The notes beneath the pieces are model-generated. The model ran no database searches and was not told where the DNA came from. It worked only from the letters and a program-made list of their open reading frames with translations. Positions 1-64,000 of a DNA stretch of 64,000 nucleotides are shown here, piece after piece. Origin of the DNA: Achromobacter spanius (lineage in GTDB: Bacteria; Pseudomonadota; Gammaproteobacteria; Burkholderiales; Burkholderiaceae_B); NCBI RefSeq assembly GCF_002812705.1, contig NZ_CP025030.1, positions 2,666,001 through 2,730,000 of the forward strand. The letters run 5' to 3'. The first letter of the stretch is position 1; each line of letters opens with the position of its first letter. The position numbers and the translations under genes are program-made.

Positions 1-918
1 CGCCATCGGCGTGTAATACACCAGCCGCCAGCCATCTTCGCCGACCGATTTGCTCAGCACCAGGTAGTCGGGCAACCAACCCTTGCCCTGCAGGCCAAAC
101 GCATCTTCTCGGGTGGTGTGCGGCAAGGCCTGGTTGGTGGTGCCCGCGCCCGCGCTGCGCAGCACCGGCCGGCTCATTTCGTCGAACAGCACGTAGTCGC
201 CCGCGCCCGAGCGCGGCGCGCTGATGGCGGATTCCACCCCATGGACCTCAAGGCCGATCCACGCAGCCTCCGGGTGGACGGCATCCAGAGGCGTGAACAG
301 GAACAGGCGCTTGACGGTGTCGTGCGGCGGATGCAGCCAGACAATAGGGGGCAGCCCCTTGGTGGGCGCGCGGGTCTGCACGTCGGCCAGGGTCAGGGCG
401 AGCCATTGCTGGATGGAAGGGGGAATGCCCGGCGAGGCAGGCTGGTCATGCGAACCCACCGGCATGGTATTGGCATGGCGCAGCGCGCTGTAGACGATGC
501 GGGTGTTGGCCTGGGCGATGCGGCGCAAATCGCGCGGGGTCAGCACCAGCGCCCAGTCGTAGGCGTCCGGGCCTTCTTGCAGCGGCAACACTTCCACTTG
601 ACCCGTCTTGCCAAAATGGGTGGGGGTTTTGCTGATGGGGTCTTGGTTGGTATTGCGCACCGCGGAGGCGGAGATGGAACGCAAGAGGGATTCGCGCTGG
701 TCGAAGAAGTGCTGCGCTTCGTAGGCCGCGGCGTTCATGTGGCGTCGGTAGTTGGACACCACGTTGCTGAACGCCCAATACAGGTAAAGGGTGGCGCCGG
801 CCGCGATACAGACGAGCAGCGCCACTGCAAGAAAGTGCAGCAACAAGGAGGCGGCGCGCGGCGCGGCCTGGGGTTCTAGGGCGGGAGCGCCATGGTCTTC
901 TACCAGCATTTGACGCAT
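1..918 (-). CDS. Membrane-anchored sensor protein, 5' part only
   Basis: The frame stays open from an ATG at 918 to the window edge (306 codons) and has no stop, so the C-terminus lies outside. The protein has a charged N-terminus, one hydrophobic segment at about residues 26-48 and then a long soluble region containing a heptad-like stretch with FFDQRESLLRSIS. This matches the periplasmic input region of bacterial two-component sensors or cyclic-di-GMP proteins. No catalytic domain is visible, so histidine kinase is a guess from architecture. A second ATG lies at codon 4. It is divergent from the EAL-like gene at 1268, which suggests shared regulation. Confidence 0.6.
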   Translation of the reverse strand, partial: MRQMLVEDHGAPALEPQAAPRAASLLLHFLAVALLVCIAAGATLYLYWAFSNVVSNYRRHMNAAAYEAQHFFDQRESLLRSISASAVRNTNQDPISKTPTHFGKTGQVEVLPLQEGPDAYDWALVLTPRDLRRIAQANTRIVYSALRHANTMPVGSHDQPASPGIPPSIQQWLALTLADVQTRAPTKGLPPIVWLHPPHDTVKRLFLFTPLDAVHPEAAWIGLEVHGVESAISAPRSGAGDYVLFDEMSRPVLRSAGAGTTNQALPHTTREDAFGLQGKGWLPDYLVLSKSVGEDGWRLVYYTPMA

Positions 919-1267
919 GGTAGAAACACCTGCTTACCCAGAGAATAAGAAGAATCTCAAAGTGGGGTACAGCGTAAAAACGGGTGAATTCCGCCCCCAG
1001 ATACCGACTCTGAAGGTCATCCGCGAACGTCGCGGAAGTGGCTGTCGTGCATGCACGGTCAACCAGGGTAATTAAGAAATTTCTTGTTCTTTTGGCCGAC
1101 GGCGTTGGGCACTATTCGTGAGATACCGGACTTCGCCAAGATGCTGCAGCGCGGCGGGTTCACACGTCGGGTGGCTTGCGTCACCACGGCGGTTAGACGT
1201 TAATCGAGAACAGCATGATATTGACCCGGATCCGCCCTCCTGCGCACCTCAACCTTCGGGTCACGCC
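919..1267. promoter_or_regulatory. Divergent intergenic region with three perfect palindromes
   Basis: This 349-bp gap between two divergent genes has no convincing ORF. It holds CCGCGA-acg-TCGCGG (1021-1035), CGTGCATGCACG (1046-1057) and AAGAAATTTCTT (1074-1085), all within 65 bp. They could be regulator binding sites or RNA hairpins. No clear -35/-10 pair was identified. Confidence 0.4.
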
Positions 1268-2077
1268 ATGAAAGACGACGCCCGCTCCTGGGCTCTGTCC
1301 GAAGAGTCCATCACGCTGCGCTTTCAACCCGTGTTCACGGCGCAGGGTCAAGTCCATGAATACGCCGTCATCGGACGTTGCCGGCCGTCTCCCTGGAGTG
1401 GCTTGAACCCCGTTGGGCAGGGCGCGGGCCTGCTGGCCGGCGTAGCCTTCTTCAAGCACTTCAAAACGCCCATCGAACTATCCTACGAGCACGCGCTGGA
1501 TGTGCGCGGGACCGGCGACCTGGCCGAACGCCTGTGCGGCGAGCTGGGCATCGGCCTGCTGGACAGTTCGGTGTGGGTCAACAAGCACGCGCGCTACGAC
1601 GATGCGCCGCCGCTGCTGATTCCCGCCAAGCGCATTACTTTCACCTTGCCCCTGACGGACCGCCTGTCGGATCACGCCGAAGTGCTGGCGCGTTATCCGG
1701 AATTCCAGGCCCGTCTGCGCGCGCGTCTGCTGCCCAGCGCCAGCCGAAGCAAGTCAACCGGCCATGGCACCTTGCGTGCCGACGGCCTGCATGTGCAAGT
1801 CCCGCTTGGCTTATCCGAAAACCGCGCGCTGCAAGGCCGCTTCTTTACCTTGATGGAACGTGCCTGGAGCGCCAACTTGCATGTGGTGGCGGGCGGCGTG
1901 GAAGACATTCGGGATTTCGCCTGGATGCGATTGCACAGCGATCTTCTCTTCCGAGGCGGCGCCTTGTCCGCGCCGCTCAGTTCCGAATGCCTGGGGATCT
2001 GGCTTCAAGCCGACAGCAACGCATGGCGGTCGTTCAATGCGTCCACCACACGCTTTGCCGGCGTTGAAGACGTCTAG
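1268..2077 (+). CDS. Degenerate EAL-domain protein (BvgR-like?)
   Basis: The 269-residue product keeps the outline of a cyclic-di-GMP phosphodiesterase fold. The start resembles the EAL signature region (LRFQPVFTAQGQ followed by EYAVIGR), and the C-terminal part has HVVAGGVEDIRDF where active enzymes have an EGVE motif. The EAL glutamate context, the EGVE glutamate and the DDFG-type motif are absent or altered, so it is probably a non-catalytic regulator. BvgR of Bordetella is a comparable degenerate EAL protein, but homology was not tested. I chose the ATG at 1268 over an upstream extension that starts in non-coding-looking sequence. The stop overlaps the stop of the convergent gene at 2074. 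Confidence 0.55.
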   Translation: MKDDARSWALSEESITLRFQPVFTAQGQVHEYAVIGRCRPSPWSGLNPVGQGAGLLAGVAFFKHFKTPIELSYEHALDVRGTGDLAERLCGELGIGLLDSSVWVNKHARYDDAPPLLIPAKRITFTLPLTDRLSDHAEVLARYPEFQARLRARLLPSASRSKSTGHGTLRADGLHVQVPLGLSENRALQGRFFTLMERAWSANLHVVAGGVEDIRDFAWMRLHSDLLFRGGALSAPLSSECLGIWLQADSNAWRSFNASTTRFAGVEDV

Positions 2078-2517
2078 CTGCTGGCCTCGGATTGCAGGCG
2101 GCCCAGAATGAAACCATCTACCGAACTGGTACGGCCACGCCACAGCGTCGGCTGTCCTGAAACGGGCGTGCCGTCGGCCATGAAGAACAAGGCATCGGCC
2201 AGGTGGATGTAATTGGGCAGCGGATCCGCCGGCTGAGGCACGCGGAAAACATCGCCCAGTTCTGCCAGCGAACGGCGCACGCCGTCGCGCGTGTCGGCGT
2301 CCAGCGTGTTAAGCGATCCCGTGAAGCTGGCGGCGAAGCGGTCGAAATATTCCGCGCCTGACACAATCGACCCGGACACCAGCATCCCGCCCATCTGCAA
2401 CGTGACGCCGATGCTTTCAAGCTGGCTGCCGTTGTTCACCAGGTTGACCAAAAACTGAAGAAAGGCGTCCGCGCTGGGGGCGGGGTTTGCTGTGGCGCTG
2501 GAAGGTTCGATGGGCAT
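2074..2517 (-). CDS. GvpU-like small protein
   Basis: The 147-residue product has no signal peptide. Its body contains FLVNLVNNGSQLESIGVTLQ, a glycine-rich GGMLVSGSIVSGAEYF segment and a C-terminal WRGRTSSVDGF motif. From memory these resemble proteins annotated as gas vesicle accessory protein GvpU, many of which occur without other gas-vesicle genes. None of the structural gvp genes is present here, so a gas-vesicle role is unlikely and the true function is unknown. The ATG at 2517 begins the conserved-looking part. The longer frame upstream runs antiparallel through the neighbouring gene's end and is not credible. Confidence 0.55.
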   Translation of the reverse strand: MPIEPSSATANPAPSADAFLQFLVNLVNNGSQLESIGVTLQMGGMLVSGSIVSGAEYFDRFAASFTGSLNTLDADTRDGVRRSLAELGDVFRVPQPADPLPNYIHLADALFFMADGTPVSGQPTLWRGRTSSVDGFILGRLQSEASS

Positions 2518-2578
2518 GGCGGTGTCGTGGAAAAGGTCGTTGAAGACGCACAAGATACTCGAATCGCGCGAAAAATAC

Positions 2579-3865
2579 CTACCAACCCCAGCAGGTACCC
2601 GCCGCCGGCTTGCCGCAAGCGCGGTAATGCACGGCGAACCACAGCTTGCCGGCGTTGCGTGGCGAGCCATCGGCCTTGACGTCAATGCGCGGCAGTTCTT
2701 CCAGCGCGTCGCGCTGATCCTTGATGGACACGCCCGCCGCCACGTTCGCGGCCAACGGAATGCGCCCCAGGCTGGCGGCCTGGCGATCGTCGAACACGAT
2801 GTCGGTGTCGGCCAGCGCGCCCATCTTTAGCGAGGCATCGCGCACGGCGGCGGCGTAGCTGTCGTTCGCGCCCCCGGGCACAAGCGACGCATTGAGCGTG
2901 CTGGCCGCCAGGATCTGTGCGGGCGTGGCGGGCGCCACCATGCGGTACTGGTCCAGCGTGGGCAGTTGGCCGCCCGCGGCTTGCCGGCGCAGCCAGTCAC
3001 CCCACAGGAATTCCGCAAACTCCGGCAGACTGCCGTTCTCGTAGGCGATGTCGCGCGTGAAGTACACCAGCGAGCGGTAGCGGTCTTCCTGCATGCCGCC
3101 CGCTTCGTCGGCGCTGGCCAAGCCCAGGCGGGTGGGCAACTGGTCGACGGTAATGGGTTGGTTCTGGCCGTCGCGCAGCCAGGCGCGGCGTTCATCGACC
3201 ATGCGTTGCCAGAACGCGGCGGCGGTCGTCAGGTCACTGTAGTTGGCGTCCACCTTGACCCACACGGGAAGCTTGGGGCCGCCATCAAAAATTTCTCGCA
3301 ATGACGAAAACGTGTGATGGCCATCGGTCAGGTACAGGTTGCCGTCCCAGCCCACCACCACGGTCTTCAAGTTTTCGGTGTGCGTGCCGGGCGCGTCCAG
3401 GCAGGTGAACGTGCTGGGGTCATCCAGGCGTGCCGCTTGGGCGGCCGCCAGGTCGGCAAACGCGGCCGCGCGCTCGGTGCCGCCCATGTCTTCGCAATAG
3501 TCGTCAAACTTCTTGCCGACGGTACGGTCCAGATAATCCAGTTTGCGGGCATCGTCGCCCGCCCAGGAACGGTTGAAGTCGCCTTGCCAGCGGCCCAGTT
3601 TGTAGTAGATCTGGTCGTAGCCGATGGCCGCCTGAGTGGGTCGCAATTCCTCGATGCGCACCTGGATGACGTCGCCGGCCTTGGTGTTCAGGTAGGCCGT
3701 GTTGCGCGTAGGAGCTTCGGCGGGTTGCTCAACCGGCGGCGCGGCAGCTTCGTTGTCATCGCCGCCGCCGCCATTGCACGCGGCCAGCGCCAGCGGCAGA
3801 AATAAGGCGGCCAGCAGGCGCGCGACAGGATGTAGTGGCAGGAAGCGGGCGGGTTGAGAAGTCAT
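2579..3865 (-). CDS. ParB/Srx-like putative lipoprotein
   Basis: The 428-residue protein starts with a signal sequence ending in a lipobox (LALAAC), so it is probably lipid-anchored in the envelope. The mature part contains IEELRPTQAAIGYDQIYYK and a DGHHTFSSL motif, which mark the ParB/sulfiredoxin-like fold of a family of exported ParB-like proteins. The substrate is unknown, and neither nuclease nor phosphotransfer activity can be assumed. The ATG at 3865 is chosen because it places the signal peptide at the N-terminus; an extension of 53 codons lacks this. It is divergent from the ankyrin gene at 4018. Confidence 0.7.
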   Translation of the reverse strand: MTSQPARFLPLHPVARLLAALFLPLALAACNGGGGDDNEAAAPPVEQPAEAPTRNTAYLNTKAGDVIQVRIEELRPTQAAIGYDQIYYKLGRWQGDFNRSWAGDDARKLDYLDRTVGKKFDDYCEDMGGTERAAAFADLAAAQAARLDDPSTFTCLDAPGTHTENLKTVVVGWDGNLYLTDGHHTFSSLREIFDGGPKLPVWVKVDANYSDLTTAAAFWQRMVDERRAWLRDGQNQPITVDQLPTRLGLASADEAGGMQEDRYRSLVYFTRDIAYENGSLPEFAEFLWGDWLRRQAAGGQLPTLDQYRMVAPATPAQILAASTLNASLVPGGANDSYAAAVRDASLKMGALADTDIVFDDRQAASLGRIPLAANVAAGVSIKDQRDALEELPRIDVKADGSPRNAGKLWFAVHYRACGKPAAGTCWGW

Positions 3866-4017
3866 GGGGGCAGGGGCGATGTTGCGATAGAAAAGTATCC
3901 AATCATGACTGGATCGTGTTTCTTCCATATTGCACTGACCAGGATGGCGGACAGATTTCCCATCGGCGGGGGGCTTGTCCATAATCAGGCCTCGATTCAA
4001 ACGGGAGGATACGGGCA

Positions 4018-4689
4018 ATGGCAACCCTCAGACACTGGCGGGTAGTTTTCGTTTTGATGCTGGGCGCCCTGGGCTCGCAAGCCGGCGCCGCCGTGAATCC
4101 GGCAGCACAGTTAAGAGAGGCCGCCGCGCAAGGCGACACCGCGCGCGTGCGCGAATTGTTGGCGCAGGGCGTGCCGCTGGATGGGCGCGATGGCGAGGGC
4201 AACACGGCCCTGTTGCGCGCGACCCAAGGCAACCAGGTGGAAACGGCGCGCGTGCTGATCGAGGCGGGCGCGGACGTGAACGCGCAGAACCGCTTGCAGG
4301 ACAGCGCCTACCTGCTGGCCGGCGCCCAGGGGCATCGCGAGATCCTTGATTTGACGTTGCGCCACGGCGCTGATTTGCGCAGCACCAACCGCTATGGCGG
4401 CACGGCACTGATTCCGGCCTGCGAGCGCGGGCATGTGGATGTCGTCAGGACCCTGCTGCAAGCGGGCGTGGACCCGAATCATGTGAACCGGCTGGGATGG
4501 ACGGGGCTGCTCGAGGCCATCATTTTGAGCGACGGCGGCACCCGGCATCAGGCGATTGTTGCGCTGCTGATCGCGGCCGGCGCCGATGTGAATCTGGCCG
4601 ACCGCGAAGGCCGGACGCCCTTGCAGCACGCCCGGCTGCGCGGGCAGGCAGAGATCGTGCAACTGCTGGAACGCGCGCAGGCGCGTTGA
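4018..4689 (+). CDS. Exported ankyrin-repeat protein
   Basis: The product has 223 residues. Residues 1-24 form a signal peptide ending in QAGA, and the rest is a run of about five ankyrin repeats such as GNTALLRATQGNQVETARVLIEAGADVN and GRTPLQHARLRGQAEIVQLL. It is therefore likely a periplasmic protein-binding scaffold. A GGGAGGA-like Shine-Dalgarno sequence precedes the ATG. No enzymatic domain is present and the partner is unknown. The ParB-like lipoprotein lies divergently upstream, and a strong hairpin ends the gene at 4695. Confidence 0.85.
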   Translation: MATLRHWRVVFVLMLGALGSQAGAAVNPAAQLREAAAQGDTARVRELLAQGVPLDGRDGEGNTALLRATQGNQVETARVLIEAGADVNAQNRLQDSAYLLAGAQGHREILDLTLRHGADLRSTNRYGGTALIPACERGHVDVVRTLLQAGVDPNHVNRLGWTGLLEAIILSDGGTRHQAIVALLIAAGADVNLADREGRTPLQHARLRGQAEIVQLLERAQAR

Positions 4690-4694
4690 ACGCT

Positions 4695-4734
4695 AGCGGG
4701 GCCCGCCGTGTTGGTTTGCACGGCGGGCCCCGCT
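4695..4734. terminator. Bidirectional hairpin between convergent genes
   Basis: A perfect 16-bp inverted repeat (AGCGGGGCCCGCCGTG and its complement) with an 8-nt loop lies between the stops of the ankyrin gene and the porin gene. It lacks a long U tract, so termination may be weak or Rho-assisted. Confidence 0.7.
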
Positions 4735-4747
4735 TGGCAGACCCCGC

Positions 4748-5857
4748 TTAGAACTGGTGGCGGATGCCCACGCCAGCGGCGGTGCTCTTCAGGCCGTCGA
4801 TGAACGCGTAGTCCGTACCGTACGAACCGTAGGCATACAGGTTGGTGCGCTTGGACAGGTCGTAGGTGTAGCCCACGCTGTAGACGTTCATGTTGGCGTC
4901 GCCGCCCGTCAACTTGTCATTGGACGGGGCCACGTGCTGCCACGACGCGAACAGGCTGCCGGAAGCGCCGGTGGGCAGGGTCGCGCCCAGCATGTAGGCG
5001 TTGGCCTTGAAACCGTTCACGAAGCGGTTGGTGCCGAATTCGTCGCTGAAGGGCGTATCGGCCGGCAGGTCCTGGCCAACGAACCAGCCGTCGGTGGTGC
5101 GGCCGTAGGCGGCGGCAAGTTTCACCACTTCCAGGTCGTAGGACACGCCCAGCGCGTATTGGCGCGGCGTGGCGTCGTTGTCGATCGTGGTGCTGCGGTT
5201 GGAACCGTTCAATTGGTCGTACGTCAGCGCCACGTTCAGCGGGCCTTGCACGTAGCGCAGGCCGGCGGTGATGCCGCGCGTGTTGTCGGCGGTGCGGAAG
5301 CCCGTCTGGTCGGCGTTCGTGTCGTCCGCGTTGAACGAGTAGCCGATCCCGAATTCAAAGCCATTCACCGACGGCGTGCGGTACATGACCATGTTGTCCC
5401 AGCGCATGGTGTTGGCCGCGCTGAAACCCAGGCCCAGGTTGGACTGGGTGTAGCTGGTGTAGAAGGGGTCGATGTCGGCCAGGTAGTTCGAGCCGATCGT
5501 GGCTTGGCGGCCGAAGTCCAGTTGGCCCCAGGCGTCGTTGGCCAGGCCGATGGTGGCTTGGCGGCCGAACAGACGGCCCGATTGGCCGCGCTGGCCGTTG
5601 GCGGAGTCAAAGCCGCTTTCCAGCTTGAAGACGGCGCGCAGGCCGTCGCCCAGATCTTCGGATCCGCGCAGGCCCCAGCGGGAGCCGGCCTGGATACCGT
5701 TGATCATGCCGAGCTTGCTACCGCTGTAGCCGTCGCCCTTGATTTTGTTGTAGCCGATACCGGTGTCGATGACACCATAGAGGGTGACTGACGGTTCTGC
5801 CTGCGCAATGCCTGTAAAAGCGGTCAGCATCGCGGCGGCGAGCAGCGTCTTTTTCAT
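4748..5857 (-). CDS. Gram-negative trimeric porin
   Basis: The 369-residue product starts with a classic signal peptide (MKKTLLAAAMLTAFTGIAQA) followed by EPSVTLYGVIDTGIGYN, the typical first strand of betaproteobacterial general porins. It ends in GVGIRHQF, the terminal aromatic residue needed for BAM-dependent insertion. It contains the GSRWGLRGSEDLGDGL constriction-side signature and should form a 16-stranded outer-membrane channel for small solutes. AAGGAG precedes the ATG at a good distance. A stable hairpin lies in the leader. Substrate preference cannot be inferred from sequence. Confidence 0.93.
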   Translation of the reverse strand: MKKTLLAAAMLTAFTGIAQAEPSVTLYGVIDTGIGYNKIKGDGYSGSKLGMINGIQAGSRWGLRGSEDLGDGLRAVFKLESGFDSANGQRGQSGRLFGRQATIGLANDAWGQLDFGRQATIGSNYLADIDPFYTSYTQSNLGLGFSAANTMRWDNMVMYRTPSVNGFEFGIGYSFNADDTNADQTGFRTADNTRGITAGLRYVQGPLNVALTYDQLNGSNRSTTIDNDATPRQYALGVSYDLEVVKLAAAYGRTTDGWFVGQDLPADTPFSDEFGTNRFVNGFKANAYMLGATLPTGASGSLFASWQHVAPSNDKLTGGDANMNVYSVGYTYDLSKRTNLYAYGSYGTDYAFIDGLKSTAAGVGIRHQF

Positions 5858-5894
5858 CCGGGAAACTCCTTGGGATTAGGGTGGGAAAAACAAA

Positions 5895-5946
5895 GGGAAC
5901 AGCACGCTCGGCAGTGAGCCGAGCGGTGTTCCCGGCGGGAAGTATA
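5895..5946 (-). promoter_or_regulatory. Porin leader: candidate -10 and strong 5' hairpin
   Basis: On the minus strand TATACT at 5946-5941 is a plausible -10, although no good -35 was found. About 8 nt downstream begins a hairpin (5933-5895) with arms GGGAACA...CGCTCGGC and their complement, a small internal bulge and a loop of 5. It is followed by a U-rich stretch (TTTGTTTTT). It could stabilise the porin mRNA or act as an attenuator. Confidence 0.45.
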
Positions 5947-6120
5947 AAACAAACCCGTTACTTTCTGCGTCATTTGCTGTTTATTGCCTGGGATGTTCCG
6001 GCTATTTCGCTTAATTCATGGCCGCTGAATTTCAGCCGATGCTGCGTCATCCTTGCGGAATTTGACGACCGCACGCCATAGTGGCATCTTGCCCCGAAGC
6101 TGCAAACCTGGAACCCGCCC

Positions 6121-6774
6121 GTGGACTACCCACTACCTCTTGTCACCGTCGACGCCGTCCTGCTTACCTTGCGGGCAGGCGTCCTGGAAATTGCCCTGCA
6201 CCAGCGTGACCGCGCGCCGTTCAAGAACGCCATGGCCTTGCCGGGTGGCGTGGTGCACGTGGACGAAGACGGCGATACCGACGCCAGCATCCGCCGCGTC
6301 CTGCGGGAAAAGACCGGCTTTGAACCGCGCTACCTGGAACAGTTGCAGGTGTTCTCCGGCAAAGACCGCGACCCGCGCCAGTGGTCGCTGTCGGTCTCGT
6401 ATGTGGCGCTGGTGCCGGCGGCGGAATTGGAAGCCGCCACGCAAGCCGACTTCCGTTTCATCAGTGTGGACGCGCTGCCGCCGCTGGCGTTTGATCACGC
6501 CGATATCGTCGCGGCCGCCGTCGCCCGCCTTCGCGGCAAGTCCAGCTATTCCACCTTGCCGTTTTTCCTGCTGCCCGAACGCTTCACGCTGACGGAACTT
6601 CAGCACACCTACGAAGCGATCTTGCAGACGCGGCTAGAGAAATCGAACTTCCGCCGCAAGATGGAAGCGTGGGGTGTGCTGGAAGCCACCGGCGATCAAG
6701 TGGGCGGCGCGCAGCGGCCCGCGCGCCTGTATCGCCTGAAGGACTTCACCCTGTTCGACCGTAGCGTCGGATAA
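6121..6774 (+). CDS. nrtR: NrtR-type Nudix-related repressor of NAD metabolism
   Basis: The 217-residue protein has an N-terminal Nudix-like domain (about 1-145) and a C-terminal winged-helix region (about 150-217, with LTELQHTYEAIL and NFRRKMEAWGVLEATG). The Nudix box reads GGVVHVDED then RVLREKTGF, so two of the usual catalytic glutamates are replaced (by V60 and K64). That fits a ligand sensor for ADP-ribose rather than an active hydrolase. It lies just upstream of prs- and nadV-like genes, the classic NrtR context. The start is GTG at 6121, with only a weak Shine-Dalgarno sequence. Operator-like repeats lie immediately downstream. Confidence 0.85.
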   Translation: MDYPLPLVTVDAVLLTLRAGVLEIALHQRDRAPFKNAMALPGGVVHVDEDGDTDASIRRVLREKTGFEPRYLEQLQVFSGKDRDPRQWSLSVSYVALVPAAELEAATQADFRFISVDALPPLAFDHADIVAAAVARLRGKSSYSTLPFFLLPERFTLTELQHTYEAILQTRLEKSNFRRKMEAWGVLEATGDQVGGAQRPARLYRLKDFTLFDRSVG

Positions 6775-6794
6775 CACTGGGCGACCGCCATCCA

Positions 6795-6862
6795 CTACTT
6801 AGTTGCATATAAACAATAAGTAGATTTATACTTGCCTCACTTAGTTTTGAAATGCCACTAAG
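6795..6862 (+). promoter_or_regulatory. prs-nadV promoter with tandem operator-like repeats
   Basis: TTGCAT (6803-6808) and TATACT (6827-6832) are spaced 18 bp and make a good sigma-70 promoter. An inverted repeat CTACTTA/TAAGTAG (6795-6801, 6817-6823) straddles the -35, and a second, CTTAGT/ACTAAG (6840-6845, 6857-6862), lies past the -10. The octamer ACTTAGTT occurs at 6797 and 6839, exactly 42 bp apart (four helical turns). These are probable NrtR sites. Confidence 0.6.
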
Positions 6863-6870
6863 GGCTGATC

Positions 6871-7713
6871 ATGTTCACCATCACTGCGGTAGTAGAAGGA
6901 CAACGCCACACCGGCACGCCGGCTGCGTTTGTATTTCCCGGCGGCGAAAGCCAGGTCACGGTGCCGGCCAACCTGCGGGCCCAGGCCGATGCCGCCAGCG
7001 CGTTCCGTATCCACGCCTTGCTGAAGTCGGCCGACGACGTCATGCAATTGCTGATGCTGACGGACGCCTTGCGCCGGTTGAACCCGGCGGTGCCGGTGCA
7101 TTTGGACATGCCCTACGTGCCGTATGCGCGTCAGGACCGCGTCTGCAACCCCGGAGAAGCCTTGGGCGCCGCCGTGTTCTGCAAGCTGATCAATGATCAG
7201 CAATACGCCACCGTGACCGTGGTGGAACCGCACAGCGACGTGACCCCGGCGCTGTTGCAGCGCTTGCGGGTGGTGGACGCCGCGGCGTTCCTGAAGAACG
7301 CGTTGGCCGCGCCCGCCTTTGCCCACGGCGTCACGCTGATGGCCCCGGATGCCGGCGCCCGCAAGCGCGTGCAGGCCCTGGCCAAGACGCTGGGCGTGGC
7401 GGACGTGCGCTACGCCGAAAAGGTGCGCGACACGCAGACCGGCCGCATCACTGAAACGCGCGTGCCTGAGGATATTCCTGATCAGCCCGTGCTGGTCGTG
7501 GACGACATCTGCGACGGCGGCCGCACGTTCCTGGAACTGGCCGCCGCCCTGGGCGAAAAGACCCGTCAACCGCTGTACCTGTATGTCACGCACGGCATCT
7601 TCAGCAAGGGCTTGGCCGAACTGAACGCCCGCTACGCCGGCATCTTCACCGCGTACGACTGGACGGACGCCGAAGGCGCGAACGCGCCGGCGCTCGTGAA
7701 TATTGAAAACTGA
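6871..7713 (+). CDS. prs: Ribose-phosphate pyrophosphokinase (NAD-salvage type)
   Basis: The 280-residue enzyme is predicted to make PRPP from ribose 5-phosphate and ATP. It has the family features VHLDMPYVPYARQDRVCNPGE (subunit/ATP region) and the PRPP-binding loop VLVVDDICDGGRTF at about 208-221. It is shorter than housekeeping PRPP synthetases of about 310 residues, as expected for the divergent paralogues found beside nadV. It probably supplies PRPP directly to NadV. The housekeeping prs should be elsewhere in the genome. Confidence 0.87.
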   Translation: MFTITAVVEGQRHTGTPAAFVFPGGESQVTVPANLRAQADAASAFRIHALLKSADDVMQLLMLTDALRRLNPAVPVHLDMPYVPYARQDRVCNPGEALGAAVFCKLINDQQYATVTVVEPHSDVTPALLQRLRVVDAAAFLKNALAAPAFAHGVTLMAPDAGARKRVQALAKTLGVADVRYAEKVRDTQTGRITETRVPEDIPDQPVLVVDDICDGGRTFLELAAALGEKTRQPLYLYVTHGIFSKGLAELNARYAGIFTAYDWTDAEGANAPALVNIEN

Positions 7714-7765
7714 AATGCTGAAAACTGAAACGTCCAACACTGAACGTCTGGAAGGAACCCGCACC

Positions 7766-9460
7766 ATGAATGCCCCCGAACCCCTCACCGTCAAGAACGG
7801 CATCAACCCCTTCCTGCAAGCGGACTTCTACAAGACGGGCCACCCGTTTCAATACCCCAAGGGCACCAACAAGATCCTGGCCAACTTCACGCCGCGCTCG
7901 GCGCGCCTGGCCCCGGTGCTGCCTGAATTGTTCGACGACAAGATCGTCTGGTTCGGCCTGCAAGGCTTCATCAAGGAAATCCTGATTGATCTGTTCAACC
8001 GCGAATTCTTCGGCAAGCCGGCAGGCGCCGCCGTGCGGCAGTATCAGCGCCGTGTGGATAACGCGTTGGGCAAGGGCGCGGTCACCGTGGACCACTTGCA
8101 GGCCTTGTACGAACTGGGCTATCTGCCGCTGGAAATCCGGTCGGTGCCGGAAGGCGCGCGTATTGATATCCGCGTGCCGCCCGTCACCTTCATCAACACG
8201 CACCCCGACTTCGCGTGGCTGGTGACGTATATCGAAACCCTGTTCAGTTGCGAATCGTGGAAGCCTTCCACGGTGGCCACCATCGCCTTTGAATACCGCA
8301 AGCTGTTGACGTATTTCGCCCGCCTGACGGGCAGCCCGATGGACTTCGTGAACTGGCAGGGCCACGACTTTTCCATGCGCGGCATGTCGGGCCTGTACGA
8401 CGCCCGCAAGAGCGGCGCGGGCCACTTGCTGTCATTCACGGGCACCGACACGATTCCCGCCATCGATTATCTGGAAGACATCTACGGCGCCGACTCCGAC
8501 CGCGAACTGGTCGGCGGCTCGGTGCCGGCCACCGAGCACTCGGTCATGTGCCTGGGCAGCAAGGAAGGCGAGATCGAAACCATTCGCCGCCTGGTCACGC
8601 AGGTGTACCCGGCGGGCATCGTGTCGGTGGTGTCGGACACCTGGGACTTCTGGCAGGTGGTGACGGATTTTGCCGCTGCGCTCAAGCCGGAAATCCTGTC
8701 GCGCCGGCCTGACGCCTTCGGCAACGCCAAGGTGGTGTTCCGCCCGGATTCCGGCGACCCCGTGAAGATCCTGACGGGCTACTTCTGCACCGATGTACCC
8801 AGCGTGGACGATGGCGCCGCGCTGGCCGCCGCCCGCCGCGACGGCGCAGAGGCCGTGCGCGATGCCGGCACTGGCGAGTATTGGCTGCTGGACGACAAGG
8901 CCCACGCCACCCAAACGCTGCGCGAGGCCGAGGTCAAGGGCGCCGTGCAGTGCCTGTGGGACCTCTTTGGTGGGGTAGAGACCGAGCGCGGCTACAAGCT
9001 GCTGGACCCGCACGTCGGCCTGATCTACGGCGACTCCATCACCTTGGCGCGTGGCCGCGACATTCTGGTCCGGCTCGAAAGAAAGGGCTTTGCGTCGGGC
9101 AACGTGGTGCTGGGCATCGGTTCCTACACCTATCAGTACCTGACGCGCGACAGCTTTGGCTGGGCGTTGAAGGCGACGTATGCCGAAGTCAATGGCGTGC
9201 CCGAAGAACTGGTGAAGGACCCGGTGACGGATTCCGGCGTGAAGCGTTCGGCCAAGGGTTTGCTGCGGGTGGAAGAAACCGCCACGGGGTATGTGCTGCA
9301 CGACCAGCAAACGCCCGAGCAAGCGGCGGGCGGCGCGTTGGTGCCGGTGTTTCGCGATGGCCAGTTGCTGGTTGAGCAGAACCTGGCGCAGATCCGCGAG
9401 CGGCTGCAAGGCTCGTGGGTCTGCCCCGAGCCGGGCAGCATTGCCTGGCCGCTGCGCTGA
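7766..9460 (+). CDS. nadV: Nicotinamide phosphoribosyltransferase
   Basis: The 564-residue enzyme converts nicotinamide and PRPP to NMN, the first step of NAD salvage. Recognisable parts are NPFLQADFYKTGHPFQYP at the N-terminus, the substrate region SFTGTDTIPAIDYL, the catalytic-histidine motif SVPATEHSVM and FRPDSGDPVKIL. It is longer than the roughly 460-490 residues usual for the family, and the extra length seems to lie after KILTG, in an alanine-rich insert. GAAGGAA precedes the ATG at 7766; an in-frame start 63 bp upstream overlaps the end of prs and is less likely. It is co-transcribed with prs. Confidence 0.92.
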   Translation: MNAPEPLTVKNGINPFLQADFYKTGHPFQYPKGTNKILANFTPRSARLAPVLPELFDDKIVWFGLQGFIKEILIDLFNREFFGKPAGAAVRQYQRRVDNALGKGAVTVDHLQALYELGYLPLEIRSVPEGARIDIRVPPVTFINTHPDFAWLVTYIETLFSCESWKPSTVATIAFEYRKLLTYFARLTGSPMDFVNWQGHDFSMRGMSGLYDARKSGAGHLLSFTGTDTIPAIDYLEDIYGADSDRELVGGSVPATEHSVMCLGSKEGEIETIRRLVTQVYPAGIVSVVSDTWDFWQVVTDFAAALKPEILSRRPDAFGNAKVVFRPDSGDPVKILTGYFCTDVPSVDDGAALAAARRDGAEAVRDAGTGEYWLLDDKAHATQTLREAEVKGAVQCLWDLFGGVETERGYKLLDPHVGLIYGDSITLARGRDILVRLERKGFASGNVVLGIGSYTYQYLTRDSFGWALKATYAEVNGVPEELVKDPVTDSGVKRSAKGLLRVEETATGYVLHDQQTPEQAAGGALVPVFRDGQLLVEQNLAQIRERLQGSWVCPEPGSIAWPLR

Positions 9461-9491
9461 ACCCTTGCACTGAATTCCTGCGCCACCCATG

Positions 9492-9531
9492 AAAAAGCCG
9501 CGCCGCCCAAGAAGGGCGGCGCGGCTTTTTT
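9492..9531. terminator. Bidirectional Rho-independent terminator
   Basis: A 12-bp GC-only stem GCCGCGCCGCCC / GGGCGGCGCGGC (9497-9508, 9514-9525) with a 5-nt loop is flanked by five A on the left and six T on the right. It can terminate both nadV and the convergent cyo-SURF1 operon. Confidence 0.9.
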
Positions 9532-9545
9532 CTACCGGCTTGGCG

Positions 9546-10331
9546 TCAGCCCTTGCCGCGTCCGCGCTTTTCTTCGCGCACGAAAATCACTACGCCAACA
9601 ATGATCATCAGCGCCAGGGCATACCAGGTAATGGCATAGACCAGGTGATTGTTCGGGAAGGTCAGCACGGTCAGCCCGCCGACCGGCGCTTGGGCCGGGT
9701 CGCGGCTGGGGCTGGACGCGGCATCGGCATCAATGAAGTAGGGCGCCACGTCCGTCAGCCCGCGCGCCGCGGCGATGCCCGGCAGGTCACGCGAATACCA
9801 GAGGTTGGCGGCGGGGTCGTTGTTGCGCAGAAAACCGCTGCCCGGCTCGCCCATGCGCAGCAGCCCGGTGACGCGGGCCTCGGCGGCGGGCTGCGGGGGG
9901 GATACCGCCTGATTCTTGCGCCATTGCGGCAGCACGAAACCCCGGTTGACCAGCACCGTGCCGCCGCCATCGGCCAGTTGCAATGGGGTCATGACCCAGT
10001 AGCCGCTGCCCAGTTCGGTGGCGGCCTGCACCAGCGTCTGGCGGTCGTACTGGTAGGTGCCCGTTGCCGTCACGTGGCGGTATTCGGCGTTGCCGGCGGT
10101 CAGGCCGCGCCAGTCCGGCTTGCCCGGCGCCGGCGAAGTAGGCGCATGCGCGCGTTGCTGCACCTGCGAGATCAGCTCTTTTTTCCAGGCCAGGCGATGC
10201 ACCTGCCAGGTACCCAGGGCGCACAAGCCCGCGAAGAGCACGGCAGCAACCACCCCCAGGATGACCAGGGTGGTTTTGCTGCGCGGTTTACGGGGGGAGT
10301 CGCTGCGTGTGGAGTCTTTTACCGCTGCCAT
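9546..10331 (-). CDS. SURF1-family oxidase assembly protein
   Basis: The 261-residue membrane protein has the SURF1 plan: an N-terminal transmembrane segment (about 20-42) followed by LGTWQVHRLAWKKELI, a periplasmic domain with the signature VLVNRGFVLPQW, and a C-terminal transmembrane segment after NNHLVYAITWYALAL. SURF1 proteins help insert haem into haem-copper oxidases. The start codon overlaps the cyoD stop by one base (TGATG), so it is translationally coupled to the bo3 operon and probably serves this oxidase. Confidence 0.92.
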   Translation of the reverse strand: MAAVKDSTRSDSPRKPRSKTTLVILGVVAAVLFAGLCALGTWQVHRLAWKKELISQVQQRAHAPTSPAPGKPDWRGLTAGNAEYRHVTATGTYQYDRQTLVQAATELGSGYWVMTPLQLADGGGTVLVNRGFVLPQWRKNQAVSPPQPAAEARVTGLLRMGEPGSGFLRNNDPAANLWYSRDLPGIAAARGLTDVAPYFIDADAASSPSRDPAQAPVGGLTVLTFPNNHLVYAITWYALALMIIVGVVIFVREEKRGRGKG

Positions 10332-10747
10332 CAGGGCATTTTCCGCATGTCGTGTATGGACATGGGCATCATATTGGAGTTCAAGTGATACATGATCCAG
10401 ATTGATCCGCTGAGCGTGATTACGACCAGCACCAGCGTGAATATTAACGCCAACATGTTCCAGCCGCTTTCGGACTTGGTGTCCATGTGCAGGAAGTACA
10501 CCAGATGGACCACGATCTGCACCATGGCGAACGCCAGGATGATCAGGGCGGTGGTGCGTGAATTCTCGAACACGCGGTCCATGACCAGCCAGAAGGGGAT
10601 CGCGGTCAGGATGGCCGCCAGGATGAACCCCGTGACGTAGCTCTTCATGGTGCCGTGGCTGGCGCCGTCGTCGTCATGGTCGTCATGGTGGTCATGGCCG
10701 TGGCCATGGTGGCCGCGGTCAGCCAGGTTATCCATGTGCGAGCTCAT
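10331..10747 (-). CDS. cyoD: Cytochrome bo3 ubiquinol oxidase subunit IV
   Basis: The 138-residue protein has three transmembrane helices with the typical segments [40 protein letters not shown] and a third helix before the C-terminus. The N-terminal 30 residues are unusually rich in His and Asp ([16 protein letters not shown]) and could bind metal. The ATG at 10747 overlaps the cyoC stop by 4 bp. A longer frame upstream is a shadow of cyoC. Confidence 0.93.
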
Positions 10748-11385
10748 GGCAGCACTCCCATCAGATACACGAAGGTGAACACGCCCACCCAGATCAGGTC
10801 CAGGAAGTGCCAGAACAGCGACAGGCACATCAGGCGGCGGCGGTTCTCGGGGATCAGGCCGTGCATGCGCACCTGGATCATCATCGTCACCAGCCAGACG
10901 ATGCCGAAGGTGACGTGCAGCCCGTGCGTGCCGACCAGGGTGAAGAAGGCCGACAGGAAGGCACTGCGCTGCGGCCCCGCGCCCAGGTGGATCAGATGCG
11001 CGAATTCGTAGATTTCCAGCGCCAGGAAGCCCAGGCCCAGGATGCCGGTGATGCCCAGCCACAACTGCGTCGCGCCGATGCGGTTGCGCCGCATCTCCAG
11101 CATGGCGAAGCCGTAGGTAATGGACGACAGCAGCAGCAAGGATGTATTCACCGCCACCAGGGGCAGGTCGAACAGGTCGGCGCCGGACGGACCCGCCGCG
11201 TAGCTGCGACCCAGCACGCCGTAGACGGCGAACAGGCAGGCGAAGATGAGGCAGTCGCTCATCAGGTAGACCCAGAAGCCCAGCAGGGTGCCGTTCTTGG
11301 GATGGTGTTCGCCCGGGACGTAGAACACGGGCTCGGAGGGCGGCGCGGCGCCGCCTTGCAGGGTGGGGGCCAAGGTATCAGACAT
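10744..11385 (-). CDS. cyoC: Cytochrome bo3 ubiquinol oxidase subunit III
   Basis: The 213-residue product belongs to the haem-copper oxidase subunit III family, with five predicted transmembrane helices. Typical motifs include [50 protein letters not shown] and a [17 protein letters not shown] ending. It overlaps cyoB by 8 bp at its start and cyoD by 4 bp at its end, as expected for a tight operon. It stabilises the proton-pumping core. Confidence 0.96.
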
Positions 11386-13381
11386 GTTTCGCTAACAACC
11401 TCGTGCGGGCGTCTTCTTCGCGCACGACCTCGGCGGTCGGCACGTAGTAGTCGCGCTTGTAGTTGAAGGTATGAATGATGGACACCAGGATCAGCGCCAC
11501 GAACGACAGCACGGCCAGCGGCCACATGTGCCAGATCAACGCAAAGCCCATCACCACGCTGATGGCCGCCAGCACGATGCCGGCCCAGGTGTTCTTCGGC
11601 ATGTGGATGGGAATGAAGCCCTGCTGCGGCCGCTCGTAGCCGTGCTGCTTCATCTGCCACCAGGCGTCCAGGTCATGCACGCGCGGAGTGAAGGCAAAGT
11701 TGTAGTTGGGCGGGGGCGACGACGTGGACCATTCCAGCGTGCGGCCGTCCCAGGGGTCGCCGGTGTCGTCGCGCAGTTGGTCGCGGCGGCGGTAGCTGAC
11801 CACCAACTGGATGATGAAGCTGGCGATGCCGCAGGCGATCAGCAGCGCGCCAAACGCCGCGACCTGGAACCAGATCTGCAACGACATGTCTTCAAAGTGG
11901 CTCACGCGGCGGGTCACGCCCATCAGGCCCAGCACGTACAGCGGCATGAAGGCCACGTAGAAGCCCACCAGCCAGAACCAGAACGAGCACTTGCCCCAGA
12001 ACGGGTCAAGCTTGTAGCCGAAGGCCTTGGGGAACCAGTAGGTGATGCCGGCCATCAGCCCGAACAGCACGCCGCCGATGATGACGTTGTGAAAGTGCGC
12101 CACCAGGAACAGGCTATTGTGCAGGACGAAATCGGCGGGCGGCACGGCCAGCAACACACCTGTCATACCGCCAATCACGAAAGTGACCATGAAGCCCATC
12201 GTCCACAGCATGGGAACTTCAAACTGGATGCGGCCACGGTACATGGTGAACAGCCAGTTGAAGATCTTGGCGCCGGTCGGGATCGAGATGATCATTGTCG
12301 TGATCCCGAAGAACGAGTTCACGCTGGCCCCCGACCCCATGGTGAAGAAGTGGTGCAGCCAGACCAGGTATGACAGCACCGTAATCACCACGGTCGCGTA
12401 CACCATGGACGCATAGCCGAACAGGCGCTTGCGGCAGAACGTGGCAACCACCTCCGAGAATATGCCGAAGGCGGGCAGGATCAGGATGTAGACCTCGGGG
12501 TGGCCCCAGATCCAGATCAGGTTCACGTACATCATGGCGTTGCCGCCGAAGTCCGCCGTGAAGAAGTTGGTGCCCACGTAGCGATCCATGGACAGCAGCG
12601 CCAGCACGGCGGTCAACACGGGGAAGGCCGCCACGATCAGCACGTTGGTGCACAGCGCGGTCCAGGTGAAGATGGGCATGCGCATCATCTTCATGCCGGG
12701 CGCGCGCATTTTCACGATGGTGACCAGCAGGTTGACGCCGGATAGCAGGGTTCCCACCCCGGCAATCTGCAAGGCCCATATGTAGTAGTCGACCCCGACG
12801 TCCGGGCTGTGCAATATGCCTGACAGGGGTGGATACGCCAGCCAGCCGGTGCGCGCGAATTCGCCCACGAACAGCGACATCATCACCAGGATCACGCCGC
12901 CCGTCGTCATCCAGAAACTGAAGTTGTTCAGGAAAGGAAAGGCCACGTCGCGCGCGCCGATCTGTAGCGGCACGATGTAGTTCATCAGCCCCGTGACCAG
13001 CGGCATGGCCACGAAGAAGATCATGATCACACCATGCGCGGTGAAGATCTGGTCGTAGTGGTGCGGGGGCAGGTAGCCGGTGGAATCGCCAAAGGCCACG
13101 GCCTGCTGCATGCGCATCATGATGGCGTCGGCAAAGCCGCGCAGCAGCATCACAATGCCCAGAATCACATACATGATCCCGATTTTCTTGTGGTCGATGC
13201 TGGTGAACCACTCATGCCACAGATAGCCCCATTTCTTGTAGTACGTGATGGAGCCCAGCACCACGATGCCGCCGATGGCCACCATGAAAAAGGTGGCAAG
13301 CAGAATGGGGTCGTGCAGGGGGATGGCGTCCCAGGTCAGTCGACCGAAGATCAGCTTGGTGAGGTCTGGTTGATCAGGCAT
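11378..13381 (-). CDS. cyoB: Cytochrome bo3 ubiquinol oxidase subunit I
   Basis: The 667-residue catalytic subunit binds haem b, haem o3 and CuB and reduces oxygen while pumping protons. The metal ligands are visible in [20 protein letters not shown] (the cross-linked His-Tyr region), [10 protein letters not shown] and [12 protein letters not shown]. The quinol-site residues of the E. coli enzyme are conserved: RGFAD and PHHYDQ. Those residues argue for a quinol rather than a cytochrome c oxidase. The length matches E. coli CyoB. Confidence 0.97.
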
Positions 13382-13457
13382 CTTGATTCCAGCGTAAAGA
13401 CCACGATTTCATGAAACCCCTGCGTCATCCGATTCGGATCGCGGCAGACGCGCGGCG

Positions 13458-14507
13458 CTACAACACCAGCCCTTCGGTGGACGTGCACATGGAACCCACA
13501 TACATGCGCGGCGGCGTGCCGGTCAGGCCCAGGCGCTCGCGCGTGGCCGGGTCCAGGGTGGTGATGTTGAGCGCGCCGGGTATGCCCATGCCCCCTTGCG
13601 AGTCGATGGCCATGGCGTCTTTCATGCACATGCGGTTGCCTTCCACGCAGCGGTTCACGATGGCGTCGAACAGGCCCGGCGCCACCGAGGCGTAGCGTTG
13701 CACGGGGTTGCGTTCGCTGGGCTGTTCAAGCTTCAGGTAGACGTCGCGGCTGAGCGTGGTGCTGGAGGCGCGCGCGTCGGCCACCCATTTGTCGAAGCCT
13801 TGCTGATCCACGCCATGGAACTTGAAGCGCATGGCCGAGAAGCCCGGGCCGCTGAAGTTGGCGGACAGGCCTTCGTATTCGCCGGGGTGGTTGATGACGG
13901 CGTGCAAGGTGGTCTGCATGCCGGGCATGGCGTAGATCTGCCCGGCCAGCGCCGGTACGAAGAAAGAGTTCATCACCGATGACGAGGTGATCTTGAACTG
14001 GATGGGGCGGTCGACCGGCGCGGCCATTTCGTTGACGGCGGCCACGCCTTGCTCGGGATACAGGAACAGCCATTTCCAGTCCAGCGCCACCACCTCGACC
14101 ACCAGCGGCTTGGTGCCCGCGGGCACCTCGCGGCCTTCGGACAAACGGGCCAGCGGTCGGTAGGGATCCAACTGATGGGTGCTGACCCAGGTGAGCGCGC
14201 CCAGCGCAATGATGATCAGGAGCGGCGCGGCCCAGATCAGCAGCTCCAGCATCGTGGAGTGGTTCCATTCCGGGTCGTAGTGAGCGTCCTTGTTGCTGGC
14301 CCGATAGCGCCATGCAAACAGGAACGTCAAGAAGATGACCGGCACGATGATCAGCAGCATCAAGCCGGTTGAGATGATGATCAGATTGCGTTGCTGCACT
14401 GCTATGTCGCCTGATGGCGAGAGCAGCACCGCATTGCATCCAGCAAGCAATGGCAGGGCGGCAATCAAGATCAATCCGCGGAGCCTTGGGAGGGACGACA
14501 TGGCCAT
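13458..14507 (-). CDS. cyoA: Cytochrome bo3 ubiquinol oxidase subunit II
   Basis: The protein is a lipoprotein with the lipobox LLAGC, two transmembrane helices and a periplasmic cupredoxin-like domain. It contains ASNKDAHYDPEWNHS and DWKWLFLYPEQGVA, very like E. coli CyoA, and lacks the CuA cysteine pair, as quinol oxidases do. ATG 14507 and ATG 14501 are both possible; GGGGT lies 8 bp before the second. The C-terminal tail carries two close cysteines (CVEGNRMC), which is less usual. It is first in the cyoABCD-SURF1 operon, and cyoE is not in the cluster. Confidence 0.95.
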   Translation of the reverse strand: MAMSSLPRLRGLILIAALPLLAGCNAVLLSPSGDIAVQQRNLIIISTGLMLLIIVPVIFLTFLFAWRYRASNKDAHYDPEWNHSTMLELLIWAAPLLIIIALGALTWVSTHQLDPYRPLARLSEGREVPAGTKPLVVEVVALDWKWLFLYPEQGVAAVNEMAAPVDRPIQFKITSSSVMNSFFVPALAGQIYAMPGMQTTLHAVINHPGEYEGLSANFSGPGFSAMRFKFHGVDQQGFDKWVADARASSTTLSRDVYLKLEQPSERNPVQRYASVAPGLFDAIVNRCVEGNRMCMKDAMAIDSQGGMGIPGALNITTLDPATRERLGLTGTPPRMYVGSMCTSTEGLVL

Positions 14508-14721
14508 ACCCCGAAACGTAACCGTGGGAAGTAAACGCAACACTACGCTGGAAGCCGCGAAAAATCTAGGGTAAAAGAACAAAAGTGTGCACGGCATTGT
14601 GCGCGCGGCAGGGCGCTATCCCTGTGTGGATGCGGCTTGGCGCGTGGTGGCTTCGTCGCGCGCCGGCAGGTTGCAAGATCGTAGACAAGGCAGTTTCGAA
14701 CTTCCAACAGCGAGCAAATCC

Positions 14722-16056
14722 ATGTCGACCTCCACGCGGTATCCCGGTCATGCCCCTTCCGTTCCCGGCCCGGGGGCAACGTCCGGCGGGGCGAGCCATG
14801 CCAAGGTGGCTCCCGGCGAAATCGCCGTCGGCGTGGTCGTGGGGCGCGCCTCTGAATACTTTGATTTCTTCGTATTCGGCATCGCCTGCGTGCTGGTCTT
14901 TCCCAAAGTTTTCTTCCCCTTTGAAGCGCCGCTGGAAGGCACGCTCTGGGCGTTTGTCATCTTCTCGTTCGCGTTCATCATGCGGCCCATCGGCACGGCG
15001 CTGTCGATGGCGATCCAGCGACGTTGGGGCCGCGCCACAAAACTGACGGTGGCCTTGTTCGTGCTGGGCACCGCCACGGTGGGCATGGCGTTTTTGCCCA
15101 GCTACGAAACCATCGGCGCGCACGCGATTACATTGCTGGCGGTATTTCGTTGTTTGCAAGGGCTGGCGTTCGGCGGGTCATGGGATGGCCTGCCGTCGTT
15201 GCTGGCGCTGAATGCGCCGCCGCATCGGCGCGGCTGGTATTCGATGATGGGGCAGTTGGGCGCACCGGTGGGGTTCCTGGTGGCCAGCGCGCTGTTCCTG
15301 TATTTGCACGTGACGCTGACCGAGGCGGACTTCATCGAATGGGGTTGGCGCTATCCGTTCTTCGTGGCGTTCGCCATCAACGTGGTGGCGCTGTTCGCGC
15401 GGCTGCGGCTTGTGGTCACCGAGGAATACACGCAACTGCTTGAAGAGGGCGAGCTTGAACCCATCAGCATTGCAGAAATGGTGCGTTCACAAGGCTACAA
15501 CCTGTTCATCGGCGCGTTCGCCGCCTTGGCCAGCTACGCGCTGTTCCACCTGGTCACCGTGTTTCCGCTGTCCTGGATTGCCATCAGCGCCACGCAGCAG
15601 ATTACGGACGTGCTGATCGTGCAGATCTTCGGCGCCATCCTGGGCATTCTGGGTACGGTGGCCTCGGGCTGGCTGGCCGACCGTATCGGCCGGCGCACCA
15701 CCTTGGGCATGCTGGCGGTAGCGATCGCCATCTTCGCGCTGTTCACGCCGTGGCTGCTGGGTGGCGGTCCGGTCGCGCAGGACGCCTTCATCCTGGTGGG
15801 CTTTGTGTTGCTGGGCCTGTCGTATGGGCAGGCGTCCGGCACCGTGACCGCGAACTTCACGCGCCGCTTCCGTTATACCGGCGCCGCGTTGACGTCCGAC
15901 ATGGCCTGGCTGATCGGCGCGGCGTTCGCGCCGGTGGTGGCGCTGGGGCTGTCGGCCCGCTTCGGGCTGGTGGCGGTCAGCATCTATCTGCTGTCGGGCG
16001 CCGCGTGCACCCTGCTGGCGCTGCGCATCAACAAGGTGCTGGAAACTCGGGATTAA
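14722..16056 (+). CDS. MFS transporter, metabolite:H+ symporter type
   Basis: The 444-residue protein has twelve predicted transmembrane segments and the sequence style of the MHS family. That includes ASEYFDFFVFGIACVLVFPKVFF in helix 1, FRCLQGLAFGGSWDG in helix 4-5 and the loop signature GWLADRIGRRTT. MHS proteins import carboxylates or similar small metabolites with protons. The substrate cannot be told from sequence. The ATG at 14722 follows a leader that does not look coding. It is divergent from cyoA across about 210 bp. Confidence 0.88.
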   Translation: MSTSTRYPGHAPSVPGPGATSGGASHAKVAPGEIAVGVVVGRASEYFDFFVFGIACVLVFPKVFFPFEAPLEGTLWAFVIFSFAFIMRPIGTALSMAIQRRWGRATKLTVALFVLGTATVGMAFLPSYETIGAHAITLLAVFRCLQGLAFGGSWDGLPSLLALNAPPHRRGWYSMMGQLGAPVGFLVASALFLYLHVTLTEADFIEWGWRYPFFVAFAINVVALFARLRLVVTEEYTQLLEEGELEPISIAEMVRSQGYNLFIGAFAALASYALFHLVTVFPLSWIAISATQQITDVLIVQIFGAILGILGTVASGWLADRIGRRTTLGMLAVAIAIFALFTPWLLGGGPVAQDAFILVGFVLLGLSYGQASGTVTANFTRRFRYTGAALTSDMAWLIGAAFAPVVALGLSARFGLVAVSIYLLSGAACTLLALRINKVLETRD

Positions 16057-16086
16057 GCGAGAGAAAGCAAGCGCGGAATCAAATCC

Positions 16087-16117
16087 GGGCGCGGGGGCGG
16101 CTCAGCCGCCCGCGCCC
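16087..16117. terminator. GC-rich hairpin over convergent gene ends
   Basis: GGGCGCGGGGGCGGC and GCCGCCCGCGCCC form a long stem with a small bulge and the loop TCA, which is the stop codon of the minus-strand gene. It lies 31 bp after the stop of the MFS gene. No U tract is present. Confidence 0.4.
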
Positions 16118-17145
16118 TCAAGCACGTTGGCCACATTGATCCCCACATCCGCCACGGCGTAGCCGCCTTCCATCGTGAACACGGTGGGCAGGCCCAGGCC
16201 GGCCAGCATGCGGCCCACTTCAAGGTAGTCCGCGCTTTTCAGCTTGAACTTCGAGATGGGATCGCCCTCGTAGGTGTCCACGCCCAGCGCCACCACCACG
16301 GCATCGGCCTTGAATGCCTGGATGGCGGAAATCCCTTGCTGCAAGGCTTGCGTCCAGGTGGCGAAGTCGGTGCCGGCCGCGAGCGGCAGATTCAGGTTGG
16401 CGCCAAAGCCCGCACCTTCGCCTTCCTCGTCGGCATAGCCCAGAAAGAAGGGGTATTCCGTGGTTGGGTCGCCGTGTACCGACACCGTCAGCACGTCGCC
16501 ACGTTCATAGAAAATGCTCTGCGTGCCATTGCCGTGGTGGTAGTCCACATCAAGAATCGCCACGCGCGCGGCGCCCGCATCGCGCAGGGCTTGCGCGGCC
16601 AGCGCCGCGTTATTCAAGAAACAATAGCCGCCGAAAAAGTCGGCGCCCGCATGGTGGCCGGGCGGGCGGGTCAAGGCCATGGCGGCGCGCGGGCCGCCCG
16701 GGGCCATCACGGCGCGTGCCGCGTCGACGGCGCAGGCGGCGCCGGCAGTGGCCGCTTCCCAGGTGCCGGCCGTCAGCGGGCAGCCGCTGTCAAACGAGAA
16801 CAGCCCGACGCGCGCGGCGAAGTTGGTGGGTTCGATGTCATGACGAAAGCCGCGCACCGGCCAGACGGACGGCAGGATGTCCAGGTCTGCGTTGGCCGGG
16901 TCCAGCGCCACCCAGTCTTGCCAGGCGCTGGCCAAAAAGTTCACGTAGCGCGGGGTGTGTACGCGCTTGATCAGGTTCATGTCGGGTGCTGACGGCGCGC
17001 GCAGTTCGCCGATGCCGCGCTGGCGCAGCGCGTCGAGTACATATTCCAGTCGCGCCGGCGTTTCGTGGCAGGGCACGAGCTTGCCGCGGAACATTTCCTG
17101 GCGGCCAGCATGTTTGTCATGGACGGGGTTGTGGAAAATCAGCAC
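16102..17145 (-). CDS. Histone-deacetylase-like amidohydrolase
   Basis: The 347-residue product is a zinc-dependent deacetylase of the HDAC / acetylpolyamine amidohydrolase family. The key regions are RPPGHHAG (active-site histidines), FLNNAALAA, the zinc-binding LDVDYHHGNGTQSIFYE with an aspartate and histidine ligand, and ALGVDTYEGDP with the third ligand. Acetylpolyamines are the likely substrates, given the YCFLNN and DPTTEYPFFLGYADE pattern. I chose GTG 17145 because AAGGA lies about 8 bp before it; the next in-frame start upstream (TTG 17172) has no such signal. Confidence 0.9.
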   Translation of the reverse strand: MLIFHNPVHDKHAGRQEMFRGKLVPCHETPARLEYVLDALRQRGIGELRAPSAPDMNLIKRVHTPRYVNFLASAWQDWVALDPANADLDILPSVWPVRGFRHDIEPTNFAARVGLFSFDSGCPLTAGTWEAATAGAACAVDAARAVMAPGGPRAAMALTRPPGHHAGADFFGGYCFLNNAALAAQALRDAGAARVAILDVDYHHGNGTQSIFYERGDVLTVSVHGDPTTEYPFFLGYADEEGEGAGFGANLNLPLAAGTDFATWTQALQQGISAIQAFKADAVVVALGVDTYEGDPISKFKLKSADYLEVGRMLAGLGLPTVFTMEGGYAVADVGINVANVLEGAGG

Positions 17146-17179
17146 GGCGTGGGTCCTTGAAGGGGCGGGCAATGAGGGG

Positions 17180-17243
17180 TGACGGACGACGAATAAGGAA
17201 TGGCGGACGTCACCAATACGGGATGACGGACGTCACTATAGCG
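17180..17243. repeat. Three short direct repeats around GACGTC
   Basis: TGACGGACGACG (17180), TGGCGGACGTCAC (17201) and TGACGGACGTCAC (17224) are spaced 21 and 23 bp. They lie between the HDAC-like gene and the end of the ydcF-like gene. They could be operator half-sites or a small minisatellite. Confidence 0.4.
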
Positions 17244-17868
17244 ACCGCCACCCGTACCACGCTATGGCGGGCAGCTCGCGGAAGACGGAATACAGGTCAC
17301 GCCATTCAAAAAACCGGGGATACCCGCCGCTGACATCCGCCACGCCATGCCGGCGCAAGGCCAGCATGGTGCGCGGCACGTGGAAGTATTGCGTGACGGC
17401 CAACGCGCTGGTGTAGCCGTGCTCGCGCATATAGGCGCTGGCGTGGCGTGCGGTGGCCCAGGAATTGTTGCCCGCGCTGTCTGTGACGATGCGGTCGGCG
17501 GGCACACCGCGCGCCAGCAGGTAGCTACGCATCACGGCGGCTTCATCGGCGCCAGCCGGGTCGATGCCGCCGCTGACGAAAAGGATGCGGCATTGCCGCG
17601 CCGCAAAGCAGTCGTAGGCGCGATCCAGGCGCGCGGCCAGGCGGGGCGAGGGTTCGCCGCTGGGCAGCACGGTGTTGCCCAACACGATGGCCACGTCGGC
17701 GGGGCGCGTGCGGGTGAGCAGGCCGGTGGTGGCCAGGGCGGCCGCGGCCAGCAGGGTCAGCGCGATCACGACGGCTAACAGCAGGGCGGCTAGGCGGAGG
17801 GCTGAAACTCGTGGGGCTGAAACTCGGCTCCAGCGGGCGTGATCAGCTCGAAGAAGCTTGAACGGCAT
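17236..17868 (-). CDS. YdcF/SanA-family (DUF218) membrane protein
   Basis: The 210-residue protein has one N-terminal transmembrane helix (about 25-48) and a DUF218 domain. The domain is recognised by ADVAIVLGNTV, RLDRAYDCF, ILFVSGGIDPAGADEA, GVPADRIVTDSAGNNSW and the ending TQYFHVPRTMLALRRHGV. Members such as SanA and ElyC act at the envelope, with roles in permeability or peptidoglycan-related metabolism that remain uncertain. The ATG at 17868 is preferred to a GTG three codons upstream; neither has a clear Shine-Dalgarno sequence. Confidence 0.82.
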   Translation of the reverse strand: MPFKLLRADHARWSRVSAPRVSALRLAALLLAVVIALTLLAAAALATTGLLTRTRPADVAIVLGNTVLPSGEPSPRLAARLDRAYDCFAARQCRILFVSGGIDPAGADEAAVMRSYLLARGVPADRIVTDSAGNNSWATARHASAYMREHGYTSALAVTQYFHVPRTMLALRRHGVADVSGGYPRFFEWRDLYSVFRELPAIAWYGWRSL

Positions 17869-17893
17869 GGGTGGCACGCTGGCGGATGAACAT

Positions 17894-17919
17894 CAAAACC
17901 CGCCTATTGTGAGGCGGGT
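17894..17919 (-). terminator. Terminator overlapping the stop codon
   Basis: On the minus strand ACCCGCCT / AGGCGGGT (8-bp perfect stem, 6-nt loop containing part of the stop codon) is followed by TTTTG. It ends transcription of the gene at 17904-19187. Confidence 0.65.
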
Positions 17920-19187
17920 GGCCGTTGCGGCAACGGGTAATCGAACCCGATTTCGTTGGACACGATGGGCTGGGCAAGATTGCCCGGGTCGGTCAGTACG
18001 ACGGCCGCTCGGTACTTGCCCGGCGCCAGCGCGGGCAGGAACGGCACATTGCTATAGCCGTTGTCGTTCACCTGGTAGGCCGGCTTGCCGTCTTCCCCCG
18101 CGGCCCAGACGATCGGGTCGCGCGCCAGGCCCAGCGGGTTGGCGGGATGCAGGGTGTCGGCGTCGCGTTGGTAGAGCGGGTGCACGATGCGGTGACCCTG
18201 CGCGTTGGTCAGCAGTAGCCAGACACGCGGCGCATTCAGGGCCACTGGCGCGTCACTGGTGTTGGCCACGCTGGCAATGAACTGGCCGCCGTCCTCGCCA
18301 TTCCAGTCGGCCAGCGTGTCGGCAAGATCCAGCGTCAGGGGGCGAGGCGACGACGGCGCTACCAGCCGGTGCTTGTCCACGCGCAGATCCGCATAGCGCA
18401 CCCACTTCAGCACAACGCCCGCCGTCTTGCTGGCGTAGCGCACTTGCAGCCAGTCGGGCGGGCGCAGGGCCACGACGTCCAGGTGTTCGCCTTCGGTGGC
18501 GGCCATGGTGGGGGTGGCGTTGACGTCTGGGGTGTCGGTCAGATCCAGCTTGCTGACCGGCACGGCGCCGCCTTCCAGTGGCGAGCCTTCGCCTTCGATG
18601 TCGATGCGGTCAATCGACCCGTCTTCACGAAAGCGGTAGCTGAGTTCGGCGCCCTCGCTCTCCAGGCCGAACAGCGCCTGCGTGCCCCAGGACGTGGCAC
18701 GCGCCGTGCCGTCGGATCGCAGCACGTAGTCTTCGAAGCCGTTGCTGGCGGCGCCATAGCGGCATGCCACATGAATCACGGCTTGTTTTTCGTCGATGAC
18801 CGGGTTGACGAAGCCTCGGCAAGGGCTGGATGGGTCGGGGTGCTGGATTTCCTGGAAAGTCCCATGGTCAGGCCGGTATAGGAAGAGCCGGGCGATAAGC
18901 TGCGTGCTGCCGCCGCTTTGGCCCAGTATCAGGTCGCGGTAGCCGTCGTGGTTGATGTCCACGGCCTGGATCTGGTCGACCGCGTCGGCATCGAAGCTGC
19001 CCAGTGGCTGCTCGGGGCCATCGCCCACGCGCACGGTGGCTTGCTGCGTATCGCCAGTACTGATGGTGACCACGCCCGGCAGGTCCGCCTTGATGGAAAA
19101 CGGAACGTTGCGTGGGGCGGCTTGCGCCTGCGCCTGCACCTGCCCCGCCAACGCAGCCAGTGCGGCCGCCAGAAAAATCCGTTTCAC
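17904..19187 (-). CDS. Exported protein of unknown function with an integrin-like repeat
   Basis: The 427-residue product begins at GTG 19187, three bases after GGGAGAGG, with a signal peptide ending around VQAQAQA. Residues near 75-90 contain VDINHDGYRDLILGQSGG, an FG-GAP/calcium-binding-like loop common in periplasmic and surface proteins. The rest has no motif I recognise. The C-terminal region (LPALAPGKYRAAVVLTDPGN) looks like a beta-sandwich. A related ending style occurs in the exported protein at 19742-20359. The function is unknown. Confidence 0.72.
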   Translation of the reverse strand: MKRIFLAAALAALAGQVQAQAQAAPRNVPFSIKADLPGVVTISTGDTQQATVRVGDGPEQPLGSFDADAVDQIQAVDINHDGYRDLILGQSGGSTQLIARLFLYRPDHGTFQEIQHPDPSSPCRGFVNPVIDEKQAVIHVACRYGAASNGFEDYVLRSDGTARATSWGTQALFGLESEGAELSYRFREDGSIDRIDIEGEGSPLEGGAVPVSKLDLTDTPDVNATPTMAATEGEHLDVVALRPPDWLQVRYASKTAGVVLKWVRYADLRVDKHRLVAPSSPRPLTLDLADTLADWNGEDGGQFIASVANTSDAPVALNAPRVWLLLTNAQGHRIVHPLYQRDADTLHPANPLGLARDPIVWAAGEDGKPAYQVNDNGYSNVPFLPALAPGKYRAAVVLTDPGNLAQPIVSNEIGFDYPLPQRPPASQ

Positions 19188-19339
19188 GCGCCTCTCCCAG
19201 CGTCGATCAAGGGGGGCAATATACCGCAGCGTCGTGCGGGAAAACGAGCAGCGCACGGCGGCGGGCGGCTTGGCATCTTGAGTAGAATTGATGGTCTGGT
19301 GTTGTCCACGCCTGGTGCGTCATCGCGCGTTTTTTCGCC

Positions 19340-19741
19340 ATGAACTTTCCCTTTCCCATCCGCCAAGAATGTCCGCCGGGCGCCTGTATGTGCGACCGCG
19401 ACACCCTGTTGGCGGACCCTGCCGCGGATATCCGCATCCTGCGGCTGACCAAGGAAGAAGAAAAAAAGCTCGTCGCGCGCTTGGAAAACATCAGCAGCCT
19501 GGACGACCTGCGCGCCATGCAGGGCCGCATCCAGGCGCAGTTGGGCATCGTGATTGTGATTACGCCCAGCGATAACGAAGTGCGCACGTCGCGCGGCATT
19601 GCGATTCAGTTGGAAGACGCGCCGGGCCTATGCCGCAAGACGCGCACCGCGCTGCCCGCCGCCATACGCCGGGGTTTCGAGAACAAGCCAGAAATCGTCT
19701 ATGCGCTCTTGAACGAGCGCGACCTGCTTGCCGGCACCTGA
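19340..19741 (+). CDS. Conserved-looking small cytoplasmic protein, unknown function
   Basis: The 133-residue protein has no signal peptide. Near the N-terminus it has the cysteine cluster CPPGACMCDRD, which could bind a metal, followed by a charged helical stretch (LTKEEEKKLVARLENI) and a C-terminal half rich in Arg. The ATG at 19340 is the only start that includes the cysteine cluster. Codon use is like that of the neighbours, so it is probably real. I do not recognise the family. Its end abuts the convergent gene at 19742. Confidence 0.65.
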   Translation: MNFPFPIRQECPPGACMCDRDTLLADPAADIRILRLTKEEEKKLVARLENISSLDDLRAMQGRIQAQLGIVIVITPSDNEVRTSRGIAIQLEDAPGLCRKTRTALPAAIRRGFENKPEIVYALLNERDLLAGT

Positions 19742-20359
19742 TCAGTCTTGATTGCACGGCGCCAGCGGCGCTACCGCCGTCGGCGTGCGGCCGGCCTCGG
19801 GCCGCGTGGCGGGCTGTTTGCCGCTGCGCACCGGGTAGCTCAGGATGACGGCGCTGCCGGCCTCCAGCCTGGCGGCATTGGGCGAACCATACGCCACCGT
19901 CCAGCCGCGCACGGCCAGCGGCGCCAGCGTGTATTGCAGCGCGGAGCCGGGTGACACGTGCGCCACCTTGCCCGCGAAAAGCTCTTGTTGGGGCGCGGGC
20001 TTTCCGTCGACCAGGGTATAGGTGACGATGCGATCCAGGGCGGCGGATTCGCCGCGCCGCGCCAGGATGGCCGTTTTGTATTTGCCGGGGGGAATGTCCG
20101 TCAAACTGACGTTGAGCGGTTCGGTTGCCTGGCCAGAGGCGTTCAGGCGCACGCCGGTGACGTCGACGCGCGCCAGCGGCGCGGCCCCCGTATTGCGTAC
20201 CCGTACGCTGTACTGCCCTGACGTGCCGGCGACGGTGCAGACGTCCACGCCGGTGTCGCGGGGCGATACCGGCGTGGCTGCCGTGGCGCCCGGGGGTAGC
20301 AGGCAAGCCACGGTCAACAAGGCGGCAAAAGTCGGGGCGGGGACAGTTCGGGTGGGCAA
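19742..20359 (-). CDS. Exported protein of unknown function
   Basis: The 205-residue protein starts at TTG 20359, seven bases after AGGAG, with a signal peptide (AALLTVACLLPPGATA). The mature part contains DVCTVAGTSGQYSVRVRNTGAAPLARVDVTG, which looks like a DUF11/CARDB-like beta-sandwich, and a single C-terminal cysteine that could pair with the N-terminal one. It is probably a periplasmic or cell-surface accessory protein. No catalytic motif is visible. Confidence 0.65.
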   Translation of the reverse strand: MPTRTVPAPTFAALLTVACLLPPGATAATPVSPRDTGVDVCTVAGTSGQYSVRVRNTGAAPLARVDVTGVRLNASGQATEPLNVSLTDIPPGKYKTAILARRGESAALDRIVTYTLVDGKPAPQQELFAGKVAHVSPGSALQYTLAPLAVRGWTVAYGSPNAARLEAGSAVILSYPVRSGKQPATRPEAGRTPTAVAPLAPCNQD

Positions 20360-20411
20360 GGCACGCTCCTGTATAGGGGCAGCGTACCGGGCGGCGCGTT
20401 GCCTGCCGGTA

Positions 20412-20813
20412 TTACACCACTTGGCGGCCAGGCGCCGCGTTGGCCTGTTCGCGCTTGCCCGCCAGCCAGTGCAAGACCATGGCCAACGCCAGCAGGCCGA
20501 CCATGATGAAGCCCCAGAAGATCCAGCCGACCACCGCGATCAGCGTGCCCAGGCTGCCCGCCACCGGCAAGATCTGGTTCAGGCCCTGCGCGGCCCACAC
20601 CAGGCCGCCTTGCAGCGACGCCAGCCAGGTCGGGTCCAGCCAGCCCGCGGCCCACGCGGGCGCGACCCATTGGGACGTGTCCAGCGCGGTGCCGGGCACC
20701 TGCGCGGTGGCGATGGTTGCCAGCACCCAGTCGGTCAGTTGCAGGGTCAGCGCCACCAACCCCGTCCAGAGCGCGGCAAGCACGGCGAAGGTGAGCCAGA
20801 TGATTTTCTTCAT
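20412..20813 (-). CDS. Small membrane protein, unknown function
   Basis: The 133-residue product starts with a hydrophobic helix (MKKIIWLTFAVLAALWTGLVAL) and has a second hydrophobic region at about 88-115, so it is an inner-membrane protein with two main helices separated by a tryptophan-rich periplasmic loop. I chose the ATG at 20813 because of the signal-like N-terminus; an extended frame from 20891 overlaps the regulator region. I do not recognise the family. Confidence 0.6.
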   Translation of the reverse strand: MKKIIWLTFAVLAALWTGLVALTLQLTDWVLATIATAQVPGTALDTSQWVAPAWAAGWLDPTWLASLQGGLVWAAQGLNQILPVAGSLGTLIAVVGWIFWGFIMVGLLALAMVLHWLAGKREQANAAPGRQVV

Positions 20814-20894
20814 TGCAGTGGTACTCCGATTCAAAAGAGGGTCCACGATAAAGCGGATTCTATTTCTAAAAAACCAGAGTACGTGTGACAAACA

Positions 20895-21788
20895 TTAAGA
20901 AAAAACCGAAGTCTTGGCGTGCGCCAGCACCGCCTGGACCAAGGGATGGTGCTGGCCTCGGCGGTTGCGGATGGCGTGGATTTCTTCATGCACGCCGTCG
21001 CAGCGGGCCAGCGGACGCAGGCCGCGCAGCAGGCCGATATCGTCGCCACCCAGCCGGCTGAGCGGGAATACGCCCAGCCCACGCGCGGCAAACACCGACA
21101 TCAGCGCGCTGTCTTCGAATTCGCCCACCACATTGGGCAGCACGCCCTGTTCGCCGAACCAGCGGTCCAGCGTCTGGCGCAACACGGAATGGCCGGTGGG
21201 CAGCAGCACGGGCAGCCGCTCCAGGCAGCGGGGGAAATCCAGCGTATCGGCCTTGCGAACTAGCCGCGCCGGGCCGTACCAGTCCACCGCCGACGACACC
21301 AGGCGGTCGCTGGTCAGGCGCAGGTTGGGGTTGGCGGGGGCTCCCTGGCCAGCCAGCACCAGGTCCAGATGGTGTTGCGCCAGTTCACCCAGCAGCTCTT
21401 CCACTTCGCCTTCATGGCAGGTCAGGCGCAGGTCGGGCGTGTCCAGCACGGGGCCCAGCAAGGCGTGCGCCGCCAGCTTCGAGATGCCGTCGGACAGGCC
21501 CACGGACAGCCGGATGACGGGCTTGGTGGCGGCCGCGCGCACTTCCTGCGGCAGCACATGGCCGATCTGGAAGATCTCTTCGGCGCGCGCGAAAGCGGCC
21601 TTGCCGGCGTCCGTCAGGGCGACGCCGCGCCCGGCGGGTTTCAGCAACTGGTGGCCCAGGTTTTTTTCCAGATCGCGCACTTGGGCGCTGATGGTCTGGA
21701 TGGCCATGTCCAGCCGTTCGGCGGCCCGGGAAAAGCCGCCTTCCTTGGCAACCATCCAGAAGTAATACAGGTGTCGGTAGTTCAGCAT
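20895..21788 (-). CDS. LysR-type regulator, NhaR-like
   Basis: The 297-residue protein begins MLNYRHLYYFWMVAKEGGFSRAAE, with the LYYFW signature that distinguishes NhaR-like regulators, and a typical LysR winged helix at residues 3-60. The remainder is a LysR effector-binding domain. In E. coli NhaR responds to sodium and controls an Na+/H+ antiporter; here the divergent neighbour is a TerC/Alx protein. The response signal in this organism is not known. The ATG has no strong Shine-Dalgarno sequence. Confidence 0.88.
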   Translation of the reverse strand: MLNYRHLYYFWMVAKEGGFSRAAERLDMAIQTISAQVRDLEKNLGHQLLKPAGRGVALTDAGKAAFARAEEIFQIGHVLPQEVRAAATKPVIRLSVGLSDGISKLAAHALLGPVLDTPDLRLTCHEGEVEELLGELAQHHLDLVLAGQGAPANPNLRLTSDRLVSSAVDWYGPARLVRKADTLDFPRCLERLPVLLPTGHSVLRQTLDRWFGEQGVLPNVVGEFEDSALMSVFAARGLGVFPLSRLGGDDIGLLRGLRPLARCDGVHEEIHAIRNRRGQHHPLVQAVLAHAKTSVFS

Positions 21789-21802
21789 GTGCTCGTCTTT
21801 AC

Positions 21803-21817
21803 TTCGGTTTTTTCGAA
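21803..21817. promoter_or_regulatory. LysR-box candidate
   Basis: TTCGGTTTTTTCGAA has 4-bp inverted arms and includes a T-N11-A core. It lies 15 bp upstream of the NhaR-like start and in the intergenic region shared with the TerC/Alx gene, the usual place for autoregulation. Confidence 0.4.
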
Positions 21818-21896
21818 CCTTAACTCACTTTCAGGCTGATTTCTCGGTTGGCCTCAAATCTGGATCATGGGCACCTTCGAACACAGCGGGGCAATC

Positions 21897-22883
21897 ATGG
21901 ACACTTTGATCACATTCTTCACCAACGACTTTTTAGGGACACCGACCTGGGCCTGGCTCCTGTTCGTGAGCATTGTCGTCAGCCTGCTGGCCTTTGACCT
22001 GGGCGTGCTGCACAAGGAAGACCGCGAGATCGGCGTGCGTGAAAGCCTGTTGCTGTCGGGCGGTTACATCACCGCCGCGCTGCTGTTCGGCGGCTGGGTG
22101 TGGTGGCAGTTGGGCGCGACCAGCGGCATGGCCTATTACACGGGCTTCATGATCGAGAAATCGCTGTCCATGGACAACGTCTTCGTGATCGCGCTGATCT
22201 TCAGCTTCTTCGCGATTCCCCGCCAGTACCAGCACCGCGTGTTGTTCTGGGGCATTCTGGGCGTGATCGTGCTGCGCGCCATCATGATTGGCCTGGGCGC
22301 CGCGTTGGTCAGTAACTTTGGCTGGCTGCTGTATTTGTTCGGCGCGTTCCTGGTGTTCACGGGCATCAAGATGTGGATGATTGCCGACCAGACGCCGGAC
22401 ATCGCCACCAACCCGATCCTGAAGTTCCTGAAGCGCCATATGCGTGTGACGGAAGGCCTGCGCGGCAATGCGTTCGTGGTCACCGAAACGGACCCGGCCA
22501 CCAACAAGAAGGTGCGCTTTGCCACCCCGCTGCTGCTGGCTCTGGTGCTGATCGAGTTTGTTGACCTGGTGTTCGCGGTGGATTCGGTGCCTGCCATCTT
22601 CGCCATCACGACGGACCCGTTCATTGTCTACACCAGCAACATCTTCGCCATCCTGGGTCTGCGTGCGCTGTACTTTGCCCTGGCTGCCATGATCCACCGC
22701 TTCCACTACCTGAAGTACGCGTTGGCTCTGGTCCTGGTGTTCATCGGCACGAAGATCTTCCTGGTCGGCTTCATCGGCAAGGTGCCTGCGGCGGTATCCT
22801 TGGGCGTGACCTTCAGCCTGATCCTGGGTGGTGTGCTGTTCTCCTTGTGGAAAACCCGCTCGGATACGTTGACGACGCAGTAA
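21897..22883 (+). CDS. alx: TerC/Alx-family membrane protein
   Basis: The 328-residue integral membrane protein has about eight or nine helices and the TerC hallmarks. These are YTGFMIEKSLSMDNVFVIALIF, LALVLIEFVDLVFAVDSVPAIFAITTDPFIVYTSNIFAILGLRALYF and the acidic residues thought to bind metal. Family members export manganese or contribute to tellurite resistance. I chose ATG 21897, preceded by GCGGGG, over an in-frame ATG 30 bp upstream. No yybP-ykoY riboswitch was recognised in the short leader. Two tandem terminators follow. Confidence 0.9.
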   Translation: MDTLITFFTNDFLGTPTWAWLLFVSIVVSLLAFDLGVLHKEDREIGVRESLLLSGGYITAALLFGGWVWWQLGATSGMAYYTGFMIEKSLSMDNVFVIALIFSFFAIPRQYQHRVLFWGILGVIVLRAIMIGLGAALVSNFGWLLYLFGAFLVFTGIKMWMIADQTPDIATNPILKFLKRHMRVTEGLRGNAFVVTETDPATNKKVRFATPLLLALVLIEFVDLVFAVDSVPAIFAITTDPFIVYTSNIFAILGLRALYFALAAMIHRFHYLKYALALVLVFIGTKIFLVGFIGKVPAAVSLGVTFSLILGGVLFSLWKTRSDTLTTQ

Positions 22884-22903
22884 GCGATATCTACGCAGTC
22901 CCC

Positions 22904-22966
22904 AAACCGCCGGCTGGTCCGGCGGTTTTTCATTCCCACCCGCCGGCTTTGTCCGGCGGTTTTTCT
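22904..22966 (+). terminator. Two tandem Rho-independent terminators
   Basis: Hairpin 1 is AAACCGCCGG/CCGGCGGTTT (22904-22928) with T residues after it. Hairpin 2 is CCGCCGG/CCGGCGG (22940-22959) followed by TTTTT. Their identical CCGGCGGTTTTT halves suggest a local duplication. Confidence 0.85.
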
Positions 22967-23011
22967 TTGTGCTCTGCCATAGGCGTTCGATATGAAAATT
23001 GGCGCGGCTAG

Positions 23012-23024
23012 ATATTTGAAATAT
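23012..23024. promoter_or_regulatory. AT-rich palindrome upstream of tam
   Basis: ATATTTGAAATAT is a perfect 13-bp palindrome set in GC-rich DNA 54 bp before the tam start, flanked by GGCGCGGC and GACGCGGC. It may be an operator or part of the promoter. Confidence 0.35.
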
Positions 23025-23077
23025 GACGCGGCCAGGCGTAGAGTCCCTGCGTATTCGTCCTTCCGCAAGGAGCCGCC

Positions 23078-23869
23078 ATGAGTCACACCACCAGCAACAA
23101 CAGTTGGTCCGCCAAGCAATATTCCGCCTTTGAAAACGAACGCACCCGGCCCGTGCGCGACCTGGTTGCCGCCTTGCTGAACCAAGCCGTCGGGCAGGCG
23201 GTGGACCTGGGCTGCGGGCCGGGCAATTCCACCGAAGTGCTGGCCGCGCGCTATCCCGACGCCGTGGTCACGGGCATGGACAGCTCTCAGGACATGATCG
23301 AGGCCGCGCGCAAGCGCCTGCCGGGCGTGCAGTTCGAATTGGCCGACATTGCCACCTGGAACCCGCCCCGGCAGTACGACGTGATTCTGGCGAATGCCGC
23401 GCTGCAATGGGTGCCCGACCACGCCACGCTCTATCCGCGACTGGTCGGCAAGCTGGCGCCTGGCGGCAGCCTGGCCGTGCAAACGCCCGACAACATGGAA
23501 GAACCCGCGCACCGCCTGGCGCGCCAGGTGGCCGGCGAGGCGCCGTGGGCCGCGAAGACGGGTGGCGTGAAACACCCGCCGCGCCACAGCGCGTCGTGGT
23601 ACTACGAATTGCTGAAGCCGCATTGCGGTGTGCTGGATGTGTGGCGCACCACCTATCACCATCCGCTGGCCGGTGCGGCGGCGGTGGTGGAATGGTTCAA
23701 GGGCACGGCGCTGCGGCCGTATCTGGACAAGCTGGACGCCGCCGAACAGGCGAGCTTTCTGGCGCGCTACCAGACGCTGATCGCCGAGGCCTATCCCGCG
23801 CTGGCGGATGGCACGGTGCTGCTGCCGTTCCCGCGCTTGTTCATCGTGGCCGGGCCTAAGCACGGCTAG
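23078..23869 (+). CDS. tam: Trans-aconitate 2-methyltransferase
   Basis: The 263-residue enzyme is a class I SAM-dependent methyltransferase with motif I VDLGCGPGNSTEVLAARYP. The Tam-like features are WSAKQYSAFENERTRPVRDLVAAL at the N-terminus, ANAALQWVPDHATLYPRL and WYYELLKPHCGVLDVWRTTYHHPL. Tam methylates trans-aconitate, which inhibits aconitase. CAAGGAG lies 6 bp before the ATG. An unrelated aconitase gene lies about 24 kb away in this window. Confidence 0.9.
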   Translation: MSHTTSNNSWSAKQYSAFENERTRPVRDLVAALLNQAVGQAVDLGCGPGNSTEVLAARYPDAVVTGMDSSQDMIEAARKRLPGVQFELADIATWNPPRQYDVILANAALQWVPDHATLYPRLVGKLAPGGSLAVQTPDNMEEPAHRLARQVAGEAPWAAKTGGVKHPPRHSASWYYELLKPHCGVLDVWRTTYHHPLAGAAAVVEWFKGTALRPYLDKLDAAEQASFLARYQTLIAEAYPALADGTVLLPFPRLFIVAGPKHG

Positions 23870-23900
23870 GCGCGTCGAGCGATGCCGGTCCTAAGCCGGA

Positions 23901-24707
23901 CTATGCGCGTGCGGGCGATGCCGGCTCCTGCGCCTTATCCGCGAAATAGCGGGCCGGGGTTTTGCCCAACGTCTTCTTGAACATGGTGATGAAGGCGCTG
24001 ACGGATTCATAGCCCAGGTCTTCGGCGGTGCGCTGCACGGACACGCCTGCCGACAGGCGCTGCAAGGCCACGATGATGTGCAGTTGCTGGCGCCAGCGCC
24101 CGAAGCTCATGCCGACTTCCTGCTGCACCAGTCGCGCCAGCGTGCGTTCGCTCATCGCAACGCGCTTGCCCCATTGCGCCACCGTGCTGCGGTCGGCGGG
24201 ATCCGCATTCAGCGCGGTGGCGATCTCGCGCAGCCGGGGGTGGTCGGACAGCGGCAGATGCAGGCGTTCAGTGGGCATGCGGCGCAGTTGTTCGATCAGC
24301 ACGTCCGCCAGTTGCCGGTTGGCGCCGGCGGGCACCTCGGCCGGCGCCAACGCGGCCAGGTGCACGATCAGTTCGCGCACCAAGGGCGTGATCGCCAGCG
24401 TGCAGCATTCGTCGGGCAGGCCCGAGGCGTCGGATGGAACGAACAGGAAGTAGACGCGGCCATTGGCGGTAACGCGGTTGCTGTGCGGCACGCCGCTGGG
24501 AATCCACACGCCGCATTGGGGCGGCACCATCCATAGCCCTTGCGGCACCGAGCAGGTGACGCCGCCGCGCAGCGCCAGCACAAGCTGGCCCATGTGGTGG
24601 CGATGCTTGGGGGATTCGTTGTCGCGGTCCGCCCCGTCCACCGGCATCGCGAAGGCGGGCTGCGAGCTGGAGTCAGGGTCGAAGGGCGTGGGCGGGAACG
24701 GATGCAT
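23901..24707 (-). CDS. AraC-family regulator, NimR-like
   Basis: The 268-residue protein has an N-terminal cupin-like domain (HRHHMGQLVLALRGGVTCSV and WIPSGVPHSNRV) and a C-terminal AraC helix-turn-helix pair (about 165-258) with YESVSAFITMFKKTLGKTPARYF. This layout and the divergent CynX/NimT-type exporter match NimR (YeaM) of E. coli, which represses the 2-nitroimidazole exporter. The inducer here is unknown. No good Shine-Dalgarno sequence precedes ATG 24707. Confidence 0.85.
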   Translation of the reverse strand: MHPFPPTPFDPDSSSQPAFAMPVDGADRDNESPKHRHHMGQLVLALRGGVTCSVPQGLWMVPPQCGVWIPSGVPHSNRVTANGRVYFLFVPSDASGLPDECCTLAITPLVRELIVHLAALAPAEVPAGANRQLADVLIEQLRRMPTERLHLPLSDHPRLREIATALNADPADRSTVAQWGKRVAMSERTLARLVQQEVGMSFGRWRQQLHIIVALQRLSAGVSVQRTAEDLGYESVSAFITMFKKTLGKTPARYFADKAQEPASPARA

Positions 24708-24746
24708 GCGCGGGGGAAGAGGGGGGGCGCCGGACTTGGTTTGGCT

Positions 24747-24781
24747 GAATTTCGGGATAGTTTGTCATTGTCTCGAAATTC
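24747..24781. promoter_or_regulatory. Inverted-repeat operator between NimR-like and NimT-like genes
   Basis: GAATTTCG (24747-24754) and CGAAATTC (24774-24781) form perfect 8-bp arms, extendable to 11 bp with one mismatch, with a 13-19 bp spacer. The site sits between the divergent regulator and exporter starts and probably binds the NimR-like protein. Confidence 0.6.
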
Positions 24782-24811
24782 GGTAAAGGCGCGCCTGCGT
24801 AAGCTTGCGGC

Positions 24812-26056
24812 ATGAATCGAATTCCCTCATCTCTTCGTTCCGGCAGCCGTCCGGTGTGGCTCGTCCTGGGCATTCTTTGCATCGCCATGGCGTTGCGCGC
24901 GCCCATTACGGGCGTGCCGCCGCTGATCGGCATGATCCGTGAACAACTGGGCCTGACGTCCACGGCGGCCGGCATGCTGATCACCTTGCCCTTGCTGGCG
25001 TTTGCGGTGGTGTCGCTATTCGCCGCGGGCCTGGCGCGCCGTCATGGCTTGGAGCGCACGCTGTTCGGCGCCATGGTGCTGATTGCGGTCGGCATCGTGG
25101 TACGCACGCAGGGCACGGCTGCGGGGCTGTATGTGGGCACGGCCATCATCGGGTCTGGCATTGCCATCGGCAATGTGCTGTTGCCCAGCCTCCTCAAGCG
25201 CGACTTTCCGCAGCGCGTTGCCGGGCTGACGTCGGCCTATGTGTTGACGATGAGCATCGCGGCGGGCGTGGCGTCGGCCGTTGCGATTCCGCTGGCGGGC
25301 TTGTCCTGGGGGCTGGCCGTGGATGGTTGGCGCTTTTCCACGTTGTGCCTGTTGGTCTTGCCGGTGGCCAGCATGCTGTTGTGGCTGCCGCAGTTGACGC
25401 ATCACACGCCGCCGGCTTCCACCACCGCGCACGCGCCGCACGGCGGCCGCCTGTGGCATTCGCCGCTGGCCTGGCAGGTGACCTTGTACCTGGGCATCAA
25501 CTCTTTCGTGTTCTATGTGGGCGTCAGTTGGCTGCCGGCCATTTTGCGCGATGCCGGCTATTCGGCCGAGCGCGCCGGCTCGCTGCATGGGCTGCTGCAA
25601 CTGATGTCCGCCGGCCCCGCCTTGTTCCTGGCGCCGGTGGTGCGCCGTCTGAAAGACCAGCGCGGCGCGGCATTCTGCGCGGCCGCGTCGTCCTTGGTGG
25701 CGTTCGTGGGCCTGATCGCCGTGCCGGGTTGGGCAACGGCGTGGATCGTGTTGCTGGGGCTGGGCACGGGCGGCGGCATCATTTTGGGTTTGGCCTTCGT
25801 GGGCCTGCGTGCGCGCCACGCGCAGCAGGCGGCGGCCTTGTCGGGCATGGCGCAGTGCGTTGGCTATCTGTTCGCCGCCAGCGGCCCCGCCTTGATGGGT
25901 GCGCTGCATGACCGTCTGGGCGGATGGAGCGTGGCCTTGGGGCTGTGCGCGGCCTTGTGCGTGGCGATGGCGGTCATTGGGTTGTATGCGGGCCGCGCCA
26001 TCCAGATCGGCGGGCCGCACGCGTCGGCGCCGCAGCCGGTGTCCACGGCGCGCTAG
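24812..26056 (+). CDS. MFS exporter, CynX/NimT family
   Basis: The 414-residue protein has twelve predicted transmembrane segments and CynX/NimT-type signatures (IAMALRAPITGVPPLIGMIREQLG, GSGIAIGNVLLPSLLKRDFP). NimT (YeaN) exports 2-nitroimidazole and CynX is associated with cyanate metabolism. With the divergent NimR-like regulator, drug or small aromatic export is the best guess. The start ATG 24812 lies 30 bp after the operator. Confidence 0.85.
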   Translation: MNRIPSSLRSGSRPVWLVLGILCIAMALRAPITGVPPLIGMIREQLGLTSTAAGMLITLPLLAFAVVSLFAAGLARRHGLERTLFGAMVLIAVGIVVRTQGTAAGLYVGTAIIGSGIAIGNVLLPSLLKRDFPQRVAGLTSAYVLTMSIAAGVASAVAIPLAGLSWGLAVDGWRFSTLCLLVLPVASMLLWLPQLTHHTPPASTTAHAPHGGRLWHSPLAWQVTLYLGINSFVFYVGVSWLPAILRDAGYSAERAGSLHGLLQLMSAGPALFLAPVVRRLKDQRGAAFCAAASSLVAFVGLIAVPGWATAWIVLLGLGTGGGIILGLAFVGLRARHAQQAAALSGMAQCVGYLFAASGPALMGALHDRLGGWSVALGLCAALCVAMAVIGLYAGRAIQIGGPHASAPQPVSTAR

Positions 26057-26075
26057 GCGGCGGACGCGGCCGGGG

Positions 26076-26153
26076 GGCAATGCGGCAGTGGCAACGCTAC
26101 AGCCGGCAATGCGACAGGTGGCAACGTTGTAGACGGCAATGCTACGGGTGGCC
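26076..26153. repeat. About 2.6 copies of a 29-30 bp tandem repeat
   Basis: GGCAATGCG-type units start at 26076, 26105 and 26135 and share GTGGCAACG. They fill the space between the convergent exporter and emfourin-like gene ends. Confidence 0.55.
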
Positions 26154-26159
26154 CAGCGG

Positions 26160-26492
26160 TCAGCTTATGGGCGCCGCGTGCGCCTTCCATAGCCGCATCA
26201 GCGTGTCGGGCGCGTCAGCCTCGGGCACGTCGAAACTGATGGCGCTTTGCTCGTCGCGGTCCAGCACGATTTCGATGTGAAAGTAGCGTTGGTCCCCGCC
26301 CGCTTGCGCGCAGTCCGCCACGGCACGCGGAGCCGCGCTTTCCAGCACATTACCGACTTCCTGGCGCACCTCGGGGGCGCAGGTGGCCAGGTTGATGCTG
26401 CGCGGCTGCGTCAGCGCGGGCAGATACGCCACGCCACCTTCGCGGGTCAACCGCACCAGCAGCACCAGGTCCAGGGGAGGCAGTTCGATCAT
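26160..26492 (-). CDS. Emfourin-like M4 protease inhibitor
   Basis: The 110-residue product starts MIELPPLDLVLLVRLTREGGVAYLPAL and has no signal peptide. Its ATG overlaps the stop of the protealysin-like gene by 4 bp (ATGA). Emfourins are small inhibitors encoded next to protealysin-type M4 metalloproteases and bind them reversibly. The size, the position and the motif ECRxV-like PEVRQEVGNVLE are consistent. The assignment rests mainly on context and on remembered family features. Confidence 0.75.
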   Translation of the reverse strand: MIELPPLDLVLLVRLTREGGVAYLPALTQPRSINLATCAPEVRQEVGNVLESAAPRAVADCAQAGGDQRYFHIEIVLDRDEQSAISFDVPEADAPDTLMRLWKAHAAPIS

Positions 26493-27553
26493 GGCAGGAC
26501 TCCTACGGCGGCCCAGGCTTGCGCCACGGCGGTTTGCACGTCGGCGTCCTGGCGTTCGGCGGCCACGGTCGACGTCAGGGTGGCGAAGGCCTTGAAGTCG
26601 GCGTCGTGGCGCAGGCGCTTGTCGCACAGCGCGTCGTACCAGACACGTCCGGCGCTTTTCCACGCGGGACCGTCCAGCGACGTGGCCGCCAGGAAAAACG
26701 CGCGGTTCGGAATGCCGGAATTGATATGGACGCCGCCGTTGTCGCGCGGGGTATCCACGTAATCGCGCATGTGGGCGGGCTGCGGGTCCTTGCCCAGCGC
26801 CGGGTCGTCGTAGGCGCTGCCGGGTTCCGACATCGACCGCAACGCGCGCGCATTGACCTTCTCGGTGAACAGCCCCGCGCCCACCAGCCAATCCGCTTGC
26901 CGCGCGTTCTGGCCCAGCGCGTACTGCTTGACCAGCGCGCCGAACACGTCGCACAGCGATTCGTTCAAGGCGCCGGACTGGCCTTGGTAGAGCAGGGCGG
27001 CTTCGGAGTCGATCACGCCGTGCGTGAGTTCGTGGCCGATGATGTCGACGGCCACGGTGAAGCGGTTGAAGATCTCGCCGTCGCCATCACCAAAGACCAT
27101 CTGCGCGCCGTTCCAGAAGGCGTTTTCGTAGTCCTCGCCGTAATGCACGGTGCCCACCAGCGGCAGCCCGTGGCCGTCGATGGAATGGCGCTTGTAGATG
27201 TCCCAAAACAGTTTGTAGGTGGCGCCCAGGTGCGCATAGGCCTCGTCCACCGCCACGTCGCCGCTGGCCGGGCGGCCTTCGGCGCGCACCAGCGTGCCGG
27301 GCAATGTGGTGGTGTTTTGCGCGTCGTGTACCGCGCGTTCCGGCACGCCGGGAGGCGAGCGCGAGGCCGACGGTGATGGCGTGGCGCGCGAGGGTTGCGC
27401 CGACATTTCGCGCAAGCCCCGCTGTTGCTGGTCGATGATCAAGGTCTTGACGGCGGGCATGCTGACGCGCGCGTCGCTGTGTTGCGCCAGGCGGTCCAGC
27501 ACGTAGGGGGGTATCACGCCAATCAATGGGGTGGACTCGGAAGGACGTGGCAT
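26489..27553 (-). CDS. Protealysin-like M4 neutral metalloprotease
   Basis: The 354-residue thermolysin-family enzyme has a short propeptide beginning with IPPYVLDRLA, the protealysin signature, and no signal peptide. The zinc site HELTH is at about 174-178, and the third ligand glutamate is in GALNESLCDVFG at about 198. A catalytic histidine region follows in the C-terminal domain (DNGGVHINSGIPNRAF). It acts as a zinc endopeptidase, and protealysins can work inside or outside the cell. GGAG precedes ATG 27553. It is translationally coupled to the emfourin-like inhibitor. Confidence 0.9.
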   Translation of the reverse strand: MPRPSESTPLIGVIPPYVLDRLAQHSDARVSMPAVKTLIIDQQQRGLREMSAQPSRATPSPSASRSPPGVPERAVHDAQNTTTLPGTLVRAEGRPASGDVAVDEAYAHLGATYKLFWDIYKRHSIDGHGLPLVGTVHYGEDYENAFWNGAQMVFGDGDGEIFNRFTVAVDIIGHELTHGVIDSEAALLYQGQSGALNESLCDVFGALVKQYALGQNARQADWLVGAGLFTEKVNARALRSMSEPGSAYDDPALGKDPQPAHMRDYVDTPRDNGGVHINSGIPNRAFFLAATSLDGPAWKSAGRVWYDALCDKRLRHDADFKAFATLTSTVAAERQDADVQTAVAQAWAAVGVLP

Positions 27554-27823
27554 TCGGTCTCCATCTTTGGCGCCGGACGCTTGCCGGCGGGGGCGAAACT
27601 TCACGGTAGCAGATGGCCCAAAGCCGATGGCGTAACAGTCTGCGGCCTGATGCGAGCAAGCGTGCGAGGGGACGCGCGCGGCGCTGTCGAACCCATGCGA
27701 TCACCGTCATTCGATGGCTCGCAACGTCTAGAAATGTCTGGCAACATTGCGGGCGCATTGGATGCTTAATCCGTCCCTTTCAGGGGCTAGAATCCGGTGC
27801 TTCTTTTCCGGGGGGGACGCGCG

Positions 27824-27940
27824 ATGAGGTATTTCCTGATCTTGGTAGGGGCGGCCGTGGTCGCTTATTTGCTCGCGCGCGGCATCGCGGCCGTGCTCTC
27901 GGACCGTAAACGTACAAAATCAGAAAAGGACTCGAAGTGA
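27824..27940 (+). CDS. 38-residue single-pass membrane protein
   Basis: The frame MRYFLILVGAAVVAYLLARG then IAAVLSDRKRTKSEKDSK has one transmembrane helix and a basic tail. A G-rich stretch precedes the ATG. Its stop overlaps the GTG start of the SPFH gene (GTGA), which suggests translational coupling. It may be a small partner of the SPFH protein. Confidence 0.5.
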   Translation: MRYFLILVGAAVVAYLLARGIAAVLSDRKRTKSEKDSK

Positions 27941-28839
27941 AGCCGACAGATATTCAGATGGTCAAGACGATTGGCGCGGTCAAACCGCGCAACATCAAGG
28001 TCGCCATCATTACCGGCGTTCTATTTCTGCTGATCCTTTTCATTGCTTTCGGTTCATGGTTCCAGGTGGATCAGGGCGAGCGCGGCGTGGTGCTGCGCAA
28101 CGGCAAGCTGGTGCGCGTGTCGGAACCCGGGCTGGATTTCAAGACGCCATTCATCGACAACGTGATGATGGTGTCGGTGCGCGACCACACGTTTGTGTTC
28201 GAGAAGCTGGAAGCCTACAGCTACGACCAGCAGCCGGCGCAACTGCGCGTGTCCGTCACCTATCGCGTGCCGCCCGAGCACGTGGCCGAGCTCTATTCGG
28301 AATACGGCACCATCGACAATCTGCAGATGCGCGTGCTGGAACGCAAGACGCCCGACGCCGTGAAGAATGTGTTCGGCCAGTACACCGCCGTGCGCGCCAT
28401 CCAGGAACGCCAGAAGCTGGGCTTGGATGTGAACACCGCCGTGCTCAAGACGATGGACGGCGCGCCGGTGCAGGTGGTGGGCGTGCAGATCGAGGAAGTG
28501 GGTTTCTCGCAGGCTTACGAGCATTCCATTGAACAGCGCATGCTGGCCCAGGTGCAGATCGAGACCACGCGCCAGCAGAAGGAAACGGCCATGATCAACG
28601 CCGAGATCCAGGTGGTCAAAGCCCGTGCCGAGGCCGATGCGCGCCGCCAGCAATTCACGGCCGAGGCCGATGGCATCCGCATGCGCGGCGACGCCGAGGC
28701 GGCGTCGATTCGCGCCAAGGCCGAAGCCTTGGCCGCCAACACCAATCTGGTGAGCCTGAACGCCGTTGAGAAATGGGACGGCGTACTGCCGGCCACGCAG
28801 GTGCCCGGCTCGGCCCTGCCGTTCATCGGCATTAAATAA
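27937..28839 (+). CDS. SPFH/Band 7 (prohibitin-like) membrane protein
   Basis: The 300-residue protein has one N-terminal transmembrane helix (about 21-43) followed by a Band 7 domain starting VDQGERGVVLRNGKLVRVSEPGLDFKTPF. It ends in a long coiled-coil stretch with repeated AEADARRQQFTAEADGIRMRG. Such proteins form oligomeric membrane scaffolds that recruit proteases or organise lipid domains. It starts at GTG 27937, supported by AAAAGGA. The partner protease is not encoded nearby. Confidence 0.87.
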   Translation: MKPTDIQMVKTIGAVKPRNIKVAIITGVLFLLILFIAFGSWFQVDQGERGVVLRNGKLVRVSEPGLDFKTPFIDNVMMVSVRDHTFVFEKLEAYSYDQQPAQLRVSVTYRVPPEHVAELYSEYGTIDNLQMRVLERKTPDAVKNVFGQYTAVRAIQERQKLGLDVNTAVLKTMDGAPVQVVGVQIEEVGFSQAYEHSIEQRMLAQVQIETTRQQKETAMINAEIQVVKARAEADARRQQFTAEADGIRMRGDAEAASIRAKAEALAANTNLVSLNAVEKWDGVLPATQVPGSALPFIGIK

Positions 28840-29000
28840 AGGCGTACCTGGCGTAATCCTAGGGATATCCCTCTGTCAGGAATTGCAAAGCGGGCGCAAG
28901 GTGGCTCCATGGGCGCTCGATGCACGCTTTACGATGAAGCGGCGTCGGGCCATGAAGGGGCCGGCGCGCTTGCCTAACCGCTTCAGCAAAGGAGACGTGG

Positions 29001-29243
29001 ATGTCGCAGTTGGATTGGACGTCCGGCGATACCGCGCCGGACCGGCAGGGCTACTACGAGACACGCTTCGATACGGGACGCACCGCCATCACGCTCTACA
29101 GCGTGCTGGGTTGGATGCCGGTGAAGACGCCCGGCAACATGGTGAGCTGGCGGCCATTGCCACCCGCGGCCGAGCGGGAAGAGGCCGAACGCCACATTCA
29201 GGAAATACGCGCGGCGCAGGCCCATATCCCGATGGATTACTAG
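29001..29243 (+). CDS. Small protein of unknown function
   Basis: The 80-residue protein is preceded by AAAGGAGA at a good distance from ATG 29001. It contains a tryptophan-containing core (LDWTSGDTAPDRQGYYETRFDTG and LGWMPVKTPGNMVSWRPL) that looks like a small beta-sheet domain, then a charged helix (AEREEAERHIQEIRAAQ). No signal peptide or known domain was recognised. Confidence 0.65.
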   Translation: MSQLDWTSGDTAPDRQGYYETRFDTGRTAITLYSVLGWMPVKTPGNMVSWRPLPPAAEREEAERHIQEIRAAQAHIPMDY

Positions 29244-29276
29244 CCGGACCATCGGGCGCTTGAAATCAGTGGTTGC

Positions 29277-29300
29277 GATAATGAGAATTATTTGTAAAAT
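29277..29300 (+). promoter_or_regulatory. Fur box over the promoter of iron-signalling module 1
   Basis: GATAATGAGAATTATTTGT (29277-29295) matches 14 of 19 positions of the Fur consensus. TTGCGA (29273-29278) and TAAAAT (29295-29300), 16 bp apart, make a plausible promoter covered by the box. It lies 38 bp before the ECF sigma gene, so iron repression is likely. Confidence 0.7.
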
Positions 29301-29337
29301 TCGCCACCCTGGTTTTTTGACCGTTCCCGTCCGGCCC

Positions 29338-29841
29338 ATGTCCCGCTCTTCCTCCCCTCGCACCGGCTGGCTCGCCTATTACGACGAGCTGGTGGGCGTA
29401 TGGAGCCGGCGCACGGGCAACCGACACGACGCCGAAGACGCCGCGCACGACGCCATCGAACGCCTGCTGAAGGCCGACGCCAGCGTGGCGCTGAAGGCGC
29501 GCGGGTATCTGTTCCAGGCGGCGGGGCATCGGCTGATTGATCGCTGGCGGCGGCAGGATCGCGCCGAACACGTGCCGTGGGACGAACTGGACGAAGCCGA
29601 TCAGCTGAGGGTGGATGACCCCGAGGCGTCCTTGCGCGCGTCGCGGCTGGCCGACGACCTGGCCAATGTGCTGACGGAATTGCCGCCCAAGTGCCGCCAG
29701 GCTTTTGTGCTGAACCGCATCGAAGGCTGGACGCAGGCCGAAGTGGCGCAGCATATGGGCCTGTCCAAGAATATGATCGAGCGCTACGTCATGCGCGCCA
29801 TCGAGCATGTGCGCGACCGGCTGCGTGACCACACCCCATGA
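29338..29841 (+). CDS. ECF sigma factor, FecI type (module 1)
   Basis: The 167-residue protein is a FecI-like ECF sigma factor. The sigma-2 region contains RHDAEDAAHDAIERLLKAD and ARGYLFQAAGHRLIDRWRRQDR; the sigma-4 region contains LPPKCRQAFVLNRIEGWTQAEVAQHMGLSKNMIERYVMRAIEHV. ATG 29338 follows directly on the leader with the Fur box. Its stop overlaps the fecR start by ATGA. It should transcribe the siderophore receptor gene of this module when the receptor senses its ligand. Confidence 0.9.
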   Translation: MSRSSSPRTGWLAYYDELVGVWSRRTGNRHDAEDAAHDAIERLLKADASVALKARGYLFQAAGHRLIDRWRRQDRAEHVPWDELDEADQLRVDDPEASLRASRLADDLANVLTELPPKCRQAFVLNRIEGWTQAEVAQHMGLSKNMIERYVMRAIEHVRDRLRDHTP

Positions 29842-30890
29842 CGATGTCTTTCATGAACAACCGCGATGAATCGCGCGAACCCGCTACCGCCGCGTGGTGG
29901 TTCGCGCGCTGGCATTCGGGCGAGCTGACGCGCCGCGACCGGCGCGCGTTTGCCCGGTGGCGGCGCGAGCACCCCGAGGGGGCGCGCGAGTTCGACCGCA
30001 TGCAGCAGTTGGGAAGCGCGGCGGCGGGCCTGTCGCGCAACCAGGTGGAATCCCTGCTTGGTGGACCGGTGCCGGCGCGGCCGGGCGCGGGGCGGCGGCA
30101 AGCGCCATCCCACCGCCTGTTCTCCTTGCGCATTGCCCTGGCCTGTGCGGCCGTGGCCGTGGTGGCCTTGGGCGTGTGGTGGAGCATGCCGGTGCAGGCG
30201 CCCACGTTTACCACCCTGGTCAGCACCGAACGCGGTGAACGGCGCCAACTGAGCTTGCCTGATGGCTCCGTGCTGGAAGTCAACGGCGGCACGCGCGCCC
30301 AGGTCAAGCTGTATGCCGGACGCCGCGACGTGGTGCTGGACCAAGGCGAAATCAATTTCACCGTCGCCGCCGATGCGGCGCGTCCCTTCACCGTGGATGC
30401 CGGCAGCGGCGTGGTGCGCGTGACGGGCACGGTGTTCGACGTGCGCCGTGACGCCGATCAGGTGCGGGTGCTGGTGGAGTCGGGCACGGTACAGGTGTCG
30501 GGGGGCCATTGGTGGAATCTGGGCCACGCGGTGCTGCGGGCGGGCCATGGCATCCGCGTGCCGGGCAGCGGCGCGATCGGCGTGCCCGCACCCGCCGATG
30601 TACCGACCGCCACGGCTTGGCGCGAAGGCCGCGTGGTGTTCAAGAACGCGCCGCTGGCCGACGTGGTGCAGGAAATGAACCGCTATTTGGCGACGCCGCT
30701 GCGACTGGCCGACGACAAGGCGGGGCGCCTGCGCGTGTCGGCCTCGTTCACGCTGGACCGGCCCGAGGCGCTGGTCGACGCCTTGCCCGCGGTGGCGCCG
30801 GTGCGGCTGACCCCGCGCCCCGGCGGGCCGATCGATATTCATGCCAACACCCACGCCAATCCCGACGCCGCCGCCACGGTTACAAAATAA
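29838..30890 (+). CDS. FecR-type anti-sigma / signal transducer (module 1)
   Basis: The 350-residue inner-membrane protein has an N-terminal DUF4880-like cytoplasmic part (AAWWFARWHSGELTRRDRRAFARWRREHPEGAREF) that binds the sigma factor, a transmembrane helix at about 95-116 and a periplasmic FecR domain (TERGERRQLSLPDGSVLEVNGGT and GSGVVRVTGTVFDVRRD). A C-terminal STN-like segment (LADVVQEMNRYLATPLRLADDKAG) contacts the receptor's signalling domain. It overlaps the sigma gene by 4 bp. Confidence 0.9.
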   Translation: MTMSFMNNRDESREPATAAWWFARWHSGELTRRDRRAFARWRREHPEGAREFDRMQQLGSAAAGLSRNQVESLLGGPVPARPGAGRRQAPSHRLFSLRIALACAAVAVVALGVWWSMPVQAPTFTTLVSTERGERRQLSLPDGSVLEVNGGTRAQVKLYAGRRDVVLDQGEINFTVAADAARPFTVDAGSGVVRVTGTVFDVRRDADQVRVLVESGTVQVSGGHWWNLGHAVLRAGHGIRVPGSGAIGVPAPADVPTATAWREGRVVFKNAPLADVVQEMNRYLATPLRLADDKAGRLRVSASFTLDRPEALVDALPAVAPVRLTPRPGGPIDIHANTHANPDAAATVTK

Positions 30891-30891
30891 A

Positions 30892-30906
30892 TGGGAATGA
30901 GATTCA
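30892..30906. promoter_or_regulatory. Weak Fur-like site before receptor 1
   Basis: TGGGAATGAGATTCA matches 9 of 14 positions of the 7-1-7 Fur pattern, immediately after the fecR stop and about 110 bp before the receptor start. It could add direct iron control to sigma-dependent expression. Confidence 0.3.
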
Positions 30907-31015
30907 GGTTTATCCGCGTTTGATTCGTTCTACGAAGGAAGGCGCTGCCGCCAGGCTTCTTTGACCGGCCCCGCCACCCACCCCGTCCCTCGTTGAACCG
31001 AAACAGCAGGTAGTC

Positions 31016-33445
31016 GTGACTCTCTTTGCACACAGGTATTCCCATGCGGCGCCGCGCCGCGCCGGCGCAGCCCCGCGCTTCATGCATTCTTCCCTGGTGG
31101 TGGCGTTGAGCCTGGCGCTGGGGGTGGGGCTGGGCGTGATATCGGATTCCGCGCACGCGCAGAACGCGCCGGTGTCGATCAATATCGGCGCGCAGCCCTT
31201 GGGCGACGCGCTGCTGCAATGGGCGGCCCAGACCAAGGTGCGCGTGTTCTACGCGCCCGACGTGGTCGCCGGCCTGAACACCCGTGGGCTGCGCGGCAGC
31301 CTGCCGCCCGAAGAAGCCTTGCGCGGCCTGCTGCAAGGCACGGGCGTGACGTACCGCTGGCAAGGCGACAGCATCATCCTGGCGCGCGACGCCGGCGTAG
31401 CCAGCCTGGCGCCCGTGACGGTGCTGGGCAATTCGGATCCGGCAGTGACCGAGGGCACGGGTTCGTACACCACGCCGGCCTCGTCGGCGGCCACCGGCCT
31501 GACGCTGTCGCTGCGCGAGACGCCGCAGTCCGTCAGCGTGGTGACGCGCCAGCGCATCGATGACCAGAACCTGCGTTCGCTGGACGAGGTGATGGGCAAC
31601 GTGGTGGGCGTGCAGGTCGTCAGCGAAGACACTGACCGCACCGACTTCTGGTCGCGCGGCTTCTACATCGACAGCCTGCAATACGACGGCGTGCCCACGA
31701 CCATCGGCCTGTCCATGTATGGCGAATCCGATAACGATTCCTTCATCTATGACCGCATTGAAGTGGTGCGCGGCGCAACGGGCCTGATGACCGGCGCGGG
31801 CAACCCCGGCGCGTCGATCAACCTGGTGCGCAAGCACGCCAACAGCAAGACCTTCACGGGCTCGGTCAGCGCGGGCTTCGGCTCGTGGAACCAGTATCGC
31901 GGCACGCTGGACATGACCACGCCGCTGAACGAGGCAGGCACGGTGCGCGCCCGCATGGTCGCGCTGTACCAGGGCCGCGATTCCTACATCGACCTCTACC
32001 AGGCCAACAAGAAGGTGTTCTACGGCGTGATCGACGCCGACCTCACGCCCAACACCACCTTGAGCGTGGGCGCGGACTACCAGGACAAGCGTCCGCGCGG
32101 CTCGACCTGGGGCAGCCTGCCCGTGGTGTTCAGCGATGGCACGGCCACCGACTGGCGGCGCTCCAAGACCACGGCGGCGGACTGGACGTATTGGCACACC
32201 ACCAACCAGACCATGTTCGCCACGCTGACGCACCGCTTTGATAGCGACTGGGAAGTGCGCGCGGACTGGTCGCAGCGCAAGAGCAAGTACGACGCCAAGC
32301 TGCTGTATCTGTACGGCGCGCTGGACCGCGAGACGGGCACGGGCCTGCGGGCGCTGCCGGGCTACTGGAATTCCTACGCGCAACAGACCTCGCTGGACGT
32401 GCAGGCCAAGGGCCCGTTCAGCTTGCTGGGCCGCAAGCACGAAGCGGTGGTGGGCGCCATGCGCAGCCGCTATGGCGAAGACTTCTATCGCTACGGCTTC
32501 GACAGCGCGTCGCTCGCCAGCACCGGCAACTTCTATCAATGGGAGGGCTCGTTCGCTCAACCCACGTGGACGGACGCGACCCTGACCGGCACGGTCACGC
32601 ATCAACAGGGCGCGTACGCCGCCGTCCGCTGGTCGCTGACCGACAGCCTTACCGCCATCACGGGCGGCCGCTACGCCACCTGGCAATCCAAGTCCGACAC
32701 CCGCGACCAGAAAGATTCGCAGTTCATTCCCTACGCGGGCGTGGTCTACGACATCAACGACACGTATTCCACCTACGTCAGCTATACGGATATCTTCCAA
32801 CCGCAGGAGAACCGCGACCGCAACGGCAATTACCTGGACCCGGTGCAAGGCCAGAACTACGAAGTGGGCGTCAAGGGCGAATACCTGGACGGCAGATTGA
32901 ACACGTCGATTGCGCTGTTCAAGGTCAAGCAGAGCAAGGTCGCGGTGCTGGACGGCGACGCGCTGGTGCCAGGCTCGTTCGAACAGGCCTACACCACCGC
33001 CGACGGCGTCACGACCAAGGGGGTGGAATTGGAGGTAAGCGGCATGCTGGCGCCGGGCTGGAACGCCTACGCGGGCGGCACGTACTACACCAGCCGCGAT
33101 GCCCAGGGCGTGTCCGTGAACACCGAGCGCCCAAGAGCAATGGCCAAGCTGTTCACCACCTACCGCCTGCCCGGCGACTGGAGCAAACTGACCGTGGGCG
33201 GCGGCGTCAACTGGCAGATTTCAACGTATAGCCAGGTCAGCGCGGGCAGCGATACGGTCACCGCCAAGCAAAAGGCCTATGCGATTTACAACCTGATGGC
33301 ACGGTATGACTTCAGCTCGGCCTTGTCGGCGCAGTTGAACGTGAATAATTTGTTCGACAAGAAGTACTACCTGGGCGGCGTGGCGAGCCAGGTGTATTAC
33401 GGCGAACCCAGAAGCGTGTTCGTGAACCTGACGGCGAAGTTCTGA
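31016..33445 (+). CDS. TonB-dependent siderophore receptor with STN domain (module 1)
   Basis: The 809-residue outer-membrane receptor has a signal peptide, an N-terminal STN signalling domain (about 50-125, starting VSINIGAQPLGDALLQWAA), a plug domain (ETPQSVSVVTRQRIDDQN, FYIDSLQYDGVPTT, YDRIEVVRGATGLMTGAGNPGASINLVRK) and a 22-stranded barrel ending in VNLTAKF. The YIDSLQYDGVP pattern resembles hydroxamate receptors such as FhuE and FpvA; the ligand is not certain. GTG 31016 and ATG 31082 are both possible starts. The STN domain allows it to signal to FecR. Confidence 0.92.
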   Translation: MTLFAHRYSHAAPRRAGAAPRFMHSSLVVALSLALGVGLGVISDSAHAQNAPVSINIGAQPLGDALLQWAAQTKVRVFYAPDVVAGLNTRGLRGSLPPEEALRGLLQGTGVTYRWQGDSIILARDAGVASLAPVTVLGNSDPAVTEGTGSYTTPASSAATGLTLSLRETPQSVSVVTRQRIDDQNLRSLDEVMGNVVGVQVVSEDTDRTDFWSRGFYIDSLQYDGVPTTIGLSMYGESDNDSFIYDRIEVVRGATGLMTGAGNPGASINLVRKHANSKTFTGSVSAGFGSWNQYRGTLDMTTPLNEAGTVRARMVALYQGRDSYIDLYQANKKVFYGVIDADLTPNTTLSVGADYQDKRPRGSTWGSLPVVFSDGTATDWRRSKTTAADWTYWHTTNQTMFATLTHRFDSDWEVRADWSQRKSKYDAKLLYLYGALDRETGTGLRALPGYWNSYAQQTSLDVQAKGPFSLLGRKHEAVVGAMRSRYGEDFYRYGFDSASLASTGNFYQWEGSFAQPTWTDATLTGTVTHQQGAYAAVRWSLTDSLTAITGGRYATWQSKSDTRDQKDSQFIPYAGVVYDINDTYSTYVSYTDIFQPQENRDRNGNYLDPVQGQNYEVGVKGEYLDGRLNTSIALFKVKQSKVAVLDGDALVPGSFEQAYTTADGVTTKGVELEVSGMLAPGWNAYAGGTYYTSRDAQGVSVNTERPRAMAKLFTTYRLPGDWSKLTVGGGVNWQISTYSQVSAGSDTVTAKQKAYAIYNLMARYDFSSALSAQLNVNNLFDKKYYLGGVASQVYYGEPRSVFVNLTAKF

Positions 33446-33540
33446 CAAGGCGGGTGATGGGGCGGGTGATGGGGCGGGGGTGATGGGGCGGGGGATGATG
33501 AGGCGGGGGTGATGGGGTGGGGGATGATGAGGCGGGGAAT
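33446..33540. repeat. G-rich minisatellite with G-quadruplex potential
   Basis: Directly after the receptor stop, units such as GGGCGGGTGATG, GGGCGGGGGTGATG and GAGGCGGGGGTGATG repeat about eight times. Many runs of three to five G separated by 1-4 nt satisfy the usual G4 pattern on the + strand. It could impede polymerase or act in termination. Confidence 0.65.
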
Positions 33541-33604
33541 GATGGGTTCCGCGCGTTCGGCGGAATCTCCTTGCCAACGCCAACCCGCGCTGCACCCATC
33601 CTAC
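33541..33604. repeat. GTAGGATGGGT-type hairpin element, copy A
   Basis: The 64-bp element runs from GATGGGTTCCGCGCG to GCACCCATCCTAC and reads GTAGGATGGGTG...AACCCATC on the minus strand. It is nearly identical to copy C at 34551. GATGGGT and ACCCATC are inverted termini. Elements of this style occur widely between genes in proteobacteria. Confidence 0.7.
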
Positions 33605-33624
33605 ATTCGGCAACGCGCCGGCAC

Positions 33625-34440
33625 GATCGTTCCGACGCGTAACGGCACGATCGTTCCGACGCGTAACGGCACGATCGTTCCGACGCGTAACGGCACGATC
33701 GTTCCTACGTGTGCCGACGCGATCATTTGGCCATGTGTTGACACGATCATTGCGTCGTATGCCGGCACGATAATTTGGCCGCATGCCGACGCGATGATTC
33801 CGCCACATGCCGACATGATCGTTCGGTCGTGTGTTGACGCGATCATTCGGTCGTGTGCCGGTACGATCATTCCGTCACGTGCCGGCACGATCGTTCGGTC
33901 GCATGCCGGCACGATCATTCCGCCGCGTGCCGACATGATCATTGCGTCGCATGCCGGCACGATCGTTCGGTCGCATGCCGACGCGATCATTCCGTCACGT
34001 GCCGGCACGATCATTCGGTCGCATGCCGACATGATCGTTCGGTCGTGTGTTGACGCGATCATTCCGTCGCATGCCGGCACGATAGTTCGGTCGCATGCCG
34101 ATGCGATCATTCCGTCGCACGCCGGCACAGTCGTTCGGCCGCATGCCGATGCGATCATTCCGTCGCATGCCGACGCGATCATTCGGTCGTGTGTTGACGC
34201 GATCATTCCGTCGCATGCCGGCACGATAGTTCGGTCGCATGCCGATGCGATCATTCCGTCGCACGCCGGCACAATCGTTCGGCCGCATGCCGACGCGATC
34301 ATTCGGTCGCATGCCGGTACGATCATTCGGTTGCGTGCCGATGCGATCATTCCGTCGCATGCCGGCACGATAGTTCGGTCGCATGCCGATGCGATCATTC
34401 CGTCGCATGCCGGCACGATCATTTCGGCGCATACCGGCAC
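33625..34440. repeat. Array of 34 tandem 24-bp units with a GATC at fixed phase
   Basis: Thirty-four head-to-tail units start at 33625 and keep a strict 24-bp period. The commonest unit is GATCATTCCGTC followed by GCATGCCGGCAC. Twenty-seven units begin with GATC; the others have GATA, GATG or a one-base change. Variants differ mainly at ATT/GTT, CCG/CGG and the ending GGCAC/GACGC/GATGC. Units 18-23, 24-29 and 30 onward repeat as a 144-bp higher-order block (for example 34057, 34201 and 34345 start identical units). Both strands have long ORFs through it only because 24 is a multiple of three. Confidence 0.9.
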
Positions 34441-34444
34441 GATC

Positions 34445-34508
34445 GTAGGATGGGTGTAGCGCGAGATTGTTCGAAGAAGAAAGAAATCGCACAACGCGCA
34501 AACCCATC
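34445..34508. repeat. GTAGGATGGGT-type hairpin element, copy B
   Basis: It starts GTAGGATGGGTGTAGCGCGA and ends CGCGCAAACCCATC, in the opposite orientation to copies A and C, with a diverged interior. It begins within the last, truncated 24-bp unit (GATC at 34441), which suggests insertion of one sequence next to the other. Confidence 0.65.
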
Positions 34509-34550
34509 AAGCAACGTTTAATTCCCAACCGGATCGGCCACAACGCGCGT

Positions 34551-34614
34551 GATGGGTTCCGCGCGATCGGCGCTATCTTCTTGCCGACGCCAACCCGCGC
34601 TGCACCCATCCTAC
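34551..34614. repeat. GTAGGATGGGT-type hairpin element, copy C
   Basis: It runs from GATGGGTTCCGCGCG to GCACCCATCCTAC and matches copy A closely over 64 bp, including CGCCAACCCGCGCTGC. Confidence 0.7.
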
Positions 34615-34745
34615 ACTCCGCCACGCGCCGCACGTCGGCACGATCATTCCGCCACGCGCCGCACGTCGGCACGATCATTCCGCCACGCGCCGCACGTCGG
34701 CACGATCATTCCGCCGCGTGCCAACACGATCATTCCGCCACGCCC
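34615..34745. repeat. Related 31-bp tandem array
   Basis: GATC positions at 34642, 34673 and 34704 are 31 bp apart and the next at 34728 is 24 bp on. The 31-bp unit looks like the 24-bp unit with an extra CGCACGT-like 7 bp. It shares CACGATCATTCCGCC with the main array. Confidence 0.75.
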
Positions 34746-34810
34746 TCGGGACGCGTTCCGCCCGCGCCCGGATTTCCCCGCCTTGAAAACGATTCAAAGA
34801 TATTTATAAT

Positions 34811-34825
34811 TGCGAATCATTTTCA
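34811..34825 (+). promoter_or_regulatory. Fur box before module 2 sigma gene
   Basis: TGCGAATCATTTTCA matches 12 of 14 positions of the 7-1-7 Fur pattern, 40 bp before the sigma start. An AT-rich stretch (AGATATTTATAAT) directly upstream probably holds the promoter. Confidence 0.65.
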
Positions 34826-34864
34826 TTTTGTTTGGGATTCTGGCGGCGACGCCGGGGCGCCGCC

Positions 34865-35374
34865 ATGCCATCCTCATCCTTCGCTCCTCATGCCGAGGTG
34901 CAATCCGTCTATCAGGCTCACCACCAGTGGTTGCGCGGCGTGCTGCAGCGCAAGCTGGGCAATGCGTCCGATGCGGCCGATGTGGCGCACGACACCTTTG
35001 AACGGCTGATCCGAGCCAATGTGCGGGAACCGCTGGGCGAACCGCGCGCCTACTTGCGTACCATCGCCACGCGCCTGTTGATCGGGCGCGCCCGGCGCGC
35101 GGCGATCGAGGCGGCCTACATGGAATCGCTGGCCTTGCAGCCGGTGGCGGTGGAGCCGTCGGTGGAATCGCGCGCCTTGATCCTGGAAGCGCTGGAGCAA
35201 ATCTGCGAACTGCTGGACACGCTGCCCATGACCAGCCGCCGCATCTTCCTGATGGCGCAGTTGGAGGGTATGTCGTACGCCGACATCGGCCAGCAACTGG
35301 GCCTGACGGCCAACGCGGTGCAGAAGTCGCTGGCGCGCGCGTTGGTGCACTGCTACACGATGGTGTACGGGTGA
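34865..35374 (+). CDS. ECF sigma factor, FecI type (module 2)
   Basis: The 169-residue protein has a sigma-2 region (VYQAHHQWLRGVLQRKLGNASDAADVAHDTFERLI) and a sigma-4 region (LPMTSRRIFLMAQLEGMSYADIGQQLGLTANAVQKSLARAL) typical of the FecI group. ATG 34865 follows a leader with a Fur box. The FecR gene begins 8 bp after its stop. It is closer in sequence to the module 3 sigma than to the module 1 sigma (shared KLGN...DAAD.AHDTF.RLI). Confidence 0.9.
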   Translation: MPSSSFAPHAEVQSVYQAHHQWLRGVLQRKLGNASDAADVAHDTFERLIRANVREPLGEPRAYLRTIATRLLIGRARRAAIEAAYMESLALQPVAVEPSVESRALILEALEQICELLDTLPMTSRRIFLMAQLEGMSYADIGQQLGLTANAVQKSLARALVHCYTMVYG

Positions 35375-35381
35375 ACAAGCC

Positions 35382-36569
35382 GTGAACCAAAGCGCAAATC
35401 CAGGCGTAACTCCGGGTGCAAACCTGCGCGCAATCCCAGGCGCAACTCCACACGCAACTCCAAGCGCAACTCCAAGCACAACTCCAAGCGCAACTCCAAG
35501 CACAACTCCAAGCGCAACTCCACACGCAGCCCCACACTCAACCCCAGGATCCACGGACACCCTCAAGCTGCTGCGGCCGCATGCGCCCGAAGCTGGCCGT
35601 ATCGATCCCAGAATCGTGCGTCAGGCCGCTGACTGGTGGGCGCGGCTGCGCGAGGGCGCAAGCGATGACGACCGGCTGCGCTTTGAACACTGGCGGCAGG
35701 CTCAGCCCGCGCATGAGCTGGCCTGGCTGCGGCTGGTGGCCTTGACGCGCGACGTGGACCTGGGCGTGGCCGAAGCGGGCCACGACGTGGCTGCCCGCAC
35801 GCTGCGGCAGGCGCCGCTGATCCAGTCGCGCCGCAATGCAATGCGCTGGATGGTGTCGGCCGCGGCCTTAAGCTTGGGCGCGTGGGCGGTGGCTGAACGC
35901 GGCGCCATTGTTCGCCTGGCCGCCGACCTGCGTACCAGCACCGGCGAACGGCGCGCGCTGACCTTGCCGGACGGCACGCGGCTGGAACTGAATACCGCCA
36001 GCGCCGTGGACCTGCGCTACACCGCCAGCCAACGTGAAGTGGTGCTGCTGGAAGGCGAAATCCTGGTGACGACCGCGCAAGACCCGCAAGGCCGGCCGTT
36101 CACGGTGCGCACGCGCGGCGGCATCCTGACGCCGGTGGGCACGCGGTTTCTGGTGCGCGACCTGGATGACGGCCACGAAGGCAGAGCCGGTGTGCGGGTG
36201 GCGGTGCTGGAAGGCGCGGTGGATGTGCGCGGCCTGGACCCGGTCGATCCGCCCCGGCGCGTGCATGCAGGGGAACAGGCCGAGGTGTCGGCGGCGGGCG
36301 GCTTTGCGTTGCAGAAGCTGCAAGCGGCCACCTCCGCCTGGATCAACGGCATGTTGATTGCCAACGAGATGCCGCTGGCCGCTTTCCTGCAAGAACTGGC
36401 ACGCTATCGGCCCGGCCGGTTGAGCTGTTCGGACGAGGCTGGCGCATTGCGCGTGGTGGGCGCATTCCCCTTGGCCGACAGTGACAAGGTGCTGGCCATG
36501 CTGCAAGAGGTGCTGCCCGTGCGAGTGCGTCAATACACCCGCTATTGGGTCACGGTTGGGCTGGCCTGA
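35382..36569 (+). CDS. FecR-type anti-sigma with a repetitive N-terminus (module 2)
   Basis: The 395-residue protein has a Thr/Pro/Ala-rich N-terminal tail of about 50 residues made of ATPS-like units, encoded by a 12-bp tandem repeat. Then follow the sigma-binding domain (AADWWARLREGASDDDRLRFEHWRQAQPAHELAWLRL), a transmembrane helix (about 150-172) and the FecR domain (TSTGERRALTLPDGTRLELNTASAVDLRYT, TPVGTRFLVRD). It starts at GTG 35382. The repetitive tail is on the cytoplasmic side and is not typical of FecR proteins. Confidence 0.87.
   Translation: MNQSANPGVTPGANLRAIPGATPHATPSATPSTTPSATPSTTPSATPHAAPHSTPGSTDTLKLLRPHAPEAGRIDPRIVRQAADWWARLREGASDDDRLRFEHWRQAQPAHELAWLRLVALTRDVDLGVAEAGHDVAARTLRQAPLIQSRRNAMRWMVSAAALSLGAWAVAERGAIVRLAADLRTSTGERRALTLPDGTRLELNTASAVDLRYTASQREVVLLEGEILVTTAQDPQGRPFTVRTRGGILTPVGTRFLVRDLDDGHEGRAGVRVAVLEGAVDVRGLDPVDPPRRVHAGEQAEVSAAGGFALQKLQAATSAWINGMLIANEMPLAAFLQELARYRPGRLSCSDEAGALRVVGAFPLADSDKVLAMLQEVLPVRVRQYTRYWVTVGLA
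35441..35544. repeat. 12-bp tandem repeat inside the fecR 5' end (module 2)
   Basis: CAACTCCAAGCG / CAACTCCAAGCA units repeat about eight times in frame and encode alternating ATPS-type tetrapeptides. Copy-number change would alter tail length without a frameshift. Confidence 0.8.
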
Positions 36570-36743
36570 GTCGGCCGTCCGGTCCGTCCGGTTCGCCCGC
36601 CCGTCCGCCCGTCCGCCCGTTCGCGATCGATTTGTAACCGGAACGGCGTAAGTCCCGAATCAGCGCGTCATGTAAGGAAAGCAGCCCGGAAGCCTCTTCC
36701 CGCCGAGTCTGCGTCCTTCCTTCATGAGCCAGGAAATCTCTAC
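36570..36743. other. CCGT/CGCC-rich leader of receptor 2
   Basis: The 174-bp gap starts with a run of GTCCG and CCCGT units (36575-36625), low-complexity in character. TTTGTAACCGG follows at about 36631. AGGAA lies 8 bp before the receptor start. No other element is clear. Confidence 0.4.
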
Positions 36744-39329
36744 ATGTCTTCTCGTCCTGCCCGCGCAGAGTGGCTTGCCCGCCCGTCGCCTGTCCGTCTG
36801 CTTGCCCGGCCGTCACTTGCCCGCCCGCTTGCCCACCACGCGTCAATGGCCAAGCTCTCTACGCCGCATCGCCGCTTGTCGCCGCGCACCCGCCTGAGCC
36901 TCGCCTTGCGTGTGGCCTTGCCCGCGGTCGTGCTGGCCGCGCCGTGGTCGTCGGCAGTGCAGGCCCAAGCCCAAGCCCAAGCCCAAGCCCAAGCCCAGGC
37001 AGCCACCCCCCTGCGCCAATCGGTCACCTTCGACATTCCACCCGGCCCACTTGGCGCGGCGCTGGGCGCGTTCGGCATGCAGGCCGGCGTCATGGTGGCG
37101 TCCGACCCGACGCTGGCGGCGGGCGCTCGCACCGGCGGCGTGTCCGGCACTTACCCGGTGGACGCGGCGCTGGCCCAATTGCTGGCCGGCACCGGCTTGC
37201 AGGCCGTTGCCCGCGCCGAAGGTGGCTACCGCTTGCGGCAGGCGCCGGCCCCCGGCCAGGCGGCGATGCTGGCGCCCGTGACCGTCACGGGCAGCTACAA
37301 CCCCACCACGGACGGCACCGGCTCGTATACGTCGCCCGCCATCACCATCGGCAAGACCACGCAGGCGCTCAAGGACATTCCGCAATCGGTCACCGTGCTG
37401 ACGCGCCAGCGCATGGATGACCAGCTCATGACCAGCCTGCCAGATGCCGTCAACAACACGGCCGGCATGGTGGGCGTGCAAGGCGTGGGGCCGGGCGTGG
37501 CGATCAATGCGCGCGGCTTTCCGGTGGACCTGCTGCAGTACGACGGCGTGGCCCTGCTGCGCAACAGCTACAGCCTGGGCAACTGGGAACAGGACTCGCT
37601 GGTGTTCTACGACCGCGTGGAAATCCTGCGTGGCGCGGCCGGCCTGCTGCAAGGCGCGGGCAGCCCTGGCGGCGCGATCAACCTGGTGCGCAAGCGTGGT
37701 GGCGCCGAGCCGTCGGTGGTGCTGTCGGGCAAGGCCGGCTCGTGGGACCACTACGGCCTGACGCTGGACGCGGGTGGCCCGCTGAACGACGCGGGCACGC
37801 TGCGCGGCCGGGTGGTGGTCGATGAAGACCAAAGCCATTCCTACATCGACTACGTGTGGGACAAGACGCGCAACCTGTACGCCGCGCTGGACTTCGACGT
37901 GACGGAAGACACCACGGTGGGTATCGGCATCAGCAACCGCTACAGCCGCTCGCGCCCGATGATCGTGGGCTACCCGCGCTATGCGGATGGCGGCGACATC
38001 GACCTGCCGCGTTCCACCTTTACCGGCTCCACCTGGAACCGCGCCAAGAATGATCAGACCATCTTCAATGCCGACGTCACGCATCGCTTCAACGACGCCT
38101 GGCGCTTCCGGCTGGCCGGCGTCGCCATGAACGAAAAGAACACGACGGTGCACCAGCGTGTGGCGGGCGAAGTGCAGCCCGACGGCAGCGGCTTGTCCTA
38201 CGGCAACTTCGGCGTGGACTTCGCCAGCAAGCAACGCGGGCTGGACATGTCGGTCAGCGGCAACTTCACGGCGCTGGGCATGGAGCAGGAAGTGGTGCTG
38301 GGCGCCAACTATTCCAAGCTGACCACGCAGGACCGCTTCACGCGCGCCTGGGAAACCGGCGGCAACATCTTCGACATCGACCACCATCGCCCATGGCAGG
38401 ACATCGATTCCATCGCCGAGGCCAGCGGCTACGATTCGCGCAGCGCCTACGACATCCGCCAGAAGGGCATCTACGGCACCTGGCGCGTCAAGCCCACCGA
38501 GTCCCTGGCGCTGATCGGCGGCGGCCGGGTCGGCTGGTTCGACTATTCCTACACCGGCTCCGGCAGCACCTCCACGTCCAACACATCGGGCAAGTTCATC
38601 CCGTATGCCGGCATCGTGTATTCGCTGACGGACAACTGGTCGGCCTACACCAGCTACACCACGGTGTTCGAACCGCAGACCGCACGCAGCGTGGACGGCA
38701 GCCTGCTCAAGCCTATCGAAGGCAATAACTACGAAGTGGGCATCAAGGGCGAACTGGCCGACGGCCGCGTCAACACGATGCTGGCGCTGTTCCGCTATGA
38801 CCACAAGAACCGCGCCGTCAACGATTACGATGCTGGTTTCGCGTGCGACGGCTGGTATTGCTCGCGCGCGTCGGGCAAGGTGCGCAGCCAGGGCGTGGAA
38901 GCGGAAGTGTCGGGCGAAGTGGTGAAGGGCCTGGAGCTGTATGCGGGCTACACCTACAACACCACCAAGTACCTGGAAGACCCCGACAACAAGGGCCAGG
39001 TCTTCAACACCTGGACGCCCAAGCACATGCTGCGCCTGTGGGCCAACTACAAGCTGCCGGGCATGATGAACCGCCTGAGCGTGGGCGCGGGCGTCAACAC
39101 GCAAACCGCCACGGTCAGCTCGGACCGCGAATTCAAGCTGGCGGGCTTCACCATCTGGAACGCCCGCGTGGGCTATCAGGCCACGCCGGAACTCAGCATC
39201 GGCCTGAACGTCAACAACGTGTTCGACAAGAAGTACTACGTGCCGTCGTACAACACGCTGGGCGGCAACAACTACTACGGCCAGCCGCGCAACTTCATGC
39301 TGACGTTCCGCTACGCGCCCAAGCTCTAG
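36744..39329 (+). CDS. TonB-dependent siderophore receptor with STN domain (module 2)
   Basis: The 861-residue receptor has an STN domain (about 92-165, starting VTFDIPPGPLGAALGAFG), a plug (IPQSVTVLTRQRMDDQ, RGFPVDLLQYDGVALL, YDRVEILRGAAGLLQGAGSPGGAINLVRKRG) and a barrel ending FMLTFRYAPKL. The start ATG 36744 has an AGGAA, but the signal peptide really begins at residue 35 (ATG 36846), so translation could start at either. Its signal peptide contains a QAQAQAQAQA run from a CCAAGC repeat. It is probably induced by the module 2 sigma. The ligand is unknown. Confidence 0.9.
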   Translation: MSSRPARAEWLARPSPVRLLARPSLARPLAHHASMAKLSTPHRRLSPRTRLSLALRVALPAVVLAAPWSSAVQAQAQAQAQAQAQAATPLRQSVTFDIPPGPLGAALGAFGMQAGVMVASDPTLAAGARTGGVSGTYPVDAALAQLLAGTGLQAVARAEGGYRLRQAPAPGQAAMLAPVTVTGSYNPTTDGTGSYTSPAITIGKTTQALKDIPQSVTVLTRQRMDDQLMTSLPDAVNNTAGMVGVQGVGPGVAINARGFPVDLLQYDGVALLRNSYSLGNWEQDSLVFYDRVEILRGAAGLLQGAGSPGGAINLVRKRGGAEPSVVLSGKAGSWDHYGLTLDAGGPLNDAGTLRGRVVVDEDQSHSYIDYVWDKTRNLYAALDFDVTEDTTVGIGISNRYSRSRPMIVGYPRYADGGDIDLPRSTFTGSTWNRAKNDQTIFNADVTHRFNDAWRFRLAGVAMNEKNTTVHQRVAGEVQPDGSGLSYGNFGVDFASKQRGLDMSVSGNFTALGMEQEVVLGANYSKLTTQDRFTRAWETGGNIFDIDHHRPWQDIDSIAEASGYDSRSAYDIRQKGIYGTWRVKPTESLALIGGGRVGWFDYSYTGSGSTSTSNTSGKFIPYAGIVYSLTDNWSAYTSYTTVFEPQTARSVDGSLLKPIEGNNYEVGIKGELADGRVNTMLALFRYDHKNRAVNDYDAGFACDGWYCSRASGKVRSQGVEAEVSGEVVKGLELYAGYTYNTTKYLEDPDNKGQVFNTWTPKHMLRLWANYKLPGMMNRLSVGAGVNTQTATVSSDREFKLAGFTIWNARVGYQATPELSIGLNVNNVFDKKYYVPSYNTLGGNNYYGQPRNFMLTFRYAPKL
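36964..36999. repeat. CCAAGC hexanucleotide repeat in signal peptide
   Basis: About five and a half CCAAGC units encode a QA repeat at the end of the receptor's signal peptide. The unit is 6 bp, so slippage changes length but keeps the frame. Confidence 0.75.
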
Positions 39330-39330
39330 G

Positions 39331-40980
39331 TCAGGCGCTCATCAGCATATGGACCTTGCGCGCCAGTTCGTCCAGCGCGAAAGGCTTGGGCAGGGTGGGG
39401 GCGCCGGCTTCGGCCAGCGCCTGCACGCCCGAACCCGTGATGAACAGCACCTTCAGCGTGGGCCGCAACAACCGGCCCGCGTCGACGACCTGGCGGCCGT
39501 CCATGCGGCCGGGCAGGCCCAGATCGCAGATCAGCAGATCAATCTGGCCCGGGGCCGACAAGGCGCGCAGCGCGCTGGCGCCGTCGGTGGCCTGGATCAC
39601 GGCATAGCCCAGTTCGGCCAGCGTCTCCACCATGACGGCGCGTACCGCCGTATCGTCTTCGGCGATCAGGACGGTCGCGCCCGCAGCGGCGCGCGGCGGC
39701 TCCAGCCGCGCCGACAGTTCCACCGTCGTCGGCGCCCCGTCGAATCGCGGAAAGTACAGGCTCATCGCCGTGCCTTCGCCCGGCCGTGACATGACCTGCA
39801 CCTGCCCGCCGGACTGCCGCACAAAGCCATACATCATCGACAGGCCCAGGCCGGTGCCCTCGCCGGGTGATTTGGTGGTGTAGAACGGTTCGAAAATGCG
39901 CTGCACGATTTGCGGCGTCATGCCGCAGCCGGTATCCGTCACGGTCAGGCGCAGGTAGTCGCCGGCGGGCAGATCGCGTTCGCGCGCCGTCTGGGCGTTC
40001 AGCGTGACCTTGGCTGTCTCGATGCCAAGACGGCCCTGTCCTTCCATGGCGTCGCGCGCGTTCAGGCAAAGGTTGAGCAGCGCGTTTTCGAATTGGTGCG
40101 GGTCCACCCAGGCGGGCCAGAGCCTGGGTTCGCAGGCCAGGTCCAGCGCAATGCCCGGCCCCACGCTGCGGCGCAACAGGTCTTCCATGCCGCGCACCAG
40201 TTGGTTGATGTCCACTGCTTGCGGCGACAGCGGTTGATTGCGCGAGAACACCAGCAAGCGGTGGGTCAGGGCGGCGGCCCTTTCGGTGCCGCGCCGCGCC
40301 ACATCGATGTGGCGTTCCAGTTCGCCCATGCGCTGCTGCGCAATACGCAGGCTGATCAGTTCCAGGCTGCCCGCGATGCCCATCAGCAAGTTGTTGAAAT
40401 CGTGCGCCAGCCCGCCCGCCAGTTGGCCCACGGCTTCCATCTTCTGGCTTTGGCGCAAGGTGTCTTCGGCCTGCCGCAAGGCTTCGGCCTGCGCGCGTTC
40501 GGCTTGCACCCGCGACGTGGTTTCGATGACGGTGTCCATCATGCCGACCACGTTCCCGTGCTCGTCGCGCACCGGGCTGTAGCAGAACGTGAAGGTGGCT
40601 TCTTCGGCTTGACCGAAGCGCTGGAGCACCAGCGGATAGTCTTCGATGAAGGTGGCCTCGCCCGCGAACGCGCGGTCGGCGATGGGGCCGATCATGGACC
40701 AGACCTCGCTCCAGACATCGCTGAACGGGCGGCCCAGCGCTTCGGGCTTGGCGCCCAGGATGGGGCGGAAGGCGTCGTTGTAGATGGTGATGAGTTCGCG
40801 GCCCCAGACCAGGCAGCACGGAAAGCGGGACGAGAGCACCATGCCGACGGCCACGCACAGCGCCGGGGGCCAGTCGGCAATCGGGCCGAGCGGCGTGGAG
40901 GCCCAATCGTACGCCGCGACCCGTTTGCCCATCTCGCCGCCGCCAGCAAGAAAAGAAGGCTCGAAAGTCTGGATCTGCAT
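39331..40980 (-). CDS. Hybrid histidine kinase with PAS and receiver domains
   Basis: The 549-residue cytoplasmic protein has a PAS domain (about 45-160), a HisKA region with LAGGLAHDFNNLL (phospho-acceptor H193), an ATPase domain with N- and G-boxes (NLCLNARDAM, DTGCGM, GEGTGLGL) and a C-terminal receiver (acidic E441-D443, phospho-Asp D486, T515, K532). No transmembrane segment was seen. It ends 1 bp from the stop of receptor 2. Its partner and signal are unknown. Confidence 0.9.
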   Translation of the reverse strand: MQIQTFEPSFLAGGGEMGKRVAAYDWASTPLGPIADWPPALCVAVGMVLSSRFPCCLVWGRELITIYNDAFRPILGAKPEALGRPFSDVWSEVWSMIGPIADRAFAGEATFIEDYPLVLQRFGQAEEATFTFCYSPVRDEHGNVVGMMDTVIETTSRVQAERAQAEALRQAEDTLRQSQKMEAVGQLAGGLAHDFNNLLMGIAGSLELISLRIAQQRMGELERHIDVARRGTERAAALTHRLLVFSRNQPLSPQAVDINQLVRGMEDLLRRSVGPGIALDLACEPRLWPAWVDPHQFENALLNLCLNARDAMEGQGRLGIETAKVTLNAQTARERDLPAGDYLRLTVTDTGCGMTPQIVQRIFEPFYTTKSPGEGTGLGLSMMYGFVRQSGGQVQVMSRPGEGTAMSLYFPRFDGAPTTVELSARLEPPRAAAGATVLIAEDDTAVRAVMVETLAELGYAVIQATDGASALRALSAPGQIDLLICDLGLPGRMDGRQVVDAGRLLRPTLKVLFITGSGVQALAEAGAPTLPKPFALDELARKVHMLMSA

Positions 40981-41125
40981 GGCGGCGTCTACGGTCGGAT
41001 GGAGGCTTGAATGGGTGCTTGATTCTATCCGACCGTCCCTATGAAGTTAAGCAATTCAGCATGCCGGATATCAAGGCGGCGGCAGGTTTTTTAACAGGGC
41101 GTGGGTGGCGGAAAAAAAGCAGATA

Positions 41126-41146
41126 AAATAGAAATCGTTCCCATTT
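41126..41146 (+). promoter_or_regulatory. Weak Fur-like site before module 3 sigma gene
   Basis: AAATAGAAATCGTTCCCATTT lies 23 bp before the chosen sigma start. It matches 11 of 19 Fur consensus positions when anchored at AATCGTT, weaker than the sites of modules 1 and 2. Confidence 0.4.
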
Positions 41147-41168
41147 GCAATATTGCGCCAGGTGCGTC

Positions 41169-41687
41169 TTGTCTGCCTTTGAACCCCACGCCACCGATTC
41201 CGTCACGAAGCTCTATCGTGACCATCACAGCTGGCTGTCGATGTGGTTGCGCAAGAAGCTGGGCAACTCGTTTGACGCCGCCGACCTGGCGCACGACACC
41301 TTTGTCCGCCTGATCAGCGCGCGCCGCCACGACGCGGGACCCGAGCCGCGCGCCTTGCTGACCCATATCGCCAAGGGCCTGGTCGTGGACCACTGGCGCC
41401 GCCGCGCGCTGGAAGAGGCTTATCTGGCTGCCATTGCCTGCCTGCCCGCGCGCGAGGCGCCGTCGCCCGAAGTGCGCGCGCAAATTCTTGAAACCCTGCA
41501 CGCCATCGACGCCACCTTGCGGACCCTGCCCACGAAGACGCGCAGCATCTTCCTGTTGTCGCAGTTCGATGGCATGGCGTATGCCGACATCGCGGTGCGG
41601 GAACGGGTGTCGCTGGCCACCGTCAAGCGCCATATGCAGCGCGCGCTGACGGCGTGCCTGATCGCCTATCAGGTGCATGCGGCATGA
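41169..41687 (+). CDS. ECF sigma factor, FecI type (module 3)
   Basis: The 172-residue sigma factor has LYRDHHSWLSMWLRKKLGNSFDAADLAHDTFVRLI in region 2 and LPTKTRSIFLLSQFDGMAYADIAVRERVSLATVKRHMQRAL in region 4. No ATG is available near the N-terminus. TTG 41169 has AGGTG just upstream and gives MSAFEPHATDSV, so I prefer it to the TTG at 41145. The fecR start overlaps its stop by ATGA. Confidence 0.87.
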   Translation: MSAFEPHATDSVTKLYRDHHSWLSMWLRKKLGNSFDAADLAHDTFVRLISARRHDAGPEPRALLTHIAKGLVVDHWRRRALEEAYLAAIACLPAREAPSPEVRAQILETLHAIDATLRTLPTKTRSIFLLSQFDGMAYADIAVRERVSLATVKRHMQRALTACLIAYQVHAA

Positions 41688-42727
41688 CAGGCGCCTCTAA
41701 CCCCGCAACGAATCCTGCAACGAATCCCGCGAGCCATCCCGCGACCCATCCCGCCATCGACCCCGCCATTCTGGAACAGGCGGCCGGCTGGCTGGTGCGC
41801 TTCCAATCCGAAACATTGTCCGCCGCCGACCGCGCCGCCTTCGACCGTTGGCGCACGCGCAGCGCGGCGCATGGCGCGGCCTGGGCGCGGGTGGAAGACA
41901 TGCTGCGCGGCTTTGGGCAGGTGCCGCCCGACATCGTGCGTGACACCTTGCGTCGGGCCGATCAGCATTCCCGCCGCGCCGGCCGCCGGCAAGCCCTGCG
42001 CGCACTGGGTGCGCTGCTGGTGCTGGGGCCGGCGGCGCTGGCCGGCTGGCGCATGTTGCCTTGGCGCGAATGGGCGGCGGATGCGCGCACCGCCACGGGC
42101 GAACGGCGCCAGATGGATCTGGCCGACGGCACGCGGCTGGTGTTGAACACGGCCAGCGCGGTCGACATCCAATACACCGCCGACGCGCGCGTGCTGTGGC
42201 TGCGCGCGGGCGAAATATTGCTGACCACGGGCCACGATCCGTCGCCCGTGTATCGGCCCTTTATCGTGCATACCTCGCAGGGCACGATACGCGCGCTGGG
42301 CACGCGCTTCATGGTGCGCGACGACGGCGGCAGCATTCGCGTGGCGGTGTTTGAAGGCGCCGTCCAGATCCAGCCGCAAGACGCGGACGTTGCGGCGGTC
42401 ATCCTTCCCGCCGGGCAGCACACGGTGTTCACCGCGCGCCAGGTGGCGCCCATGACGACGGTGGACGCCGTGTCCGCGTCATGGGAGCAGGGCATGTTGG
42501 CGGTGCGCAATTGGCGCTTGGCCGACCTGGTGGATGAACTGGGCCGTTATCGCCGGGGCGTGCTGCGTTGCGATCCGGCCGTGGCCGGGCTGCGCGTGTC
42601 GGGCGCATTCCCTTTGGCCGATATCGACGGCAGCCTGCGCCTGTTGGAAAAAACCCTGCCGGTGCGGATAAGCCGCGTGACGCCTTTCTGGACCACGGTC
42701 GCGCCACGCGCGGGCGTTACAAATTAA
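41684..42727 (+). CDS. FecR-type anti-sigma with a repetitive N-terminus (module 3)
   Basis: The 347-residue protein begins MTGASNPATNPATNPASHPA, a tail of NPAT/HPAT units from a 12-bp repeat. Then come the sigma-binding region (AAGWLVRFQSETLSAADRAAFDRWRTRSAAHGAAW), a transmembrane helix (about 105-122) and the FecR domain (TATGERRQMDLADGTRLVLNTASAVDIQYT, ALGTRFMVRD). Overlap with the sigma stop suggests coupled translation. Like module 2 it carries a cytoplasmic repetitive tail, while module 1 does not. Confidence 0.88.
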   Translation: MTGASNPATNPATNPASHPATHPAIDPAILEQAAGWLVRFQSETLSAADRAAFDRWRTRSAAHGAAWARVEDMLRGFGQVPPDIVRDTLRRADQHSRRAGRRQALRALGALLVLGPAALAGWRMLPWREWAADARTATGERRQMDLADGTRLVLNTASAVDIQYTADARVLWLRAGEILLTTGHDPSPVYRPFIVHTSQGTIRALGTRFMVRDDGGSIRVAVFEGAVQIQPQDADVAAVILPAGQHTVFTARQVAPMTTVDAVSASWEQGMLAVRNWRLADLVDELGRYRRGVLRCDPAVAGLRVSGAFPLADIDGSLRLLEKTLPVRISRVTPFWTTVAPRAGVTN

Positions 42728-42823
42728 TCGCCATTGGTTTGAGCCTTTTCTGCGCCTCGTCCGGTGTACCGGGTGAATCGTCGCGACACGCGAGCCACCC
42801 CGTCCCCTACGAAGGATCGTTTC

Positions 42824-45301
42824 ATGGTTTCCCGAAATTCCCATTCGCAGCGCCTGCCCCGTGGCATGGCCGCCCTGTCGCCCGTGGCGGCCATGATGCA
42901 GTCCGCCGGTATGGGCTTGATGCTGCTGGCCGTGTCGGGCGCGCCCGCGTCGGTCAGCGCCGCCGAAGCCGCTGGCGTCGCGGCGGCCGCCGATGCGCGC
43001 AAGTCCTACGCAATTGGCGCGGGTTCGCTGGGCGATGTGCTGGCGCAGTTCGCGGCGGCGGCGGGCGCGCCGCTGTCGTTCGACCCGGCCTTGCTGGCGG
43101 GCCAGCGCAGTGCAGGGCTGTCGGGTTCGTACACCGTGCGCGAAGGGTTCGCGCAATTGCTTGGGGGTTCCGGCTACGCGGTAGCGGAACAGGGCGCGGG
43201 CGCGTATTCCTTGCAGAAGCTGCCCCAGGCAGAGGGCGGCGCGGCCACGCTGCTGCCCAGCATCACGGTGGCGGGATCGGTCGTCAGTGCGTCCAGCTTG
43301 CCGCCGGAATTCGCGGGCGGTCAGGTGGCGCGCGGCGGCCGCATGGGCTTCCTGGGCAACCGCGACGTCATGGACACGCCGTTCAACATCACCAGCTACA
43401 CCTCGGAATTGCTGGCCAACCGCCAGGCGGTGACCTTGGCCGACGCGCTGAACGCCGAGCCGTCCGTGCGCTTTACCGGGCAGATCGGCGGCGTGACCGA
43501 CTCGTTCTACATTCGCGGCTTTCCCATCGGCGAAGGCAACCTGGGCGAAATCGCGTTCGACGGCGTCTATGGCGTGGCGCCCAACTATCACGTCTTCACC
43601 GACTACATCGAACGGGTGGAAGTGCTGAAAGGCCCGGCCGCCTTGCTGTACGGCATGTCGCCCAACAGCGGCGTGGGCGGCGTGATCAACATGGTGCCCA
43701 AGCGTTCGCTGCCGCAAGACCTGACGCGGCTGTCCGCCGACTACGTGGGCAGTTCGCAGTTTGGCGGCCGCGTGGACCTGAGCCGGCGCTTCGGCAACGA
43801 CGGCGAATGGGGCGTGCGCGTCAACGGCATGCATCGCCAGGGCGACACGCCGCTGGACAACCTGTATTCGCGCACCGACATCGGCGCCTTGTCGCTGGAC
43901 TACCAGGGCGAGCGCCTGCGCGCGTCGCTGGACCTGTTGACGCAGCACGAAAAAGTGGACGCCCCGACGCGCCCGTTCCTGGTGGCATCCGGGATAGACG
44001 TGCCGCGCGCGGCCGATGGCCGCCGCAACGCCACGCAGCCCTGGGGCTGGTGGAAGTCCGACGGCCAGTCGGCGCTGCTGCGCGTGGAATACGACATCAG
44101 CGACCGCCTGACCGTGTTCGCCGACGCGGGCGGCTCGGACACCGTTGTGTCGCGCCTGTCGGACCAGACGCCCACCATCGTGAACGGCGCCGGCGACACG
44201 CTGGTGACGCCGAACAATTTCCGCTTCAAGGTTGAACGCAGCACGTACAACGCCGGCCTGCGCGCCAAGCTGGACACCGGCCCCGTGCGCCACGCGATCA
44301 GCTTCATGGGCAGCTTGTACAGCGACCGCAACCTGCAGGCCAGCGTGTTGGGCACGCCGCTGACGTCCAACATCTACCACCCCATTACCCGCCCCGAGCA
44401 GCACATTCCCGCGCCGCGCAACGTGCCCAAGGTCTCGTCGTCGGACCTGTCCGGCCTGGCGCTGGCCGACACGATGAGCATCCTGGACGAACGCGCGCAA
44501 CTGACGCTGGGCCTGCGTCAGCAGCGCATCGAGTCGCGCAACTTCAATGCGGTGACGGGCGTGCGCACCGTCAGCTATGACGAAAGCGCCACCACGCCGC
44601 TGGCCGGCCTGGTCGTCAAGCCCTGGAGCCATGTCTCGCTGTACGCCAACTACGTCGAAGGCCTGAGCAAAGGCGATGTGGCGCCCGCCACGGCGTCCAA
44701 CGCCGGCCAGGTGTTCAAGCCCTACAAGGCCAGGCAGAAGGAAGTGGGCGTGAAGGTGGAGTTCGACAGCGCGATGCTGAGCCTGAGCGCCTTTGAAATC
44801 ACCAAGCCCAGCGGCCAGTTGACCAACGGCGTGTACGGCGCGGACAGCGAACAGCGCAATCGTGGCCTGGAAATGAACCTGTCCGGCGAGCCCCTGCGCG
44901 GCCTGCGCCTGTTGGGGGGCGTGACCTGGCTGGACGCCGAACTCACGCGCACCAACAGCGCCGCTACGCTGGGCAACCAGCCGGTGGGCGTGCCCAGGTT
45001 CTCGGCCAACCTCAGCGCCGAATGGGACACGCCGTGGGTGGCGGGCCTGACGCTGACGGGCGGCATGGTCTACACCGGGCGCGAATATATCAACCAGGCC
45101 AACACGCAATCGGTGCCGTCATGGACCACCTTCGACCTGGGCGCGCGATACGCCACGCGGGTCCAGGGCAAGGACGTGACCTTGCGGGCCAACCTCGTCA
45201 ACGTGACCAACCGCGCGTACTGGTCCGGCGTGGCATCCTACGGCACGATCTCGCAAGGCGTGCCGCGCACACTGATGTTGTCGGCGTCGATGGATTTCTG
45301 A
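42824..45301 (+). CDS. TonB-dependent siderophore receptor with STN domain (module 3)
   Basis: The 825-residue receptor has a signal peptide, an STN domain (about 62-135: KSYAIGAGSLGDVLAQFAAAAG), a plug (MDTPFNITSYTSELLANRQAVTLADALNAEPSVRF, YIRGFPIGEGNLGEIAFDGVYGVAP, VEVLKGPAALLYGMSPNSGVGGVINMVPKR) and a barrel ending MLSASMDF. GAAGGA precedes ATG 42824. The plug pattern differs from receptors 1 and 2, so a different siderophore class is likely. Confidence 0.92.
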   Translation: MVSRNSHSQRLPRGMAALSPVAAMMQSAGMGLMLLAVSGAPASVSAAEAAGVAAAADARKSYAIGAGSLGDVLAQFAAAAGAPLSFDPALLAGQRSAGLSGSYTVREGFAQLLGGSGYAVAEQGAGAYSLQKLPQAEGGAATLLPSITVAGSVVSASSLPPEFAGGQVARGGRMGFLGNRDVMDTPFNITSYTSELLANRQAVTLADALNAEPSVRFTGQIGGVTDSFYIRGFPIGEGNLGEIAFDGVYGVAPNYHVFTDYIERVEVLKGPAALLYGMSPNSGVGGVINMVPKRSLPQDLTRLSADYVGSSQFGGRVDLSRRFGNDGEWGVRVNGMHRQGDTPLDNLYSRTDIGALSLDYQGERLRASLDLLTQHEKVDAPTRPFLVASGIDVPRAADGRRNATQPWGWWKSDGQSALLRVEYDISDRLTVFADAGGSDTVVSRLSDQTPTIVNGAGDTLVTPNNFRFKVERSTYNAGLRAKLDTGPVRHAISFMGSLYSDRNLQASVLGTPLTSNIYHPITRPEQHIPAPRNVPKVSSSDLSGLALADTMSILDERAQLTLGLRQQRIESRNFNAVTGVRTVSYDESATTPLAGLVVKPWSHVSLYANYVEGLSKGDVAPATASNAGQVFKPYKARQKEVGVKVEFDSAMLSLSAFEITKPSGQLTNGVYGADSEQRNRGLEMNLSGEPLRGLRLLGGVTWLDAELTRTNSAATLGNQPVGVPRFSANLSAEWDTPWVAGLTLTGGMVYTGREYINQANTQSVPSWTTFDLGARYATRVQGKDVTLRANLVNVTNRAYWSGVASYGTISQGVPRTLMLSASMDF

Positions 45302-45318
45302 CGGGCGCCAGGGGCTGG

Positions 45319-45337
45319 CGTGCAGGCGCCCTGCACG
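45319..45337. terminator. Short hairpin between convergent genes
   Basis: CGTGCAG / CTGCACG is a perfect 7-bp stem with a 5-nt loop just after receptor 3 and before the end of the convergent lactonase gene. No U tract is seen. Confidence 0.4.
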
Positions 45338-45356
45338 TCAGACGCACCGCGCGGCA

Positions 45357-46412
45357 TCAGGCCTGGGGGCGGGCAAACACCATGCAGACAGGGCTGCCCA
45401 CGCGGACCTCATCGCCGTCGCGCGTCAGCGTGCCGTCTTGTGCATCGACCGCAAAGCGCACCAGCGTGTCGCTGTCTTCGTTCAAGGCGAACAGGAAGCG
45501 GCCATCGGGCGACAGCGTGAAAAAGCGGGGCGTCTTGCCGCCCGACGGCACGTGCTGCACCGGCGTCAAGCGGCCATTGGCCGGGTCCGCGCGAAACACG
45601 GCGATGCTGTCGTCGCCCCGGTTTGACACATACAGGTGGCGGCCCTGCGCGTCCAGCGCGATGCCGGCCGCGCGGCTGTTGCCGGTATAGGTGTCGGGCA
45701 GCGTCGGCAGCACCTGGAAGGGCCGCAACGCGCCCTCCGCAAGCGTATAGGCGGCCACGGTGTTGTCCAGTTCGTTCACCACGTACAGCCAGCGGCCGGT
45801 GGGGTGGAACACCGCATGACGCGGGCCGGCGCCTTCGCGGCTGTTTGCCACGCTGTGCGGCTGCGCGCCGATGCCGTGCTCGTCCAGCGCAAAGAGGAAC
45901 ACGCGGTCCAGCCCTTTGTCGGGCACCGCCACGTAGCGTCCGGTGGGGTCCACCACGTTGTAGTGCGGCTTGGCGAATGGCTGCTCTTTGCGATGCGGAC
46001 CGGGTTCGCCCGGCATGGCCACGGTTTGCGTAACGCTGCCCAGCGCGCCGTCGTGCGCCACGGGCAGTGCGGCCAAGGTGCCGCTAAGGTGGTTGGACAC
46101 CATCAGATAGTGCCCGGACGGAGCCAGGGCCAGATGCACCGGGTTGCGGCCCTGGCAGGGCTGTTGATGCCACGGCGTGAGCGCGCCGGTCTTCGGGTCG
46201 CGGTGCAGCGCGCTGAGTTCCTGGCTGTCGCCGTGCACGGTGTACAGCACGGGCAGCGCCGGATGCGGCAGCAGGTAGGACGGGTTGACCAGGCCGCCGA
46301 CCACTTGCGTGAGCGTCAGCGCGCCGCTGTCCGTGTCGTAGGTGTAGACGCTGATGCCGTCGCCGCGCGCATTGCGTTCGCGTGTGGTGCGAGAGCCGAT
46401 ATAGACGTGCAT
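45357..46412 (-). CDS. pgl: 6-phosphogluconolactonase / lactonase beta-propeller
   Basis: The 351-residue protein belongs to the seven-bladed beta-propeller lactonase family (YbhE/Pgl type). It starts MHVYIGSRTT and contains repeated blade motifs such as HLALAPSGHYLMVSNHLSGTL, HYNVVDPTGRYVAVPDKGLDRVFLF, HAVFHPTGRWLYVVNELDNTVAAY and LYVSNRGDDSIAVF. Members hydrolyse 6-phosphogluconolactone or other sugar lactones. Without neighbours of the pentose phosphate pathway, the exact lactone is uncertain. Confidence 0.85.
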   Translation of the reverse strand: MHVYIGSRTTRERNARGDGISVYTYDTDSGALTLTQVVGGLVNPSYLLPHPALPVLYTVHGDSQELSALHRDPKTGALTPWHQQPCQGRNPVHLALAPSGHYLMVSNHLSGTLAALPVAHDGALGSVTQTVAMPGEPGPHRKEQPFAKPHYNVVDPTGRYVAVPDKGLDRVFLFALDEHGIGAQPHSVANSREGAGPRHAVFHPTGRWLYVVNELDNTVAAYTLAEGALRPFQVLPTLPDTYTGNSRAAGIALDAQGRHLYVSNRGDDSIAVFRADPANGRLTPVQHVPSGGKTPRFFTLSPDGRFLFALNEDSDTLVRFAVDAQDGTLTRDGDEVRVGSPVCMVFARPQA

Positions 46413-46496
46413 GGGCTTGCCTTTGACCAGGAAAACAAAAGGGCCCGGCTTGCCATCGCGTATGTCATCGCGCTTGTCATCGCGTCTGCTCGCGTT

Positions 46497-47408
46497 TCAG
46501 GCCGGGGAAACCAGGATGCCGCTGATGCGCGCCAGATTGTCCAGCGTGCTGCGCAGGTGGCTGGACAAGGCGGCCGCGGCCTCGTCGTTGCGTTCGCGTT
46601 CCAGCAAATCAAGAATGGCCAGATGCTGATCGCAATGCTGCTGATAGCGGCTGCGGTCCTGCATCGAGCGGTACGACAACAGGCGGCGCACGCGGTTGAC
46701 GCGCTTGATCGTGTCGATGAAGAACGGGTTGCCGGACGCCTCGACCAGCGACTCATGAAAACGCACGCCGCGCTCGTGCAACTGGTCGGCCGTGTCGGTG
46801 GCGATACCGCCTTCCAGCAGATGTCGTTCCGCCGCGCGGCAGCGTTCGATGACGCTTTTCTCGATGCGGAACGTGGGTTCCAGCAGGGCGGCCGGCTCCA
46901 GCGCCAGGCGCAGGCGGTACGACTGCAACAGGCTGTCGGGCGTGGTCATCATGGACGAGAATTCCCAACCATAGCCAGGCCGGCGCTGCGCCCAGCCCTC
47001 CTGCGACACCCGCGCCAACAGCGCCTGCGTTTGCGCATTGGTCAGGGCGTAACGCACGCGCAGCTGCGCCTCGCTGCATTGCATGGGCAGTTGGCCGCGC
47101 AGCAGCTCGTCGGCCAGCTTGAAATAGCTTTGCGTGACGATGTCGTCGGCCGAAGGCGGCGCCAGTTCCGCCAGGTCGGCGGGGGCGTCGGGCAGGGCGT
47201 CGAAGTCTTGCCGCAGAAAGTAGCCACGGTTGGGTTTGCGCGCCACGATGCCGTGCTGCTCCAGCACACCCAGCGCATCGTTGACCGGCGAGCGCGACAG
47301 GCGCAGGCGGTCGGCCAATTTTTGCGCGGTCAGGTGCGCGCCGCCTTGCAGGCGGTCTTGCCGGATCAATTCCAGGATTTTGGTGACGGTGTTGGTCTGC
47401 GCGCTCAT
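46497..47408 (-). CDS. GntR-family regulator (FCD type)
   Basis: The 303-residue protein has an N-terminal winged helix (ILELIRQDRLQGGAHLTAQKLADRLRLSRSPVNDALGVLEQHGIVARKP) and a C-terminal ligand-binding domain with the metal-binding-type residues of FCD regulators (DQLHERGVRFHESLVEASGNPF, HCDQHLAILDLL). There is an unusual region of about 90 residues between the two. The start overlaps the aconitase stop (ATGA), so it is translationally coupled. It probably controls its own operon and the divergent Bug gene. Confidence 0.88.
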   Translation of the reverse strand: MSAQTNTVTKILELIRQDRLQGGAHLTAQKLADRLRLSRSPVNDALGVLEQHGIVARKPNRGYFLRQDFDALPDAPADLAELAPPSADDIVTQSYFKLADELLRGQLPMQCSEAQLRVRYALTNAQTQALLARVSQEGWAQRRPGYGWEFSSMMTTPDSLLQSYRLRLALEPAALLEPTFRIEKSVIERCRAAERHLLEGGIATDTADQLHERGVRFHESLVEASGNPFFIDTIKRVNRVRRLLSYRSMQDRSRYQQHCDQHLAILDLLERERNDEAAAALSSHLRSTLDNLARISGILVSPA

Positions 47409-50059
47409 GGGGTCATTGCAGGCGAGGTCGTTGCCGGCGGGGGCGTGCCCGGCCGGAGGATATCCGACAGGATAGCGGGAATGACGCCTCCCATCCGCAA
47501 CAGACGCACCTCCAACTGCGTTTCGACGGCGGCCGTGGCTTGCAGCGCATCCACCGTTCCGTCGGCCCGCAGAATGCGTATCGGCACCGGCATTCGTGGC
47601 GCCAGCGCACCGGCCGGCGCGTCGATTTCAATGCGGTCGCCGGATTGCACGGCCAGCGTGTCGGGCGTGACGCCGTCAGGCAGGCGCAGCGGCAGGATGC
47701 CCATGCCGATCAAATTCGAACGGTGGATACGTTCAACGCTCACGGCCAGCACCGCGCGGATGCCCAGCAGCCGCTGGCCCTTGGCGGCCCAGTCGCGCGA
47801 AGACCCCGTGCCAAAGCGCGCGCCGGCCAGCAACACCACCGGCTGCTGGTCCTGCCTGTACTGCGCGGCGGCGTCCCAGATGGGTTGCACGCGGCCGCTG
47901 GGTGCATGCCGCGTGTGACCCACGGGCGCGTCGGGGCAGAGCCGGTTCACCAGGCTCTTGCTGTAGAACGCGGCCCGCATCATGACTTCCCAATTGCCTC
48001 GTCGGGACGCAAACACGTTCAGGTCGTTGCGGTCGTCGCCGCGCGCCACGAGAAAGTCGGCGATCAGGCTGTCGGGCGGAATGGCGCTGGCGGGCGACAG
48101 GTGGTCGGTGGTGACGTCGTCGCCCAGCACCAGCAGCGGGTGGGCAATGTAATGGCCCAACTGGCCGGCTTCATCCGTGGACGCAAAGGGCGGGCGGCGC
48201 AGCGCGGTGGAGGCCGGGTCCCACGGAAAACGCGGACTGTCCGGCGATTGCAAGGCCTGCCAGGAGGGATTGGCGCTGGCGATCTTGAAGGCGGCGCGGT
48301 AGTCATCTGGCCGTAGCCCTTGCGCCAGCGCGGCGTCGATGTCGGCGTCAGCGGGCCACAGGTCGCGCAGGTGAACGGCGCGGCCATCGGCCGTTGTCTG
48401 CACCGGCTCCAGGCTCAAGTCGCGCTCGGCGTCGCCCGCCAGCGCAAAGGCGATGACCAGCGGCGGCGACATCAGAAACCCCAGGTCCAGGTCCGGGTGG
48501 ATACGGCCGGTGAAGTTGCGATTGCCCGACAGCACCGCCACCGGATGGACCGCGCCGGCCGCCATGGCGTTGCGCACCGCGCCGGGCAGGGCGCCGGAAT
48601 TGCCGATGCAGGTGGTGCAGCCATAGCCCACGATGTCAAAGCCCACCGCCGCCAGGTCGTCCAGCAAGCCGGCGCGCGCCAGGTAGTCGGCGGCGGCGGG
48701 CGAGCCCGGGCCCAGCGATGTCTTGACCCAGGCCGGCACGCGCAAGCCGGCCTGTCGTGCCTTGCGGGCCAGCAGCCCGGCTGCCATCAGCAAGCGCGGG
48801 TCCGACGTGTTGGTGCAACTGGTGATGGCCGCGATGGCGACGGGGTAGCGTGGCATGCCGCCTTGCGCGGGCGCGGCCGGCTGGAAGTTCAGCGTCGACA
48901 GAATCGCTTTGGTCTGCCCGTAGGGGTGCAGGTCTTGCGGCCGCTTGGGGCCGGCCACGTGCATGCCGACCTGGTCCAGGGCAATCTCGACGACGCGGGT
49001 GTAGCGCGGCGTGGCTTGCGGGTCGAACGCGATGCCGGCGTGTTCGGCATAGGCGGCCACGCGCGCGATGTGCGCCTCGCCGCGGCCCGTTTGTCGCAGA
49101 TAGTCCAGCGTGGCGCCGTCGATGGGAAAGTAGCCGGTGGTGGCGCCGTATTCGGGCGCCATGTTGGCGACCACGCAGCGGCTGCCGGCCGACAGCGTGC
49201 TGACGCCGGGGCCAAAGAACTCCACGAATTCGCCTGATACGCCGATGGCGCGCAAGCGTTGCGTGACGGTCAGCGCCAGGTCGGTGGCTGTGACGCCCGG
49301 GCTTAGCGAGCCGGTGAGGCGCACGCCGATCACATCCGGAATGCGCAACAGCGTAGGCATGCCGAACATCACGGTCTGCGCTTCCAGCCCGCCCACGCCC
49401 CAGCCCAGCACGCCGATGCCGTTGATCATGGGCGTGTGGCTGTCGGTGCCGATCATCATGTCGGGAAACAGCGCGCCGTCGGCGCCCTGGCACACCACGG
49501 TGGCCAGTTGCTCCAGGTTGATGGTGTGCATGATGCCGGTGCCCGGCGGGTGGATGCGCACGTTGGACAGCGCCTTGGAGGCCCAACGCAGGAAACGGTA
49601 GCGCTCGGTGTTGCGGCGCAATTCCAGGTTCAGGTTCAGCGCGGCGGCGTCGGCCTGTGCGTAAGCCTCGACCGCCAGCGAATGGTCCACCGAGACGTCC
49701 ACGGGCAGCACGGGGTTCAGCACGCCGGGGTCGCGGCCGGCTTCAGCCAGCGCGTCGCGCATGGCGGCGATGTCCACCAAGGCCGGCGTGCTGGTGGTGT
49801 CGTGCATCAGCACCCGGCCCGGCTGGAAAGCGATCTCGGCGTCGCTGGTGCCGTGGTCCAGCCAGCGCAAAAGCGCGGACACGGCGGCGTCGCGTTCATC
49901 GCCCTGCATGTTGCGCACCGCGTTTTCCAGCAGCAGGCGCAGCACAACCGGCAGGCGGAAGTACTCCGCGCCGAAGATCGCGGGCAGGTCCGTGCAGGTA
50001 TGGGCGGCCCCGTTCAGCGTGAAACGGGCAAGGCGCGACAAGGCATTGGTGTTTTCCAT
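47405..50059 (-). CDS. acnA: Aconitate hydratase, AcnA family
   Basis: The 884-residue enzyme isomerises citrate and isocitrate through cis-aconitate, using a [4Fe-4S] cluster. The cluster cysteines appear in AITSCTNTSDP and GCTTCIGNSG. Other signatures are MIGTDSHTPMINGIGVLGWGVGGLEA, GNRNFTGRIHPD and FGTGSSRDWAAKG. The context of a GntR regulator and a Bug binding protein suggests a catabolic paralogue for tricarboxylates rather than the housekeeping TCA-cycle enzyme. The start is ATG 50059, with a weak Shine-Dalgarno sequence. Confidence 0.88.
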   Translation of the reverse strand: MENTNALSRLARFTLNGAAHTCTDLPAIFGAEYFRLPVVLRLLLENAVRNMQGDERDAAVSALLRWLDHGTSDAEIAFQPGRVLMHDTTSTPALVDIAAMRDALAEAGRDPGVLNPVLPVDVSVDHSLAVEAYAQADAAALNLNLELRRNTERYRFLRWASKALSNVRIHPPGTGIMHTINLEQLATVVCQGADGALFPDMMIGTDSHTPMINGIGVLGWGVGGLEAQTVMFGMPTLLRIPDVIGVRLTGSLSPGVTATDLALTVTQRLRAIGVSGEFVEFFGPGVSTLSAGSRCVVANMAPEYGATTGYFPIDGATLDYLRQTGRGEAHIARVAAYAEHAGIAFDPQATPRYTRVVEIALDQVGMHVAGPKRPQDLHPYGQTKAILSTLNFQPAAPAQGGMPRYPVAIAAITSCTNTSDPRLLMAAGLLARKARQAGLRVPAWVKTSLGPGSPAAADYLARAGLLDDLAAVGFDIVGYGCTTCIGNSGALPGAVRNAMAAGAVHPVAVLSGNRNFTGRIHPDLDLGFLMSPPLVIAFALAGDAERDLSLEPVQTTADGRAVHLRDLWPADADIDAALAQGLRPDDYRAAFKIASANPSWQALQSPDSPRFPWDPASTALRRPPFASTDEAGQLGHYIAHPLLVLGDDVTTDHLSPASAIPPDSLIADFLVARGDDRNDLNVFASRRGNWEVMMRAAFYSKSLVNRLCPDAPVGHTRHAPSGRVQPIWDAAAQYRQDQQPVVLLAGARFGTGSSRDWAAKGQRLLGIRAVLAVSVERIHRSNLIGMGILPLRLPDGVTPDTLAVQSGDRIEIDAPAGALAPRMPVPIRILRADGTVDALQATAAVETQLEVRLLRMGGVIPAILSDILRPGTPPPATTSPAMTP

Positions 50060-50070
50060 AGCTGCAAGTT

Positions 50071-50096
50071 TTGCATATTGAACATATAAAATGCAA
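50071..50096. promoter_or_regulatory. AT-rich inverted repeat between acnA and bug
   Basis: TTGCAT (50071-50076) and ATGCAA (50091-50096) form inverted arms around CATATTGAACATATAAA in otherwise GC-rich DNA. It lies between the divergent aconitase and Bug starts and is the best candidate for the GntR operator and for overlapping promoters. Confidence 0.5.
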
Positions 50097-50147
50097 TTAA
50101 GTAAAAACCCGGCCGTCATACGAACAGGCCACCTCAGGAGACAACCC

Positions 50148-51134
50148 ATGCCCCATCACCGACTTCTTCGCGCTGCCCTGGCCTTGGCGCTGACCGTGGC
50201 CGCGCCTTTCAGCCCTGCCTATGCGGCCGACGCGGGCCGTCCCATCACCCTGATCGTGCCCTTCGCCGCGGGCGGTGGGGTGGACGGCATGGGGCGCTTG
50301 CTGGCCGAACGGCTGCGCGGCGACATGCCGCAGGGCGTGGTGGTGGAAAACAAGCCGGGCGCCAGCGGCATGCTGGGCGCGCAGACGGTGGTGCGTTCGG
50401 CGCCGGATGGCACCACCTTGCTGTTGGGGTCGGCGGGCGAAACCGCCATCAACCCGCTGGTGTTCAAAACCAAGATGCAATATCAGCCTGAGAAAGATCT
50501 GGTGCCGATTGCATTGATCGCGCGGGTGCCCAATGTGTTGTTGGCCACGCCGGCGCTGCCGGTGGCCAATGTGGAACAACTGGTGGCCTATGGCCGCGCG
50601 CATCCCGACAAGCTCACCTACGCCACCAGCGGCGTGGGCAACCCCCAGCACCTGAACGGCGAACTGTTGCAGTCGCTGGCGGGTATCAAGATGGTTCATG
50701 TGCCGTACAAGGGCGCGTCGGCGCAGCTGGTCGACGTGGCCTCGGGTAACGTCGACCTGACTTTCGTCAGCCTGGCCGGCGCCTTGCCCTTCATCAAGAG
50801 CGGCAAGGTCAAGCCGCTGGCGGTGACGTCAGCCAAGCGCGCGTCGTTTGCGCCCGACATCCCGGCCGTGGCGGAATACGCGCCCTTGAAGGACTATGCG
50901 CTGGAAAACTGGTTCGGTGTATTCGTGGCGGCCGGCACGCCGCCCGAGGTGCAGCAAAAGCTGGCCAGCGCCATCGACCATGCCCTGCGCGATGAGAAAT
51001 TCGTGGCCAGCATCCGCGATCTGGGCGGCGAGGTGCAGCCGATGAGCCAAGATGAATTCCGCGCCTTCATCAAGGCGCAGACGGCGGTGTTTGCGAAGGT
51101 GGTCGCCGACGGCCACATCACGGCGGAAAATTGA
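50148..51134 (+). CDS. Bug/TctC-type tripartite tricarboxylate-binding protein
   Basis: The 328-residue periplasmic protein has a signal peptide (LALALTVAAPFSPAYA) and the Bug family core: RPITLIVPFAAGGGVDGMGRLLAERL, VVENKPGASGMLGAQTV, PDGTTLLLGSAGE and YKGASAQLVDVASGNVDL. It binds a small carboxylate for a TctAB-type transporter, which is not encoded nearby. AGGAG precedes ATG 50148. Divergence from the aconitase-GntR operon suggests a tricarboxylate ligand such as citrate or aconitate. Confidence 0.9.
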   Translation: MPHHRLLRAALALALTVAAPFSPAYAADAGRPITLIVPFAAGGGVDGMGRLLAERLRGDMPQGVVVENKPGASGMLGAQTVVRSAPDGTTLLLGSAGETAINPLVFKTKMQYQPEKDLVPIALIARVPNVLLATPALPVANVEQLVAYGRAHPDKLTYATSGVGNPQHLNGELLQSLAGIKMVHVPYKGASAQLVDVASGNVDLTFVSLAGALPFIKSGKVKPLAVTSAKRASFAPDIPAVAEYAPLKDYALENWFGVFVAAGTPPEVQQKLASAIDHALRDEKFVASIRDLGGEVQPMSQDEFRAFIKAQTAVFAKVVADGHITAEN

Positions 51135-51147
51135 GCGGATCGCGCCA

Positions 51148-51789
51148 TCAACGCCCGTCGTGCAGCACTAGTTCCAGCCCCACGCGCTGCCCGGCGCGCA
51201 CCCGGCTGATCGCCTGCCGCGCGGTGACCCGATACACGTTATTGGCGCCCCGCACCGGGCGGTGCGACACCGCGATTACCGCCGCGTCACCGCAGCGCAA
51301 GGGCAGCACCATAGGGCGCGATTGCATGCGAGGGCGTTGCTCGGTCATGACGAATTCGCCGCCGGCAAATGCGGTGTCCGGATCGGACAGCAGGGCGACA
51401 AGCTGCAACGGAAACACAGCATCTCCGTCCGCGTGCTGCGTCAGCGCTTGGTAGTCGTCCTGCCCCAGCCGCTGGATGGCGGACAAGGGGCGGGTCTGGC
51501 CCGCGTTGCGGTTGTGTTGCATCCAGAGGGTGAAGTCATCGGGATACGGCGCGTCTTGTTGCAGTGCGTCCGCCCAGGCGCGGGCGATGGGCAGCAGGCG
51601 GCGGTACAACGATGCCCGCAGCGCTTCAAGCGTGGCGGTGCTATCGGATTGAGCGAGCTTGCGCGCGGCCTCCTGCGGAAAGAGACCGGGCAACAGCGCC
51701 CAACCTTCTGCGTTCAACTGTTGGCCGATAAGGGGCCAGTCGTAGCGGTCCAGCGGCAGGTGGGGCGGCGCGGCTAAGAGGGAAGTCAT
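51148..51789 (-). CDS. 2OG-Fe(II) oxygenase-like protein, distal iron ligand lost
   Basis: The 213-residue protein is a paralogue of the 2OG oxygenase at 57007-57717. They share FPLQ.(V)ALLS.P...F.GGEFVM and a C-terminal R.G.R..L.L.(F)HD. The iron motif H119-x-D121 (QHADGD) is kept. The distal histidine, H215 of the paralogue in MRHGVSAL, aligns with Q192 here (ARQAISRV). If the alignment is right, iron binding is compromised. ATG 51789 is preferred; an upstream extension is rich in cysteine and arginine and comes from a repeat. Confidence 0.75.
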   Translation of the reverse strand: MTSLLAAPPHLPLDRYDWPLIGQQLNAEGWALLPGLFPQEAARKLAQSDSTATLEALRASLYRRLLPIARAWADALQQDAPYPDDFTLWMQHNRNAGQTRPLSAIQRLGQDDYQALTQHADGDAVFPLQLVALLSDPDTAFAGGEFVMTEQRPRMQSRPMVLPLRCGDAAVIAVSHRPVRGANNVYRVTARQAISRVRAGQRVGLELVLHDGR

Positions 51790-52028
51790 GGCGGGGTTGT
51801 CATTGCGAAAAGGGAGGCGGAAAGCGCGGCATAAAGCGCGGCATAAAGCGCGGCGATACCAGCGGCAGCAAGGGTTGTAAAAACGCGCGGCATACCCGAT
51901 CAGCCAGCTTAATCGCGCGCTGCCGTGCGCGTCACTCCGAAGCTTGCGGCCGGGGCGGGCCACAAGGTTGGCCCCGAACCATGAAGTATGCTTACCCGCT
52001 TCATGAACCCCCTGATTGCGCCCGCCCC

Positions 52029-52721
52029 ATGACTGATTTTCCGTTTGACGCCGTGCTGTTCGATTGTGACGGCGTGCTGGTTGATTCCGAACCCATCACC
52101 AGCCATGTGCTGGCCCAGATGCTGAACGAGCTGGGCTGGGACATCACCCACGAAGAAACCATGCGCATCTTCACGGGCAAAGCCGTCAAGGACGAGCTGC
52201 CGATGATTGAGGCGCGAACCGGCGCCAAACTGGGACCCGACTGGTTCGGCGAATTCCGCCAGCGCCGCAACGCCGCGCTGGATCGCGACCTGCTGGAAAT
52301 TCCCGGCGCGCCCGACGCGGTGCGCGCCTTGCACCGCACGCTGGACGGCCGCATCGCCGTGGCGTCCGGCGCCGACCGCCACAAGGTGGAACTGCAATTG
52401 GCCAAGGTCGGTATCGCGGCGTGTTTTGACGGCCGCGTTTTCAGCGGTCACGAGATGCCGCGCAGCAAGCCGTTTCCGGACGTGTACCTGGCGGCCGCGC
52501 AAGCGCTGGGTGTTGACCCCAAGCGCTGCGCCATTGTTGAAGACACGGTCACCGGCGCCACCGCCGGGGTGGCCGCGGGCGCCACGGTGTTCGGCTACAG
52601 CCCCGACGCCAACGGCCACAGCGGCGCCGAGGCGCTGCGCAATGTGGGCGTGGCTCACGTGTTCACCGACATGACGCAACTGCCCGCGCTGCTGGCGGGC
52701 TGGCAAGCCGCCGCGCGCTGA
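52029..52721 (+). CDS. HAD-family phosphatase
   Basis: The 230-residue hydrolase has the four HAD motifs: DCDGVLVDSE (nucleophile D and acid D), VASGAD (motif II), RSKPFPDVY (lysine) and VEDTVTGATAG (acidic motif IV). It has the cap of subfamily IA, like phosphoglycolate phosphatase and beta-phosphoglucomutase. The substrate is a small sugar or organic phosphate that cannot be specified. ATG 52029 follows a short leader, and the gene is divergent from the oxygenase-like gene. Confidence 0.87.
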   Translation: MTDFPFDAVLFDCDGVLVDSEPITSHVLAQMLNELGWDITHEETMRIFTGKAVKDELPMIEARTGAKLGPDWFGEFRQRRNAALDRDLLEIPGAPDAVRALHRTLDGRIAVASGADRHKVELQLAKVGIAACFDGRVFSGHEMPRSKPFPDVYLAAAQALGVDPKRCAIVEDTVTGATAGVAAGATVFGYSPDANGHSGAEALRNVGVAHVFTDMTQLPALLAGWQAAAR

Positions 52722-52756
52722 TTTATCTGGCCAGGTCAAACGCTGCCCAAACGCGA

Positions 52757-52820
52757 TTAAGCGTGGACTTAAGCGCGACCTAAGCACGACCTAAGCGACT
52801 AAGCGCGACGCAAGCGCGGC
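52757..52820. repeat. 11-12 bp TAAGCGCGACC-type tandem repeats
   Basis: Six imperfect units such as TTAAGCGTGGAC, TTAAGCGCGACC, TAAGCACGACC and TAAGCGCGACG lie between the HAD gene and the convergent SDR gene. Confidence 0.6.
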
Positions 52821-52851
52821 CCGACACGCCGGCCAAGCGCCGTCCGCCGCG

Positions 52852-53634
52852 TTACTTCGCGTAATTGGCGTATTGCTCGCCGCCGTCCAGGTCAATCACG
52901 GTGCCGCTCAGGTAACCGGCGCGCGGCGACGCGCCGAACACAATCATGTCGGCCACTTCGTCGGGTTCCATCAGCCGGTTGAAGGGCAGGTCCGACAGCG
53001 TTTCCTGCCACCGCGTCTCGTCGCCCCAGCGCGCTTGCGCGCGTTGCCGGGCAAGCGTCAGCACGCGGTCGGTTCGCGTGCGCGAAGGGTTGACGCCAAA
53101 GACACGCACGCCGTGGCGCGGCGCTTCGCCACCCAGCGCGCGGGTGAACGCAATCAATGAGGCATTGGCCGCCGCGCCGCAGATGTAGTCCGCGCGCGGC
53201 GCCGCGCCCGCCATGCCGATGATGTTGGCGATGACGCCCGCGCCCGCCTCGCGCATGTGGGGGTAGTAGCAGCGCGCCAGGCTGATGTAGCCGTGTACCT
53301 TCAGTTCCCACCCCGCGCGCCAGCGCTCGTCTTGCACCTGGTCCAGTGCGCCGCCCGGTACCGCGCCCGCGTTGTTGACCAGTATGTCGATGGGCCCGGT
53401 TTCCTTGGCCAGCTTTTCCGCCGCGCCGGGCAGGGCCAGGTCCAGCGTGATGGCATGCGCCGCGCGGCCGCTTTGTTCAAGGATGGATGCCGTGGCGTGA
53501 TGCAGCGCCGCATCGTCGCGCGCCACCAGAATCGGGTCGGCGCCCTCGCGCGCGAAGGCCGCGGCGCAGGCCAGGCCGATGCCCTTGGATGCCCCCGTGA
53601 TCAACACACGCTTTCCGTCAAGCTGCAAGTCCAT
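52852..53634 (-). CDS. SDR-fold protein lacking the usual catalytic residues
   Basis: The 260-residue protein has the Rossmann signature TGASKGIG and NNAG and is clearly SDR-like. At the active site YICGA (150-154) replaces YxxxK, with alanine at the lysine position, and the serine region reads NIIGMAG. It may be inactive, use a different mechanism or be a structural partner. AGGAG precedes ATG 53634. C-terminal residues YLSGTVIDLDGGEQYA are typical of the family. Confidence 0.82.
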   Translation of the reverse strand: MDLQLDGKRVLITGASKGIGLACAAAFAREGADPILVARDDAALHHATASILEQSGRAAHAITLDLALPGAAEKLAKETGPIDILVNNAGAVPGGALDQVQDERWRAGWELKVHGYISLARCYYPHMREAGAGVIANIIGMAGAAPRADYICGAAANASLIAFTRALGGEAPRHGVRVFGVNPSRTRTDRVLTLARQRAQARWGDETRWQETLSDLPFNRLMEPDEVADMIVFGASPRAGYLSGTVIDLDGGEQYANYAK

Positions 53635-53823
53635 GTATGGCTCCTGTGGTGTCACGCCCGCACGCGCGGTGCACGCATTGGTTGTAAACCAGTTGTGCGG
53701 CCGGTGCCAGCGCGGACATGGCGCGGGCGCGGCCGCGCCTGCTATGCTCGACCCACCTCATCACGTTGACCTTGTTGCCTTCACCCCCACACTCTTCAAC
53801 CCGTGCCTTTCAGGATGCAACAG

Positions 53824-54360
53824 ATGGCGGAAGTCTGGTTTGAAATCTGGTCCACCGTGCGTAGCGAATTCGCGGATATTCCGGATGTCGGCGAAGCCAC
53901 GCGCATTGTGTTGCGCTTGGGCATGGCCGTGATCCTGGGTGGCCTGCTGGGTTTTGAGCGCGAGCGCAGCGGCAAGGCCGCGGGCCTGCGTACTCATATG
54001 CTGGTCGCGCTGGGCGCGGCCATTTTTGTATTGGTGCCCTTGCAGGGCGGCATGGAAGTCGGCGACATCAGCCGGGTGTTGCAGGGCGTGATCGCCGGCA
54101 TCGGCTTTCTGGGCGCGGGCGCCATCATCAAGCTCAGCGATGAACGCGAGATCCACGGGCTGACCACCTCGGCCAGCATCTGGATGACCGCCGCCATCGG
54201 CGTGGCGGCAGGCATGGGCCGCGAAGCCACGGCGCTGGTCAGCACCTTGTTGGCGTTGTTCGTGCTGGCGGTGCTGCGCCGCGTCGAGGCGCGCATTTCC
54301 GACGGCCCGGAAAAAAAGGGCGTCATCGCCACCGACGACAAGCCTCGCGGCAACGGCTGA
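53824..54360 (+). CDS. MgtC/SapB-family membrane protein
   Basis: The 178-residue protein carries the MgtC pattern GGLLGFERERSGKAAGLRTHMLVALGAAIF, GVIAGIGFLGAGAII and HGLTTSASIWMTAAIGVAAGMG, with four or five transmembrane helices and a charged tail. Such proteins help survival at low magnesium or inside host cells, partly by acting on the F-type ATPase. I chose ATG 53824, eight bases after AGGA; a GTG at 53803 and an ATG at 53815 are in frame. Confidence 0.85.
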   Translation: MAEVWFEIWSTVRSEFADIPDVGEATRIVLRLGMAVILGGLLGFERERSGKAAGLRTHMLVALGAAIFVLVPLQGGMEVGDISRVLQGVIAGIGFLGAGAIIKLSDEREIHGLTTSASIWMTAAIGVAAGMGREATALVSTLLALFVLAVLRRVEARISDGPEKKGVIATDDKPRGNG

Positions 54361-54421
54361 CGTCCCGGCCAGACCCGTCAAGCCCCAGCCCAGCCCAGCC
54401 ATGCCATGCCAAGTCTGGCCT

Positions 54422-54458
54422 AGCCTGGCCGAGCGGAGCCGAGCCGCTCGGCCAGGCT
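54422..54458. terminator. Strong bidirectional hairpin
   Basis: A perfect 15-bp inverted repeat from AGCCTGGCCGAGCGG to its complement (loop AGCCGAG) lies between the mgtC-like gene and the convergent SDR gene and ends one base before the SDR stop. The preceding 40 bp are CAGCC/CATGC-rich. Confidence 0.65.
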
Positions 54459-55205
54459 TCACGTACCGCCGGAGACGTCGATGAACGAGCCGCTGGTATA
54501 GCCGGCTTCTTCGGAAAACAGCCACATGACGGCGCCGGCCACTTCTTCCACCGAGCCGCCGCGCCGCAGCGGGATCACGCTTTTCAGCCGATCCACCCGG
54601 CCCGGCTCGCCGCCGCTTGCGTGCATGTCGGTGTAGATGGTGCCGGGGCGCACGCCGTTCACGCGGATGCCTTCGGGCGCCACCTCTTTCGACAGCCCGA
54701 TGGTCATCGTGTCCAGCGCGCCCTTGGAGGCCGCGTAGTCCACGTATTCATTGGGCGAACCCAGGCGCGCCGCCGCCGACGACACGTTGACGATGGCGCC
54801 GCCCTGGCCGCCATGGCGCGTCGACATCCGGCGCACGGCTTCGCGCGCGCACAGGAAAGCGCCGATGACGTTGGTGGACAGCACGCGCAGCAGGCGGTCG
54901 GCTTCCATCTGGTCCAGCCGCATCTGCGTTTCCAGGATGCCGGCGTTGTTGACCAGGGCATCGATGCGGCCCAGTCGCTCGTCCAGCGTGCGGAACATGT
55001 GCAGCACATCATCTTCCTGCGACACGTCGGCCTGGATGGCCAGCGCGGTGCCGCCCGCCTGCTGGATCTCGGCCACGACGGCGTCGGCGGCGTCCGAGTG
55101 GGTGCGGTAATTGATGCCGACCGCGTAGCCGCGGCGCGCGGCCAGCTTGGCGACGGCGGCGCCGATGCCACGGCTGCCGCCGGTAACGAGCATGACTTTG
55201 GGCAT
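54459..55205 (-). CDS. SDR oxidoreductase, glucose-dehydrogenase-like
   Basis: The 248-residue enzyme has all SDR residues: TGGSRGIG, NNAG, the serine in VSSAAARLGS and the YVDYAASK pair. It is likely an NADPH- or NAD-dependent reductase. AGGAGG precedes ATG 55205. It lies directly downstream of a cupin gene, about 35 bp apart, in a probable operon. The substrate is unknown. Confidence 0.88.
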   Translation of the reverse strand: MPKVMLVTGGSRGIGAAVAKLAARRGYAVGINYRTHSDAADAVVAEIQQAGGTALAIQADVSQEDDVLHMFRTLDERLGRIDALVNNAGILETQMRLDQMEADRLLRVLSTNVIGAFLCAREAVRRMSTRHGGQGGAIVNVSSAAARLGSPNEYVDYAASKGALDTMTIGLSKEVAPEGIRVNGVRPGTIYTDMHASGGEPGRVDRLKSVIPLRRGGSVEEVAGAVMWLFSEEAGYTSGSFIDVSGGT

Positions 55206-55239
55206 GGTGTCCTCCTGGGGGGAATTCACGGTAGCAGAA

Positions 55240-55617
55240 TCACGGGGGAAAGATCCAGACGTCGTTTGGCGCACTGCGCTCGCCGCCCTGGTCGCCGGTA
55301 TTGGGCACGCCGCAGGGTTCCACCAGCATCAGATGCGCTTCTTCGACAGCACAGGGTTTGTGTTCCACGCCCTTGGGGATGACGGTCATGTCGCCGGGCC
55401 CCAGGTCGATATGGCCGTCGCGCAGGTCGATGCGCAATCGGCCGCTGATTACGATGAAGGTTTCGTCGGTATCGGCATGGCTGTGCCAGACGAAGTCGCC
55501 TTGCACCTTGACCACCTTGAATTGGTAGTCGTTCATCTGCGCGATGACCTTGGGGCGCCAGTGCTCGGAAAACAACGCAAGCTTGCCGGCGATATTGATG
55601 GCGGAAATGGGGGGCAT
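55240..55617 (-). CDS. Small cupin protein
   Basis: The 125-residue single-domain cupin contains WHSHADTDETFIVISGRLRIDLRD and PGDMTVIPKGVEHKPCA, the two cupin motifs with metal-binding histidines and a glutamate. It may be an isomerase, dioxygenase or storage-type protein. It begins at ATG 55617 and is probably co-transcribed with the SDR gene. Confidence 0.85.
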   Translation of the reverse strand: MPPISAINIAGKLALFSEHWRPKVIAQMNDYQFKVVKVQGDFVWHSHADTDETFIVISGRLRIDLRDGHIDLGPGDMTVIPKGVEHKPCAVEEAHLMLVEPCGVPNTGDQGGERSAPNDVWIFPP

Positions 55618-55650
55618 GGTGGAACCTGGACAAGAAGAGAGAGGTACAGA

Positions 55651-55821
55651 TTAGGGCGCGACGGGCATCGCGTCTTGTACGTTCTTGCAGGTTTTGCAGG
55701 TTTTGCCGGCTTGCGCGGGCATGTCGTAGCCATGACCACCGAAATAGGCTTCGATGCGCTCGACGTGGCCGGAGGTGGCCGCGCGGAGAATCCAGTCCTG
55801 TTTCGGGTTGGCCAGGGTCAT
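55651..55821 (-). CDS. 56-residue protein with CxxC motif
   Basis: The frame runs from ATG 55821 to TAA 55653-55651 and encodes MTLANPKQDWILRAATSGHV followed by ERIEAYFGGHGYDMP, then a tail with CKTCKN. The first half resembles one ankyrin-like helix pair and the CxxC could bind zinc. A weak AGG lies upstream. It sits between the cupin and VOC genes in the same direction. Confidence 0.5.
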   Translation of the reverse strand: MTLANPKQDWILRAATSGHVERIEAYFGGHGYDMPAQAGKTCKTCKNVQDAMPVAP

Positions 55822-55847
55822 GGCGGTCTTGCCTGGCGCCAGGAGCG

Positions 55848-56237
55848 CTAGGGGCGCTTCATTTGCACCAGTATGAATTCATTGCCGTACAGGTCAATGA
55901 AGTGGGCATAAATGGTGGTGTCGTCATGGATGGGCTCCTTGGTGAAGCGCACCCCGCGCGCGGTGAAGTTGCTGTGGTCGCGCATGACGTCGTCGGTGTA
56001 GAACACCCCAACCGGCTGGCCGCCGGTCTGGTCGCCGACGCGGTCGCGTTGCGCCTGGGTCAGGGCTTGCAACAGCCAGACGCCCACGGCGGGCTGGGAC
56101 GGCAGGCGCAGGTGCACGTAGCGCTGCTGGCCCACGGGCATATCTGCGAACACCTCCATGCCCAGCTTGTCTTGATAGAAGGAAATGGCGGTGTCGTAGT
56201 CGTTCACGAGAAGGACGAGACGGCCCAGCGAATGCAT
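55848..56237 (-). CDS. VOC-family (glyoxalase-like) protein
   Basis: The 129-residue protein has the two beta-alpha-beta-beta-beta units of the VOC fold: LGRLVLLVNDYDTAISFYQDKLGMEVFADMP and TTIYAHFIDLYGNEFILVQMK with a C-terminal glutamate. Members are glyoxalases, dioxygenases or resistance proteins. The substrate is unknown. Confidence 0.87.
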   Translation of the reverse strand: MHSLGRLVLLVNDYDTAISFYQDKLGMEVFADMPVGQQRYVHLRLPSQPAVGVWLLQALTQAQRDRVGDQTGGQPVGVFYTDDVMRDHSNFTARGVRFTKEPIHDDTTIYAHFIDLYGNEFILVQMKRP

Positions 56238-56343
56238 GTCAGGACTCTCTTTGAGGTTAAGCGTGCGGCTATGCTAACCCGGCCGCGCCGCTTTTCCCTC
56301 AATTGGCCCTGCGCAATGGCCCCGGGGTGGGCGGCCGCCAGGC

Positions 56344-56997
56344 TCAACCCGCCTTGCGCAGGGTGAAATTGACCCGTTGGCTGCCCAGCCGGGGGTGAGG
56401 CGCGTCCTTCATCGGCAGCACGCCGTGATAGCGCAGCCGGTCCACCCCGCCCCAGACGACGACGTCGCCATGCAACAACGGCACCCGCGCGGCCTTGTCC
56501 GTGCGCGCGTGGCCGCCGAACAGGAACAGGGCGGGCATGCCCAGCGACACCGACACGATGGGCGCGTCGTAATCGCGTTCGTTCTTGTCCTGGTGCAGCG
56601 ACAGGCGCGAGCCGGGTTCGTAGCGGTTTACCAGGCAGGCATCGGGGGTAAAGGCCGGGAAGCCCGCATCGGCCGCGGCGGCCTGCGCCAGCCGCAGAAA
56701 GGCGTCGGGCAGATCGGGCCAGGGCTGGCCGGATAGCGGGTCGATGCGCGTGTAGCGGTAGCCGTGCGCGTCCGACGTCCAACCCAGGGTTCCGCAATTC
56801 GTCAGCGCCACAGACATGGTGTAGCCGCCCGGCGTGTGCATGTGGCGAAACGGCGATTGCGCGGCCACTGCGTCCACGCCTTGCAGCAGCGCGTCCGTGT
56901 AGGGCAGTGCAAACCCGCGCAGCACGAAAGATTGCGGGCCGATCTGCTCGCGGCCGTGCTGGGCGGTGTCTTCGTCGTTGAACAGTTCCAGCGTCAT
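56344..56997 (-). CDS. alkB: AlkB-type DNA demethylase
   Basis: The 217-residue 2OG-Fe(II) dioxygenase repairs 1-methyladenine and 3-methylcytosine in DNA by oxidative demethylation. It has HMHTPGGYTMSVALTNCG, LGWTSDAHGYRYTRIDP, the iron ligands H135-x-D137 (LHQDKNE) and H191 (RYHGVLP), and the 2OG-binding RVNFTLR at 208-214. The second 2OG oxygenase gene ends 9 bp upstream, so the two form an operon. No ada gene is present here. Confidence 0.95.
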   Translation of the reverse strand: MTLELFNDEDTAQHGREQIGPQSFVLRGFALPYTDALLQGVDAVAAQSPFRHMHTPGGYTMSVALTNCGTLGWTSDAHGYRYTRIDPLSGQPWPDLPDAFLRLAQAAAADAGFPAFTPDACLVNRYEPGSRLSLHQDKNERDYDAPIVSVSLGMPALFLFGGHARTDKAARVPLLHGDVVVWGGVDRLRYHGVLPMKDAPHPRLGSQRVNFTLRKAG

Positions 56998-57006
56998 GGC
57001 GTGCGG

Positions 57007-57717
57007 TTACTGTGCGTCGTGAAAGATCAGGCCCAGCGTATGGCGGCGGCCGCTGCGCAAAGCGCTCACGCCGTGCCGCATCGCCACCTTGCGCCAACTG
57101 CGCGTACCCGGCACGGGCCGCTGGTTCACGGTGAAGATCAGCGCGTCGCCTTGTTGCAGCGACAGCACCTCGGCGCGCTGCTCGCGGCTGCTGGTTTCCT
57201 GCATGACGAATTCGCCGCCCGTGAAATCAACACCCGGGCGAGACAGCAGCACCGCCACTTGCAGGGGAAACACGTGTTCACCGTACAGGTCTTGATGCAG
57301 GCAGTTGTAGTCGCCGGGGCCGTATTGCAGGATCAAGGGCGTGGGCCGCCGTTGCCCGGCGTCGTGGCAACGTTGCAAAAAGGTGGCGTGATCATCGGGG
57401 TATTGCACGGCGATACCCATCTGCCGGTTCCACCGGTTGGCGATGGGCGCCAGGCGGGGGTACAGCGCGGTGCGCAGGTCTTGCAGCAGGGGCGGCAGCG
57501 GGTACGAAAAGTACTGATATTCGCCGCGCCCGAAGCCATGTCGCGCCATCACGATGCGGCTGCGGTAGCGGTCCGTGGCGCAATAGGCATTGGCCAACTC
57601 GGTGCATTGGGCAGGGGTCAACAGGCCGGGCAAGATCGCATTGCCGTGCGCGTCCAGGGACTGCGTGACGGCGGTCCAGTCCAGGTCGGGCAAAGGCGGG
57701 CGGGGCGGGGCGTGCAT
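57007..57717 (-). CDS. 2OG-Fe(II) oxygenase in operon with alkB
   Basis: The 236-residue protein has the full iron triad H141-x-D143 (LHQDLYGEHVFPLQ) and H215 (MRHGVSAL) and an arginine-rich 2OG-binding end (SGRRHTLGLIFHD). The family resembles prolyl-4-hydroxylase-like oxygenases often found beside ada or alkB. A role in nucleic-acid or protein repair is inferred from context. Start ATG 57717; a TTG four codons upstream is also in frame. It has a paralogue at 51148-51789. Confidence 0.85.
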   Translation of the reverse strand: MHAPPRPPLPDLDWTAVTQSLDAHGNAILPGLLTPAQCTELANAYCATDRYRSRIVMARHGFGRGEYQYFSYPLPPLLQDLRTALYPRLAPIANRWNRQMGIAVQYPDDHATFLQRCHDAGQRRPTPLILQYGPGDYNCLHQDLYGEHVFPLQVAVLLSRPGVDFTGGEFVMQETSSREQRAEVLSLQQGDALIFTVNQRPVPGTRSWRKVAMRHGVSALRSGRRHTLGLIFHDAQ

Positions 57718-57843
57718 GATGGGGGGCAAGGCGTGTGTTGGGCTGAAAGGCAGCGGCTGAAACGCAGGGGCCGAACAACAGCGGCTGAAAAGATCAGTCT
57801 ACGTCCGCCGCCGTCGCCGTGAACTCCGCTTGTTGCGATGGCG

Positions 57844-59388
57844 TCACAGCATGGATTCCAGCGGCAACAGCGACACGAACCACACCGAGAACCGCTTCCA
57901 CACCGACGTGCCCGGCTCGGTGTTGTGCCGCAGCGTCTTGCCGTCGCGCTGTTCCAGCCAGTACAAGCTGCCTTGCTCGTCCAGGCATACCCGATACGCT
58001 ACCTTGGGTACTTCTTCTTGAAAGGCCTCGGCAATGCGGCCGGCCATCGTGGGGCTGTCGATCACAAAACCCAGCTCGGTGTTCAGCATGGCCGAACGCG
58101 GATCAAAGTTGAACGAGCCAACGAAGATGCGTTGACCGTCCACCGCGAAGGTCTTGGCGTGCAGGCTGGAACCCGAACTCCCAAACGGCCCCATGCTCTT
58201 GTTGCGCTCGGCCCCACCCGCTTTGCGCTTCATTTCATACAGCTCGACGCCGCTGACCAGCAGGTCCTTGCGGCGCTTGGCGTAGCCGGAGTGCACCACT
58301 GCCACGTCGGTGGCCTCCAGGGCATTGGTCAGCACCCGCACCTTCACCCCGTTTCGCGCCAGCCTTGCAAAGGACTGGGTGCCGTCGGCCGTGGGCACAA
58401 AATAGGGCGACACCAGTTCCATGTCTTGCGTGGGCGTGCCGATGATGTCGTAAAGCTGGTGCGGCAGCATGGCTTCGCGTGGCGCGGTGCCCAGAGTCTT
58501 GCGCGGGTCGTCGCTGACCATGCGGGTCTCGGCCCATTCCAGGTCCAGTTCGCCTTGCAACAGTTGCCGGATGAAGGGCAACTGCTTCAGCGCCTGGGCA
58601 TACGTGGCGGCCTCGGGCGACCGTTCGACCTTGCTGGCCTGCTCCTCCAGCGCTTCCAGTTCGCCGGGCAGGGCCGGCTTCAGCAAGCGGTCCACCGGGT
58701 AGGCGGAATCGCTGGCCCAGTAGCGGTCGAAGTCCCGCGACACATCATTGACCGCTGCGCCGATCGCCAACACGTCCAGGTCGGCGAACAACACCCCGCT
58801 GCCCGCCCCAAAATACTCATCGCCGATGTTACGGCCACCGATGATGGTGGCCTGGTTGTCGGCGGTGAATGACTTGTTGTGCATGCGCCGATTCAAGCGG
58901 CTGAAATCCGTTAGGTAGCCCAAGGGTTTCGGCCAGCGCAGCACGAAAGGGTTGTATAGCCGCACTTCAATATTGGGGTGCGTATCCAGCGCGGCCAGCA
59001 CCTTGTCCAGACCAGCGGTGCCGTTGTCGTCCAGCAGCAGGCGCACGCGCACGCCCCGGTCGGCGGCTTCGTGCAGCGCTTCCAGCAGCATGGTGCCGGT
59101 CATATCGTTGTGCCAGATGTAGTACTGCACATCCAGGCTGCGCTCGGCCGCGCGCGCCAGCATCATGCGGGCGGCAAAGGCGTCATGGGCATCGCTCAAG
59201 GGATGGATACCCGATTTTCCGGGATGGGCGGCCGCCTTCGGCGCAATGCCGCGACCCAGCGGCGTGGCGAGCGACTCGTCAGGCGTCAAGGCCTGCGATT
59301 CGCTGCGCTTGTCCAACGGCGGCAGGGCGCAACCGCCCAAAAACGATAGGCAAAGTAGGGACATGAGTAGGATTCTGGCCAAAGGCAT
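57844..59388 (-). CDS. clsC: Phospholipase D family, cardiolipin synthase C-like lipoprotein
   Basis: The 514-residue protein begins with a lipoprotein signal (MSLLCLSFLGGC) and has two HKD motifs, HNKSFTADNQATIIGGRN and HAKTFAVDGQRIFVGSFNFDPRS, the paired half-sites of phospholipase D enzymes. ClsC makes cardiolipin from phosphatidylglycerol and phosphatidylethanolamine in E. coli. Its size and lipoprotein-like start fit ClsC or a related phospholipase. It is divergent from the XRE-cupin regulator. Confidence 0.87.
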   Translation of the reverse strand: MPLARILLMSLLCLSFLGGCALPPLDKRSESQALTPDESLATPLGRGIAPKAAAHPGKSGIHPLSDAHDAFAARMMLARAAERSLDVQYYIWHNDMTGTMLLEALHEAADRGVRVRLLLDDNGTAGLDKVLAALDTHPNIEVRLYNPFVLRWPKPLGYLTDFSRLNRRMHNKSFTADNQATIIGGRNIGDEYFGAGSGVLFADLDVLAIGAAVNDVSRDFDRYWASDSAYPVDRLLKPALPGELEALEEQASKVERSPEAATYAQALKQLPFIRQLLQGELDLEWAETRMVSDDPRKTLGTAPREAMLPHQLYDIIGTPTQDMELVSPYFVPTADGTQSFARLARNGVKVRVLTNALEATDVAVVHSGYAKRRKDLLVSGVELYEMKRKAGGAERNKSMGPFGSSGSSLHAKTFAVDGQRIFVGSFNFDPRSAMLNTELGFVIDSPTMAGRIAEAFQEEVPKVAYRVCLDEQGSLYWLEQRDGKTLRHNTEPGTSVWKRFSVWFVSLLPLESML

Positions 59389-59460
59389 GCCGTATTGTGC
59401 CGAAGTTTTATTTAAGTTCCGATCTTGCTGGTTTTTCGTATGTGAGATAAATTCCCATAT

Positions 59461-60030
59461 ATGGAAAATGCACCCGTCGATACTGATCTGGACCGCCGCA
59501 TCGCCCAGCGGCTGAAGGCGCTGCGGCATGAGCGCGGCTGGTCCCTGGACGAGCTTGCCGGCTTGGCGGGGGTCAGCCGCGCCACCTTGTCGCGCCTGGA
59601 AAATGCCGACGTCAGCCCCACCGCCGCCGTGCTGGGCAAGCTGTGCGCCGCGCACGGCCTGACCATGTCGCGCCTGATGATGATGGTGGAAGACGACTTC
59701 GCGCCGCTGGTGCCCGAACACGCCCAGGCCGTGTGGGTCGACGACAGCGCGGGTTTTCGCCGCCGTTCGGTATCCCCGCCCGCGCAGCAACTGGCCGGCG
59801 AAGTCCTGGCCTGCGAACTGGCGCCCGGCGCTCGCATTGCCTACGACCAATCGCCCCGGCCCGGCCTGGAACATCATCTGCTGATGCTGGAAGGCGAATT
59901 GAGCATCACCGTGGATGGGCAGTCGCACACCCTGGCGCCTGGCGATTGCCTGCGCTACCAACTGTTCGGCGCCAGCCTGTTCGTTACCCCGCCGCAACGC
60001 GGCGCCCGCTATTTGCTGTTCATCGTCTGA
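59461..60030 (+). CDS. XRE regulator with C-terminal cupin
   Basis: The 189-residue protein has an XRE helix-turn-helix (about 12-66: IAQRLKALRHERGWSLDELAGLAGVSRATLSRLEN) and a C-terminal cupin sensor (about 112-185: LEHHLLMLEGELSITVDGQSHTLAPGDCLRYQ). Such regulators usually sense a small molecule bound by the cupin. The GNAT gene begins 8 bp downstream, so the two are likely co-transcribed. Confidence 0.88.
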   Translation: MENAPVDTDLDRRIAQRLKALRHERGWSLDELAGLAGVSRATLSRLENADVSPTAAVLGKLCAAHGLTMSRLMMMVEDDFAPLVPEHAQAVWVDDSAGFRRRSVSPPAQQLAGEVLACELAPGARIAYDQSPRPGLEHHLLMLEGELSITVDGQSHTLAPGDCLRYQLFGASLFVTPPQRGARYLLFIV

Positions 60031-60037
60031 GCCCACC

Positions 60038-60580
60038 ATGCCCCAAGACAACAACCGCCTTGAAGTGTCCCTGTTGACGGCCGACGCCGCAGAAGCCTGC
60101 CTGGCCGAACTGGGCGGCCTGCTGCACGCCTGCGTGCAGGACGGGGCCAGCGTCAGCTTCGTCCTGCCATTTTCGACCGACGACGCCTATGCCTTCTGGC
60201 GGGCAAAAGTACTGCCCGCGGTTGCGCAAGGTGGTTTGTCGTTGTGGATCGCGCGCGAGGGCGGCCGCCTGGCCGGCGCCGTGCAACTGGACTGCGATAC
60301 GCCGCCCAATCAACCGCATCGGGCCGAGATCCGCAAGCTGCTGGTCCATCCGGACTTCCGCCGCCGCGGCATCGCCCGCCGCCTGCTTGCCGAAGCCGAA
60401 ACGCAGGCCGTGACGCTGGGCCGCAGCCTGATCACCCTGGATACCCGCACCGGCGATAGCGCCGAACCCTTGTATACGTCGGCCGGCTATATCGCGGTGG
60501 GACAAATCCCCGGCTTCAGTCGCGACCCGCATGACGCGGGCAAGGTGGATGCGACAACGATCATGTACAAGCGGGTTTGA
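60038..60580 (+). CDS. GNAT-family acetyltransferase
   Basis: The 180-residue enzyme has the GNAT acetyl-CoA-binding motif RKLLVHPDFRRRGIARRLLAEAE and the preceding strand GGLSLWIAREGGRLAGAVQLDCD. ATG 60038 lies 8 bp after the XRE-cupin stop. Pairing with a cupin regulator suggests acetylation of a toxic small molecule, such as an amine or antibiotic, but the substrate is unknown. Confidence 0.87.
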   Translation: MPQDNNRLEVSLLTADAAEACLAELGGLLHACVQDGASVSFVLPFSTDDAYAFWRAKVLPAVAQGGLSLWIAREGGRLAGAVQLDCDTPPNQPHRAEIRKLLVHPDFRRRGIARRLLAEAETQAVTLGRSLITLDTRTGDSAEPLYTSAGYIAVGQIPGFSRDPHDAGKVDATTIMYKRV

Positions 60581-60652
60581 ACCTGAGCCCGATCAAGTCA
60601 ATGTTGGCCCGCTTGCCCTGCGGCGCGCGCCGCAGGCAGGGGATTTATCGCA

Positions 60653-60985
60653 TCAAGCCAGCGGCTTGATCCCCACGCTGTAAGGGGGGGCGTTGCCGCG
60701 CGCGGGGGCCTTGATCTTCAGCATCGAGCCGCCGGGGGTGAACTCGAATTCCTGGAACGGTACTTCAAACCATTGGTGAAAGCTGGTGCGCGAGAACTCG
60801 GGCACCCAGACCTTGGGGCGCTTGGCATCGCAATGGAATTCGACCAGGGTGCGGTCGATGCCCAGCGGACGGGTGTTGCCGATGCGGTAGCTGACGCGCA
60901 GCTCGGCGCTTTCGGTCGAGCCGGGGCGCCAGGTCAGGCCGATGGATTCCATGAAGTGTTCAATCGCCTGAATGCCGCGATGCAT
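60653..60985 (-). CDS. Small protein of unknown function
   Basis: The 110-residue protein starts at ATG 60985 after CGGAG and contains mixed beta strands (ELRVSYRIGNTRPLGIDRTLVEFHCDA and WFEVPFQEFEFTPGGSMLKI). No signal peptide or known domain is recognised. The end is in GC-rich sequence, with no obvious terminator. Confidence 0.65.
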   Translation of the reverse strand: MHRGIQAIEHFMESIGLTWRPGSTESAELRVSYRIGNTRPLGIDRTLVEFHCDAKRPKVWVPEFSRTSFHQWFEVPFQEFEFTPGGSMLKIKAPARGNAPPYSVGIKPLA

Positions 60986-61061
60986 AGTTGACTCCGAATG
61001 CTGTCGGGCGCGTCACGCGCCCACAAAAATCCGCCGCGTTGCGCGGCGGGAAACAGACGGA

Positions 61062-61994
61062 TTATCCGCCATTCCGTGGCGGGCTGCCCGGCAGGGGGGC
61101 ATTGCCGGGTGCCGCGCAGAACCGCAGGATGGCATCCGCCACGGCCTGCGGGGCTTCCCGCTGGGGGAAATGGCCCACGCCGTTCAGCACAAGGCGTTCG
61201 TAAGCGCCGCTGAAAAAGTGTTCCTTGCCGTCGGACGTGGCGGGGTGGTTGGCGGCATCGGCCCCGCCGTGCAGCACCAGCGTTGGTACCGTCAATACGG
61301 GTGCGGGGGTGAGTCGGGCGGTGTCGGCCGCGTAGGCCGGATCGCCTTCGGCGTGCCCCCAGCGGTGCCGATAGGAATGCAGCACGACGTCGGCCCAATC
61401 GGGGTTGTCGAACGCGCGCGCCGCTTCGTTGAAATCATCCGGCGCGTACCAGGCGCCGGGCGACCAGGTGTCCCACATCATGCGGGCAAAGGCCTGACGG
61501 TCGTCGCGCACGGTGGCCGCGCCCCGGGGCGTGGCCATGTACCAGTGGTACCAATAGTTGCGCGCCTGCATAAGCGGCAGTACCTGGTTCGGGTCGTTGG
61601 TGCCGTAGCCCACCGACAGCAGGATCAGTTGCGTTGCCACGCCGGGCCGCAGGCCGCAGGCGTTGGCGGCGGCGCGCGCGCCCCAGTCGTGGCCGACCAG
61701 GGTGGGGCGGTCCAAGGCCAGCGCGTCGATGAAGTCCAGCAGATCGCGCCCCAGTGCGGCCAGCTCGCCGCTGCGGGGCGTGGCGGCGTGCCGAAAGCGC
61801 GTCGGTCCAAAGCCGCGCAGCGCGGGGCACAGTACGCGGTAGCCGTCGGCGGCCAAACGCGCCGCGACCGGGGTCCAGCATTCCGGGCTGTCCGGCCAGC
61901 CATGCACCAGCACGGCGGTGCGCGACCCGGCGGGGTTCCATTCCAGGTAGGCGATATCCAGCAAGGGCGTTAGTACCTGGGCGTAGGCGGACAT
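61062..61994 (-). CDS. Alpha/beta hydrolase, epoxide-hydrolase-like
   Basis: The 310-residue protein has the alpha/beta hydrolase fold with HGWPDSPECW (oxyanion hole), a nucleophilic aspartate in LVGHDWGARAAAN and the histidine in NGVGHFPQREAP. Aspartate rather than serine at the nucleophile suits epoxide hydrolases and haloalkane dehalogenases. AAGGAG precedes ATG 61994. It is divergent from a LysR gene that may regulate it. Confidence 0.87.
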   Translation of the reverse strand: MSAYAQVLTPLLDIAYLEWNPAGSRTAVLVHGWPDSPECWTPVAARLAADGYRVLCPALRGFGPTRFRHAATPRSGELAALGRDLLDFIDALALDRPTLVGHDWGARAAANACGLRPGVATQLILLSVGYGTNDPNQVLPLMQARNYWYHWYMATPRGAATVRDDRQAFARMMWDTWSPGAWYAPDDFNEAARAFDNPDWADVVLHSYRHRWGHAEGDPAYAADTARLTPAPVLTVPTLVLHGGADAANHPATSDGKEHFFSGAYERLVLNGVGHFPQREAPQAVADAILRFCAAPGNAPLPGSPPRNGG

Positions 61995-62046
61995 GGCGGT
62001 GGCTCCTTGGGTTGGGATGACGCTGTCACGATACCGGGTCGAGTTG

Positions 62047-62064
62047 TCATGATTCATGATGAAT
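62047..62064. promoter_or_regulatory. Overlapping LysR-type palindromes
   Basis: TCATGATTCATGA (62047-62059) has the T-N11-A form, and ATTCATGATGAAT (62052-62064) is a perfect palindrome around one base. They lie between the divergent hydrolase and LysR starts and are likely regulator sites. Confidence 0.5.
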
Positions 62065-62107
62065 GAAAGGCTATTATCAATGCTTCGTGAATTAACAGGC
62101 AGTGGTC

Positions 62108-62995
62108 ATGGATACCCTCAACGACTCGGCAGGCGCAGTGTTGGACCTGACCTTGTTGCGCACCTTTATCGAGGTGGTCGACTGCGGCGGCTTTGCGCTG
62201 GCCGCCGATGCGCTGGCGCTCACGCCGTCGGCGGTCAGCGGCCACATCAAGCGGCTTGAAATGCTGGCCGGCGCCACTTTGCTTGCGCGCACCACGCGCA
62301 GCTTCGAACTGACGCCCGCCGGCCAGACGCTGTACGCCTATGCCCGCAACATCGTCGACCTGGAACGCGAGGCCCGTGCCCGCCTGAGCGGCGCACGCTT
62401 GAAGGGCCGCCTGCGTATCGGTTCGTCCGAAGACTTTGCAGGCGCGTGGCTGGCGCAAGTGCTGCAAGCCTTTCATCGGGCGCACCCGGATGCGTCGATC
62501 GAGCTGAAGGTGGGCATCACCGCCGACCTGCTGCGCCAGCAGGCGCGCGGCAAGCTGGACGTGGTCTTCGGCAAGCAATGCGCGCGCGTGCAAGATGAGG
62601 GCGAACTGCTGTGGGAAGAGGATTTGGTGTGGGCCTGGGGCGAAGACCAGCCCTGGGAACCCGATGCGCCCGTGCCCTTGGCGGTGTTTCCGGATCCGTG
62701 CGTGTACCGCGCGGCGGCCATCGCAGCGCTCTCGCAGGCGGGCAAGCCGTGGCTGCCGGCGTTTGAAAGCGGCAGCATGGCGGGCTGCCTGGCTGCCGCG
62801 CAAGCAGGCTTTGCCGTGGCGCCGGTGGCGCGCAGCCAGTTGCGCGAGGGCCTGCGCGCCTTGTCGCAAGAGGACGGCATGCCCGATCTGCCGGCGGCGC
62901 GCTTCTACGCCTATTTGCGTTCAGAGGAATCCGCGGTGCAGGGTTTGGTGTCGGCGGTTCGGCAGACCGGCCAGCGGCGGCGGTTTTCGCGCTGA
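62108..62995 (+). CDS. LysR-type transcriptional regulator
   Basis: The 295-residue protein has a LysR winged helix (LTLLRTFIEVVDCGGFALAADALALTPSAVSGHIKRLEMLAGATLLARTTRSFELTPAG) and a substrate-binding domain (LKGRLRIGSSEDFAGAWLAQVLQAFHRAHPDASIEL). The C-terminus ends with an arginine cluster. ATG 62108 is used; a GTG two codons upstream is also possible. It probably regulates the divergent hydrolase. Confidence 0.88.
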   Translation: MDTLNDSAGAVLDLTLLRTFIEVVDCGGFALAADALALTPSAVSGHIKRLEMLAGATLLARTTRSFELTPAGQTLYAYARNIVDLEREARARLSGARLKGRLRIGSSEDFAGAWLAQVLQAFHRAHPDASIELKVGITADLLRQQARGKLDVVFGKQCARVQDEGELLWEEDLVWAWGEDQPWEPDAPVPLAVFPDPCVYRAAAIAALSQAGKPWLPAFESGSMAGCLAAAQAGFAVAPVARSQLREGLRALSQEDGMPDLPAARFYAYLRSEESAVQGLVSAVRQTGQRRRFSR

Positions 62996-63295
62996 ATGCC
63001 GCGTCGAGCCCGCCTTGGCTCCAGCTTGGCGCCGCATCGACACCGCATCGAACCCGCGTCGTCTCCACATGGGTTCCTGCTCGGGCCTTGGCGCCGCGCC
63101 TACCCCGGTGCGCGGCATCAACGTAGGAATAGGCAGGTTTCCAGCAAGAACGAGCCTGTACGCACCCGCGCTCGATTCTTAATATCCCTTCCAGGCTAGG
63201 GGTTGATGTTTTCGTCATGGAAAGCGTTGTCCCGAGCCGGCCGCCAGGCATCTTGCCGGAGGCCGCAAGCACGACAAGCAAGGGAAGGGAATCGC
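62996..63295. other. Intergenic region without a recognised gene
   Basis: The 300-bp gap is GC-rich and contains short CGCATCGA repeats and a GAACCC...GGGTTC inverted pair near 63050-63078. GGGAAGGGA before 63296 is the ribosome-binding site of the next gene. No ORF with a good start was found. Confidence 0.45.
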
Positions 63296-64000
63296 ATGAA
63301 ATCCGAAAAAATCTGGTTGGTGACGGGCGCATCGACGGGCCTGGGCCTGGCATTGGTGCGGATGCTGCTGGACCTGGGGCACAAGGTGGCGGCGACGTCG
63401 CGGGATGGCGATGCATTGCTGGACGCGGTGGGCGCGAAGCTTGAAGGGCAGTTCCTGCCGCTGACGGTGGACGTGGCGGATGAACGCAGCGTGCGCCGCG
63501 CGGTGGCCGCCACGCTGGCGGCCTTTGGCGGGGTGGACGTGTTGGTGAACAACGCGCGGGCGGCGTGCCCGGGCTCGTTGGCCGAGCTGTCCGACGCCGA
63601 CGTGCGCGCCGCGTTTGATATCAATGTCTTCGGTGCGCTCAATATGATCCGCGCCGTATTGCCGCGCATGCGGGCGCAGGGCAGCGGGCATGTGATCAAT
63701 GTCTCGTCGATCTTGGGCTTTGATGGCAGGCATGCCGAGTGGGGCGCCTACAGCGCCGCCAAGTTCGCGGTGTGCGGCATGACCGAGGCGCTGGCGGCGC
63801 AAGCCGCGCATTGGGGCGTGCGCGTGTCGCTGGTGTACCCGGGCGCCATGCGGGCGGTATCGCCGCGTGATGGCGGCGGCTCTCCCGAGCGGGCCGCGCG
63901 CGCCGTCCAGGCGCATGACGGCGGCGATGCGGCCAAGGCGGCGCAGGCGTTGATTCAGGCGGCCGAAGCGCAGTACGCGCCGCTGCACCTGTTTCTGGGG
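63296..64000 (+). CDS. SDR oxidoreductase, 3' end outside window
   Basis: The first 235 codons encode an SDR protein with TGASTGLG, NNARAACPG, the serine in NVSSILGFDG and YSAAK. The C-terminus is cut off at the window edge. GGGAAGGGA precedes the ATG. It is a likely classical or atypical NADPH-dependent reductase with unknown substrate. Confidence 0.85.
   Translation, partial: MKSEKIWLVTGASTGLGLALVRMLLDLGHKVAATSRDGDALLDAVGAKLEGQFLPLTVDVADERSVRRAVAATLAAFGGVDVLVNNARAACPGSLAELSDADVRAAFDINVFGALNMIRAVLPRMRAQGSGHVINVSSILGFDGRHAEWGAYSAAKFAVCGMTEALAAQAAHWGVRVSLVYPGAMRAVSPRDGGGSPERAARAVQAHDGGDAAKAAQALIQAAEAQYAPLHLFLG

Follow-up and report, generated by a model that had tools for sequence, protein, structure and literature searches.

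A tandem array of 35 head-to-tail 24-bp units fills the whole 840 bp that separate two inverted palindromic elements in the genome of Achromobacter spanius. It most likely arose by multiplication of a linker within a cluster of dispersed, GTAG-tagged palindromic elements (REP/BIME-like) and most likely has no sequence-specific function; we give this reading a probability of roughly three in four. It is located in a 64,000-nt stretch of DNA, referred to here as the window, and was compared with the rest of its own 6.43-Mb genome (G000) and with the other genomes of a 268-genome set from the same family (designated by G-numbers). One genome per species was sampled, and the copy-number variation described here is between species only.

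The array is bounded on both sides by REP-like palindromes. The left palindrome (33540..33604, minus strand), which resembles the right half of the REPIN-like element on the other side (92% match), points its CTAC tail toward the array. Its exact core, ACCCATCCTAC, is located at 33594-33604 and borders the array on the left. The right element (34445..34614, plus strand; 170 nt) comprises two inverted REP-like palindromes in a REPIN-like arrangement that runs from GTAG to CTAC. It opens with GTAGGATGGGT… at 34445, directly abutting the array, and as single-stranded DNA it is predicted to form one long hairpin of -47.7 kcal/mol (z -7.15; none of 200 shuffles was as good). The distance from the CTAC end at 33604 to the GTAG start at 34445 is 840 nt, exactly 35 x 24, which sets the natural boundaries of the candidate tail-to-tail linker array at 33605..34444. 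The locus has the layout …CCCATCCTAC (35 x 24) GTAGGATGGG…. Tandem Repeats Finder (TRF) called the array at 33617-34444 with periods of 24 and 48.

An earlier note on this DNA had described 34 units of 24 bp at 33625-34440 with no indel. This description is borne out, and the full array is one unit wider (35). GATC begins 27 of the 34 units, as claimed, whereas GCATGC, said to occur in most units, was counted in only 16 of 34. The identity at lag 24 across 33605-34444 is 0.752, whereas 500 dinucleotide shuffles average 0.265 and reach at most 0.312; such head-to-tail units well above chance are those of a minisatellite or VNTR. The units are contiguous and not split by unique spacers, as the repeats of a CRISPR array are, and an Rfam search of the window at gathering scores gave no RNA family match. 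The 144-bp higher-order period is also real. Units six apart share a mean identity of 0.812, compared with 0.759 ± 0.016 after shuffling of the unit order, a value reached in 1 of 2000 shuffles. Periods of 48 bp (reached in 12 of 2000) and 192 bp (24 of 2000) likewise exceed most unit-order shuffles. Block comparison places the 6-unit part at units 18-34 (34033..34440). Units 18-23 match units 24-29 at 23, 24, 24, 24, 22 and 20 of 24 positions, and units 24-28 match units 30-34 at 19, 24, 24, 23 and 16 positions. Because these unit-by-unit counts range from 16 to 24, the 6-unit blocks proposed from unit 18 onward are clear, yet they are imperfect copies.

The flanking elements have the features of GTAG REPs, being palindromic and hairpin-forming, ending in GTAG and occurring in high copy number. 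The region 34440-34616 has 124 matches in its own genome, counting partial and overlapping ones. Full-length copies measure about 169-184 nt, and the 10 full-length copies shown all run from GTAG to CTAC. The core GTAGGATGGGTG occurs exactly 307 times in the genome, compared with 0 occurrences of a backward-pattern control. At least one core was found in 41 of the 268 family genomes. The core count is patchy within Achromobacter, with 54-383 copies in 9 of 43 genomes and 0-7 in the other 34, and in the family genomes searched outside this genus the core appears at most twice per genome. Other tandem REP clusters in the A. spanius genome (for example, G000:C1:736434-737072 and 359475-360396) have regular periods near 105 and 227 bp, and one cluster has a period near 91 bp.

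The linkers between the tails of these palindromes were compared with the array units. A total of 61 loci in the own genome (the window locus together with those giving the best matches to the element and the first matches to the core) contain 24 tail-to-tail linkers (CTAC to GTAG), the array counted. The commonest length is 23 nt (7 of 24, drawn from 5 clusters). Fourteen linkers measure 19-25 nt and the others 0 to 73 nt, apart from the array at 840; the 10 linkers outside 19-25 nt, the array included, count against a linker origin. Nine linkers were aligned with the array units, and one, the 20.2-kb linker, is clearly unit-like. Its alignment score is 15, compared with 2.2 ± 1.7 for a letter-shuffle null (reached in 0 of 500 shuffles), and with the terminal GATC held fixed none of 2000 shuffles reaches the score. 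Next to this linker lies the full-length copy that, within the genome, is most similar to the right element (84%). The linkers of loci L096 and L097 score 8 and 7 (reached in 0 and 2 of 500 shuffles, under a null in which the terminal GATC was free to move), and the other six do not rise above the null (37 to 500 of 500 shuffles reach them). Since only the 20.2-kb linker is clearly unit-like, the similar length of the remaining linkers may be a coincidence.

Among 98 distinct contexts in the examined loci, 10 have GATC immediately ahead of GTAG, the array's own included; the combination is a minority but occurs at other copies and is therefore not peculiar to the array. Further arrays were sought in the own genome with a shorter unit pattern, and no excess was observed beyond the array locus, where 22 of 24 matches sit. 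The exact boundaries of the 840 bp, the REP family, the 23-nt linkers and the likeness of the 20.2-kb linker together make an amplified REP-REP linker the most likely identity of the array. The statement in the earlier note that no spacers, transposase or credible gene explain the repeats misses this likely explanation, in which the array itself would be the spacer between REP-like palindromes.

A family-wide search with the array as query, in which the two best candidate places per genome were scored, matched 5 of 268 genomes. Two of these matches (G093 and G257) are weak (E about 5e-4), and their loci contain no 24-bp array. In the remaining three, all Achromobacter, array units adjoin the same sigma-factor gene and differ in number between the species, with 35 in G000, about 22 in G036 and 2 in G038, which answers the comparison of unit numbers that had been proposed. 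In G036, a 30-nt piece and 21 units occupy the same place next to a receptor gene that is 98% identical. In G038, a 32-nt piece and one 24-mer lie between REPIN-like elements inside a 226-bp composite repeat upstream of the sigma-factor gene. The sigma-factor gene is 94-95% identical in G036 and G038 and at most 88% identical at the other loci where it was found; the best receptor match in G038 is only 54% identical. Because homologous repeats adjoin the same sigma-factor gene in G036 and G038, an assembly artefact, which had been raised as a possibility, appears unlikely.

The receptor gene was followed through 24 loci (74-100% identical), of which 22 are additional to G000 and G036 (74-93%); its best named relative is that of A. 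kerstersii (93%). Up to 1500 nt downstream of the receptor, these 22 loci contain neither a REP core (with at most 1 mismatch) nor a 24-bp array. Their best local lag-24 identity is 0.51, compared with 0.82 and 0.74 in G000 and G036. The same sigma-factor gene follows the receptor in 9 of the 22; the rest are weaker empty counterparts, since the gene was not found within these loci. A two-unit pattern scan of named genomes gave no match, which says little because near relatives may be left out of that set, and plasmid comparison of the sigma/FecR region (34900-36500) also gave no match. Two further observations concern other loci. In L066 (G036:C1:1396800-1400500), an apparent insertion sequence, judged by eye, breaks a REPIN-like element in the counterpart of the 20.2-kb cluster. 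In L261 of G093, from another genus of the family, 29-bp repeats are nested in a 229-bp composite repeat (2347-2912), possibly a parallel case of spacer expansion.

The G000 and G036 arrays have no exact unit in common (27 and 19 distinct units). Mean unit identity is 0.728 between the two species and 0.755 (G000) and 0.744 (G036) within them. G000 has a higher-order period of 144 bp and G036 one of 240 bp, each reached in 1 of 2000 shuffles. These species-own periods fit slippage or unequal exchange, and the growth mechanism suggested earlier is supported by unit numbers that differ among three species and by periods that differ between two species with no exact unit shared. Differing numbers and periods are the pattern that independent block duplication would leave.

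The divergence between units, about 25%, is higher than the 3-9% observed for the flanks and elements (the REP elements, receptor end and sigma-factor gene of G000 and G036 are 91-97% identical). It exceeds the expectation for a young amplification and counts against the linker-amplification reading. The same contrast is the argument for an older array that predates the insertion and arrived, already amplified and diverged, from an unsampled lineage. This scenario is quite unlikely, as beside the same gene G038 shows only two pieces, and the 268 family genomes, with the two best candidate places scored in each, yielded no comparable array. The ratio of transitions to transversions in the G000 units is 79:3 in columns 12-24 and 25:29 in columns 1-11, and in the G036 units 40:7 and 28:7, respectively; the flanks and element give 145:96. 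No functional inference was drawn from this bias because the unit copies are not independent.

The regularly spaced GATC sites had been proposed as a possible target for a methylase, a nucleoid protein or an unknown factor that binds there. Among 4-mer windows of the G000 units, GATC is kept best (0.79, compared with 0.76 for GCCG), and its density, 28 in the 840 nt of the array, is high next to 4.0 per kb elsewhere in the window. In the sister array of G036, however, it is kept in 12 of 21 units and ranks only fourth (tied), and the array is absent from the receptor loci of 22 relatives. The Dam family (TIGR00571) has no match in the own genome, with a control search positive in 4 of 14 known genomes. 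We consider a functional phased GATC cluster very unlikely; the proposal is not supported by these results or by the occurrence of GATC-GTAG elsewhere, and Dam methylation as such is rejected on the missing TIGR00571 match and the ordinary keeping of GATC in the sister array.

Long open frames cross the array on both strands (316 aa on the plus strand and 297 aa on the minus strand), which could point to a repetitive protein with 8-residue repeats. The plus frame has no stop within the array of G000 or G036; the minus frame is open throughout in G000 and is interrupted by a single stop in G036. A 24-bp unit leaves any stop-free frame open, however, and the frames are long because the unit is stop-free. 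The third codon position is the least variable in both frames (25 changes versus 54 and 57 in G000; 21 versus 36 and 25 in G036), which is the reverse of purifying selection. No homologue of the minus-frame product was found at E <= 0.001 among 7999 scored candidates. A coding role is extremely unlikely, and the coding repeat was rejected on the third-position test and the lack of a homologue for the minus-frame product.

The neighbouring genes confirm that the array is positioned between two iron-signalling-type gene sets. To its left lie genes for FecR and a TonB-dependent receptor; to its right come those for a sigma-70 family protein, a second FecR and another TonB-dependent receptor. The sigma factor may be of the ECF type, with the Pfam ECF model scoring below its cut-off, and its promoter may be Fur-controlled. 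A promoter-like site upstream of the sigma-factor gene (34783..34810, plus strand), outside the array, matches the consensus at 11 of 12 positions in a scan (1 found, 0.4 expected in shuffles). Between the right element and this site, TRF detected a second, shorter array of the linker type (34615..34739), with 3.4 copies of a 31-bp unit followed by 2.2 copies of a 24-bp unit. It matches the main array at E 6.5e-14, and one copy of the 31-mer type was recognised by eye in G036. On the left, G-rich repeats of 12-15 bp (33449..33546; TRF) extend from the receptor stop codon to the left REP and appear shorter in G036 by eye. Separately, 12-bp repeats occupy 35428-35546, within the portion of the second FecR gene (35382-36569) that encodes the N-terminus; this stretch is much shorter in G036, and in G038 it is longer than in G036, and it may be a coding length-variable region.

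This arrangement raises the alternative that the array works in cis, either as a spacer of variable length or as a barrier to transcription that shields the sigma-factor promoter from the receptor gene upstream. The array does follow the receptor stop codon and precede the promoter-like site at 34783, its length differs among three species, and roles in transcription termination and mRNA stabilisation have been hypothesised for REPs elsewhere (PMC3733652, in the portion of the text available). The single-strand fold of the array is better than its 20 shuffles (z -4.56); this value is taken as an effect of palindromes within the unit and could hint at structure. Yet no terminator-like site was found on the plus strand, the one on the minus strand is within chance (1 found, 1.3 expected), and the same receptor and sigma genes adjoin without the array in 9 relatives. 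Such a cis role is unlikely.

For the preferred reading, in which the array is a multiplied REP linker, the following course is proposed. A REP-linker-REPIN cassette would have arrived upstream of the sigma-factor gene in the ancestor of three Achromobacter species, as presence and absence of the array suggest. The linker of approximately 24 bp would then have been duplicated and have grown via replication slippage and unequal exchange, to which the unit numbers and blocks point. Slippage is probably promoted by the strong hairpins that flank the linker, and repeated block duplication would yield the 144-bp period. The regular GATC would be part of the linker sequence, adjoining GTAG, and the array may at most alter how far the receptor gene stands from the next promoter. 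Judged from sequence comparison, the array is most likely a lineage-specific minisatellite born from a REP linker, with most likely no sequence-specific function, and its phased GATC would need no methylase or binding-factor explanation.

The array would thus be a bacterial minisatellite with a traceable origin, represented by the one-unit linker at 20.2 kb, the two pieces in G038, the roughly 22 units in G036 and the 35 in G000. These visible stages make hairpin-driven repeat expansion a testable question, and the array may serve as a typing marker for Achromobacter. A broader and more tentative idea is that bacterial minisatellites are born in tail-to-tail linkers flanked by large REP hairpins. 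The hairpins would provoke slippage, the linker would outpace the surrounding DNA in expansion and divergence, and each species could acquire its own array length ahead of an iron-signalling promoter, which this length may tune; this is conceivable, with the odds against it.

The candidate mobilising enzyme for such REPs is the Y1 transposase (PF01797) of RAYTs. The own genome has 0 matches to this family, so that no REPIN/RAYT pair was found there. A Y1 match is present in 10 of 43 genus genomes, in 6 of the 9 core-rich genomes compared with 4 of the 34 others (Fisher p 0.002, not corrected for kinship). From 18 listed Y1 matches, 8 loci were examined; none of them has the REP core (with at most 1 mismatch) in its flanks, and 5 of these 8 loci belong to core-rich genomes. 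The enrichment would speak for a RAYT link, and the flanks without the REP would speak against it; mobilisation by a RAYT is not supported, as the own genome is negative and the 8 examined Y1 loci lack this REP.

Bacterial minisatellites and VNTR loci consist of head-to-tail units with higher-order blocks and variable copy number. The present array differs in that its origin appears traceable to a REP linker, and its variation is described between species only. The main text of PMC12306157 does not mention Achromobacter. No paper was found on the array or, unless BRE is the same family, on this REP family, in sources available in part, which is no proof of absence; amplification of a linker alone to 35 units is not described in the available portions of PMC3733652 and PMC3116915. 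The betaproteobacterial repeat element (BRE) of Bordetella, a GC-rich tandem repeat of about 90 bp in variable number (PMC3110155, available in part), resembles the cluster with a period near 91 bp; the two are compared by description only, and GTAGGATGGGTG does not exceed two copies in any family genome searched outside Achromobacter. The REPINs of Pseudomonas (PMC3116915, in the part available) are similar in that two inverted REPs form one dispersed hairpin and occur in tandem clusters with their flanks. In contrast, no Y1 transposase match accompanies the present elements, and their copies measure about 169-184 nt, compared with doublets spaced 71 and 110 bp. The available text of PMC3733652 describes GTAG REPs, palindromes of 20-40 bp that form head-head and tail-tail dimers, most of which have spacers measuring 20 to 100 bp. 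The elements described here share with these REPs and their BIME clusters the GTAG end, the dimers, the many dispersed copies and the large tandem clusters that include flanking DNA (PMC3733652), and they differ in their longer palindromes, about 65-70 nt, and in a spacer that alone appears to have been amplified 35-fold.
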